Source: Oscillospiraceae bacterium
GTDB taxonomy: Bacteria; Bacillota; Clostridia; Oscillospirales; Ruminococcaceae
NCBI GenBank assembly: GCA_017848115.1
Contig: JAGAKZ010000033.1
Span: 1-40,211, forward strand
Direction of reading: 5' to 3'
DNA length: 40,211 bases
Each line of letters opens with the position of its first letter. The first letter of the stretch is position 1. The notes beneath the pieces are model-generated. The model ran no database searches and was not told the origin of the DNA. It was given only the letters and a program-made list of their open reading frames with translations. The translations under genes and the position numbers were made by a program. This document shows positions 1 to 40,211 of this stretch, one piece after another.

Positions 1-67
1 CCATCATAATGGATTGACTCCTTATCAAATAAGAATGAGTAAGAATAAATGATGTTTTTGTACAGTA

Positions 68-295
68 TTAACAATAACGTGGATAAATATTTGTGATCTT
101 ATTTAGACACAAATGTTTCAAAAAAGGTTGACCACAACAAAGACGTTCCAAATCCATGGCAGCCACTTTCTTTACATTTCTCTTAGCTAACAAACCTCTT
201 ACTTTATTAGCTAACCACTTGACTGTTAAAACAGCAACATAAGCTATTACTATCCCTGCAGCAATTACACCTGCTATAGCCAAAAATAAACCCAT
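68..295 (-). CDS. small membrane protein, unknown function
   Basis: 75 residues. Residues about 1-30 are a long hydrophobic, Gly/Ala/Val-rich helix (MGLFLAIAGVIAAGIVIAYV), followed by a basic stretch (KRNVKK) and a Cys-containing tail, so a single-span membrane protein with a short cytoplasmic tail is likely. A TTG six bases upstream is in frame, but the ATG at 295 is preferred because the GGGAGG box lies at normal spacing from it. It is the last gene of a four-gene minus-strand operon whose other members also carry N-terminal hydrophobic segments or are mutually similar. I do not recognise the family. Confidence 0.6.
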   Translation of the reverse strand: MGLFLAIAGVIAAGIVIAYVAVLTVKWLANKVRGLLAKRNVKKVAAMDLERLCCGQPFLKHLCLNKITNIYPRYC

Positions 296-315
296 AATCA
301 ATTATCCTCCCTTCT

Positions 316-849
316 TCAAAGCTGAACAAGTACAGATGGTGTACCATTCAACGTTTTTATCAATTTATTATCAATATTACCAACTGGAACAACTAAACAC
401 ACTATATCCTGATTATTTTTTGACTTTGTAAAATCAGGTGAAAATAAACTTTTCTTTTCACTACCAATAAAAATCGGTTTTTTGTATTCGTCTAAAAGTG
501 CTATTGCAACAGAAAAATTATCATTTTCATTTCTTGGCACTGGATTTTCTTCAACATATATAAAAAAATATCTTCCTTGTGGATAAATCATTTTTTGTGT
601 TTTTACCCAGGTTAAACAATCATTCATAGTTAAAATCGGCAAACACATTTTAGCATATTCTTCATCAACTATTGCCTGAAAAGTATCACTTGCTGACTGC
701 TTAATATCTTTAATCGCCTTAACACCTTTTTTTGCCATTTCTTTTATACCATCATCTGCCTTCATTCGAAAAATAATATCAAAAAAATTTGGATTTGATA
801 TTCTATCCCCTGTGTTCTGCCATTGATTTCCATTATTTAACATACTCAT
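316..849 (-). CDS. conserved-looking hypothetical, paralogous domain to the gene at 1143-1565
   Basis: 177 residues, no membrane segment. The start at 849 (MSMLNNGNQWQN) has an AGGAGTG box directly upstream. A longer GTG-started reading would overlap the next gene. From about residue 70 on it shows the same pattern as the C-terminal part of the gene at 1143-1565: a T-x-x-D-x-x-x-WVK segment, then a beta-rich core (FSVAIALLD) and an ending of the form ID/DD...L...L...VLV. I infer that both carry the same unnamed domain and arose by duplication. It sits third in the operon. Function unknown. Confidence 0.6.
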   Translation of the reverse strand: MSMLNNGNQWQNTGDRISNPNFFDIIFRMKADDGIKEMAKKGVKAIKDIKQSASDTFQAIVDEEYAKMCLPILTMNDCLTWVKTQKMIYPQGRYFFIYVEENPVPRNENDNFSVAIALLDEYKKPIFIGSEKKSLFSPDFTKSKNNQDIVCLVVPVGNIDNKLIKTLNGTPSVLVQL

Positions 850-868
850 AATTTCACTCCTATAAAAT

Positions 869-1138
869 TTAATAACAATAAATTCTGTCTCCAACGTCAA
901 TATCACAGTCGATATCGCTACCTTTTACTTCATATACTGTTTCTAAAGATTCAAGTGTAACACAATTATTACACTCATCAACTTTTTTGACTATTGCGTC
1001 TTCAACACCCTTTTCAGATAATGCTTGTTTAATTTTTTCTTTGGTTACCATTCCTGAAACAATTATACTTATAGTTGCAACCACCGCTGTCGCTGTTGCT
1101 GCAACAACTAACCCTCTTAAAAGCCATCCTAATAACAT
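869..1138 (-). CDS. small membrane-anchored protein, unknown function
   Basis: 89 residues. Residues 3-30 form a hydrophobic Ala/Val-rich segment (LLRGLVVAATATAVVATISI), followed by a soluble acidic C-terminus with two Cys near NNC and another near the end (DIDCDIDVGDRIYCY). The start has an AGGAGGG box that lies inside the tail and stop region of the upstream gene (four bases between the genes), so the two are probably translated together. Second gene of the four-gene operon. Family not recognised. Confidence 0.6.
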   Translation of the reverse strand: MLLGWLLRGLVVAATATAVVATISIIVSGMVTKEKIKQALSEKGVEDAIVKKVDECNNCVTLESLETVYEVKGSDIDCDIDVGDRIYCY

Positions 1139-1142
1139 TATT

Positions 1143-1565
1143 TTACCCTCCTATCACAAGTACACCGTCACCTTTATCCAATATATTTTCAAGACTGTCA
1201 TCGAGCCTGTTATATTGCACTAAAACTGAATCGTCTATACTTTTTTGCCTGTTAATTATCGCCACAACTATATAATTTTTCTGATCTGTTTTTAAATCAA
1301 TATCCTTTCCAAGTTCACGTAATGTATCATGATTAACTTTAAGAACCACTGCTTTGCAATCGTTTTTCAACTTGTCCTCACGTTTTTTCACCCACTGTTT
1401 TACATCTGAAAATGTAAACATATCAGAATGCAATGGTTCTCCAAAACATGATTCTAATGTATTACATTCCTTAAGTTTTTTCAACTTTATCAGTTGACTT
1501 ATCAACCATGATAAAAAAAGCAATGCCAATACTGATACACTTATTATCACCATAATTTTACTCAT
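1143..1565 (-). CDS. membrane-anchored hypothetical, first gene of small operon
   Basis: 140 residues from the ATG at 1565, which has GGAGGGG ten bases upstream. A further in-frame ATG at 1601 lacks such a box. An N-terminal membrane span covers residues about 4-25 (IMVIISVSVLALLFLSWLI). A soluble domain of about 90 residues follows, carrying TFSDVKQWVKK and a beta-rich core (NYIVVAII). This domain resembles the body of the protein encoded at 316-849. The gene is the promoter-proximal member of the operon and is divergent from the XRE regulator at 1894. Function unknown. Confidence 0.6.
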   Translation of the reverse strand: MSKIMVIISVSVLALLFLSWLISQLIKLKKLKECNTLESCFGEPLHSDMFTFSDVKQWVKKREDKLKNDCKAVVLKVNHDTLRELGKDIDLKTDQKNYIVVAIINRQKSIDDSVLVQYNRLDDSLENILDKGDGVLVIGG

Positions 1566-1802
1566 GAAAATTATCCCCTCCAATATTTCTGCTGATATCA
1601 TCTATGATGACTTTAAAACTAAAACAATTTTTTATGTTTTAGTTTGTTGAAATACTGTTCTCTATATCACACTCCCCGACTATGATTTCAGCAATGACAT
1701 ATAACAAATAACTGTATTAAATCTACCATCCTTTTAATCACAGAATTCAAATATTATTTAATATTTCCACTATGAAACCATCTATAGAATTTATCTTATT
1801 TG

Positions 1803-1832
1803 ATTATACCATATATATAATGTAAATGTCAA
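1803..1832 (-). promoter_or_regulatory. sigma-A-like promoter for the 1565-68 operon
   Basis: On the minus strand TTGACA (plus 1827-1832) and TATAAT (plus 1803-1808) are separated by 18 bases. Both hexamers match the consensus exactly. It faces the four small genes. Confidence 0.7.
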
Positions 1833-1843
1833 TTATATTACAT
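1820..1843. promoter_or_regulatory. candidate operator, inverted repeat
   Basis: ATGTAA (1820-1825) and TTACAT (1838-1843) form a 6-bp inverted repeat with 12 bases between. The -35 hexamer of the minus-strand promoter lies between the arms, and a TATAAT on the plus strand (1816-1821) overlaps the left arm. The position in the divergent gap next to an XRE gene fits an autoregulatory operator. This is inference. Confidence 0.4.
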
Positions 1844-1893
1844 CAAATATGATAAAATTTAGTTATAACTTACAATCAAAGGAGTGTATTTTT

Positions 1894-2229
1894 ATGGCAA
1901 TATACCAAAGGCTTAGAGATATGAGAGAAGATGCCGATCTGACACAACGGCAATTTGCAGAAATAATCGGCATATCTATGAATCATTATGGCAAATATGA
2001 ACGCGGTGAAACTGATATTCCTCTGGACAAAGCAATTACTATCGCAAAGTACTACAACGTTTCTCTCGACTATCTTGCAGGACTTACAAATGTAAAAACA
2101 GTTCTCTCGCCTTCCCGCTCATGTACAACGTATATTATAAATTTATTTGAACACCTATCCACTCAAAATAAGGAACGTATCGAAGAACGTATGCTCGAAA
2201 TGCTCGAACGGCAAAGAAATGAAAAATAA
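1894..2229 (+). CDS. XRE-family helix-turn-helix regulator
   Basis: 111 residues from the ATG at 1894, with AAAGGAG nine bases upstream. An in-frame ATG at 1849 lacks a box. Residues 5-64 form a typical Cro/C1-type HTH (LRDMREDADLTQRQFAEIIG, then Y..YERGE.DIPLDKAI.IA..Y..SLDYLAGL). A short helical, charged tail (IEERMLEMLERQRNEK) probably dimerises. DNA-binding repressor or activator. The target is likely the divergent small-protein operon through the inverted repeat at 1820-1843 (inference from position). Confidence 0.85.
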   Translation: MAIYQRLRDMREDADLTQRQFAEIIGISMNHYGKYERGETDIPLDKAITIAKYYNVSLDYLAGLTNVKTVLSPSRSCTTYIINLFEHLSTQNKERIEERMLEMLERQRNEK

Positions 2230-2275
2230 TTTTTTTAATACAATACTTTTATTTAAAAATCCAGCTCTCCCACCC

Positions 2276-2304
2276 TTGACCTTTTACAATTTTTATGTTA
2301 TCAT
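2276..2304 (+). promoter_or_regulatory. promoter for XRE/P-loop/oxidoreductase operon
   Basis: TTGACC (2276-2281), 17 bases, TATCAT (2299-2304). Directly downstream lies a small palindrome TTTAC-TGAA-GTAAA (2306-2319), a possible operator. It leaves a leader of about 150 nt before the ATG at 2464. Confidence 0.55.
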
Positions 2305-2329
2305 ATTTACTGAAGTAAACATTATTATA

Positions 2330-2365
2330 TTTGTGTCTTGCCTGCATAAATCAGGTAGACACAAA
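2330..2365 (+). promoter_or_regulatory. hairpin in the leader of the 2464 gene
   Basis: TTTGTGTCT (2330-2338) pairs with AGACACAAA (2357-2365). After a small internal loop CCTG pairs with CAGG around the loop CATAAAT. Only a short AAATTTT follows, so a strong terminator is unlikely. An attenuator, RNA-stability element or protein-binding hairpin is possible. Confidence 0.45.
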
Positions 2366-2385
2366 AAATTTTAACCCAAAAAGAA

Positions 2386-2434
2386 ATTTTTTTCTCTTTT
2401 ATATTTTTAAAAGCGACATTTTTTTCTCTTTTAT
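2386..2434. repeat. short direct repeat in leader
   Basis: The 17-mer ATTTTTTTCTCTTTTAT occurs at 2386-2402 and again, identical, at 2418-2434 (32-bp period), just before the AAAGGTGATG ribosome binding site of the 2464 gene. Low complexity, but an exact duplication. Confidence 0.6.
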
Positions 2435-2463
2435 TTATAAAAAATTTTAAAGGTGATGTTATA

Positions 2464-3087
2464 ATGCCGGTAAAACAAGACAATAATGAAACTATAGTAA
2501 AAATATCACAAGTTCTGAAAAAATCACGGAAAGCTTCCGGGAAAACGCAGGACTATGTAGCCCAAAAACTTGGTGTATCAAAAAAGACTATACAAAACTG
2601 GGAAAAAGGGATCACCTGCCCCGATCTCATTCAATGGGAAATGTGGTTTACATCTCTCGGTCAGAATCCTCTGACATACTACCTTTCTGTACAGTATCCG
2701 TGGCTAAGTGACGATATCGCTGATCTGAACGATGATTCCAAGATAGAAGAAGACCTCGTACAACTTATTCACAATATGCCTACGATCGAGAAAAAAGAAC
2801 TTCTTTTTCTTATGTCGGGATTACACGGAAGCTCATGGTATTCTCTGCTTCAGATGTTTACCGCTCACTGTCATACAACTATGCAATCGAGAGTTGCGGC
2901 GGCACGTATTATTCTTGAAAACTACGAAATGGAAAGCCGTACAGGTGAAATAGTGCGCAAAGGTGAGATAATGCCGGATACAAAAATGCTCAGTCATGCG
3001 ATAAATCAAGGAAAGCAGGCAGCTCAGAACAATCAGAACAGATATACAACAGAAAAAGACGGAGGCGCACTATGCTGTGAATCATAA
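2464..3087 (+). CDS. XRE-family helix-turn-helix regulator with long C-terminal region
   Basis: 207 residues. Residues 11-65 are a Cro/C1-type HTH (SRKASGKTQDYVAQKLGVSK, then TIQNWEKG), closer to phage-type than to global regulators. The remaining ~140 residues are helical and not recognised. They may sense a ligand or multimerise. The end (…ALCCES) overlaps the GTG start of the P-loop ATPase gene by 11 bases, so regulator and ATPase are probably co-transcribed and translationally coupled, placing this HTH protein at the head of the 2-oxoacid oxidoreductase operon. A local regulator of that operon is the natural guess. Confidence 0.8.
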   Translation: MPVKQDNNETIVKISQVLKKSRKASGKTQDYVAQKLGVSKKTIQNWEKGITCPDLIQWEMWFTSLGQNPLTYYLSVQYPWLSDDIADLNDDSKIEEDLVQLIHNMPTIEKKELLFLMSGLHGSSWYSLLQMFTAHCHTTMQSRVAAARIILENYEMESRTGEIVRKGEIMPDTKMLSHAINQGKQAAQNNQNRYTTEKDGGALCCES

Positions 3088-3742
3088 CTTCAAAAAAATA
3101 ACTGTACTGACCGGTCAGTACGGAGCAGGAAAAACAAACCTTGCTGTAAATCTTGCTTTTGAAATGTGCAGATACGGAAAAGTAACTGTGACAGACCTCG
3201 ATATAGTCAATCCATATTTCAGAACTTCGGATTTTACAGAAATATTTGAAAAGAAAAATATAAAACTTATTTCTCCTGTATATGCAAATACAAATCTCGA
3301 TATTCCTGTACTTGATTTTGATATGCGATTTGAAACAGAAAATACTGATTTTCATATAGTTGACGTTGGCGGTGATGATTCAGGTGCTTTCGTTCTCGGT
3401 CGGTATAACGATGTTTTTAGCACATATAAAGATGCAACTGATATGCTGTATGTTTTTAATGTATATCGTTCACCTGATTTTTCTGTAAATAATATTATCG
3501 AAAATATCAAAGAAATAGAAAATGCTTCAAGACTTCGTTGTACAGGACTTGTAAACAATTCAAATCTGGGAAACGAAACCGATACCGATGTAATAAAAAA
3601 CACACTCGGATATGCCGATAAAATCTCTGAACTTTCGGGACTTCCTGTTTTATTTACCTGTAAAAGCAATACAGATAAAAAAATATCCGAAAATGATTTT
3701 CCGGTAAAAATTATGGTTTCACCACCATGGAACTTTACTTAA
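3077..3742 (+). CDS. P-loop ATPase (CobQ/MinD/ParA-like fold)
   Basis: 221 residues. The GTG at 3077 is chosen because the ATG at 3072 stops at once and GGAGG lies 11 bases upstream. Walker A is GQYGAGKTN (residues about 13-21). It lacks the extra signature lysine of true MinD/ParA proteins. TDLDIVNPYFRTSD is switch-like and FHIVDVGGDDSG is Walker B-like. Typical of the CobQ/CobB/MinD/ParA nucleotide-binding domain. It lies directly before the ferredoxin and oxidoreductase subunits. A role in maturing or regulating that iron-sulfur enzyme is plausible but inferred only from position. Confidence 0.75.
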   Translation: MNHNFKKITVLTGQYGAGKTNLAVNLAFEMCRYGKVTVTDLDIVNPYFRTSDFTEIFEKKNIKLISPVYANTNLDIPVLDFDMRFETENTDFHIVDVGGDDSGAFVLGRYNDVFSTYKDATDMLYVFNVYRSPDFSVNNIIENIKEIENASRLRCTGLVNNSNLGNETDTDVIKNTLGYADKISELSGLPVLFTCKSNTDKKISENDFPVKIMVSPPWNFT

Positions 3743-3758
3743 AAAGGAGCGACAACAA

Positions 3759-3959
3759 ATGATCACTATTGATTTTGAAAGATGCAAAGGTTGCAGATTA
3801 TGTACCGAAGTCTGCCCTAAAAAAATTATTTCTGTTGACTATGAAAAACATAATCTCAAAGGATACTACACTGCCGTCTGTACTGACAATGAACAGTGTA
3901 TCTCATGCTCAATGTGTGCTGTTATGTGTCCGGACTATGCAATAACTGTTGAAAGGTGA
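3759..3959 (+). CDS. 2-oxoacid:ferredoxin oxidoreductase delta subunit (2[4Fe-4S] ferredoxin)
   Basis: 66 residues with two clusters of the form CxxCxxCxxxCP: CKGCRLCTEVCPKK near the N-terminus and CISCSMCAVMCPD near the C-terminus, each able to bind a [4Fe-4S] cluster. It passes electrons from the thiamine-diphosphate site to an external ferredoxin. AAAAAGGAG precedes the ATG. First oxidoreductase subunit gene in the order delta-alpha-beta-gamma, 10 bases before the alpha subunit's ATG. Confidence 0.9.
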   Translation: MITIDFERCKGCRLCTEVCPKKIISVDYEKHNLKGYYTAVCTDNEQCISCSMCAVMCPDYAITVER

Positions 3960-3969
3960 TGGTACTGTC

Positions 3970-5028
3970 ATGAATAAAGTATTGATGAAAGGCAATGAAG
4001 CACTTGCAGAAGCTGCAATAAGAGCAGGCTGTAAATGTTTCTTCGGTTATCCTATAACACCGCAGACGGAAGTCGCAGCTTACTTTGCCAAAAACATGGC
4101 AAAAAGAGGCGGTGTATTTTTACAGGCAGAAAGTGAAATAGCTGCTATTAATATGGTGCTTGGAGCAAGTTCGGCAGGTGTTCGTGCCATGACTTCAAGC
4201 TCATCTCCGGGAATTTCACTCAAAAGTGAAGGTATTTCATATATAGCAGGCTCCGACCTTCCGTGTGTAATAGTAAATGTGCAGAGAGGAGGACCGGGAC
4301 TCGGCGGTATACAGCCTTCTCAGTCTGATTATAATCAGGCGGTAAAAGCACCCGGGCATGGTGACTTTCATCTTGTAGTATATGCTCCTGCATCTGTTCA
4401 GGAATCTGTTGACATGGTATTTACCGCATTTGATACTGCCGACAGATACAGAATACCCACTATGATACTTTCGGACGGACTTATAGGTCAGATGATGGAA
4501 CCTGTAGTCTTCCCCGAAAAAACAAATGATATCCCTGAAAAATCATGGGCTTGTGACGGACATAAAAACAAAAGGAAACATAATATAGTAACCTCACTTT
4601 TTCTCGAACCTGATAAACTTGAAAAATCTGTTTTACAAAGAAACGAAAAATACAAACTGATAAGTAATAATTGTGCCGACTGTGAAACATATCTGTGTGA
4701 CGACGCACATATAGTAATAACTGCATATGGTGCTACCGCACGAATAGCACGTTCTGCTGTAAATGAGGCAAGAAAACAAGGTATAAAAGCCGGTCTTTTC
4801 CGTCCTAAGACCCTATGGCCTTTTCCGGAAAATGAGCTTCGCAACTCATGCAAAAATGCCGGTCATATCCTGTGTGCAGAAATGTCTGCAGGTCAGATGG
4901 TAAATGATATAAAACTGTACACCAACTGCTCTGTACCTGTAAGTTTTTACGGAAGAACAGGCGGAGTGATCCCCGAACCTGAAGAACTGCTCAGAGAGAT
5001 AATAAAATTATCAGAAGGGAGACAGTAA
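3970..5028 (+). CDS. vorB: 2-oxoacid:ferredoxin oxidoreductase alpha subunit (VorB/KorA-type)
   Basis: 352 residues. ATG at 3970 with AAAGGTG upstream. A TTG upstream in the same frame would overlap the ferredoxin gene. The N-terminal pyruvate-ferredoxin-oxidoreductase-type pyrimidine-binding domain shows CFFGYPITPQTE and LQAESEIAAINMVLGAS.AG with TSSSSPGISL. NVQRGGPGLGG follows, and the C-terminal transketolase-like domain has FRPKTLWPFPE. It pairs with beta to oxidise a 2-oxoacid to an acyl-CoA with ferredoxin reduction. The four-subunit layout fits branched-chain 2-oxoacid (Vor) or 2-oxoglutarate (Kor) enzymes. The substrate cannot be settled by eye. Confidence 0.9.
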   Translation: MNKVLMKGNEALAEAAIRAGCKCFFGYPITPQTEVAAYFAKNMAKRGGVFLQAESEIAAINMVLGASSAGVRAMTSSSSPGISLKSEGISYIAGSDLPCVIVNVQRGGPGLGGIQPSQSDYNQAVKAPGHGDFHLVVYAPASVQESVDMVFTAFDTADRYRIPTMILSDGLIGQMMEPVVFPEKTNDIPEKSWACDGHKNKRKHNIVTSLFLEPDKLEKSVLQRNEKYKLISNNCADCETYLCDDAHIVITAYGATARIARSAVNEARKQGIKAGLFRPKTLWPFPENELRNSCKNAGHILCAEMSAGQMVNDIKLYTNCSVPVSFYGRTGGVIPEPEELLREIIKLSEGRQ

Positions 5029-5029
5029 A

Positions 5030-5779
5030 ATGAGCGTTATATTTCAGAAACCAAAATCACTTGCCGATGTGCAGACGCACTATTGCCCCGGCTGTACTCA
5101 TGGCATAATTCACCGTCTTGTAGCAGAAGTGATAGATGAAATGAATATAGAAGGTACTACAGTAGGTATAAGTCCTGTCGGCTGTTCGGTAATGGCTTAT
5201 GAATACTTCAACTGCGATATGATAGAAGCACCGCACGGACGTGCGCCTGCTGTTGCAACAGGTGTAAAAAGAGCTGATCCGGAACTTTTCGTATTTACTT
5301 ATCAGGGTGACGGTGACCTTGCGGCTATAGGTACAAACGAAACAATACACGCAGCTGCAAGAGGTGAAAATATAACTGTAATATTTGTAAACAACACTAT
5401 CTATGGCATGACAGGCGGTCAGATGGCACCTACCACTATTCCCGGACAAATTACGCAGACAACTCCGTATGGACGTGACCCGAAAACAAACGGTTTTCCT
5501 CTGAAAGTATGTGAGATCATTTCACAAATAGACGGTACTGCATTTGCACAGAGAGTAGCTGTTGACAGTGTTCCTCACATAAAAGAAGCGAAAAAGGCTA
5601 TTAGAAAAGCTTTTGAAAATCAGAAAGAAAAACGTGGATTTTCGATTGTTGAAGTTCTGTCCTCATGCCCTACAAACTGGGGAATGACTCCCTCGGAAGC
5701 CCTTAAAAGAATACGTGAAGAGATGATTCCGTACTATCCTCTTGGAATTTTTAAAGATACAGATGTATGGAACAAGTGA
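5030..5779 (+). CDS. 2-oxoacid:ferredoxin oxidoreductase beta subunit (thiamine-diphosphate)
   Basis: 249 residues. It carries YCPGCTHG (residues 18-25), the conserved CPGC of KorB/VorA-type beta subunits, and the thiamine-diphosphate and Mg motif GDGD (93-96) followed about 25 residues later by VNNTIYGMTGGQ. PTNWGMTP near the C-terminus is typical of this subunit. One base separates it from the alpha gene, and GGGAGACAG precedes the ATG. Catalytic partner of alpha in cytoplasmic 2-oxoacid oxidation; in gut anaerobes such enzymes serve branched-chain acid metabolism or, in reverse, carboxylation. Confidence 0.9.
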   Translation: MSVIFQKPKSLADVQTHYCPGCTHGIIHRLVAEVIDEMNIEGTTVGISPVGCSVMAYEYFNCDMIEAPHGRAPAVATGVKRADPELFVFTYQGDGDLAAIGTNETIHAAARGENITVIFVNNTIYGMTGGQMAPTTIPGQITQTTPYGRDPKTNGFPLKVCEIISQIDGTAFAQRVAVDSVPHIKEAKKAIRKAFENQKEKRGFSIVEVLSSCPTNWGMTPSEALKRIREEMIPYYPLGIFKDTDVWNK

Positions 5780-5804
5780 TAATGCAAGAAAGGTTGATAT
5801 AAAA

Positions 5805-6347
5805 ATGCTCACCAGAATAATCATATCAGGATTCGGAGGACAAGGCGTACTTTTTATCGGAAAATGCCTTGCATACAGTGCGATGTTAATAGGAAAAGAA
5901 TTATCATGGCTTCCGTCATACGGTCCGGAAATGCGTGGAGGAACTGCAAACTGTTCTGTATGCATTTCCGATGATGCAATAGGTTCTCCGCTTGTTACAA
6001 GCCCTGATATACTTATTGCCATGAACGAGCCTTCTTTTGACAAATTTGAAAAAAAGCTCTGCACAGGCGGAAAGCTTTTTTCCGATAATTCTATGATCGA
6101 AAAGAAATCACGCAGGACTGATATAAAATGTTTTGAGCTTCCGGCATCAGACATAGCTCAGAACAACGCTCTTCCCCGCATGGCAAATATAATTCTGCTC
6201 GGAAAAACCATAAAAGAATGTTCGGATATGCTTTTTGGGATAAACATCTCCACCGTTACTCAGGTTTTTGAAAAAATAATCCCTGCTAAGAAAAATGACC
6301 TTATACAAAAAAATATTTCTGCTTTAAATCTTGGATATTCAATGTAA
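5805..6347 (+). CDS. 2-oxoacid:ferredoxin oxidoreductase gamma subunit
   Basis: 180 residues from the ATG at 5805 (AAAGGTTG upstream). Earlier in-frame starts overlap the beta gene. The opening RIIISGFGGQGVLFIG is the glycine-rich signature of the gamma/catalytic domain of this enzyme family, followed by SWLPSYGPEMRGGTANC and the conserved SPDILIAMNEPSFDKFE. Last gene of the operon. The next gene has its own promoter about 60 bases on. Confidence 0.9.
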   Translation: MLTRIIISGFGGQGVLFIGKCLAYSAMLIGKELSWLPSYGPEMRGGTANCSVCISDDAIGSPLVTSPDILIAMNEPSFDKFEKKLCTGGKLFSDNSMIEKKSRRTDIKCFELPASDIAQNNALPRMANIILLGKTIKECSDMLFGINISTVTQVFEKIIPAKKNDLIQKNISALNLGYSM

Positions 6348-6349
6348 CA

Positions 6350-6378
6350 TTTACTGCTTTCTCTGCATATAATATAAT
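6350..6378 (+). promoter_or_regulatory. promoter for the SleC-like pair
   Basis: TTTACT (6350-6355), 17 bases, TATAAT (6373-6378), 35 bases before the ATG at 6413. A sporulation sigma promoter cannot be excluded. Confidence 0.45.
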
Positions 6379-6412
6379 ACCCCTTAAAATAAAACGAAAG
6401 GCGGTATTTTTT

Positions 6413-6964
6413 ATGGACAAAACATTAATCGAAAGCTACAGACAGCAAGCAATGAATATGTTTAACATTGCCAGAACAAAAAATCCCCTGTACAATTCTG
6501 TATCCGAACCTGTTTTAAAAAATATGCCGGAAGATATTCATGAAAACTCCGACAAAAACGAAGAAACAAACGGTACAGGCGGTACAGGATATGTCATTGT
6601 AAATGTAACAACTCTCAGAAGTCTCTATCCTGTTCATGGTGCAGATGTAACTGTATTTACCGGTACACTTGAATCCATGAACATAATAGATACTTCAAAA
6701 ACCGATGAAAACGGAAAGAGCAAAATTTTTGAACTTGATGTTCCCTCTGAAAGTTACTCACAAGCCCCCGAAGATGTTGTTGTTCCTTACGGAACATATA
6801 ATATCCTTGTAACTGCCGAAAAATATGTCCCCTATGTGTTAATGAACGTTTCTGTATTTGATAAAGTAACATCTTTGCAAAACGCAAATCTTCTTGAAGA
6901 CTTTGCTGCAGACGGAAACACAGACCCTATCATAAATGACGAAAAACAGCAGTACACACTCTAG
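6413..6964 (+). CDS. SleC-type N-terminal region protein (carboxypeptidase-regulatory-like fold)
   Basis: 183 residues, no signal peptide. A polar N-terminus with a Gly/Thr linker leads to a beta-sandwich-like domain (GYVIVNVTTLRSLYPVHGAD; DENGKSKIFELD; VPYGTYNILVTAEKYVPYVL). From memory this resembles the front part of SleC-type spore cortex-lytic pre-proteins, where such a domain precedes the SpoIID-like domain. Here it is a separate gene nine bases before the next. I infer that the two proteins work together on spore peptidoglycan. A database comparison would be needed to confirm. Confidence 0.55.
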   Translation: MDKTLIESYRQQAMNMFNIARTKNPLYNSVSEPVLKNMPEDIHENSDKNEETNGTGGTGYVIVNVTTLRSLYPVHGADVTVFTGTLESMNIIDTSKTDENGKSKIFELDVPSESYSQAPEDVVVPYGTYNILVTAEKYVPYVLMNVSVFDKVTSLQNANLLEDFAADGNTDPIINDEKQQYTL

Positions 6965-6973
6965 GAGGCAAAC

Positions 6974-8341
6974 ATGGCAGAAATAATATATCCGTACATA
7001 CCCGAATCTGTAACCGTACATCTTGGCACGCCCGACAGCAATGCTGAAAATGTAACAGTTTCGTTTACCGACTACATAAAAAATGTAGCATCAAGCGAAA
7101 TTTATCCGACATGGCCCGAAACCGCTCTTCGTGCCAATATATATGTTATTATCACCTACACTCTCAACCGCATTTATACCGAATGGTACCGTTCAAGAGG
7201 ATACGATTTTGACATAACAAATTCCACAAGATATGATCAGGCATTTGTAAAAAATCGTGATATATTTCAGAATATAAGTGATATCGTTGATGAAATATTT
7301 GACCAGTATGTCGTAAAGCAGGGCAAGATTGAACCGTATTTTACTCAGTTCTGCAACGGTACTACTGCAAAATGTGACGGTCTTTCACAATGGGGTACTG
7401 TCACGCTTGCAAGGCAGGGATACACTCCTTATGAGATGCTTCAATATTATTATGGAAATGATATAAATATTGTTTCCGACGCCAAAGTACAGTCTATAGA
7501 AGAATCTTATCCGGGATTTCCGCTTAAAGCAGGTGATGCAGGAAATGATGTAACTATACTCCAGAATGAACTCAACCGAATTTCAGGAAACTACCCTGCT
7601 ATACCACGCATTCCCGAAGCAAACGGAATATTTGATATAAATACAGAAAAGTCGGTAAGCGAATTTCAGCGGGCTTTCAACTTACCTGTGACAGGTATCG
7701 TAAACAAAGCAACATGGTATGCAATAAAACGTTACTATGTTGCAGTAAAAAGACTGACTGACCTTATATCCGAAGGTGTAAGTTATTCGGAAGCAGAAGT
7801 TCCGTTTTCCTCTGACCTTTCTGAAGGTATGAGCGGTCTTGGTGTCGGCACTGTACAGTATTTTCTCAATGTCATCGGTTACTTCAACCCTGCTCTGAAT
7901 CTGCTCCCTCTTGACAATTATTTTGGCTCTCAGACCAGATCTGCCGTAGAACAATTTCAGAAATTTTACGGTTTACCTGTAACGGGTATTGTTGACCGGA
8001 ATACATGGAACGAGATACGCAGGATCTATGACGAGATCATATCGGGACTTCCCGAAGGCTATTCGGGGAAAAAAGCAAAAGCATATCCGGGATTTATCCT
8101 TTCTGAAGGAATGCGCGGTAATGATGTACGTGATTTTCAGACATACATCTCTCTTGTCGGCAGATATTACAATGACATTCCCGAAATTCCTGTAACAGGT
8201 TACTTTGGAAATCAGACAAAAAATGCTGTTATAACATTTCAGAGGTTATTTGGTCTCCCTGTCAACGGCGTAGTCGGTGCGCAGACATGGAACGCCGTTG
8301 CACAACAGTATGATTACCTTATAGAAACGGAAAATTTATAA
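6974..8341 (+). CDS. SleC-like protein: SpoIID-type domain plus three peptidoglycan-binding repeats
   Basis: 455 residues, no signal peptide. Residues about 30-170 are SpoIID-like: DYIKNVASSEIYPTWP carries a Glu (E42) at the position of the SpoIID lytic transglycosylase acid; ALRANIYVIITYTLNRIY and LSQWGTVTLARQGYTPYEML match later SpoIID motifs. Three PG_binding_1 repeats follow (about 180-255, 275-350, 370-450), each ending in a form of FQR.FGLPV.G.V...TW. The domain order matches the main part of SleC, which degrades spore cortex during germination in Clostridia. It forms an operon with the gene at 6413. Confidence 0.75.
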   Translation: MAEIIYPYIPESVTVHLGTPDSNAENVTVSFTDYIKNVASSEIYPTWPETALRANIYVIITYTLNRIYTEWYRSRGYDFDITNSTRYDQAFVKNRDIFQNISDIVDEIFDQYVVKQGKIEPYFTQFCNGTTAKCDGLSQWGTVTLARQGYTPYEMLQYYYGNDINIVSDAKVQSIEESYPGFPLKAGDAGNDVTILQNELNRISGNYPAIPRIPEANGIFDINTEKSVSEFQRAFNLPVTGIVNKATWYAIKRYYVAVKRLTDLISEGVSYSEAEVPFSSDLSEGMSGLGVGTVQYFLNVIGYFNPALNLLPLDNYFGSQTRSAVEQFQKFYGLPVTGIVDRNTWNEIRRIYDEIISGLPEGYSGKKAKAYPGFILSEGMRGNDVRDFQTYISLVGRYYNDIPEIPVTGYFGNQTKNAVITFQRLFGLPVNGVVGAQTWNAVAQQYDYLIETENL

Positions 8342-8351
8342 AAAAAGATAA

Positions 8352-8380
8352 TTGATGTTTCTCCTCAAATGTGATATAAT
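8352..8380 (+). promoter_or_regulatory. promoter of the MATE gene
   Basis: TTGATG (8352-8357), 17 bases, TATAAT (8375-8380), 64 bases before the ATG. Confidence 0.6.
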
Positions 8381-8444
8381 ACTTTTCAGTGTGATTTTTT
8401 TCGACACTTAAATATTATTTCATATCAAGGAGTTACATCAACAA

Positions 8445-9794
8445 ATGAAAGACAATACGGAAATCTTTTCAAAAATTCCTGTAAAAAAAGCGGTTATACT
8501 GCTTATTATTCCAACAATAATAAGTCAGCTTATAACCGTTGTTTACAACATGGCTGACACATTTTTTATCGGTCAGCTCAATGACCCAAGACAAGTTGCC
8601 GCGGCAACTGTTGTACTTCCTGCGTTTATTTTCCTTACAGGCATAGCCAACCTCTTCGGAATAGGCGGTTCAAGTCTTATTGCAAGACAGCTCGGAATGG
8701 ACGAACGCAAAAAAGCAGTACATACATCAGCTTTCAGTATCTGGACAGCCCTTACTGTAACAGTGATTTACTGTCTTATCATGCTCATATTCAGCAAAAG
8801 TATTCTTCCTATGCTCGGAGCGGACAGCGACACATCATCGTACTGTTTTGACTATCTCTTATGGGTCGTTGTTATAGGCGGTATTCCTACAGTAATGAAC
8901 ACCATGCTTTCGCACCTTGTAAGAGCGGAGGGATATTCAAAACAAGCAAGTACAGGTGTAGCGATCGGCGGAATACTAAACATCATACTTGACCCGATAT
9001 TTATTTCGGTACTAGGTCTTGAACTTAAAGGGGCAGCTATAGCTACCATGCTTTCAAATGTTTGTGCGACAATATATTTTCTGATATTTATCAGAAGTAA
9101 GAAAGACACAACTGTCATCACTTTCAATCCTAAAAAGTATACTGTAAAGTATAACATTCCAAAAGATGTTGTGATAATAGGTCTTTCGAGTTTTATCATA
9201 AATCTTATGGCGATAATCTCAAATATCATACTCAACAACTTCATCGCTTCATACTCAACTGTAGCAATCGCCGGAATAGGTATCGCAAAGAAAGTTGACT
9301 TCCTCGTTATCGCTATAGCAAACGGTCTTACTCAGGGTGTTCTTCCGCTCATAGCATTCAACTACGCTTCAGGCGACAGAAAAAGAATGCTCGACTCAAT
9401 AAAGACCACACTTCTGTACAGTATGATAATATCTGTATCAGGTACACTCTTCCTCTTCTTCGGTGCGGCAAATGTAACAGGAATGTTCATAAACGATGCC
9501 GATACTATCGCCTACGGCAAAGTCTTTCTCAGAATCCTCAGCCTGTCAGGTCCTTTTTTATGTATAAATTTTCTCGTAGTCACCATATTTCAGGCAACAG
9601 GCGAAAAAACAAGATCACTTGTACTTTCCATGTTCAGAAAAGGTATCATAGACATACCGTTTATGTTGTTTTTCCACATGAACAAAAACGTCATCGGCAT
9701 AGGCTGGTCAACACCGATTGCAGATTTTATTTCATTCGTTGCAGCAATCTGCTTCTTTGTTCCTTACTGGAAAAAGTTAAATAAAAAATCATAA
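8445..9794 (+). CDS. MATE-family efflux transporter
   Basis: 449 residues with about twelve hydrophobic segments in two similar halves. It contains the N-terminal MATE pattern PTIISQLITVVYNMADTFFI and GIGGSSLIARQLG.. A second half with NGLTQGVLPLIAFNYASGD follows. A cation-driven drug or metabolite exporter of the inner membrane; substrate unknown. AAGGAG lies upstream of the ATG. Monocistronic, with its own promoter and a strong terminator. Confidence 0.92.
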   Translation: MKDNTEIFSKIPVKKAVILLIIPTIISQLITVVYNMADTFFIGQLNDPRQVAAATVVLPAFIFLTGIANLFGIGGSSLIARQLGMDERKKAVHTSAFSIWTALTVTVIYCLIMLIFSKSILPMLGADSDTSSYCFDYLLWVVVIGGIPTVMNTMLSHLVRAEGYSKQASTGVAIGGILNIILDPIFISVLGLELKGAAIATMLSNVCATIYFLIFIRSKKDTTVITFNPKKYTVKYNIPKDVVIIGLSSFIINLMAIISNIILNNFIASYSTVAIAGIGIAKKVDFLVIAIANGLTQGVLPLIAFNYASGDRKRMLDSIKTTLLYSMIISVSGTLFLFFGAANVTGMFINDADTIAYGKVFLRILSLSGPFLCINFLVVTIFQATGEKTRSLVLSMFRKGIIDIPFMLFFHMNKNVIGIGWSTPIADFISFVAAICFFVPYWKKLNKKS

Positions 9795-9802
9795 TAACAA
9801 AT

Positions 9803-9848
9803 AAACTCCACCGCTCAATTATAAATCAGAGTTGGTGGAGTTTTGTTG
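9803..9848 (+). terminator. rho-independent terminator of the MATE gene
   Basis: AAACTCCACC (9803-9812) pairs perfectly with GGTGGAGTTT (9834-9843), followed by TGTTGTTTTT. Confidence 0.85.
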
Positions 9849-9993
9849 TTTTTAAATAAGTGATATATTTTTCATCTAAAAGTTGAGTGCATTTGCAACT
9901 AAGTTTTAAGTGAGTTATTGATTTTTACTCAAAACAGAAAAACTAAAAAACAAAGCAATTCAAAAATGAAAATAAATTTGTGTAATATCGATT

Positions 9994-11292
9994 TTAATTT
10001 ATGATATACCTGATACTTTTTCCGTTACCGATTCTGGTGATTTTACCCTTATTCAACAAACAACGCACTATCCGTGATGCACCTGCCTGAGAAACATTTG
10101 CATATTTCTCAACTTCACTTCTTGTAAACACACCTGTTTTTTTAAACGCCTGAATAATATCATCATCGGTAAATTCATGTTTTTGCTTTGTAACTGAATG
10201 TTTTTCTTTTAATAAAACTGTATTAGGTAAAATTATTTTAAACGCATTATCACTTATTTCTATACTTGGTTTGACATCAAATTTTTCATACAATCTAAAT
10301 ATCTTTGGAATTCCTGTTCCAAATGCTTCAATAAGATTAAGTCGGTAAAAAACATTGGCAAGACTTTCGTTTCGTTGAACTGAAAGCCCCATAAATATTT
10401 CGTCCTCTGTTATTCCTCTTACAAGTCCGCCAATTGAAACGATCTCGATTCTGTCTTCAAAAATACTTATAAGAATACTTGCACTGAAAGCATAATCTCT
10501 ATGCACAACAGAATTAAGAAGAGCCTCTCTGATTACTTCAACAGGATAATCTCTTATATCTATTCGATGTATTCCCTCAAATTCGGAACGTGTACGATTA
10601 TATCTGTTGATATATTCATAAGCAGAGTTGATTTGTTCCAGTAAAGAACCGGTAAATTCTGCTCTGTCCTTAAATATATATTTATCCACTCCTTCAAAAA
10701 CTGCTGCCTTGATGGTATGTGGACACTGGTCAGAAAGCAACAGACCAAGATTTGTATAAACACCGTCATCACTTATCAATTTAAGTGTACGCATAGTCTG
10801 TTCATTGAAAGCAACTCCATCGGTTGCAAATTCTTTTTTGGCAGAATTAAATGTAAGTTCCTGCTGAACACTTCTTGCATTTTCGTATTTATCTCCGTCT
10901 GTTTCTTTTATCATTTTCAGAATTGCCGTTTCACTGGCAGGAACACTTGACGCTCCTTGACGAACATAAACACCAGCTGGTCTGATACCTTTGCTTTCAA
11001 GATAATATGGAACTGATGTACCCCGCTGAACATCAATAACAACAATAGATTTGCTATCAATTATTTCAACATTATAATTTACAAACATTGTAATATCAGG
11101 ACGAATTGCATCACGAATTGTATTTGAACATTTAAGCATAACGCTGTCAGGATCAGGCAAACCAATTGCATTTCCATCATCATCGACACCAATATATATT
11201 TTACCGCCTGCAGTATTCGCAAATGCTATAACTGTCTTTTTTATTTCATCAACAAATTCACGTTTAAACTCGGTATTGTTATTCTCTAGCAT
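9994..11292 (-). CDS. AlbA_2/Schlafen-type ATP-binding protein with winged-helix tail
   Basis: 432 residues, AGGAGG box before the ATG. Residues 1-120 are the Schlafen AlbA_2 domain (NNTEFKREF...AFANTAGGKIYIGVDDDG). Residues about 250-350 resemble the RecG-like HATPase_c_4 region (VEVIREALLNSVVHRDYAFS, then FEDRIEIVSIGGL). Residues about 370-432 form a winged helix (FTRSEVEKYANVSQAGASRI...KGKITRIG). Such proteins are frequent in accessory regions and act as regulators or defence factors. Its promoter is covered by repeated GATAAGAA boxes, so autoregulation by the winged helix is likely (inference). Confidence 0.8.
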   Translation of the reverse strand: MLENNNTEFKREFVDEIKKTVIAFANTAGGKIYIGVDDDGNAIGLPDPDSVMLKCSNTIRDAIRPDITMFVNYNVEIIDSKSIVVIDVQRGTSVPYYLESKGIRPAGVYVRQGASSVPASETAILKMIKETDGDKYENARSVQQELTFNSAKKEFATDGVAFNEQTMRTLKLISDDGVYTNLGLLLSDQCPHTIKAAVFEGVDKYIFKDRAEFTGSLLEQINSAYEYINRYNRTRSEFEGIHRIDIRDYPVEVIREALLNSVVHRDYAFSASILISIFEDRIEIVSIGGLVRGITEDEIFMGLSVQRNESLANVFYRLNLIEAFGTGIPKIFRLYEKFDVKPSIEISDNAFKIILPNTVLLKEKHSVTKQKHEFTDDDIIQAFKKTGVFTRSEVEKYANVSQAGASRIVRCLLNKGKITRIGNGKSIRYIIN

Positions 11293-11318
11293 AACTTTCC
11301 TCCTAGCCTAGCATAATC

Positions 11319-11390
11319 TTTCTTATCAATATTATACTCTTTCTTATCATTCTTGTCAAGTGATAAGAAAGCGATAAGAATGATAAGAAA
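11319..11390. repeat. array of five GATAAGAA/TTCTTATC boxes over the AlbA_2 promoter
   Basis: TTTCTTATCA occurs at 11319-11328 and 11340-11349, and the inverse TGATAAGAAA at 11361-11370 and 11381-11390. A fifth, one-mismatch box CGATAAGAAT lies at 11372-11381. Starts are 21, 21, about 10 and about 10 bp apart, so near whole helical turns. One box covers the start site, one lies in the -10/-35 spacer and three lie upstream. Confidence 0.75.
11331..11359 (-). promoter_or_regulatory. consensus sigma-A-like promoter of the AlbA_2 gene
   Basis: On the minus strand TTGACA (plus 11354-11359), 17 bases, TATAAT (plus 11331-11336). A perfect consensus embedded in the GATAAGAA array, as expected for a strong promoter held down by a repressor. 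Confidence 0.8.
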
Positions 11391-11415
11391 CATGAGAAAT
11401 TTGTCTGCATCAATT

Positions 11416-11445
11416 AAATAACCACGCAAATAAAACTGCGTGGTT
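11416..11445 (-). terminator. hairpin after the 12076-11453 gene
   Basis: AACCACGCA (11420-11428) and TGCGTGGTT (11437-11445) form a perfect 9-bp stem with an AT-rich loop. On the minus strand TTATTTAATT follows. Probable terminator. Confidence 0.6.
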
Positions 11446-11452
11446 AAAAATT

Positions 11453-12076
11453 CTAGATTTTTATATCCAATTTTCCATTTCCGACAGAAGAAGTTATCGC
11501 CAAATCCTTATGGATTGTGTCCATAGATATTCTGCCTCGTGATTGTTCTCCGTATTCGGCATTTAATCTTTTCAATTCATCATTATATATTGAATAAAAC
11601 TGACGTGTACGATCTTGTTCTTCTGCTGTAGGAAAAACAGACCATCTACCTGTAATAGGGTGATATGCCAAACTCTTATCACCCCTACTGTTCCAGAACA
11701 TACACGCTGCATTCATTTTACCACCGGTTTTTTTCATGCTATTTTCATATATAGCTTTTCTATCAGGTGCTACAACTGATTGATATTTTCTCATCAATCC
11801 TTGTATCATTTTATGGTCTTTATTATCGGAGGAAAATTCTTTTCTTGCAAGTTCTCTAATAGCTAAATCAAATTCTTTCTCAGACATTGTAGATGAACTT
11901 TGCTTTGTTGCTATATTACTCCAATCAGGTTTTGTAAATGGTCGTTCTGTAGGCGTGTAACGCAACGAATAATTTCCATAATCCGTTCCATAAGGATCGG
12001 GAGTGCCGTTTTTTCCGCCGAGTAATTGCTGTATCATTTTTGAATATGATGAATAATTATCTCTGTTAATCTGCAT
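11453..12076 (-). CDS. hypothetical protein, soluble
   Basis: 207 residues, no membrane segment or signal. A very strong AAGGAGGTGATT box precedes the ATG. The N-terminus is polar and Gly/Tyr/Ser-rich (LLGGKNGTPDPYGTDYGNYS). The middle is charged and helical, and a later part carries YHPITGRWSVFPTAEEQDRT and a helical end. No family recognised. It is monocistronic with its own hairpin terminator, and its neighbours give no hint of function. Confidence 0.55.
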   Translation of the reverse strand: MQINRDNYSSYSKMIQQLLGGKNGTPDPYGTDYGNYSLRYTPTERPFTKPDWSNIATKQSSSTMSEKEFDLAIRELARKEFSSDNKDHKMIQGLMRKYQSVVAPDRKAIYENSMKKTGGKMNAACMFWNSRGDKSLAYHPITGRWSVFPTAEEQDRTRQFYSIYNDELKRLNAEYGEQSRGRISMDTIHKDLAITSSVGNGKLDIKI

Positions 12077-12209
12077 ACAATCACCTCCTTGTTGTACGAT
12101 GGTAAAAAGATACTCTTATATAATATATATCGTCAAAACACTAAGAACCTTAATATAATAAAATCAAAAAGTTTTCAATAACTGTTTTGCACTTTGAACT
12201 TTAATAACC

Positions 12210-13112
12210 TCAAAACAAATTCCTGTAATCATACTCTATCCTGTCTTTTACAAGCAAGCTTATTTTCATCATAAGTTCCGGAATATTCAGCTTCAAAGGG
12301 CAGTTTTTCATACAGCTTGTATGGGTACAGGTCATGCAGTTGTGTGCTGAACTTTCTATGTCAAGACTGAGTTTCTTTAATGCCCAGAAGTCCTTTCCTA
12401 AATGGTAATAATTATACTGCCTGAAAATAGTATGTATTTCGGTTCCATGCGGACATTTGCAACGCTGGCATCTTGTACAGCAGATGGGTTCAAATCCGGC
12501 TTGCAATCTTTTTATTACCGAATCAAACGAAAAGTTTACGGGTGTGTACTCCCTGAAAGCCACATCTGCCTGTGATATAGTACCTATTCCAAGAAGGGCG
12601 CATGAAAACGGATAGTGCAGTATTCCGCTGATAAGTTCTTCGGGTGTAAAAGGATTGATAAGAACACCTGCGGCATATACCTTGTTTAAAATAAATCCTT
12701 TATTCGCTGAAAAATCGCAGATTCTCTCCAGCATACCACGTTCTAAAATATTTCCGCTCCCCTGAATAACGTCTACCCTGATGTCATTTTCGGCACGAAG
12801 CATAACATCAAAATAATGTGTGGCAATGCCTGTAAATCTTATTTTTCCTTCTTTTTTCAAGTCACACAATGCATCAAGCGCACCGTATTTTCCAAATACC
12901 ATGTCCTGATTTTCCGTATCTACCTGATGAACAAAATATATATCAGGTATCGTACCGAGGTTTTTTGATGAACGCTCTACTGCTTCATAAATCTGACCAC
13001 CGTCATAATATCTTGCCTTGTCTGAAATGATAATTTTATTTCTGTCAACGGTTTTGGCAAATTGCCCAAGCTTGTCTATAAATTTCTGTTTGAACGCATT
13101 CAGGTTTTTCAT
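12210..13112 (-). pseudogene. aldo/keto reductase with C-terminal ferredoxin-like domain, N-terminus missing
   Basis: 300 codons remain. The second half of the barrel is clear (KIIISDKAR with the catalytic-type Lys; DIYFVHQVD with the His; GKIRFTGIATHY; later ALLGIGTISQADVA). The C-terminus has Cys clusters CTRCQRCKCPHG and CMTCTHTSCMKNCP for Fe-S binding. The first 50-60 residues, with the conserved Asp and Tyr of the AKR tetrad and the first strands, are absent. A TGA lies two codons before the first ATG, no ribosome binding site is visible, and the upstream 130 bases hold no AKR coding in any frame. A 5'-truncated relict is most likely. Confidence 0.7.
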
Positions 13113-13190
13113 TTTTCATAAATGCACTGATTTTTTACGGCGTTTTGCTCATCTCTAGATTTTTTATTTTACACAAAGACTAAACCCATA

Positions 13191-13232
13191 CAAGAAAAGC
13201 CGAAACAACTCAAACCTGAGAAGTTCCGACTT
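13191..13232 (-). terminator. terminator of the SGNH/VanY operon
   Basis: On the minus strand AAGTCGGAAC (plus 13223-13232) pairs with GTTTCGGCTT (plus 13197-13206, two G-U pairs), followed by TTCTTG. It separates the operon from the truncated reductase. Confidence 0.65.
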
Positions 13233-13258
13233 CTTTTATCATTCAGATGATTTCAACT

Positions 13259-14491
13259 CTACTCAACACACCCAAATCCAAGTATATCAAAAAACTTATC
13301 CTTATGGTCGTTAAGCATCATCATTTCTACTTCAAGGTCAGCCGGCTCTGTTCCGTCGTATATCTGAACTATTACAGGGCCTCCCCAGCCGTTGCGGTCG
13401 TATGCGCTTACCACTTTTACTCTTTCACCATTGATATTTACAGAAAGAGCACCGAGAACTTCCTTGTTGTCTGTACGATAAATCATAAGTAGTTTTCTGG
13501 CTTTTATTTTAAATTTAAGTGGTTTGTTATCCCCTGTACCTTTATATGCCCAGCCACTCTGGAAAAATTTATTTGATGTACCGAGATCAAATGAACCTGC
13601 ATCGTATCCTTCAAGGTTTGAAGCGTCAAGATATACAGCACCCTGATAATCGGCATTGTAAAGAGGTGTATCATTTATCGTGAACTCACCGTCTTTTTCT
13701 GATTTGTCTGCCATGTCAAAATAATGCATTATCATATCTTTAAAGATTCCGTGTCCGTATACATTAGGGTGAACAGTATCATCAGAAAAATCTTTCCATG
13801 TCATATTTCCGTTTTTAATTTCCGGAAAAACTGCCTTTCCTGTGCTGATTACCGGTAGGTCATAATGCTCGCCAAGTGCTGTCATATGTTCTTCGCACGA
13901 GTAACCATTTTCCTGACAGCTTATAAGGATAATAACCGCCGGTTCATTTTCAGCTTCAAGACAGGTTCTCAGAAGTGACTCATACGAACCTCTTGAAAGC
14001 ATATCGGCTTCATTACTTGAATCATTTACTGCAAACTCAAGAAAAATAACATCAGGTTTATGATCCAGAATATCTCTCTGTACCCTTACATTTCCGAGAA
14101 TTGACGGTGTTCCGCTTATTCCGGCATTTATGCACTCAACCTCGCACCCAAACTTTTCTCCGAATCCTGCTGACGACAATGTTGCATAACATTTCTGACT
14201 TCCTGCAGATGAACCCTCTGTTATAGAACCGCCTATGTAGCCAAATTTCAGCTTTTCACCGTTACGGGCACGCTCTATGACTTTTTTTATTCTGTTTGTA
14301 TTTCCTGTTCTGACCAGCGCTCTTGATATCATATCTCCGTCATTCTCCTCCTGATTTATGTCATTTTTATCTGATTCTGATACTGCCGGACTTGCTTCTG
14401 AATTTTTTTCGATGCTTTTATCACTGCACGAAACAAATAATGACGACATAATAAGTATTGATAAAACCCACAAATAATCCCTTTTCTTCAT
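13259..14491 (-). CDS. SGNH/GDSL-type hydrolase lipoprotein
   Basis: 410 residues. Lipoprotein signal with lipobox FVSC (C22), then an acidic Ser/Asn linker to about residue 55. SGNH blocks: GYIGGSITEG (nucleophile Ser89), NAGISGTPS, EFAVNDSSN and DDTVHPNVYGH (Asp/His). The C-terminal ~150 residues look beta-rich (KFKIKARKLLMIYRTDN) and may be a jelly-roll or carbohydrate-binding part. An outer-surface esterase, probably removing acyl groups from plant polysaccharide or cell wall glycans. The CAGGAGTGA box comes from the last codons of the VanY gene, four bases upstream, so the two form an operon. Confidence 0.85.
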   Translation of the reverse strand: MKKRDYLWVLSILIMSSLFVSCSDKSIEKNSEASPAVSESDKNDINQEENDGDMISRALVRTGNTNRIKKVIERARNGEKLKFGYIGGSITEGSSAGSQKCYATLSSAGFGEKFGCEVECINAGISGTPSILGNVRVQRDILDHKPDVIFLEFAVNDSSNEADMLSRGSYESLLRTCLEAENEPAVIILISCQENGYSCEEHMTALGEHYDLPVISTGKAVFPEIKNGNMTWKDFSDDTVHPNVYGHGIFKDMIMHYFDMADKSEKDGEFTINDTPLYNADYQGAVYLDASNLEGYDAGSFDLGTSNKFFQSGWAYKGTGDNKPLKFKIKARKLLMIYRTDNKEVLGALSVNINGERVKVVSAYDRNGWGGPVIVQIYDGTEPADLEVEMMMLNDHKDKFFDILGFGCVE

Positions 14492-14495
14492 AATA

Positions 14496-15623
14496 TCACT
14501 CCTGTTCTGTGGTTTCCGTCACTATATCCTCCGGTACCTGCTCTGATACAGATTCGGTTTCTGTTACTTCAGGAGCAGTTGTAACGATCTCTGAAAGTTC
14601 TTTATAATTTTCAGAAAGCTTATCAACTTTCAAAGTTACTACAAATCCGTCCATATTATTTCCTGATACACTGTATGCTTCAGGGTCTGTTGAAGTAATT
14701 GCATCATATGTGAGCGGTACTTCTGTAATATCACCGTCATGATTCTGATTTACAAAATATATCTTATAAAATTCATTATCACTGTATTTATACTCAAGAG
14801 GCTCTTCAAAAGTGAATTTTTTCAAGAAGAATATGTATTCTTCATATGCCATTCCTGTTTGTTTTACTATAGAAGCATGAGGCTTTCCTATATATCTGAA
14901 ATGCCATGATTCTGCCATATAACCTGTTATATTTTTATTTTCCTCTGTATATCTGAGTATCATACCATATTTGTCTGCATTATCATATATCCATGTATAC
15001 TCGCCTTCATTCCGTACTGCCGGATATGATTCACCGTCATTTATTGCAAAATCCATTGCATAACCTGTATGATGCTCACTGTTTCCCGGAGGTGCAACAA
15101 GTTCAGAAGTTTCAAGTCCGGTAGAAGCAAGGTCTGCATTATATAATTCTGTCTGCTCTGCTACCGAACGATATCCGCTGTTTGCAAGGATATTGTTTAT
15201 TCCTGTCTGTGCCTGAAAATCAGCAAGCATATTGTTGATAGCATTTATCATTTTGGTTTCAAGAAGCATACTAGTTGAATTTACATAATATGAATCATTT
15301 TTCATCGAATATATATTTGAAAGAGATGTATTACTCTCACCAACATAAGCAAAATCCCTGTTTACAAGAATAAGTTCACCTTTGTGTATATCACTGTTTT
15401 TACATTCAATCGTTACAGACGGTATAAATTCTTCCTCAGAAATTTCTGTTGTTGTTTCGCTCTGTGCTTCCTTAACGTCAGAATCTGAAACCACAATAGC
15501 AGGAACAGAAGGCTCTCCTTCCGAATCATCTTTTTTCCCATACTGATCATATACCAGAAAACCTCCTGCTGCAACAAGCAGAAGTATAATCACTGCAAAT
15601 GCCTTTTTCACTAAGATCACCAT
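14496..15623 (-). CDS. VanY-type (M15B) D-alanyl-D-alanine carboxypeptidase, membrane-anchored
   Basis: 375 residues. One N-terminal membrane span (residues about 6-25), an acidic linker, then the peptidase: SGYRSVAEQTELY, the zinc motif SxHxxGxAxD as SEHHTGYAMD (182-191), and ESWHFRYIG (His241). A ~110-residue C-terminal extension ends in a Thr/Glu-rich tail (VTETESVSEQVPEDIVTETT). It trims stem-peptide D-Ala in the wall. The ATG at 15623 has a weak box. A GTG at 15611, with GGTGAT just upstream, is an alternative start. Confidence 0.88.
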   Translation of the reverse strand: MVILVKKAFAVIILLLVAAGGFLVYDQYGKKDDSEGEPSVPAIVVSDSDVKEAQSETTTEISEEEFIPSVTIECKNSDIHKGELILVNRDFAYVGESNTSLSNIYSMKNDSYYVNSTSMLLETKMINAINNMLADFQAQTGINNILANSGYRSVAEQTELYNADLASTGLETSELVAPPGNSEHHTGYAMDFAINDGESYPAVRNEGEYTWIYDNADKYGMILRYTEENKNITGYMAESWHFRYIGKPHASIVKQTGMAYEEYIFFLKKFTFEEPLEYKYSDNEFYKIYFVNQNHDGDITEVPLTYDAITSTDPEAYSVSGNNMDGFVVTLKVDKLSENYKELSEIVTTAPEVTETESVSEQVPEDIVTETTEQE

Positions 15624-15690
15624 TGCTTTCTTTTATCATATTTATCGTTTATTATATTTAAGTATATCATAAAGAGAGCAAAATTACAAG

Positions 15691-15720
15691 AAAAAAGCGC
15701 CCGATATGGAACGCTTTTTT
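15691..15720. terminator. bidirectional terminator between GH26 and VanY
   Basis: AAAAAAGCG (15691-15699) pairs with CGCTTTTTT (15712-15720), with an inner CC/GG pair. The A- and T-runs serve both strands. For the genes here it ends the GH26 transcript. Confidence 0.75.
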
Positions 15721-15758
15721 CTTTTGATTTATTTATTTTTTATAAATATATACTTTTT

Positions 15759-17651
15759 TTATTTTCCAAGAACTACATTGTCTTTAGAAACAAACTGCTT
15801 GAAATGTGCAAGGTCTGCAAGGTTTACTGTACCGTCATAACTTACATCAGCTGCTTCGAGCTGGTTTTCATCAAGCTTTGTATCTCCGAGAAGATAAAGT
15901 GAAAGATATGAAAGGTCTGTAAGATCAGCTTTTCCGTCACTGTTAAGGTCACCGTACATAAAGTCGGGCTTATCTGCAGGAGTTGTTTCCGAAGGCTCTG
16001 TTGCAGGTGGATCTACAGGCTTTGTTGTAGGAGGTGTCTGAGAATCGCCTGTGCTGTAGAGATCTGCAGGAAGCTCATCAAGTGTAATACAGAATTCACT
16101 GTTGTACATCTTTGTGAGTTCTTCAAAGTCCTGATTGTTTTCACTCATAAGATAGTCGTCATACCATGGACAGAAGTAGAGCCAGCTTGCATTTTCTATC
16201 ATCATGTTCTCAACAGAAGGTACTGTATCATTTTCTGACATAGCAACCATCTTGCCACCGTCTGTGAGTTCTACAAGATAGTTGTAGATAGCAGAAATAG
16301 CACTGAGGTTTGGTCCGCCGTTTTTACCGTCATCTCTGTTGTACTGAACATTGTACTTGTCGTATGCTACGATATCAACATATTCATCGCCCGGATACCA
16401 TGTAGGTGAGTTTGCATAGTTGTATGAGTTGAATTCCCAGATAAGATTGTGTAGACCATACTTTTCTGTAAGTGTTGTATAGAGAAGTTTCCAGAGTTCC
16501 TTATATACTTCTGCACCTCTGTCGCCCCACCAGAACCATGCTGTTCCATCGCCGAAGTTTCCTTCGTTACCCTGTGCTTCATGGAGAGGACGGAAGATTA
16601 TAGGTGCGCCTGCTTCCTGACAAAGAAGAAGCTGTTCTGCGAGGTCTTCCATAGCTGCTTCAAAGTATTCTCTTTCCTTTGTGCCTTCTTTGAGAACATT
16701 TGCTGTATTGAAAGTGCTGTTTGAAGCCTGATAGTTCTTGTATGTACAATCAGTCCAGTCTACTGCATCACCAAGCTCGTAGTTATCAAAATCTATCGGT
16801 ACATTTATATGCCAGCATACTGTAGCAATACCGTTTTTCTTTGTTACCCAGTCAATAAGTCTTTCAGTAGAACCATCTTCCCAGCCGTAGAGCGGATTGT
16901 AGTTCATAAGGTCAAAGCCTCTGATAGCAGGAAGCTTGCCTGTCGTTTCAAGAAGCCAGTCAAATTCAACTTCTGCATCTCCATCATGTCCGCTTCCGTA
17001 GATTTCCTGCTGTCCTGAGATAGTATGCTCACCGTAAACGCTGTGAAGATATTTCATAAGCGCTTTTGTTTCAGGTGTTGCGAGCGGGTCAACAGGTGTA
17101 TCTGAAGCTTTTGAGAAGTCAGGCTTAGGTGTCTTTGTAAGCTTTACACTGTCATAGAGGCAGTAACCCCAGCCATCACCGAAAGTGATAGTATTTTCAC
17201 CCTTCATAAGCTTGATATCACCAAAGCTGAAGTTTTCATATGTTTCTGTTGCAGGGATCTTTACTGTGTAAGACTTTGTATAGTCACCGCTTGTAACTGT
17301 TGCCTTGGCTTCTCTGCTTTCGCCTTCATTTCCAAGGTACATGAGAGCCATTGTTTCAAGTCTGTACATACCTGTTTCAGGTGCGTCAACTGTAAATGAA
17401 ATATTACCGCTGCCTGTAACCCATACAAATCCTGTTCCTGTATATCCCGGATATTCATCATTATATACCTTTGTAGCTACCTCTGCACCGTTAAGTGTGA
17501 GGTCTTCACATTCTGCTTCAAACAAAGGTTCAACTCCCTCAATCGCAAGCACTTTTTCAGTTTCCTTATCTGCCGGTAAAACTGAAACAGCTGTAAATGC
17601 CATTGAAAGAGCTGCTAAAGCAGAAATCACTTTTTTTACGTTTCTTGTCAT
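15759..17651 (-). CDS. GH26 endo-beta-mannanase with CBM35-like module and type I dockerin
   Basis: 630 residues from the ATG at 17651 (AGGAGG eight bases upstream; a TTG six bases further is too close). Signal peptide 1-~35, then a CBM35-like beta module (FEAECEDLTLNGAEVATKVY...; residues about 40-175), the GH26 catalytic domain (about 190-530) with acid/base in RPLHEAQG (E358) and nucleophile in MSENDTVPS (E473), a Pro/Thr linker, and a dockerin (566-~625) with two Ca-binding repeats (GDLNSDGKADLTDL and DVSYDGTVNLADL). Secreted mannan hydrolase that docks onto a cohesin scaffoldin, as in cellulosome-forming ruminococci. No scaffoldin is in the window. Confidence 0.95.
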   Translation of the reverse strand: MTRNVKKVISALAALSMAFTAVSVLPADKETEKVLAIEGVEPLFEAECEDLTLNGAEVATKVYNDEYPGYTGTGFVWVTGSGNISFTVDAPETGMYRLETMALMYLGNEGESREAKATVTSGDYTKSYTVKIPATETYENFSFGDIKLMKGENTITFGDGWGYCLYDSVKLTKTPKPDFSKASDTPVDPLATPETKALMKYLHSVYGEHTISGQQEIYGSGHDGDAEVEFDWLLETTGKLPAIRGFDLMNYNPLYGWEDGSTERLIDWVTKKNGIATVCWHINVPIDFDNYELGDAVDWTDCTYKNYQASNSTFNTANVLKEGTKEREYFEAAMEDLAEQLLLCQEAGAPIIFRPLHEAQGNEGNFGDGTAWFWWGDRGAEVYKELWKLLYTTLTEKYGLHNLIWEFNSYNYANSPTWYPGDEYVDIVAYDKYNVQYNRDDGKNGGPNLSAISAIYNYLVELTDGGKMVAMSENDTVPSVENMMIENASWLYFCPWYDDYLMSENNQDFEELTKMYNSEFCITLDELPADLYSTGDSQTPPTTKPVDPPATEPSETTPADKPDFMYGDLNSDGKADLTDLSYLSLYLLGDTKLDENQLEAADVSYDGTVNLADLAHFKQFVSKDNVVLGK

Positions 17652-17730
17652 TGACAATTCCTCCTAAAAATTCCATCTTAATCATTAATCAATTATTACT
17701 TAACAAATAACTTAAATCCTAACTACTTAT

Positions 17731-17759
17731 ATTATAAATTAATTTAAATATTTTTTCAA
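17731..17759 (-). promoter_or_regulatory. promoter of the GH26 gene
   Basis: On the minus strand TTGAAA (plus 17754-17759), 17 bases, TATAAT (plus 17731-17736), leaving an 80-base leader. Confidence 0.6.
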
Positions 17760-17850
17760 GCTATTTTAAATATTATTTCAGTGATTTTTTAGCCAAATTT
17801 ATCTCTGCAAATTAAGGCAAAAGGACATTTAAAGTATTTTTGTAAGTGCA

Positions 17851-17894
17851 AAAAAATACAAGGCATCGCAAATTTACTTACGACACCTTGTATT
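17851..17894 (-). terminator. terminator of the leu operon
   Basis: On the minus strand AATACAAGGTGTCG (plus 17881-17894) pairs with CGATGCCTTGTATT (plus 17855-17868, two G-U pairs), followed by TTTTTG. It ends the leuACDB transcript 19 bases after leuB. Confidence 0.85.
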
Positions 17895-17912
17895 AATTAA
17901 CTTAAATCAAGA

Positions 17913-18983
17913 TTAAATCATTTCAAGAATTTTTTCTGTGATTTCTGTACAGCTGAGTGCTGTTCCTTCTCCGCCGAGAAGATCTGCAGTTCTGTAACCT
18001 GCTTCAAGAACCTTGTCAACTGCCTTTTCTATGCAGTCTGCTTCAGCGCCAAGATCAAATGAGTAACGGAGCATCATTGCAGCAGAAAGAATAGTTGCTA
18101 TAGGATTTGCCTTGTTCTGACCTGCTATATCAGGTGCTGAACCATGGATAGGTTCATACATACCACATTTGTTGTAACCGAGTGATGCAGAAGCGAGCAT
18201 ACCGATAGAACCAGTGATCTGTGATGCTTCATCTGAAAGAATGTCGCCGAACATATTTGATGTGACAACAACGTCAAACTGCTGAGGATTTCTTACAAGC
18301 TGCATTGCTGCGTTGTCAACGAGCATATCAGAATATTCAACTTCAGGATATTCTTCTGACATCTTGTGCATTACTTCTCTCCAGAGACGTGATGTTTCAA
18401 GAACGTTAGCCTTGTCAATGCTTATGAGCTTCTTATTACGCTTCATAGCAGTTTCGAAAGCCACCTTACCTATACGTTCGATCTCCATACGGCTGTAAGC
18501 TTCTGTATCATATGCTTCTTCGCCGTACTTGCCTTCTCTCTTTCCTCTTTCACCAAAGTAGATACCGCCTGTAAGTTCACGAACGATAACAAGGTCAAAG
18601 CCTCTTTCTACGATATCTGCACGAAGAGGAGATGCATCTTTGAGTGCAGGGTAAAGTTTTGCAGGACGAAGGTTTGTAAAGAGTTCAAGTGCTGCACGAA
18701 TACCGAGAAGAGCCTTTTCAGGTCTCTTGTTTCCCGGAAGTGTATCCCACTTCGGACCGCCTACTGCGCCGAGAAGTACACTGTCACTTGCAAGACAACC
18801 CTTTACTGTTTCTTCAGGAAGCGGTTCTCCTGTTGCATCTATAGCACAACCACCGATAAGATATGGTGTGAAGTTAAATGTATGTCCGAATTTTTCACCG
18901 ATTTTCTTCAGTACTTCAACTGCACTGTCAACTATTTCAGGGCCTATTCCATCGCCCTTGAGCAAAGCAATATTATAGTTCAT
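17913..18983 (-). CDS. leuB: 3-isopropylmalate dehydrogenase
   Basis: 356 residues, the usual LeuB length. It oxidises and decarboxylates 3-isopropylmalate to 2-oxoisocaproate with NAD. Visible motifs: [13 protein letters not shown] at the N-terminus, [25 protein letters not shown], the Mg/substrate region [33 protein letters not shown] and [23 protein letters not shown] box before the ATG. Last gene of the T-box-controlled leuA-leuC-leuD-leuB operon. Confidence 0.97.
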
Positions 18984-19001
18984 CTGTTTTTCCTCCGATT
19001 A

Positions 19002-19496
19002 TTACTTGATAACACCGTCAGCTATTGACTGGATAAGTCCGCCATTTTCGATTATCTTCTGTACAAAATCCGGGAAAGGAGCTGTCTTGTACTGCTTTCC
19101 TGTTGTCTTGTTGTAGATAATACCGTTGTCCATATCTGCTTCAACTATATCGCCTTCTTTGATATCTTCTGCAGCTTCAGGACATTCAACGATGCCAAGA
19201 CCTATATTGATCGAGTTTCTGTAGAAGATTCTTGCAAAACTCTTTGCGATAACTATTGAGATACCGCTTTCTTTTATAGCGATAGGAGCGTGTTCTCTTG
19301 ATGAACCGCATCCGAAGTTCTGACCTGCAACCATTATATCACCGACTTTTACACGGCTTACAAATGTTGTGTCAAGATCCTCCATGCAGTGTGAAGCAAG
19401 TTCCTTTTTATCTATAGTGTTAAGATATCTTGCAGGAATTATTACGTCTGTATCAACGTTATCACCGTACTTGATAACTGTTCCTTCATATTTCAT
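19002..19496 (-). CDS. leuD: 3-isopropylmalate dehydratase small subunit
   Basis: 164 residues. It carries the swivel domain of the aconitase family: [49 protein letters not shown]. With LeuC it isomerises 2-isopropylmalate to 3-isopropylmalate. The length is that of the archaeal/clostridial short LeuD rather than the ~200-residue enterobacterial form. GGAGGC box, 32 bases after leuC, 18 bases before leuB. Confidence 0.96.
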
Positions 19497-19528
19497 AGAA
19501 AAGCCTCCGTAAATTATTTTGTTTCTTC

Positions 19529-20794
19529 TTATGCCATCACAACAGCAGGATCAGCAAGTTTTCCTGCTATAGCACTGGCTGCTGCTACTTCAGGGCTTGC
19601 GAGGTAAACTTCTGATTCAGGGTGTCCCATTCTGCCTACAAAGTTTCTGTTTGTAGTAGCTACAGCACGTTCGCCCTTTGCGAGAATACCCATATGACCG
19701 CCGAGACATGGACCGCATGTAGGTGTTGAAACTACAGCACCGCTCTCTATAAATATCTTAAGAAGACCCATTTCCATAGCTTCAAGGTAAATCTTCTGTG
19801 TAGCAGGAATTATGATAGTTCTTACATTTTTGGCAACCTTCTTGCCTTTCATGATCTCAGCAGCTGCGATAAGATCTTCAAGACGTCCGTTTGTACATGA
19901 ACCGATAACTACCTGATCGATCTTTACTTCATCTATCTTGTCAAATGTTCTTGCATTTTCAGGAAGATGTGGGAAAGCAACTGTTGACTTAACCTGTGAA
20001 AGATCAATATCTATAACCTGTTCATACTCTGCGTCATCATCAGCCTTGAAAACAACAGGTTTTCTTGTGCTGTGCTTTTCTATATAGTCAAGTGTGATAT
20101 CGTCAACTTCAAAGATACCGTTCTTTGCACCTGCTTCAATAGCCATGTTTGCTATACAGAGTCTGTCAGACATAGAAAGATTTTTAAGTCCTTCACCTGT
20201 AAATTCCATTGACTTGTAAAGCGCACCGTCAACACCGATCATACCGATGATGTGAAGGATAACGTCCTTACCTGAAACATATTTGTTGAGTTTGCCTGTG
20301 AGATTAAATTTTATAGCTGTAGGTACTTTGAACCATGCTTTACCTATAGCCATACCACACGCCATATCTGTAGAACCTACACCTGTTGAAAATGCACCAA
20401 GTGCGCCATATGTACATGTGTGTGAATCCGCACCTATAACTGCATCACCTGCTACAACAAGACCTTTTTCAGGGAGAAGTGCGTGTTCGATACCCATTTC
20501 TCCTACATCAAAAAAGTTTGTAACTGACTTTTCACCGCAGAAGTCACGGCACATTTTACACTGCTCAGCAGCTTTTATATCCTTATTAGGTGCAAAGTGG
20601 TCCATTACCATGGTTACTTTTTCTTTATCAAATACATTTTCTTTACCAAGCTTATTGAATTCTCTGATAGCTACAGGTGAAGTAATATCATTACCAAGCA
20701 CCAGATCAAGATTTACCAGAATAAGCTGTCCGCTTTCCACGCTGTCGAGTCCTGCGTGTGCAGCCAGTATTTTCTGAGTCATTGTCATTCCCAT
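19529..20794 (-). CDS. leuC: 3-isopropylmalate dehydratase large subunit
   Basis: 421 residues, the short clostridial/archaeal LeuC type (about 420 rather than 470). The start [14 protein letters not shown] is typical. The [4Fe-4S] ligands are in VIGSCTNGR and [26 protein letters not shown] and [20 protein letters not shown] complete the aconitase pattern. Forms the hydratase with LeuD. Weak AGGCAGG box at the ATG, 63 bases after leuA, so coupling is looser here. Confidence 0.97.
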
Positions 20795-20857
20795 TTTTAC
20801 TAACCTGCCTTTTAAATTTTTATTGTTTTTATTTTTTACAGCATATAAAACTGTTTA

Positions 20858-22522
20858 TCAGCTCTTTGTAAGCATTGAGTTTACTGCACTTATAAGTGCT
20901 TTTGCAGATGAATTTATGATATCTGTATCGATTCCTGTACCCCAGTACTGCTTCTTGTTTTCATCGCTTATACCTACATATGTAACAGCTTCTGACGCAG
21001 AACCATTTTCAAGAGCGTGTTCTGTGTATGTTTCTATTGTATAGGAAATACCGAGATATGACTTTATTGCATTGCTTACAGCATCAAGACGGCCGTTTCC
21101 GTTGTTTGTCACTACTGCTGTCTTTCCGTTGTATTCGAGTGTTACAGAAGCTTCTATTCCGCTTGTCTGAACGTAGTGTATTTCCTTGATATTTACCGGA
21201 GATGTCACATTTACGTAGTTATCCATAAATATTTTGTAAACTTCATCTGGGAGAAGTTCCTTATGTGCATGGTCTGAAACACTCTTTACATGATAACCAA
21301 ATGTTTCACGCATTTTCGGAGGGAGATTCATTCCGAATTTTGTTTCCATAAGGTAACCTATACCTCCCTTACCTGACTGGCTGTTTATTCTGATAACGTC
21401 AGCCTCGTAAACTCTGCCTACGTCTGTAGGATCAATAGGGAGATACGGTACTGTCCAGTGTTCACATTTTCCGTCTTCACGCCACTTCATACCCTTTGCT
21501 ATAGCGTCCTGGTGTGAACCGCTGAATGCAGCAAATACAAGCTGTCCGCTGTACGGCTGTCTTTCGTATACTCTCATACGGGTTACTTTCTCATAAACTT
21601 CTGTTATCTCAGGGATATTTGTAAAATCAAGTTCAGGATCAACACCCTGTGAAAACATATTCATACCGAGTGTGATAATATCAACGTTACCTGTACGTTC
21701 ACCGTTTCCGAAAAGTGTACCTTCTATACGGTCAGCACCTGCAAGAAGTCCCATTTCACTGTCAGCAACCGCACAACCTCTGTCATTGTGAGGGTGAAGT
21801 GATACTACAACATTTTCTCTGTACTTCATATTTTCACACATATACTCTACCTGATTTGCATAAACGTGTGGCATAGAATGTGATACTGTAACAGGGAGAT
21901 TTATTATGACTTTGTCATCAGCTGTTGGCTGCCATACATCGAGAACAGCATTACATACTTCAAGTGCAAACTCAGGTTCAGTACCTGTAAAACTTTCAGG
22001 TGAATATTCAAATCTGAAGTTTCCTTCTGTCTTTTCACGATATTCCTTACAGAGCTTTGCACCGAAAACTGCGATATCTGTTATTTCCTGCTTACTCTTT
22101 TTGAAAACCTGTTCTCTCTGTGCAAGAGAAGTTGAGTTGTAGAGATGCACTATAGCACTCTTTGAACCTTTAAGTGCTTCAAAAGTCTTTGCTATGATAT
22201 GTTCTCTTGACTGTGTGAGAACCTGTATTGTAACATCATCAGGAATCATGTTGTTTTCTATAAGTGTACGACAAAATTCATACTCTGTTTCCGAAGCAGC
22301 CGGAAAACCTACTTCGATTTCCTTGAATCCAACCTTTACAAGCAACTTGAAAAATTCGAGTTTCTCTTCAAGGCTCATAGGGATAATAAGCGCCTGATTT
22401 CCGTCTCTGAGGTCAACGCTGCACCACTGAGGTGCTTTGTCGATATAGGACTTCTGAGTCCATTTCATCGCTGTCTTAGGAGCTTCAAAAAATTGTTTAG
22501 TGTATTTTTCTACATTTTTCAT
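20858..22522 (-). CDS. leuA: 2-isopropylmalate synthase (LeuA2 type)
   Basis: 554 residues. It condenses acetyl-CoA with 2-oxoisovalerate, the first leucine-specific step. The start W.QKSYIDKAPQWCSVDLRDGNQAL is the hallmark of the longer LeuA2 subfamily. Other motifs: KEIEVGFPAASETEYEFCR, SLHPHNDRGCAVADSE, GTLFGNGERTGNVDI. The C-terminal ~120 residues are the LeuA regulatory domain for leucine feedback. AAAGGAAC box. First gene of the operon, 100 bases after the T-box terminator. Confidence 0.96.
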   Translation of the reverse strand: MKNVEKYTKQFFEAPKTAMKWTQKSYIDKAPQWCSVDLRDGNQALIIPMSLEEKLEFFKLLVKVGFKEIEVGFPAASETEYEFCRTLIENNMIPDDVTIQVLTQSREHIIAKTFEALKGSKSAIVHLYNSTSLAQREQVFKKSKQEITDIAVFGAKLCKEYREKTEGNFRFEYSPESFTGTEPEFALEVCNAVLDVWQPTADDKVIINLPVTVSHSMPHVYANQVEYMCENMKYRENVVVSLHPHNDRGCAVADSEMGLLAGADRIEGTLFGNGERTGNVDIITLGMNMFSQGVDPELDFTNIPEITEVYEKVTRMRVYERQPYSGQLVFAAFSGSHQDAIAKGMKWREDGKCEHWTVPYLPIDPTDVGRVYEADVIRINSQSGKGGIGYLMETKFGMNLPPKMRETFGYHVKSVSDHAHKELLPDEVYKIFMDNYVNVTSPVNIKEIHYVQTSGIEASVTLEYNGKTAVVTNNGNGRLDAVSNAIKSYLGISYTIETYTEHALENGSASEAVTYVGISDENKKQYWGTGIDTDIINSSAKALISAVNSMLTKS

Positions 22523-22621
22523 ATTAAAAAGTTCCTTTCTGTATATGATTTTTATTTACTGTTTTTCAGATTGACCTTAACAGATGAGCTGAACAGCTGA
22601 ATTTTATCTATAAAATGGCAT

Positions 22622-22918
22622 AAAAAAAGCTCTCTTATGCAACCGCATAAAAGAGACGAGAAACTTCATATTATCCCGCGGTACCACTCTTTTTAACAAA
22701 AACATGTCCACTCAATCGTATCATCCAAAATACGCTTCTCTGTAACGGGAGAAAACCGTTCAAACCTACTTGCTAAATATGCTTTCAGCCGACTGCTCCG
22801 GGATGAGCTATGATCCGAACTTCCCTGCCGTCTTTCACCACAGAATCAACTTCCGGACGACATCTCTGGAATGAGAAGAAAACGAATTTTATTTCCCTTC
22901 ATCGCATTTAAAATTTAT
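22622..22918 (-). promoter_or_regulatory. T-box leader, leucine-responsive, with terminator
   Basis: Minus-strand leader. The T-box core AGAGTGGTACCGCG is at plus 22677-22690. The terminator stem CTCTTTTATGC/GCATAAGAGAG (plus 22630-22655) is followed by CTTTTTTTA. Upstream, stem I shows AGAGATG (plus 22861-22867) and a GGTGAAAG stretch. A CTC triplet followed by A (plus 22805-22807) sits where the specifier is expected, matching tRNA-Leu(GAG). Uncharged tRNA-Leu would favour antitermination and expression of leuACDB. The triplet assignment is by eye. Confidence 0.9.
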
Positions 22919-22924
22919 AGATTA

Positions 22925-22953
22925 ATTATATCGCATAATTACATCTTTGTCAA
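22925..22953 (-). promoter_or_regulatory. promoter of the leu T-box operon
   Basis: On the minus strand TTGACA (plus 22948-22953), 17 bases, TATAAT (plus 22925-22930). Perfect consensus. Start site expected near 22918. Confidence 0.85.
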
Positions 22954-23080
22954 GGGATTTGTGAAAAAATTATTTATGAGGTATGAAGAGAAAATTTTCA
23001 AAATAAATACAACAAGAAAAAAATGTTATATCTACTTCGAAAATTAACCAACATTTTTATTCAAAATACTATTTACTTAC

Positions 23081-23109
23081 TTGAGTTTATATCGATTATA
23101 CGTTATAAT
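23081..23109 (+). promoter_or_regulatory. promoter of the MmeI-type gene
   Basis: TTGAGT (23081-23086), 17 bases, TATAAT (23104-23109), 41 bases before the ATG. The stretch between the leu promoter and this one (22954-23080) holds no gene. Confidence 0.6.
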
Positions 23110-23150
23110 TATTATAAATTGTTATATATTTTTTTAAGGAGAGCAAACAT

Positions 23151-25922
23151 ATGAATGAAAAAGAAATTAAATCCGCTGCGAAAGCATTCGCTGATTACTG
23201 GAAAGATAAAGGGTATGAAAAAGGTGAATCACAAGCGTTCTGGCTATCGCTTCTGTGTAATGTATATGGCGTAGAACATCCGGAACAGTTCATCAGTTTT
23301 GAAGATCAAGTGAAGCTCGATCACACATCATTTATTGATGGCTATATTGATACAACTCACGTAATGATTGAACAGAAAGGTCTGGGAAAAGATCTCCGCA
23401 AGGGAATCAAACAGTCGGATGGTTCAATTCTGTCTCCTTTTCAGCAAGCAAAGCGTTATGCAGCAGAACTACCATATTCTAAACGTCCTCGTTGGATTAT
23501 CACCTGTAACTTTGCTGAATTTCTTGTTTATGACATGGAAAAGCCAAATAGCGAACCCGAACAAATTTTTTTAAAAGATTTGCCACAAGAATATTACCGC
23601 CTGCAGTTTCTTGTAGATACAGACAATGAAAATATCAAGAAAGAAATGGAGATATCACTCAAAGCCGGAGAACTTGTTGGTGCGCTATACGATGCTATCC
23701 TTAAACAATACAAAAATCCTGATGATCCCGAAACTTTAAAAAGTCTTAACAAACTCTGCGTTCGACTTGTATTTTGCCTTTATGCAGAGGATGCAGGTAT
23801 TTTTGGCAAGCATGGTATGTTTCATGATTATCTGAAAAAATATCCTGTAAACGAGGTACGTCACAAGCTTGTGGAACTGTTCCGTATACTTGATACCAAA
23901 GAGAATGACCGTGACCCTTATCTTGATGAAGATTTACTGGCGTTCCCTTATGTCAATGGCGGTCTGTTTGCGGATGAAAATATTGAAATTCCCCGATTTA
24001 CCGAAGAAATCGTACATCTCTTATTAAACAACGCAAGTGAAAATTTCGATTGGTCTGGTATATCACCTACTATTTTCGGTGCAGTTTTTGAATCCACCCT
24101 CAATCCCGAAACACGTCGCAAAGGTGGTATGCACTATACTTCAATTGAGAATATTCACAAAGTTATTGATCCGTTGTTTCTCAATGCTTTAAAAGCAGAA
24201 CTAGAGGATATCAAATCTTTAAAAGTTAAGAAAACACAGCAACAAAAACTACATGATTTTCGACAAAAGCTGTCAACTTTTGTATTTCTTGACCCTGCAG
24301 CAGGTAGTGGAAATTTCCTCACTGAAACATATATTAGTCTTCGTCGATTAGAAAATGAAGCGCTCTTTGAGGAAACTAATAGGCAGATGATGCTAGGCAT
24401 GAAAAACTTGATCCAGGTGAGTATCGGACAGTTTTACGGCATTGAAATCAATGATTTTGCTGTAACGGTTGCGAAAACGGCGTTGTGGATTGCGGAGAGC
24501 CAGATGATGCAGGAAACGGAGCAGATTATGCAGATCAACCTTAATTTCCTGCCGCTGAAAAGCTATGCGAATATCGTGGAGGGCAATGCACTTCGGATTG
24601 ACTGGGAGAGTGTTGTGCCGAAGGACAGGTTATCTTATATTATGGGTAATCCGCCATTTGTGGGACATCAAATGCGATCTTCGGCACAAGTGGATGATAT
24701 GGCAGTAGCATTTTATGATTTGCCAAAGCACGGAAAGCTTGACTATGTCTGTGCATGGTATAATAAAGCAGCCGATCTAATGGCAGGAACATGCATTAAA
24801 GCATCATTTGTGTCTACTAATTCTATTATTCAAGGAGAATCTGTCGGCATTCTATGGCGTTTCCTATTTGAAAAGAAAAATGTAGAAATCCAGTTTGCAC
24901 ATCAATCTTTTATTTGGGACAGTGAGGCAAATCTTAAGGCCCATGTTCATTGTGTTATTATAGGATTTACCATTTATAAAACGAATACCGAAAAGTTGAT
25001 TTTCAGCAATGGCTCTATGCTTAAGGTTAGCCATATCAATGGGTATCTTTTATCAGCACCAGATGTTTTTATTCAATCCAGAGGCAAGCCTCTATATGAA
25101 AATATGCCAGAAATGAGTAAGGGAAGCCAACCTACAGATGGAGGAAATCTTATTTTCTCCAAAGATGAGAGAAAAGAACTTATTGCTCTACATCCAGAGA
25201 TTGAACCATTCATACATAGATACATAAGTGCGGATGATTACATCAACAATAAATATAGGTACTGTATATGGCTTTACGAAGTTTCCCCAGCAAAGTACAG
25301 AAACATACCTACCATTATGAAAAGGTTAGAATTAGTTGCGGAATGTCGGAGAAAAAGTCCGACAGCGTCTGTAAAACTTGCTGCTGAAACTCCAATGATA
25401 TTTACACAAATTCGTCAGCCGTCTACAATGTATCTTGCAATGCCAGAGGTTTCCTCATCAAGAAGAAGATATATACCATTTGGCTATATGTCACCGGATG
25501 TTATTGCAAGCAATATGCTGTATCTCGTTCCGAATGTAGATTTGTATATGTTTGGAGTAATGACATCTAATGTTCATATGTCATGGCTTCGTGTAGTTGG
25601 AGGGCGATTAAAAAGCGACTACAGGTATACCCCTGCTGTTTACAACAACTTCCCGTGGTGCCATCCAACAGATGCGCAGAGGGCAAAGATAGAACACACA
25701 GCACAAATGATACTTGATGCTCGTGCAAAGTATCCAGACTGTTCCCTCGCTGACCTCTATGACGAAACTACTATGCCACCAGAACTGCGTAAAGCACATC
25801 AGCTCAACGACCGTGCTGTCATGGAAGCGTATGGCTTCTGGGGCAAGCTGAACTCTGAATCAGAGTGTGTGGCGGAACTGATGGGGATGTATAGGGAGAT
25901 GACGGAGGTAAAGAAGAAATGA
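23151..25922 (+). CDS. MmeI-type (type IIL) restriction endonuclease-methyltransferase
   Basis: 923 residues, the usual length of single-chain MmeI-family enzymes that modify and cut with one polypeptide. N-terminal PD-(D/E)XK nuclease: IDGYIDTTHVMIEQKG, with D63, E74 and K76. A helical linker follows (about 160-330). The N6-adenine methyltransferase has motif I DPAAGSGNF (381-389) and motif IV NPPF (500-503). A target-recognition region covers about 540-840, and a C-terminal helical tail ends GFWGKLNSESECVAELMGMY. AAGGAGAG before the ATG. Its TGA overlaps the next ATG (ATGA). The same tail recurs as relicts at 26485 and 27434. Confidence 0.92.
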   Translation: MNEKEIKSAAKAFADYWKDKGYEKGESQAFWLSLLCNVYGVEHPEQFISFEDQVKLDHTSFIDGYIDTTHVMIEQKGLGKDLRKGIKQSDGSILSPFQQAKRYAAELPYSKRPRWIITCNFAEFLVYDMEKPNSEPEQIFLKDLPQEYYRLQFLVDTDNENIKKEMEISLKAGELVGALYDAILKQYKNPDDPETLKSLNKLCVRLVFCLYAEDAGIFGKHGMFHDYLKKYPVNEVRHKLVELFRILDTKENDRDPYLDEDLLAFPYVNGGLFADENIEIPRFTEEIVHLLLNNASENFDWSGISPTIFGAVFESTLNPETRRKGGMHYTSIENIHKVIDPLFLNALKAELEDIKSLKVKKTQQQKLHDFRQKLSTFVFLDPAAGSGNFLTETYISLRRLENEALFEETNRQMMLGMKNLIQVSIGQFYGIEINDFAVTVAKTALWIAESQMMQETEQIMQINLNFLPLKSYANIVEGNALRIDWESVVPKDRLSYIMGNPPFVGHQMRSSAQVDDMAVAFYDLPKHGKLDYVCAWYNKAADLMAGTCIKASFVSTNSIIQGESVGILWRFLFEKKNVEIQFAHQSFIWDSEANLKAHVHCVIIGFTIYKTNTEKLIFSNGSMLKVSHINGYLLSAPDVFIQSRGKPLYENMPEMSKGSQPTDGGNLIFSKDERKELIALHPEIEPFIHRYISADDYINNKYRYCIWLYEVSPAKYRNIPTIMKRLELVAECRRKSPTASVKLAAETPMIFTQIRQPSTMYLAMPEVSSSRRRYIPFGYMSPDVIASNMLYLVPNVDLYMFGVMTSNVHMSWLRVVGGRLKSDYRYTPAVYNNFPWCHPTDAQRAKIEHTAQMILDARAKYPDCSLADLYDETTMPPELRKAHQLNDRAVMEAYGFWGKLNSESECVAELMGMYREMTEVKKK

Positions 25923-26473
25923 CCGTACAGACACTACATAATATCTGGAACTATTTTTTGGAACTGGAACAGGATATGAAAAACACTTCTCGATACATTG
26001 AACCGGAAGAACAAGAAAATGTGTATTCATTTGAGTTTGCAAAGTTGATTGTGTTATCATGTACCGAGGTTGAATCCGTGTTCAAATTGCTCTGTCTTGA
26101 AATAATTCCAGGTATGGAAAAAGGTAATATGTCCGATTACAAGGCAACAATTCTTGGAAAATATCCAAAAATTGTTGACGCTACTGTTAGTATCAGTAGA
26201 TGGGGAAAGGATATTAAGCCTTTTAATGGATGGGATACTGGAAAATTGTCATGGTGGAATGCATATCAAGGTATTAAGCATAATAGAGGTGCAAATTTTT
26301 CAGAAGCAACCTACAAAAATGCTGTATATGCTTTATCTGCTCTGTATGTGTTAATTTTTTATTACTATGCTCTCAATGGTGATATACCGTACGGTAGCAA
26401 ATACATACATAGTGAGTATGAACCACCGTTTCTTCTAGCTAAACAAGCTAAAGAACTTCCTGATTTTGAGTAA
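25919..26473 (+). CDS. helical hypothetical protein coupled to the MmeI-type gene
   Basis: 184 residues, all-alpha in appearance. ATGA overlap with the restriction gene, whose last codons (ACGGAGG) supply the ribosome binding site, so synthesis is coupled. Conserved-looking core: FAKLIVLSCTEVESVFKLLC and SWWNAYQGIKHNRGANFSEA, then NAVYALSALYVLIFYYY. The WxxYxxIKHxR pattern recalls HEPN-like or related helical proteins in conflict systems, but no convincing RxxxxH pair can be asserted. Possible accessory or toxin-like partner of the restriction enzyme; function unknown. Confidence 0.7.
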   Translation: MTVQTLHNIWNYFLELEQDMKNTSRYIEPEEQENVYSFEFAKLIVLSCTEVESVFKLLCLEIIPGMEKGNMSDYKATILGKYPKIVDATVSISRWGKDIKPFNGWDTGKLSWWNAYQGIKHNRGANFSEATYKNAVYALSALYVLIFYYYALNGDIPYGSKYIHSEYEPPFLLAKQAKELPDFE

Positions 26474-26484
26474 CTTTGTTGTTC

Positions 26485-26622
26485 TGTTAGTTTTATAAGT
26501 CTTATTAGCTCATCGACTGTGCTGTTATGGAAACGTGTGGCTTCTGGCGGAAGCAGAACTCTGAACCAGAGTTCGTGGCGAAATTGATGAGGATGTATAG
26601 AAATATGACGGAGGAAGAGAAA
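26485..26622 (+). pseudogene. decayed copy of the 3' end of an MmeI-family gene (tail copy 2)
   Basis: Bases 26509-26622 align without gaps to 25803-25916 of the intact gene, with 94 of 114 identical by hand count. Readable as AVMETCGFWRKQNSEPEF.VAKLMRMY. Weaker similarity extends to 26485, with TAG codons at 26488 and 26506. Differences from the intact tail are not concentrated at third codon positions (9, 5 and 6 at positions 1, 2 and 3), as expected for unselected decay. Its end supplies ACGGAGG for the next gene. Confidence 0.85.
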
Positions 26623-27387
26623 ATGAGCGAAACACACGAAGGACTATGCCATATTTGTGGCAAATATAGCAAGTTGACTTTTGAGCATATACCTCCTAAA
26701 CAAGCTTTCAATTGGTATCGTGCCAAAATATACAATGGTGATGAAGCACTAAAAAGAAGTAAAGGAGCGCAAGCAAAGTATTGTAACTTACAGCAAGGAA
26801 TGGGCAAGTATTCATTATGCCAAAGTTGTAATAACAACACCGGAGCATGGTATGCTCAGACTTATTGTGATTTTGCGATGGATGTTGTGAAATCTCTACA
26901 TAAACTCAACCAGCTTGAGCATGGAAATGTTGTCGAATTTACTTTTAAAAACTGTCCTATTCTTCAGGTAGTAAAACAAATAGTAGCCATGTTTTGTAGT
27001 ATTCTTCCTTATGATGAGGTGCAAAGGCTTGGCTTTGATAAACTATTACTTGAAAAAGAAAGCAATACTGTTAATCGAAAATTATTCGATTTGAGAATGT
27101 ATCTTACACCCATTGAGACAGGACAATTAATGTGCGGACCGTCTGTTGTTTTTGTAAAAAAAGATGAATCCGCAGAAGCTATCCGTGTTGCGGATTTAGG
27201 AGCATATCCATTTGGATTTATATTAAATCTTACTCCCGAAACACCAGTAAAATATGGTGGAAGTATTATGGATATGTTTAATGTAAAATACGATGAAAAG
27301 TGCGATTTTAAGTTATCTTTGGTGTACTTAGAACGAAGAAGTGTTGATTTCCCACTACCATTGGTATTTAAGGAACCAATTGACTAA
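26623..27387 (+). CDS. HNH-like zinc-binding protein
   Basis: 254 residues from the ATG at 26623, with CGGAGG eight bases upstream. An in-frame ATG at 26527 lies inside the relict MmeI tail and has no box. The N-terminus carries CHICGKYSKLTFEHIPPKQA and then YSLCQSCNNNTGAWYA: two CxxC pairs around a His, the layout of HNH/McrA-type nucleases (zinc knuckle plus E-H catalytic segment). The C-terminal ~170 residues are unrecognised mixed alpha/beta. A DNA-cutting accessory or defence protein is likely. It stands between two relict MmeI tails. Confidence 0.75.
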   Translation: MSETHEGLCHICGKYSKLTFEHIPPKQAFNWYRAKIYNGDEALKRSKGAQAKYCNLQQGMGKYSLCQSCNNNTGAWYAQTYCDFAMDVVKSLHKLNQLEHGNVVEFTFKNCPILQVVKQIVAMFCSILPYDEVQRLGFDKLLLEKESNTVNRKLFDLRMYLTPIETGQLMCGPSVVFVKKDESAEAIRVADLGAYPFGFILNLTPETPVKYGGSIMDMFNVKYDEKCDFKLSLVYLERRSVDFPLPLVFKEPID

Positions 27388-27433
27388 TAAGCAGACTAAA
27401 ACGTAGAATCATATAAATTAGCACATAATCTCA

Positions 27434-27600
27434 AACAACTTTCCGTAGTACCACTCAATGTTTAAACTATAAAAGACGCATCTGGTAAATAATTATTCTA
27501 TGGTAGGATGATACTACCTTTTTGGAACTTTGAATATGAGTCTGAATGAGTAGCAAAGTTAATGAGGATATATACAAAAACAACAAAGTTGTGGAAGTAA
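27434..27600 (+). pseudogene. decayed 3' end of another MmeI-family gene (tail copy 3)
   Basis: Two blocks match the intact gene in the right order. 27434-27458 matches 25644-25668 (20 of 25; encodes NNFP with the Trp TGG now TAG), and 27538-27576 matches 25857-25895 (25 of 39; ESE-stop-VAKLMRIY). About 100 bases between them are lost or diverged. In the second block 10 of 14 differences are at third codon positions, so this copy diverged mainly while still coding: it derives from a different homologue, not from the neighbour. Ends 47 bases before the next ATG. Confidence 0.7.
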
Positions 27601-27647
27601 CACATAAAATATGTTAAAAATAACATTAATATCATTTGGAGGATACT

Positions 27648-28823
27648 ATGCATAATAAGTATTATTTATATCGCTTTCTTAATGAACAAGATAATGTGTT
27701 ATATATTGGTAGAACCAATGATATACGAAGAAGAATTATAAAAGAACATTTTACAAAAAATACTCATCTTAGTAAAGAATGTTATGCTGAAACTATAAAA
27801 GTTGAATATTCAGAATTCAATAATGAATCTGAAGAAGTAGCATATGAAGCAATACTAATAAATAAAATCAAACCAAAATACAATGTGCAATTTAAGGATA
27901 ATGCCAAATTCAATATAAAACTTCCTGAAATTAAATGGCAACCTTTTGAATGGGATTTTAAAGGACAAATGGAAATAATGAAAGAATTAAAAGACGAAAC
28001 CATTCCAATACATACCATTCTCTATGATGTTATTGAAAAATATGCATCGCCAGAAAAACTTTTACAATACAATATTCATGGATTTAATGAAATTGATAAA
28101 TTCACCATTATATCACCTTCATCTACATCATTAATAGCCGGAGCACCAGGCACATATAAAACAAATTATGCCTTACATATCGCAATGATAAACGCACTCA
28201 ACAATCGTAAAGTACTATATATTAATTTAAAAAATTCGCTTGATTCAATATTTTTTAAAATATTATCTATGAAAACTCAGATTAAGATAAATAAATTCTA
28301 CACCTCAGATTTTACCGCTGACGATTGGAAAAATATAGCCTCCACAGCTGACTCTATCTCTAAGTTACCTTTACACTTTTATAATACTATTCAAAATGAA
28401 CACTCGCTATCTTCAATTGAGAAAGCTATTATTAACGTTGGGTGTGATTTAGCAATAATAGATGATTTATCTGCTATCAGCGATTGTGAAAACACATATT
28501 CTTCTGATAAATATTCAATTTCAGCAAACACATTAAAGAAAATCGCATTAAAAAACAATTGTTCAATAATCTCATTATATTCAATGAAAGTAAATCACAA
28601 CAATAAGCGTCCGTTAATCTCTGATCTACCTACAAGCTTAATAAGTTGCAGTGATTTAATAGAGTTTTTACATTTAGATTCGTACAGTATTAACGATAGT
28701 GATTATGACGATATTAATAATATTGAAATAATTATCGCTAAAAACCCATTAGGCGAAAACGCAACTATACAACTAAAAGCAGAAAACGGTAGACTATCAT
28801 CTGTATCACCAAAAAACGAATAA
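27648..28823 (+). CDS. GIY-YIG nuclease fused to DnaB/KaiC-type RecA-fold ATPase
   Basis: 391 residues from the ATG at 27648 (GGAGG five bases upstream; a TTG inside that box is not the start). Residues 5-79 are a GIY-YIG domain: YLYRF, LYIGR (19-22), R27, and YEAILINKIKPKYN with the metal-ligand Glu67. Residues about 140-391 resemble the DnaB C-terminal helicase domain: GFNEID, Walker A GAPGTYKT (165-172), Walker B LAIIDD (268-273). No DnaB N-terminal domain. A nuclease coupled to a DNA-dependent motor or switch fits defence or a selfish element. Codon use is more AT-rich than in the housekeeping genes. Third gene behind an MmeI tail. Confidence 0.8.
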   Translation: MHNKYYLYRFLNEQDNVLYIGRTNDIRRRIIKEHFTKNTHLSKECYAETIKVEYSEFNNESEEVAYEAILINKIKPKYNVQFKDNAKFNIKLPEIKWQPFEWDFKGQMEIMKELKDETIPIHTILYDVIEKYASPEKLLQYNIHGFNEIDKFTIISPSSTSLIAGAPGTYKTNYALHIAMINALNNRKVLYINLKNSLDSIFFKILSMKTQIKINKFYTSDFTADDWKNIASTADSISKLPLHFYNTIQNEHSLSSIEKAIINVGCDLAIIDDLSAISDCENTYSSDKYSISANTLKKIALKNNCSIISLYSMKVNHNNKRPLISDLPTSLISCSDLIEFLHLDSYSINDSDYDDINNIEIIIAKNPLGENATIQLKAENGRLSSVSPKNE

Positions 28824-28831
28824 ATACATAA

Positions 28832-28872
28832 GCCCTCCCAAAATTATCGGTATTCTGGGAGGGTTTGTTATT
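28832..28872. terminator. terminator between convergent genes
   Basis: CCCTCCCA (28833-28840) pairs with TGGGAGGG (28856-28863), extended by AAT/ATT, then TTTGTTATT. It ends the plus-strand accessory genes and borders the convergent AlbA_2 gene. Confidence 0.8.
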
Positions 28873-30358
28873 ACATTTTCAATTTATAAACTCTATTACG
28901 ATTTTCACCTTCAGCAACAATCATTTCATCCTTAACCATTTCAGCCAATACAGCTCTTGTCCTTTGAGTACTTATTCCGAGAAGTAATGAAATATCAGAA
29001 CTTCTTGCTGTTATATTTTCTGTTATATATGAAATTATTTTTTCTCTGTATAATGTTGTTTTTATCGCTTGTTTTTTATCGCTTGTTTTTATCGCTTGTT
29101 TTTTATCGCTTGTTTTTATCGCTTGTTTTTTATCGCTACTTTTTTCAATTTGTAGCGATAACGTAATTCTTTCTGGTTCAATATTTTCACTTATTTTTGG
29201 AGTAGTCCATCCTTGTTTTTCCCATACGTTGAAAATATTAGGTATACCACTCCCTGCACGCTCACCGATATCCACCATATTGAACATCTTTATAAGCGTT
29301 GCATTTCTTGGATCTGAAATACCACCACTTTTTGCTGTTTCAATATCAATACGAAAACTTCCGGGATTAGAAAAACTGAAACTATCCTTGTATTTTATAA
29401 CAACAACACCCTGTCTGCCATAATAATCTGCATTAATAAGACAATTTGCAAGAGCCTCTCTTAGTGCCTTATGAACAGGTGTATCATCAATTCTATCGCC
29501 ACCCTCAAGTTTGAATGGAATCTTGACATCCTGAGCGATTTTATTATAAACACGAAAGTAAAAATCATAAATATTTCCGCTCCACTCCCCTGATGAAGAA
29601 ACTATTCTGTCTGTCCATCTGGTACCGCTATCAAGATGTTCCTGATAATCAAGAAAATATTGGGGATATTCTTTTACGATTTCATATTCATAACCAAACA
29701 TAAGAAGTCCTGCCGCTGTAGGATGCATTTTGCCATCTGAACTTCTGCCCATAGCCCCCAATCTGTATAGAAAATCAACATCATCAAGTTCCTCCCAAAC
29801 ATGTCCCGGACGATAATTTTTCATTCTTATACGATAACGATGAACACTATCATAATCAAAAACATCAAGTCCCATTTCTTCCAGCAAAAGCATATCCTGA
29901 GTTTTTATAGACGCATCACGGGTCATGGCATGAACTTCATCTTTAGTACATTTGTAATCCCCTTCACCATTTCTTCTATATGAGCCTGTAAGAGGATTTC
30001 CGTCAATATAAACAGGTTTATCACTACGACTTGCACGAGGAACTTCGATTGAAATAAAACGATTACCATCGACATCATGAATGGTGACATTTCTATCAGA
30101 AAGAATGTTCACACTTACTTTTTTTTGATTGTTTATAATATTCCAAAACTCAGTAACCATAGATTCAGGGTCAGGAAGATTTACAGGGTGCAGTGATTTA
30201 TCTAAATATTCTTCTACACCAAGCAAAATAATACCACCAAAAGAATTTGCAAATGCCGAATAAGTTTCCCATATACTGCGTGGAAGTCCACCAAGTGCCT
30301 TTTTAGCTTCAATACGATTATTCTCACGATATTTTCCGATATTTTCAAAATCAATCAT
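28871..30358 (-). CDS. AlbA_2/Schlafen-type ATP-binding protein with winged-helix tail
   Basis: 495 residues from the ATG at 30358 (GAGGAAAAAG upstream). A longer reading overlaps the preceding gene. AlbA_2 domain at residues about 10-130 (NRIEAKKALGGLP...SAFANSFGGIILLGVEE), a RecG-like HATPase region about 290-400 (VHKALREALANCLINADYYG; NPGSFRIDIETAKSGG; GERAGSGIPNIF), a Lys-rich linker made of three identical TSDKKQAIK units, and a winged helix (ARSSDISLLLGISTQRTRAV). Last gene of an operon with the AAA-PDDEXK and DUF4869 genes. Likely nucleic-acid-binding regulator or defence component. Confidence 0.8.
   Translation of the reverse strand: MIDFENIGKYRENNRIEAKKALGGLPRSIWETYSAFANSFGGIILLGVEEYLDKSLHPVNLPDPESMVTEFWNIINNQKKVSVNILSDRNVTIHDVDGNRFISIEVPRASRSDKPVYIDGNPLTGSYRRNGEGDYKCTKDEVHAMTRDASIKTQDMLLLEEMGLDVFDYDSVHRYRIRMKNYRPGHVWEELDDVDFLYRLGAMGRSSDGKMHPTAAGLLMFGYEYEIVKEYPQYFLDYQEHLDSGTRWTDRIVSSSGEWSGNIYDFYFRVYNKIAQDVKIPFKLEGGDRIDDTPVHKALREALANCLINADYYGRQGVVVIKYKDSFSFSNPGSFRIDIETAKSGGISDPRNATLIKMFNMVDIGERAGSGIPNIFNVWEKQGWTTPKISENIEPERITLSLQIEKSSDKKQAIKTSDKKQAIKTSDKKQAIKTTLYREKIISYITENITARSSDISLLLGISTQRTRAVLAEMVKDEMIVAEGENRNRVYKLKM
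29058..29138 (-). repeat. in-frame minisatellite in the AlbA_2 gene
   Basis: Three 27-bp units, each made of a 13-bp and a 14-bp near-identical half (AGCGATAAAAACA / AGCGATAAAAAACA on the coding strand), encode TSDKKQAIK three times between the ATPase and winged-helix domains. A change of whole 27-bp units keeps frame; a change of one half-unit would shift it. Confidence 0.9.
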
Positions 30359-30368
30359 TACTTTTTCC

Positions 30369-31946
30369 TCATTCTTTCTGTATCTTTTCAATCATGCAAC
30401 TATGCTGTTTTGTTTTCATGTCGTAGCCGATACCTACCAGAATTATTTCTCCGATGTAATCTGACAATATAGCCGGATAATTATTGGATTTTATCTGATT
30501 GATTGCAGTGTCTGCCGTTTCGTCCCATTTGAGCTCTATGACAAGTGCAGGAAGTGCCGTATTGTTTTTGGGAAGATATACAACATCGGCAAGACCTTTT
30601 CCGCTCGGTAATTCTTCAACTTTCATATAACGGTCTACGCAAATGATATATGCAAACTTAACTGCATAACGCAAAGATTGTTCGTTGTTATAATACTGAG
30701 GAGCATAGTTTGTCTGACGGACATTTTTTATCGCCTGAGCAACTGCGTTTTCATTACCGGCAAGCGTATCTGCAAGAAGCTGTTCTGAACGCATAATGAG
30801 AGAAGTGAGTTTTGCATGAGAACGGTCACGCAATAATTTATCAAATTCCATTCGAACTTCTTCATTTGGTATACGAACACGTTTTTCATTTGAATTATAA
30901 GCAAGATATCCAAGGTGTACAAGTAAAGTAAGAACATCATCGTCAGAACGAAAAGTTGTAAAATCATTGTCGAAACCGCTCGGATCTATTTCTATCTGTT
31001 CATCAGCAATAAGTTTAAGTATTTTTTCCTGCAGACTGCTTAATGGATTCTGAATATTCATACCGATATATGTTAAAAGATTTTCGGCAGCAGATGTTTG
31101 TTTCCAGTACGAATCAAATACACCATTTTCCATTGCCATCATTACCGAATATGGATTATAGATTGAATCGCACTGACTGAAATTATATCCGTCATACCAG
31201 TGTTTCGCAGTTTCAAAATCCATATCATAACGATTATAAAGTTTTTTCACTTCTGCCTCAGTAAAACCTGTATATTTTGCAAATCTTCCGGGAGCAAGCA
31301 TCGAATATTCACGAAAATCAGAAATAGCAGACTGCGAACCGTCTTTCTTTATTGGCAAAATACCGGTTATATATGCTGCTGCAAATAGTTTGGCTGTTGT
31401 ATTGCTACTCTTGAAAAGCATTCGCAAAAACCGGAGGTAATCACTGCTTACTTCCGGACATTCTCTGAGCGGAGCATCCCATTCATCTATAAGCATAATA
31501 ATCTTTCTGCACGTTGTTTCAACCATATTCATCAGAGTCTGATCAAAAGATGAACCTTTTTTCACATCAGGATAACACAGACATATCTCTGTTTCCACAC
31601 TTTCTTTTATAAAGGTTATCAGTTTTTCAGGTTTTACTTTTTCAAGGATATTTGACATATCAAGATAAATGATATGATATTTGTTGATATACTTCTCATA
31701 ACTGTCATCACGGCTTATCTCCAAACCATCAAAAAGCGAGTGTGAATCACATGTGTGATCGTAGTAGGCACACAAAGTCTTTGCAGCATAGGATTTTCCG
31801 AAACGACGCGGACGACTTATACAAGTAAGCTGTCTTGGTGTATCAATTGTCTGATTTATAAGTGCAACCATTCCGGTTTTGTCGATATAATCTCCGTTTA
31901 ATGCTATTGCAAATGCCATATTTCCCGGATTAAGATACATTCCCAT
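30369..31946 (-). CDS. AAA-ATPase-like protein with C-terminal PD-(D/E)XK nuclease-like domain
   Basis: 525 residues. N-terminal ATPase of the AAA-ATPase_like type common in gut anaerobes: RPRRFGKSYAAKTL (Walker A, about 44-57) and IIMLIDEWDAP (Walker B). The middle has the family pattern GFTEAEVKKLY and HWYDGYNF....IYNPYSV. The C-terminus holds GKGLADVVYLP and ALVIELKWD, the D...ExK core of the PDDEXK_9 fold. GAGGAG box. 45 bases after the DUF4869 gene and 10 before the AlbA_2 start. The biological role of this abundant family is not settled; defence or element maintenance is suspected. Confidence 0.88.
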   Translation of the reverse strand: MGMYLNPGNMAFAIALNGDYIDKTGMVALINQTIDTPRQLTCISRPRRFGKSYAAKTLCAYYDHTCDSHSLFDGLEISRDDSYEKYINKYHIIYLDMSNILEKVKPEKLITFIKESVETEICLCYPDVKKGSSFDQTLMNMVETTCRKIIMLIDEWDAPLRECPEVSSDYLRFLRMLFKSSNTTAKLFAAAYITGILPIKKDGSQSAISDFREYSMLAPGRFAKYTGFTEAEVKKLYNRYDMDFETAKHWYDGYNFSQCDSIYNPYSVMMAMENGVFDSYWKQTSAAENLLTYIGMNIQNPLSSLQEKILKLIADEQIEIDPSGFDNDFTTFRSDDDVLTLLVHLGYLAYNSNEKRVRIPNEEVRMEFDKLLRDRSHAKLTSLIMRSEQLLADTLAGNENAVAQAIKNVRQTNYAPQYYNNEQSLRYAVKFAYIICVDRYMKVEELPSGKGLADVVYLPKNNTALPALVIELKWDETADTAINQIKSNNYPAILSDYIGEIILVGIGYDMKTKQHSCMIEKIQKE

Positions 31947-31991
31947 GTTTTTCTCCTCACTCTCTCATATAAAATATCTTTGGAATGATTT

Positions 31992-32450
31992 TTATAAAAA
32001 CAAACCCGCATACAATACATATTCCTGCATGTTATGAACAACGATATCATTATTCATTATTCTGATTTCAAACGGCTTATCGCCAAAATCCATTATATGC
32101 CTTAAATTTATAATGATATCTTTATCATTTTTCTTAGCTATCTTCAAAATCCATTTAGCACAGTTATCTCCACAGTTTGACACATTATATATCTGTGTAT
32201 GATCATGTTGCAGGAGAAGTAATGTTTTCAATCTGCCCGAAATCTTTGTTACTGGTATTACACCAAGTGCTTTGCTATCAACTGCATTAACACTCAGAAC
32301 CGTAGCTTTATCGACACTTTTTATCATACGTTTTGAAAAATCATCTTCCAGCCATGAATCAAGATACGTATTATCAAAATACATGCTTGTATTATAAACA
32401 TAATTCGGAAAGCGTTCTTCTGGTATTTCTCCAAAAAAGATATTCAACAT
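31992..32450 (-). CDS. DUF4869-like protein
   Basis: 152 residues, soluble. The pattern MLNIFFGEIPEERFP, SMYFDNTYLDSWLEDD, LGVIPVTKISGRLKTLLLL, NCGDNCAKWILKIAKK and NLRHIMDFGDKPFEIRIMN matches what I recall of DUF4869 family proteins of Clostridia. AGAGGTG box. First gene of a three-gene operon with the AAA-PDDEXK and AlbA_2 genes. DUF4869 proteins have no known function. Confidence 0.75.
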   Translation of the reverse strand: MLNIFFGEIPEERFPNYVYNTSMYFDNTYLDSWLEDDFSKRMIKSVDKATVLSVNAVDSKALGVIPVTKISGRLKTLLLLQHDHTQIYNVSNCGDNCAKWILKIAKKNDKDIIINLRHIMDFGDKPFEIRIMNNDIVVHNMQEYVLYAGLFL

Positions 32451-32518
32451 TTGAAATCACCTCTCAGACTTAGTATTTGTAATTATATTTGTACTGTTGC
32501 TTCATTTTTCTACGGTTT

Positions 32519-32547
32519 ATTATATCATACCTGACCTCAAAACGCAA
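32519..32547 (-). promoter_or_regulatory. promoter of the DUF4869 operon
   Basis: On the minus strand TTGCGT (plus 32542-32547), 17 bases, TATAAT (plus 32519-32524), with an extended -10 TG one base before it. Confidence 0.6.
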
Positions 32548-32614
32548 CTTATCAAAAACGCTTATCCAAAAAATCAATATATTCATCACGTTCAAAAATC
32601 TCCCCCATTTACTA

Positions 32615-32643
32615 TTGATTTAAGTTTCAAAATAAAGTATAAT
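32615..32643 (+). promoter_or_regulatory. promoter of the amino acid ABC importer
   Basis: TTGATT (32615-32620), 17 bases, TATAAT (32638-32643), 60 bases before the ATG. Confidence 0.65.
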
Positions 32644-32703
32644 AATTAAGGCTTATTAAAATTTCATTGTTTTATTTTATTTAAACAGAAAGGGTTTTTA
32701 AAA

Positions 32704-33483
32704 ATGAAAATTAAAAAGATACTTTCCTCTATGATTGCAACATCTCTTTTAATGTGTCTCGGAAGTTGCGGAAAATCTGGATCCGGCTCTGATGTAAAGT
32801 ACATCACTGATAAAGGTAAAATGATTGTCGGTATTACAGAATACGCACCTATGGACTTTCAGGACGAGAACGGAAACTGGACAGGCTTTGACGCAGAATT
32901 TGCTGAAGCTTTCGGTGAAAAAATAGGTGTAGACATAGAGTTTACTGTAATAGACTGGGATAACAAATTTCTCGAATTAAAATCAAAATCAATCGACTGC
33001 ATCTGGAATGGTATGACTATTTCCGATGAAGTTCTTAAAAATACAGAATGCTCAGATCCTTATGTAAGAAATGAGCAGGTAGTTGTAATGAAAAAAGATG
33101 AAATAAGCAAATACAGTGACGTTGAATCAATGAAAAAACTTAAATTTAGCGTTGAATCTGCTTCTGCAGGAGAAGCTGCTGCAAAGGGTGCGGAATTTAA
33201 CGTTGTAGCAGTAGGCGCTCAGTCTGACGCACTTATGGAAGTTCAGTCAGGAAGTGTAGATGCGTGTGTAATCGACTCAACTATGGCTTCTGCTATGACA
33301 GGTGAAGGAACAAGTTATTCTGATCTTGGCATAGGTCTTACTCTTACTTCTGAAGAATACGGCGTAGGTTTCAGAAAAGGTTCTGATATGGCTGAAAAGT
33401 TCAACAGCTGTATGGACGAACTTATTGAAGACGGCACACTCCCTGCTCTTGCAGAAAAATACAAACTGACACTCGTTAAATAA
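32704..33483 (+). CDS. polar amino acid ABC transporter, substrate-binding lipoprotein
   Basis: 259 residues. Lipoprotein signal with lipobox CLGSC (C22), then a family 3 solute-binding fold: KMIVGITEYAPMDFQDENGN, WTGFDAEFAEAFGEKIGVD, CIWNGMTISDE and a second lobe with GSVDACVIDSTMA and GVGFRKGSDMAEKFN. It captures a polar amino acid at the cell surface for the permease and ATPase that follow. The exact ligand (cystine, glutamine, Arg or other) is not readable. AGAAAGG box. Confidence 0.93.
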   Translation: MKIKKILSSMIATSLLMCLGSCGKSGSGSDVKYITDKGKMIVGITEYAPMDFQDENGNWTGFDAEFAEAFGEKIGVDIEFTVIDWDNKFLELKSKSIDCIWNGMTISDEVLKNTECSDPYVRNEQVVVMKKDEISKYSDVESMKKLKFSVESASAGEAAAKGAEFNVVAVGAQSDALMEVQSGSVDACVIDSTMASAMTGEGTSYSDLGIGLTLTSEEYGVGFRKGSDMAEKFNSCMDELIEDGTLPALAEKYKLTLVK

Positions 33484-33510
33484 GTTGCTTTTTCAGAAAG
33501 GACACAGGTG

Positions 33511-34161
33511 ATGGAAAAATTTATTTCTGTCACTCTGGAGCTTTCAAAAGGCTTCGGAATGACGTTAAAAATATTTGCACTTACATTGCTTTTTGCTCTT
33601 CCGCTCGGACTTATAATAAGTTTCGGCTCGATGAGCAAATTCAAACCTCTGCGCTGGCTGACAAAGACATTTGTATGGATAATACGAGGCACTCCGCTTA
33701 TGTTGCAACTGATAATCATCTACTATGGACCTGGGCTTATTTTTGAGCTTGATCTTCTGGAAAGATTTACAGCTGTAATGGTTGCTTTTGTAATAAACTA
33801 CTCCTGCTATTTTTCTGAAATATTCAGAGGCGGTATCGAAGCTGTACCGAAGGGACAGTATGAAGCCGGTCAGGTTCTTGGCATGACCAAAACACAGATA
33901 TTTTTCAAAGTAATACTTCTTCAGGTAATCAAGAAAATAGTTCCGCCTATGAGCAACGAAGTTATCACACTTGTAAAAGATACTTCACTTGCAAGGATCA
34001 TAGCTGTTTATGAAGTTATATGGAATGCTCAGAACTATATCAAACTTGAAGGTCTTATCTGGCCACTTTTCTATACCGGCGCATTTTATCTTGCTTTTTC
34101 AGGTATTTTAACACTTATCTTTAATAAGATAGAAAATAAAATGAATTATTTCAGGAGTTGA
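33511..34161 (+). CDS. polar amino acid ABC transporter, permease
   Basis: 216 residues, about five membrane spans. ATG at 33511 (AAAGGA upstream) rather than the GTG immediately before it. HisM/GlnP-type features: [36 protein letters not shown], and the EAA loop [19 protein letters not shown] that contacts the ATPase. Conserved [11 protein letters not shown] near the end. Inner-membrane channel of the importer. Confidence 0.93.
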
Positions 34162-34165
34162 TATC

Positions 34166-34924
34166 ATGCCGATACTTGAAGTCAATAACATAAAAAAGTT
34201 TTTCGGACATAACGAGATTCTCAAAGGTATCAGTTTTTCACTTGAACAAGGAGAAGTCGTTTCCATAATAGGTTCATCGGGAAGCGGAAAGACAACACTT
34301 CTTCGTTGTCTCAATTTTCTTGAATTTGCCGAAGAAGGTACTGTTTGCGTAAAAGGCGAAGAAATCTACAACGGTAAATCAAACAGTAAAATAAGTGAAA
34401 ATGAAATAAGAAAGAAAAGACTGCACTTCGGCCTGGTTTTTCAGTCATTTAACCTGTTTCCGCAGTACAATGTTCTGAAAAATATCACTCTTGCTCCTGA
34501 ACTTATGAAAACAGATACACCTGAAAAAATAGAGAAAAAAGCAAGAGAACTCATTGAAAGAGTCGGTCTTTCCGAAAGAATAAATCACTATCCCTGTGAA
34601 CTTTCAGGCGGTCAGCAACAGCGAGTTGCAATAGCAAGAGCACTTGCACTTAACCCTGATATCCTCTGCTTTGACGAACCGACTTCTGCCCTTGATCCGG
34701 AGCTAACAGGCGAAGTTCTGAAAGTTATCAAGGAACTTAAAAATACCGGCTGTACAATGATCGTTGTTACTCATGAAATGGAATTTGCAAAAAATGTTTC
34801 TGATAAGATAATCTTTATGGCAGACGGTGTAATCGAAGAAATGGGTCCACCTGAGCAGATATTTGAAAATCCTCAGTCTGAAAAGACAAAAGCATTTTTA
34901 AGTAAATCTCTCGAAAAAATCTGA
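34166..34924 (+). CDS. polar amino acid ABC transporter, ATP-binding protein
   Basis: 252 residues, GlnQ/HisP type. Walker [10 protein letters not shown] (36-44), Q-loop [11 protein letters not shown], signature LSGGQQQR, Walker [14 protein letters not shown]-loop VVTHEM. Drives uptake through the permease four bases upstream. ATP-binding subunit and last gene of the three-gene operon. Confidence 0.96.
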
Positions 34925-34937
34925 ATACAATAAATTT

Positions 34938-34977
34938 CCCCATACTCATTTACAAGGCTAATGAGTATGGGGATTTG
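34938..34977. terminator. terminator of the ABC operon, shared stem sequence
   Basis: CCCCATACTCATT (34938-34950) pairs with AATGAGTATGGGG (34960-34972), then ATTTGT. The inner 10-bp stem CCCCATACTC/GAGTATGGGG recurs at 37952-37983. Confidence 0.85.
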
Positions 34978-35011
34978 TATGTACTATATTAAATTATATT
35001 TTCTAACAATA

Positions 35012-36007
35012 TCATTTTAAATAAAACACAAGGAAATTCCCATCTATCCAGCCGTAGTAATCTCCGTCATCTGTATCCCAGCATTCGTACCACTGGACAC
35101 CATGAGAATAAACTACTCTATGTGCAGTAATATGCCATGTATCCTCACATATCCACTGTACTGACTTTTCTTCATTGTCGCACACATATGATGTTGTATA
35201 TCCTTCTATTTCTCTGCCTCCCGAAGAGATCTCACCGTATAAAACAGGATCAAGTCTTTCGTCAAGAGGCTCACATGCCAATGAATCATGAACAAAATCA
35301 AAGGACTCTTTACTCATCATATTATATTCGTCTGCTTCTTCTTTGTTTGTCATATCTACACGACAATCTGTAGGATAAGATATATAGCAGTATTTTCCGC
35401 TAGCTTTTCCTCGGCATTTAAAAGGATATCCGGATGATATTAATTCATCACTAAAATATACTGAAAAAAGCTTGCCATCATCAAATCCATTATAGAAAGC
35501 TTTTTTAGCATATACAGTATTATTCCTTATAACAAATTTGTCTGCCCAGTGTGCCGGAAGTGTGATACTGCAATCTGCTTCCTGAAATTTCACATGAAAA
35601 CTACCGTCCTGATTTACTGTCACAATTACACTGTCGTCAATATCAAAAGACGGAGCGTTATTTTCGTTTTGTTTTTCAGTAACAGTTGTCGCTTCTGTAG
35701 CCTGCGTTTCATTCGGAACTGTTGGCGTAATTGTGGTCTGATCGGTAATAGTGGTTATCTCGGATCGAATAGTAGTTTGCACTGTATCTGCAGACGTTTC
35801 GGGTATTTCTGTTATTACTGTAGCAACGCCTGATGTGGTGTTTTCGGATAAATTTGCAGTGTTATCACTTACTGCACCGGTTTGTGATAAAGTATTCTGA
35901 ACAGTTTCTTTCTCACTTGTTTGTAGTGTTTCACTGCATGATATGAGAAGACTCGAAAATGCACCTACCGCAACAAATGATAATATTTTTTTATTAAACT
36001 TCCCCAT
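35012..36007 (-). CDS. Thr-rich lipoprotein with SH3-like C-terminus
   Basis: 331 residues from the ATG at 36007 (GGGGGT upstream; two ATGs further up lack a box). Lipobox LLISC (C24 of this start), a long Thr/Ser/Glu linker to about residue 125, then a globular part (DDSVIVTVNQDGSFHVKFQE...). The C-terminus TWHITAHRVVYSHGVQWYEC...YYGWIDG looks like a bacterial SH3 domain, which often binds wall peptides. Surface protein of unknown role, divergent from the sigma factor, whose partner has a similar Thr-rich linker. Confidence 0.7.
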   Translation of the reverse strand: MGKFNKKILSFVAVGAFSSLLISCSETLQTSEKETVQNTLSQTGAVSDNTANLSENTTSGVATVITEIPETSADTVQTTIRSEITTITDQTTITPTVPNETQATEATTVTEKQNENNAPSFDIDDSVIVTVNQDGSFHVKFQEADCSITLPAHWADKFVIRNNTVYAKKAFYNGFDDGKLFSVYFSDELISSGYPFKCRGKASGKYCYISYPTDCRVDMTNKEEADEYNMMSKESFDFVHDSLACEPLDERLDPVLYGEISSGGREIEGYTTSYVCDNEEKSVQWICEDTWHITAHRVVYSHGVQWYECWDTDDGDYYGWIDGNFLVFYLK

Positions 36008-36035
36008 TTTTTCTACCCCCATCATTTTTTATTTA

Positions 36036-36065
36036 ATTATACCACAGATATATTAATTCTGTAAA
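36036..36065 (-). promoter_or_regulatory. promoter of the Thr-rich lipoprotein
   Basis: On the minus strand TTTACA (plus 36060-36065), 18 bases, TATAAT (plus 36036-36041). Confidence 0.6.
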
Positions 36066-36181
36066 GTGTATCACACAAATTTTATCACTTATTATTTATA
36101 TTAAACAAATAATAAATATTTATCATTTTATTGTTACACTTTTGAACGCCCACTTGAGTGTATTAAATGAAAAGCAAAAAA

Positions 36182-36191
36182 GAATGCATTC
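36182..36191. promoter_or_regulatory. palindrome upstream of the sigma factor gene
   Basis: GAATGCATTC, a perfect 10-bp palindrome 37 bases before the sigma ATG. No good sigma-A promoter is seen here, so an ECF-type or regulated promoter is possible. Confidence 0.3.
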
Positions 36192-36228
36192 ACTTGCTTT
36201 AGCATAGTAAAATTATAGAGGTGACCAA

Positions 36229-36801
36229 ATGACCGACAAAGAATATCGTGATTTGTACAGCAAATCAAAAACAGAAGCACAGAATGCTTTGTTTTACGAA
36301 TATATTAACTATGTATACGCCATTGTATACAATAAACTCAGAAGTTGCGGAACAAAAGAAGATATAGAAGAATGTGTAAGCGATATCTTCTCAGCTGTAT
36401 TTCTGAGTTATGATGATCAGAACAATCTGAACGGAGATCTTAAAGGGTTTATCGGAACTATAGCAAACCGGAAAGCTATAAACAGATTTAAGTCGATTTC
36501 TTTACATAACAACCGTACTGTATATCTCGAAGACGAATCATCGGACATTTCTGACTATGAACAGGTTGAGGAAATAACAGAACGTTCCCAGATACAAAAT
36601 ACGCTTATAAAAATAATAAACAGTCTCGGAAAACCGGATTCAACTATTATTTTCCAAAAATTTTATTTCAATTTAAGTTCTCGTGAAATAGCAAAAAAGC
36701 TTTCGATGAATCCGACAGCGGTAAGAATGCGCTGTAGCAGAGCAATAAAAAAACTAAAAGAAATACTGTCCGCAGAAGGATTTGCACTCAAGGAGGATTA
36801 A
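36229..36801 (+). CDS. ECF-like RNA polymerase sigma factor
   Basis: 190 residues. Region 2: AQNALFYEYINYVYAIVYNK, then EDIEECVSDIFSAVFLSYDD and LKGFIGTIANRKAINRFKS (core and -10 recognition). Region 4: IIFQKFYFNLSSREIAKKLSMNPTAVRMR..RAIKKLKEIL (-35 recognition HTH). GAGGTGA box. Four bases before the membrane partner gene, a typical sigma/anti-sigma layout. It probably directs its own operon and perhaps the divergent lipoprotein. Confidence 0.88.
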   Translation: MTDKEYRDLYSKSKTEAQNALFYEYINYVYAIVYNKLRSCGTKEDIEECVSDIFSAVFLSYDDQNNLNGDLKGFIGTIANRKAINRFKSISLHNNRTVYLEDESSDISDYEQVEEITERSQIQNTLIKIINSLGKPDSTIIFQKFYFNLSSREIAKKLSMNPTAVRMRCSRAIKKLKEILSAEGFALKED

Positions 36802-36804
36802 ACA

Positions 36805-37923
36805 ATGAAAAGTCAGAAAAAAGAAATAACTTTTGAAATTCTTGAAAATTCAGAACTTGATAAAATCAGTGAAATCGGAATGGATGGTATCATGCTAAAC
36901 GAATCAGATAAGACAAGAATATTAAAAGCAAGCCGTGATAAATATGAAAAATCATTAACGGACAACAGCTCCTTTAGAACAGAAGATAATTATAAAGAAG
37001 TAAAAGTGTACCGCCAGAACAGACTAAAAACTATTATTCCGGCTGTAATCTGCAATGTGGCATTGATTTTCCTTGTGATCGGAGTTATCAATGTTTTGAA
37101 AAAAGATGATTATAACATTACTGTCACACCACCTGCAACAGAATCAACAGAGATTCAGACTACGACACAAAGTGATGTAACTACAAGTGTTACAATAACT
37201 AATCAAACATTTTCTGAATATATTACAGTTCCTGATTTCAGCAACTGTAATAATATTGAAGAAGTTAATGAACTTGCCAGTGAATATGGATTAGTCGTTC
37301 AACAAAAATTTTCATGGTCTGATGATATACCGGGAACAATAATCGAGATTTTTCCTCCGGCAAATGAAACTATAAAAGCAGGTTCAGATATAATTGCAAT
37401 TATAAGCATTGGTCCACTTTATGATTTCGAGAATGCGGATGGAACCAGAGAAATTCTTGAAACTCTTGAAGATTTATTTGATAAAATCCCTGATTTTAAC
37501 AAGCCGCTTATCAATAAAGGCTATTTCATATATGATATTAATGATAACTCTACTGATGAGTACTGGTTATTTGGCGATACCAAAGATTTAAATCAGCTAC
37601 ACATATTTACTCTTAACGAATCCGAGTATGAATTATCTGTTTCTTTGACTAGTACCGAAGGATTTAAGTTATGCGAATCCCTTGACGCAATATGGACTAC
37701 ATCTGAATCTGATAATAACTATACAAACAATATATATCAGATCTCCGATAATGATGAAATAACGATGATAGACAGTTTTAAATGCATTCAGGATACTGAA
37801 AACAATCCTGTTAGTTACTGGCATAATGAAAAAGAAATTACTGAAAATGAGTATACCGAATTAATCAAAAATTATAATCAGTTTGACTGGATTTTTCCTC
37901 GTCCTAAATCATATCGAAGGTAA
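36805..37923 (+). CDS. membrane protein with extracellular PASTA domain, likely anti-sigma partner
   Basis: 372 residues, AAGGAGG box. A cytoplasmic charged N-terminus (1-74, no zinc-binding HxxxCxxC), one membrane span (about 75-98), a Thr/Ser linker (105-138), a PASTA domain (about 139-204: VPDFSNCNNIEEVNELASEYG...IPGTIIEIFPPANETIKAGS), then an unrecognised domain to the end. PASTA domains in Ser/Thr kinases and PBPs bind muropeptides or beta-lactams. Placed behind an ECF-like sigma factor, this protein most likely holds the factor inside and senses the wall outside. The role is inferred. Confidence 0.8.
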   Translation: MKSQKKEITFEILENSELDKISEIGMDGIMLNESDKTRILKASRDKYEKSLTDNSSFRTEDNYKEVKVYRQNRLKTIIPAVICNVALIFLVIGVINVLKKDDYNITVTPPATESTEIQTTTQSDVTTSVTITNQTFSEYITVPDFSNCNNIEEVNELASEYGLVVQQKFSWSDDIPGTIIEIFPPANETIKAGSDIIAIISIGPLYDFENADGTREILETLEDLFDKIPDFNKPLINKGYFIYDINDNSTDEYWLFGDTKDLNQLHIFTLNESEYELSVSLTSTEGFKLCESLDAIWTTSESDNNYTNNIYQISDNDEITMIDSFKCIQDTENNPVSYWHNEKEITENEYTELIKNYNQFDWIFPRPKSYRR

Positions 37924-37951
37924 ATGCAGTTTTTTAGTAATTATATAAAAT

Positions 37952-37990
37952 CCCCATACTCGTTTGTTGTTATGAGTATGGGGATTATTA
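37952..37990 (+). terminator. terminator of the sigma/PASTA operon, shared stem sequence
   Basis: CCCCATACTC (37952-37961) pairs with GAGTATGGGG (37974-37983), then ATTATTAATT. Same stem as 34938-34972, with a different loop. Confidence 0.75.
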
Positions 37991-38008
37991 ATTTATTATA
38001 ATATTCAA

Positions 38009-38309
38009 CTATTTTACAGACTGACAATACCTCTCTACCATCTCATCAATCATCTCTTTTTTCTGCAACATCTGCACCCAATTATCATTTATCTTAAACC
38101 CATAATAAATTCCCGCTAAACCATCTGCTACACATGCTATGGTGTCGGTATCGCCACCGAGATAACCTGTTGATTTTACTTCATTTTCTTTTAATGACGC
38201 AGTAAAAAACCAACGGCAAAATTCTCATAAGAAAACCATTTCCGTTGTCATAAATACCTGTTCCTCCGCACTTTTCGGGAGAAATGCCTGATTTTATATT
38301 TCTGATCGC
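38009..38309 (-). pseudogene. ADP-ribosylglycohydrolase relict with internal deletion
   Basis: Minus strand. Plus 38309 to 38214 reads AIRNIKSGISPEKCGGTGIY then DNGNGFLMRILP, the middle of an ADP-ribosylglycohydrolase. After 38214 the frame changes, and 38224-38009 reads WFFTASLKENEVKS, GYLGGDTDTIACVADGLAGI, YYGFKINDNW.. to a TAG, the C-terminus with the metal-binding GGDTDT. About 100 residues between are missing, as is everything before residue AIRN. It would have removed ADP-ribose from proteins. Dead now. Confidence 0.85.
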
Positions 38310-38551
38310 TTTTCAAGCCAGTGTTTTGCATAGGAACAACTTGCAGTTACTTCACCGCCACATGATTTTATTTCTTCTACAGCAAGTTCCATAAGCTTTC
38401 CTGCTATCCCCTGACCTCTGAGTGAATCATCTACAAAAGTATGATTTATTTCATATACACCTTCTCTGACTTCAGGAAATGTGATCTCAGCGACAACTTT
38501 TTTATTTTCATCTTCTGCAAAAATCCGGTTTTCTTCTTTTTTAAAATTCAT
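38294..38551 (-). CDS. small GNAT-type N-acetyltransferase
   Basis: 85 residues, GGGTGG before the ATG. A YidJ/GCN5-related short acetyltransferase: EGVYEINHTFVDDSLRGQG with the acetyl-CoA loop RGQGIAGKLMELAVEEI, then VTASCSYAKHWLEK. Complete for this short subfamily. Its last codons overlap the relict ADP-ribosylglycohydrolase in another frame, so the 3' end sits on a deletion junction. Probably co-transcribed with endonuclease V, 32 bases upstream. Substrate unknown. Confidence 0.82.
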   Translation of the reverse strand: MNFKKEENRIFAEDENKKVVAEITFPEVREGVYEINHTFVDDSLRGQGIAGKLMELAVEEIKSCGGEVTASCSYAKHWLEKRSEI

Positions 38552-38583
38552 TTTTTACCACCCTTATGCTCTTTGTAATTTTA

Positions 38584-39270
38584 CTATTTCATATTCTTTA
38601 GTTTCTCTCTCATTTTATGTGTTTCAAGATCCGCCATGCGTGTCGGTACAGGAATGTGACTTTCTTTGTCAGTCATTTCGAGTACGATTTTTACAGCGGT
38701 ATCCAGCGATATATAATTTCCTGCTGATACAAATACAGGCTTTACATTATTATGTGTCCTTAAAGCACAACCATACACTTCATTATTTATAACAATATCT
38801 GCACGACTTCCCTTTTCTTTTTCAGGTTCTGTATAGTCGGTTTCTTCTACTTTGTAGTATGACTTTGCGACACCTATTGTCGGCTTTCCAAGATCAAATG
38901 ATGCCTGTGATGCTATACCCATATGTCTTGGGTGCAGATAACCATTTCCGTCAAACATGTAAAGATCCGGTTTGTGTTCAAGTAGTTTTACTGTTTCAAG
39001 AACAAGCGGTAATTCTCTGAATGCAAGAAAACCCGGAACATAGGGACATTCTATTTTTCCGCTGTATGATTTTGTTTCGAGTATTTCATGCGTCTGATAA
39101 TCTACTATAACTATACAACAAACCGCCGTTTCATTTCCTTCACTATCCTGCCAGTAAGCAAGATCCACTCCTGCAACGGTTTTTAAAGATTCTGTTTTAA
39201 AACTGTCTGTACAATTCAGTTTTTCTTTAAGTGATTCCTGTATTTTCATAAACTCTGCTTCGTTCTGCAT
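38584..39270 (-). CDS. nfi: endonuclease V
   Basis: 228 residues. It cuts DNA on the 3' side of deoxyinosine to start repair of deaminated adenine. Motifs: VAGVDLAY (D36), YVPGFLAFREL (E86), DGNGYLHPRHMGIAS (D107, H113), IGVAKS, RTHNNVKPVFVSAGNYISLD and PTRMAD. The three acidic metal ligands are all present. GAGGTGC box. 40 bases after the hypothetical gene at 39311 in the same direction. Confidence 0.95.
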   Translation of the reverse strand: MQNEAEFMKIQESLKEKLNCTDSFKTESLKTVAGVDLAYWQDSEGNETAVCCIVIVDYQTHEILETKSYSGKIECPYVPGFLAFRELPLVLETVKLLEHKPDLYMFDGNGYLHPRHMGIASQASFDLGKPTIGVAKSYYKVEETDYTEPEKEKGSRADIVINNEVYGCALRTHNNVKPVFVSAGNYISLDTAVKIVLEMTDKESHIPVPTRMADLETHKMREKLKNMK

Positions 39271-39310
39271 TTTTTTAGCACCTCGTAAAATTCAAATTCT
39301 TGGCTTGATA

Positions 39311-39646
39311 TTACCATTCTTCCCTTTCGCAATTATCACGACATATTCTGAAACTCAGTAATTGCTCCAAACCTTTAAGTAAATTCTTAACTTCAATATT
39401 TTCTTCGCTGTAGTCACTTGTTACGATTGATACATAATTTGTTTCATTTTCATCAAAATCAAGGCTACTCCAGCTATTAAGGTCTTTGACTTTCATGAGT
39501 GAAATATCAAGAAAAGGATTTTTACTTACAAATATGCCGTTTGGTTTTTCAGTTAGCATAGAAAATGAACGTAAATAGTCCAGAATTTCAATAGTATCCC
39601 ACGTGTTGGAGCGACAGTCTGTTTTTATGTAATAGTAGCTGTACAT
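39311..39646 (-). CDS. hypothetical protein
   Basis: 111 residues from the ATG at 39646 (AAAGGAAAT upstream). The in-frame ATG at 39679 has no box. Soluble, with YSYYYIKTDCRSNTWDTIEI, NGIFVSKNPFLDISLMKV and two Cys near the acidic C-terminus (FRICRDNCEREEW). Family not recognised. First gene of the minus-strand unit that continues with endonuclease V and the GNAT gene. Confidence 0.6.
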   Translation of the reverse strand: MYSYYYIKTDCRSNTWDTIEILDYLRSFSMLTEKPNGIFVSKNPFLDISLMKVKDLNSWSSLDFDENETNYVSIVTSDYSEENIEVKNLLKGLEQLLSFRICRDNCEREEW

Positions 39647-39697
39647 GATATTTCCTTTCTTATTGGTGATGATTTTCATATAGTTTTTGTATTTTTT

Positions 39698-39727
39698 ATT
39701 ATACCATTCATACGTCTTAGATGTAAA
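39698..39727 (-). promoter_or_regulatory. promoter of the 39646-38294 unit
   Basis: On the minus strand TTTACA (plus 39722-39727), 18 bases, TATAAT (plus 39698-39703). Confidence 0.6.
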
Positions 39728-39786
39728 GTGAAAATATTATAAAAGTTAATGTGGTGGAAATTATTTTAGGGGCGAAATGTATTACA

Positions 39787-39900
39787 ATGTACAAAACAGA
39801 ATATAATAAAGACTTGGCAAATATAGATTCTGATTCAATTATCACAATATCCGACTTAGTAAAATTAAGAATGTACATCATTGAACAAAGTATGTCTTAA
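39787..39900 (+). CDS. possible small protein or gene fragment
   Basis: 37 residues (MYKTEYNKDLANIDSDSIIT, ISDLVKLRMYIIEQSMS). Helical, polar, no clear ribosome binding site (GGGGCGAAATG lies 13 or more bases upstream). It may be a real small protein or the N-terminus of a lost gene. The rest of 39901-40188 holds only a hairpin and a promoter. Confidence 0.3.
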   Translation: MYKTEYNKDLANIDSDSIITISDLVKLRMYIIEQSMS

Positions 39901-39965
39901 TACAAATCATTACAGATTTCCGTCTTTTATGGTAAAAGTCCGAGTTTTACAGTTGTTCACGTAAA

Positions 39966-40011
39966 AACAGCCTCTAATTAACATAAATACGTTTTTTAGA
40001 GGCTGTTAATA
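39966..40011 (+). terminator. terminator-like hairpin
   Basis: AACAGCCTCTAA (39966-39977) pairs perfectly with TTAGAGGCTGTT (39996-40007), followed by AATAATTTT. The 12-bp stem stands alone after the small ORF. Confidence 0.65.
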
Positions 40012-40051
40012 ATTTTACTGAACTGTAGTAATTTTATTGGCAATATTTAGT

Positions 40052-40080
40052 TTGACATTTTTACAATATAGTGATATGAT
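40052..40080 (+). promoter_or_regulatory. promoter of the gene starting at 40189
   Basis: TTGACA (40052-40057), 17 bases, TATGAT (40075-40080). About 100 bases of leader follow before the ATG. Confidence 0.7.
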
Positions 40081-40188
40081 TTAAAAATAATACAATTACG
40101 CCTGATTTACAGGACTATGTGTATTAAATTAATTATTCATTGACTCGGTATAAAATTTATATTGATTAATGGTGGAACGGAGGATTTT

Positions 40189-40211
40189 ATGAAATCATTT
40201 AAAAGAATTAC
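40189..40211 (+). CDS. start of a gene cut by the window end
   Basis: ACGGAGGATTTT precedes an ATG and the codons for MKSFKRI. The basic start would suit a signal peptide of a secreted protein, but too little is present to say more. Confidence 0.6.

Follow-up and report, generated by a model that had tools for sequence, protein, structure and literature searches.

What sets pieces of one restriction gene's end in front of a series of unrelated genes? A 40,211-nucleotide stretch of DNA from an Oscillospiraceae bacterium (hereafter the window) raises this question: in it, an intact MmeI-type gene is followed by accessory genes, here termed cargo, that alternate with partial copies of the gene's own 3′ end. 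In our view, the region is probably a displaced-module array attached to the 3′ end of a restriction–modification gene of the MmeI type; its unit would be an accessory gene plus the final ~120 nt of enzyme coding sequence that precede it.

The window locus and its tail copies

The relevant features are as follows.

23151..25922, + strand: intact MmeI-type (Type IIL) restriction–modification gene, 923 amino acids (Pfam and PADLOC)
25803..25922, + strand: intact 3′ tail, approximately the last 40 codons, the recurring segment; holds the GGAGG site of the next gene
25919..26473, + strand: cargo 1, putative helical protein (a term from the sequence-only reading), 184 amino acids
26504..26622, + strand: relict tail copy 2 (alignment to the intact tail)
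26623..27387, + strand: cargo 2, HNH-like protein (motif by eye), 254 amino acids
27434..27600, + strand: degraded relict tail copy 3, blocks 27434–27449 and 27537–27583 (profile score)
27648..28823, + strand: cargo 3, GIY-YIG domain fused to a DnaB-type ATPase, 391 amino acids (Pfam)

The predicted enzyme is, by its domain set, a member of the MmeI family: a single polypeptide carries five Pfam domains (MmeI_N, hel, Mtase, TRD and C), each over its curated cut-off, and PADLOC assigns it to REase_MTase_IIG with 1139 bits. Its end overlaps the start of cargo 1 in an ATGA. Copy 2 begins 30 nt past the cargo 1 stop and shares its frame with the HNH-like gene (open reading frame (ORF) 26527–27387). 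The intact tail and copy 2 were previously proposed to supply the ribosome-binding sites of the genes that follow, and the GGAGG of genes 25919 and 26623 indeed lies within tail sequence. Neither of these two genes has a Pfam match at E values up to 0.05; the earlier description of gene 27648 as GIY-YIG/ATPase agrees with its Pfam matches (GIY-YIG, E = 2.7e-10; DnaB_C, E = 4.9e-25).

The likeness of copy 2 to the gene end was reproduced as first described (94 of 114 positions identical, ungapped, at 26509–26622). The alignment reaches 26504 and scores 160, far over the maximum of 46 among 300 letter shuffles; its mismatches fall 9/5/6 by codon position, confirming that this copy lacks a third-position bias. 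Copy 3 is a weak match to the tail. A first pairwise test against the intact tail did not beat shuffled sequences (31 versus a shuffle maximum of 56), but a profile of 129 intact tails gave 8.1 bits, a score equalled by 0 of 500 dinucleotide shuffles (best shuffle, 2.2). When copy 3 was aligned with each intact tail in turn, its top score of 24 also exceeded those of 100 shuffles (maximum, 22). Block 27537–27583 corresponds to gene positions −60 to −14, counted back from the gene end. Block 27434–27449 corresponds to −272 to −257, in the correct order, and is not significant alone (−2.5 bits). Exactly as claimed, third codon positions hold 10 of the 14 differences in 27538–27576.

Relict tails at other MmeI loci

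The last 120 nt of the MmeI gene was found again downstream 18 times, at 15 of 124 loci; this is not a prevalence because relatives of the window are over-represented in the sets of 124 and 125 loci used here and some members, such as L126 and L163, were picked by a pattern scan for close tail pairs. The same tail, searched upstream of MmeI genes at the 124 loci, gave 0 matches. Two loci carry tandem arrays, with two relicts in L005 and three in L125. An order-wide scan of 295 genomes at two mismatches or fewer found a close tail pair only in the genome of the window, and no relict was detected at 17 MmeI loci in viral contigs, two of which (L161 and L162) have no clear gene end. Relict mismatches favour third positions (48/40/130 by codon position in 16 of the 18 relicts, omitting L083 and copy c of L125, and with the L182 alignment spanning only −36 to −4), which indicates that the tails diverged as coding sequence. 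Translational coupling, also part of the sequence-only reading, is common but not universal: a same-strand ORF starts at −30 to +150 of the MmeI stop at 83 of 125 loci, 45 of them within 30 nt.

Twenty other slices of the gene (the slice from −480 to −361 was left out of this search) yielded 0–2 downstream matches each across the 124 loci, all from L083 and L098. Because body slices other than the tail almost never occur downstream, one of the two routes originally proposed, in which complete MmeI-plus-cargo units were gained in tandem and later lost their enzyme bodies, is disfavoured as a general route, and we regard it as improbable; the deletions would also have to halt repeatedly within the same 30 nt. 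Individual loci may nevertheless fit it. L083 retains 587 nt of a second MmeI gene, the whole enzyme body of L125 is unlike those of its sisters (described below), and the orphan tails of L170 and L175 look by eye like the first codons of the enzyme joined to the tail with the middle deleted. A blast search for MmeI start codons before relicts gave no clear match in the arrays, with a suggestive E value of 0.002 at L170.

The left edges of the relicts are clustered: the interval from −141 to −113 takes in 14 of the 18 (or 11 of the 15 when each locus counts once), and 12 of 16 relicts begin no more than 30 nt past the preceding ORF stop (the spacing list omits L083 and L124). Read by eye, the edges often fall at CAY-CAR codons (His883-Gln884), and like edges are seen in Ruminococcus and Paludibacteraceae loci. 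These regularities would suit a mobile cassette of ~120-nt tail, cargo and a few nucleotides that enters an MmeI gene at approximately −120 and restores its C terminus, much like an integron cassette or an island that uses a gene 3′ end as its attachment site, with a recombinase acting in trans. However, the main cluster spreads over ~30 nt and other edges fall at −69, −97, −287 and −587; the cargo side has no common motif by eye; a crude recombinase motif regular expression gave 8 matches over all loci, none in an array locus; and breakpoints between intact genes occur at several places. We therefore hold cassette insertion to be possible, although clearly the less likely reading. Its fullest form is equally tentative: MmeI genes might serve as loading docks for site-defined cassettes without a resident integrase, at which a ~120-nt end and one compact gene dock near −120, restore the C terminus and bring a ribosome-binding site, so that defence genes would accrue in order while the specificity half swaps independently at motif IV.

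Two other candidate causes of the relict boundaries were set aside. Erosion with age is not favoured because relicts that are 90–97% alike are also short (L047, L109, L124 and L163). Promoter retention was rejected, as promoter-like sites in 22800–28900 occur at shuffle level (30 versus 27.9 ± 5.7) and none lies within the intact tail or copy 2. As separate observations, the genome of the window carries a second array, and L028 contains a recombinase-like ORF that was seen by eye and missed by the crude motif expression.

Sister modules and a proposed route of displacement

If cargo lives behind different MmeI alleles, as the sequence-only reading supposed, relatives of the three window genes should adjoin intact MmeI genes elsewhere. 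This held for the close relatives of two of the three. Cargo 1 has 60% and 58% identity to proteins directly 3′ of intact MmeI genes at L145 and L146, and cargo 2 has 70% identity to the protein in the same position at L106, a Ruminococcus flavefaciens record; these are the closest relatives found. The tie is limited to close relatives, since none of the distant ones checked (~30% identity; 0 of 2 for cargo 1 and 0 of 5 for cargo 2) has an MmeI neighbour. Distant relatives of cargo 2 occur at ~30% identity in 3 viral contigs and at 27–37% in 8 plasmids; no MmeI tail was found near them in five stretches (3 viral and 2 plasmid), of which L207, L208 and H1 have less than 300 nt upstream. The sole contig returned by a viral search with cargo 1 was that of L146. 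For cargo 3, no relative behind an MmeI gene was found: the matches listed in 297 genomes cover only the ATPase half (approximately residues 106–387), as would be expected of replicative helicases. No relatives of cargo 3 were found in viral contigs, and its GIY-YIG part has three plasmid matches at 36–41%. Judged by domains, a large share of the cargo across loci probably consists of anti-phage or toxin-type genes (the cargo family scans omitted the cargo of L038, L109, L123 and L124).

Four of the 18 modules of relict tail and cargo exist elsewhere attached to intact MmeI genes. The window copy 2–HNH module matches L106 at 74.8% from −108; the displaced module of L098 matches L087 at 92.3% from −275; that of L047 matches L089 at 83.8% from −135; and that of L125 matches both L165 (93.9%) and L123 (94.7%) from −119. 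No sister was found for the other 14 modules by blastn in the 5 kb downstream of MmeI genes in the compared set; for the module of window copy 3, too, none was found. The enzyme of L106 is not orthologous to that of the window (body ~67%), nor are those of L123 and L165 orthologous to that of L125. These sisters bear on a further alternative, local duplication of the tail (or an assembly error) with insertion of unrelated genes. Every relict does lie close behind its parent gene, but the tail–cargo junctions of the four modules recur in independent assemblies, their relicts run on into the cargo of the sister, and the third-position bias of the mismatches also speaks against it. For the four modules with sisters this alternative is largely refuted, and overall we consider it very improbable.

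In two pairs with like 5′ bodies, L098/L087 and L047/L089, the tail and cargo of the sister lie downstream of a 3′ end and a cargo gene that differ from its own. Identity between L098 and L087 is 94–100% per 100 nt in windows ending at −2950 to −1350 (one at 81%), 45–67% in those ending at −1150 to −250, and 92% in the displaced module. L047 and L089 are 91–99% identical to −1250, then fall, and their displaced module is at 84%; the L047 contig starts inside the gene. Two intact genes that both have RhuM cargo, L123 and L165, are 93–100% identical per 30 nt from −120 to +270 and 47–83% before −150, placing a breakpoint at approximately −146. Recombination at the gene end, the other of the two routes first proposed, is thus backed by the sister loci and by this break.

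Breakpoints are not confined to the tail. Among 34 pairs of genes with like 5′ bodies, which are not independent because many have a common member, 23 break at −1262 to −1250, just past NPPFVG and adjoining the most conserved window of the gene, and 32 have unlike recognition domains; the altered domains of L098 and L047 may therefore reflect an event separate from cargo insertion. When breakpoints were scanned generally, the 30 strongest jumps towards more-alike tails fell at −221 to −360 rather than at −120; those towards less-alike tails fell mostly at −75 to −97, a stretch of variable sequence in any case. L123 and L167 have the same enzyme and unlike cargo, with a break near −19. Relict tails are mosaics of their own and the sister tail in three of five comparisons (tail-only P < 0.03; range across comparisons, 0.0018 to 0.25), although such a pattern could also arise from subsequent changes in the sister. 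The overall P values (0.005 or less) also count cargo sites, which makes them partly trivial, and in L125 the mosaic takes the form of a patch, not of a simple division into left and right.

For the displaced-module array that we favour, we suggest the following route. Foreign DNA that carries the 3′ part of another allele and its cargo would recombine into the resident gene through conserved stretches, with the left crossover in methyltransferase motif IV or the C-terminal domain and the right crossover in the conserved tail. The enzyme would retain a complete end, its former tail and cargo would shift one step downstream, and repeated rounds would give the order enzyme, newest cargo, relict, older cargo, relict, oldest cargo. 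Displaced cargo would retain its start signal because the tail carries the ribosome-binding site in several cases, and cargo would benefit from its linkage to a restriction system under selection. The new junction between the cargo end and the tail is not accounted for by plain homologous recombination.

Known arrays and the meaning of the locus

Integron gene cassettes consist of a compact gene with short repeat units, the newest adjoining the anchor gene. The array described here likewise pairs a compact gene with a short repeat and would have its newest member beside the anchor; unlike in integrons, the repeat is a coding gene end, and the crude motif expression matched no integrase in the array loci. 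A diversity-generating retroelement, a further candidate kind, would bring a reverse transcriptase and adenine-directed changes between its repeats; the mismatches of the relict tails follow codon position.

Closer parallels come from bacterial toxins. Orphan cdiA-CT/cdiI and rhs modules likewise form same-orientation tandem arrays, in which a large gene has left displaced 3′ pieces that are each accompanied by a downstream partner; some run sharply from one conserved VENN motif to the next, and one of the proposed models sees in them a fossil record of earlier exchanges (PMC4927057, PMC3150448). Those modules comprise a variable toxin tip and an immunity gene (PMC4927057, PMC3150448), in contrast to the conserved enzyme tail and unrelated gene of the MmeI loci. 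In the immunity-gene arrays of the Vibrio cholerae type VI secretion system (T6SS), modules that enter the 3′ part of a gene similarly push older downstream genes back, by a proposed route of homology-facilitated illegitimate recombination; they are effector/immunity pairs, however, and the consulted part of that account, which also draws the integron comparison, does not report a constant 120-nt tail before displaced genes (PMC5361080). Recombination swaps specificity-determining parts of restriction–modification genes in Helicobacter pylori domain movement and at the pneumococcal tvr locus, which employs a dedicated recombinase (PMC6265443), but displaced downstream cargo is not described in the relevant parts of these reports (PMC3983042, PMC6265443).

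At the MmeI loci, incomplete copies of the anchor gene's 3′ end lie downstream in the same orientation, each before a gene, and for 4 of 18 relict modules the module is attached to an intact anchor elsewhere; a variable toxin tip with cognate immunity was not found. With its conserved enzyme tail and unrelated genes, the array thus works like those of CDI, Rhs and T6SS loci without being such a locus. Searches of the open-licence PMC literature gave no description of displaced modules on restriction enzymes. The reading proposed here would extend the idea of displaced orphan modules from bacterial toxins to restriction–modification genes, and would offer a concrete route by which defence genes pile up behind them. 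It can also guide searches, since an orphan MmeI tail marks the ORF immediately after it as a candidate for an accessory or defence function, with or without a known domain; two of the three window cargo genes lack one. The succession of relicts may preserve the history of gene acquisition, in which case the array would be a fossil record, and it would also point to possible virus-defence genes.

Tail copies in the window and at other MmeI loci

The window carries a complete MmeI-type gene, parts of whose tail (the last ~120 nt) recur downstream. As the sequence-only reading proposed, a gene follows the intact tail and each displaced copy (relict); we refer to these genes as cargo.

23151-25922: complete MmeI-type gene
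25919: cargo 1, helical protein of unknown function
26509-26622: tail copy 2, the match reaching back to 26504
26623: cargo 2, HNH-like protein
27648: cargo 3, GIY-YIG/DnaB-type ATPase, behind tail copy 3

The repeat claimed at copy 2 was confirmed: 94 of 114 nucleotides are identical to the end of the gene, with an alignment score of 160 (best of 300 letter shuffles, 46). Copy 3 did not pass a simple pairwise test but scored 8.1 bits against a profile of 129 intact tails (best of 500 dinucleotide shuffles, 2.2). The third-position bias reported for copy 3 (10 of 14 differences) is exact, and its absence from copy 2 was reproduced. Behind the array (28871-31946) are two reverse-strand genes, AlbA_2/HATPase and AAA-ATPase-like/PDDEXK_9, which are plausibly further defence genes. 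A tandem 13/14-nt repeat of the TTTTTATCGCTTG type (29042-29144) lies inside the reverse-strand Schlafen/AlbA_2 gene at 28871-30391.

We compared MmeI loci (L-numbers) drawn from relatives and public collections. Of these loci, 124 had an intact gene and 500 nt or more of downstream sequence; in them the final 120 nt of the gene recurred downstream 18 times at 15 loci (in this enriched set, 15 of 124 is not a prevalence), whereas 20 other 120-nt slices gave 0-2 matches each, from L083 and L098 only. The downstream repeat is therefore specific to the gene end. No slices were found upstream of the gene at these 124 loci. Close tail pairs were seen in G000, G288 and G346 in a family scan of 396 genomes allowing up to 3 mismatches; an order-wide scan of 295 genomes, allowing up to 2, found none beyond the genome of the window. 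That genome has a second MmeI gene on another contig (L005, contig C47) with two relict tails and cargo unlike that of the window, in the order MmeI, 221-aa unknown, relict, 220-aa unknown (membrane-like by eye), relict, CAP12-type TIR gene and HEPN gene.

At L125 (Paludibacteraceae), a third relict (12040-12100) continues into a gene resembling a low-molecular-weight phosphatase, and pyrE/pyrB-like genes come next (all named by eye); the array seems to end here. At L038 (3740-4700), opposite-strand cargo resembling a broken RhuM-type gene (by eye) lies between the MmeI gene and a relict; the repeat there is 138 nt and reaches 19 nt beyond the stop codon.

Relict boundaries and sister loci

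Profile alignment placed the left edges of 14 of the 18 relicts between -141 and -113 (relative to the MmeI gene end), where 0.8 would be expected if edges were uniform over -700 to -60, and 12 of 16 relicts start no more than 30 nt past the stop of the preceding open reading frame (ORF). Plain homologous recombination does not account for this regular junction of cargo end and tail. It could arise by homology-facilitated illegitimate recombination if compact junctions are selected, or by a site-defined cassette process. Differences between relict and resident tails fall mostly at third codon positions (48/40/130; 16 of 18 relicts), so as a group the tails were still coding while they diverged and were displaced only later; taken alone, window copy 2 lacks this pattern. 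Orphan tails without an enzyme body begin at -139 (L164), -111 (L170), -130 (L175) and -168 (L181). By eye, those at L175 (4032-4208) and L170 (3880-4006) seem fused to the first few MmeI codons, as after a middle deletion, and the L175 fusion is an open mini-ORF.

An all-against-all comparison of downstream regions matched 4 of the 18 relict-plus-cargo modules to an intact tail with the same cargo elsewhere (a sister locus); the other 14 had no match within the compared set.

Modules and their intact sisters (module; sister; extent; identity)
Window copy 2 and HNH gene; L106 (record titled R. flavefaciens UBA3730); -108 to +710; 74.8%
L098 module; L087; from -275; 92.3%
L047 module and macro-domain gene; L089; from -135; 83.8%
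L125 module and RhuM; L165; from -119; 93.9%
L125 module and RhuM; L123; from -119; 94.7%

The expectation that all three window genes occur behind intact MmeI genes elsewhere held for the HNH-like gene (70% protein identity to L106) and the helical gene, whose type directly follows intact genes in L145 and L146 (58-60%), but not for the GIY-YIG/ATPase gene, which has no such sister. Among the matches listed for it (297 genomes) only the ATPase half was covered, and viral contigs gave no match. The next gene at L145 has, by eye, a SIR2-like N terminus, which suggests a two-gene cargo. An integrase-like ORF lies behind the L106 cargo (by eye).

Relicts with a sister appear to be mosaics of their own and the sister tail, with tail-only p < 0.03 in three of five comparisons (range, 0.0018 to 0.25). 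The overall tests, which are stronger, also count cargo sites, and a mosaic-like pattern could result from later change in the sister locus.

Exchange of enzyme parts

Compared in 100-nt windows, L098 and L087 share 94-100% identity where the windows end at -2950 to -1350, upstream flank included (one window, 81%), and 45-67% where they end at -1150 to -250; the C-terminal piece and cargo of L087 lie further downstream in L098 (92%). L047 and L089 show the same pattern from -1958, the start of the L047 contig. Given like 5' bodies, differing 3' ends and a sister module downstream, the sister state looks ancestral and the array derived. The intact genes of L123 and L165, with the same RhuM, differ upstream but almost match from about -146 onwards, across the tail and on into the cargo, so tail plus cargo can move as one unit. 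L123 and L167 share an enzyme and have different cargo, the change falling near -19. In a general breakpoint scan, the sharpest rises in similarity towards the gene end were at -221 to -360.

Of 34 gene pairs whose 5' halves are alike, 32 have different recognition domains, and domain exchange is thus common; 29 of the 32 have nothing in common across the first 600 nt downstream. In L098/L087 and L047/L089 the domain change may be an event separate from the cargo insertion. For 23 of the 34 pairs the break falls immediately after NPPFVG, at -1262 to -1250, adjoining the stretch of the gene where conservation peaks; in 9 pairs it is elsewhere and 2 have no break. This exchange hot spot, at about -1257 (window about 24664) behind methyltransferase motif IV, joins like 5' halves to unrelated specificity halves.

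Cargo content and known displaced-module arrays

Half of the scanned genes in or right behind arrays (13 of 26) match a Pfam family with an E-value of 0.001 or lower: TIR (two kinds), HEPN, macro, Schlafen/AlbA_2 (two), YhcG nuclease, RhuM, AbiH, RES, peptidase M78, BRO and GIY-YIG/DnaB. Several of these domains are known to act in defence or as toxins, or are suspected of it. The families matched by 52 genes that immediately follow an MmeI gene include, among the best 25 of 119, the PADLOC candidate models PDC-S02, S05 and S23. Ordinary genes, for example for dockerin, glycosidase and LRR proteins, also occur there (best 25 of 34 families), so some genes behind MmeI are not cargo. A ribosome-binding-like motif lies near 11 of 14 gene starts examined, and one of the three misses is a mis-set start. 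At L028, a serine-recombinase-like ORF directly follows the MmeI gene (by eye).

In the literature covered, the closest known phenomena are orphan cdiA-CT/cdiI and rhs modules, which are displaced 3' ends bounded by a VENN motif and are read as a fossil record in one of the models put forward (PMC4927057, PMC3150448), and T6SS immunity-gene arrays, which arise by successive displacement (PMC5361080). The MmeI tail arrays work like these systems yet belong to none of them, because the piece they keep is a conserved restriction-enzyme tail and its partners are unrelated accessory genes.
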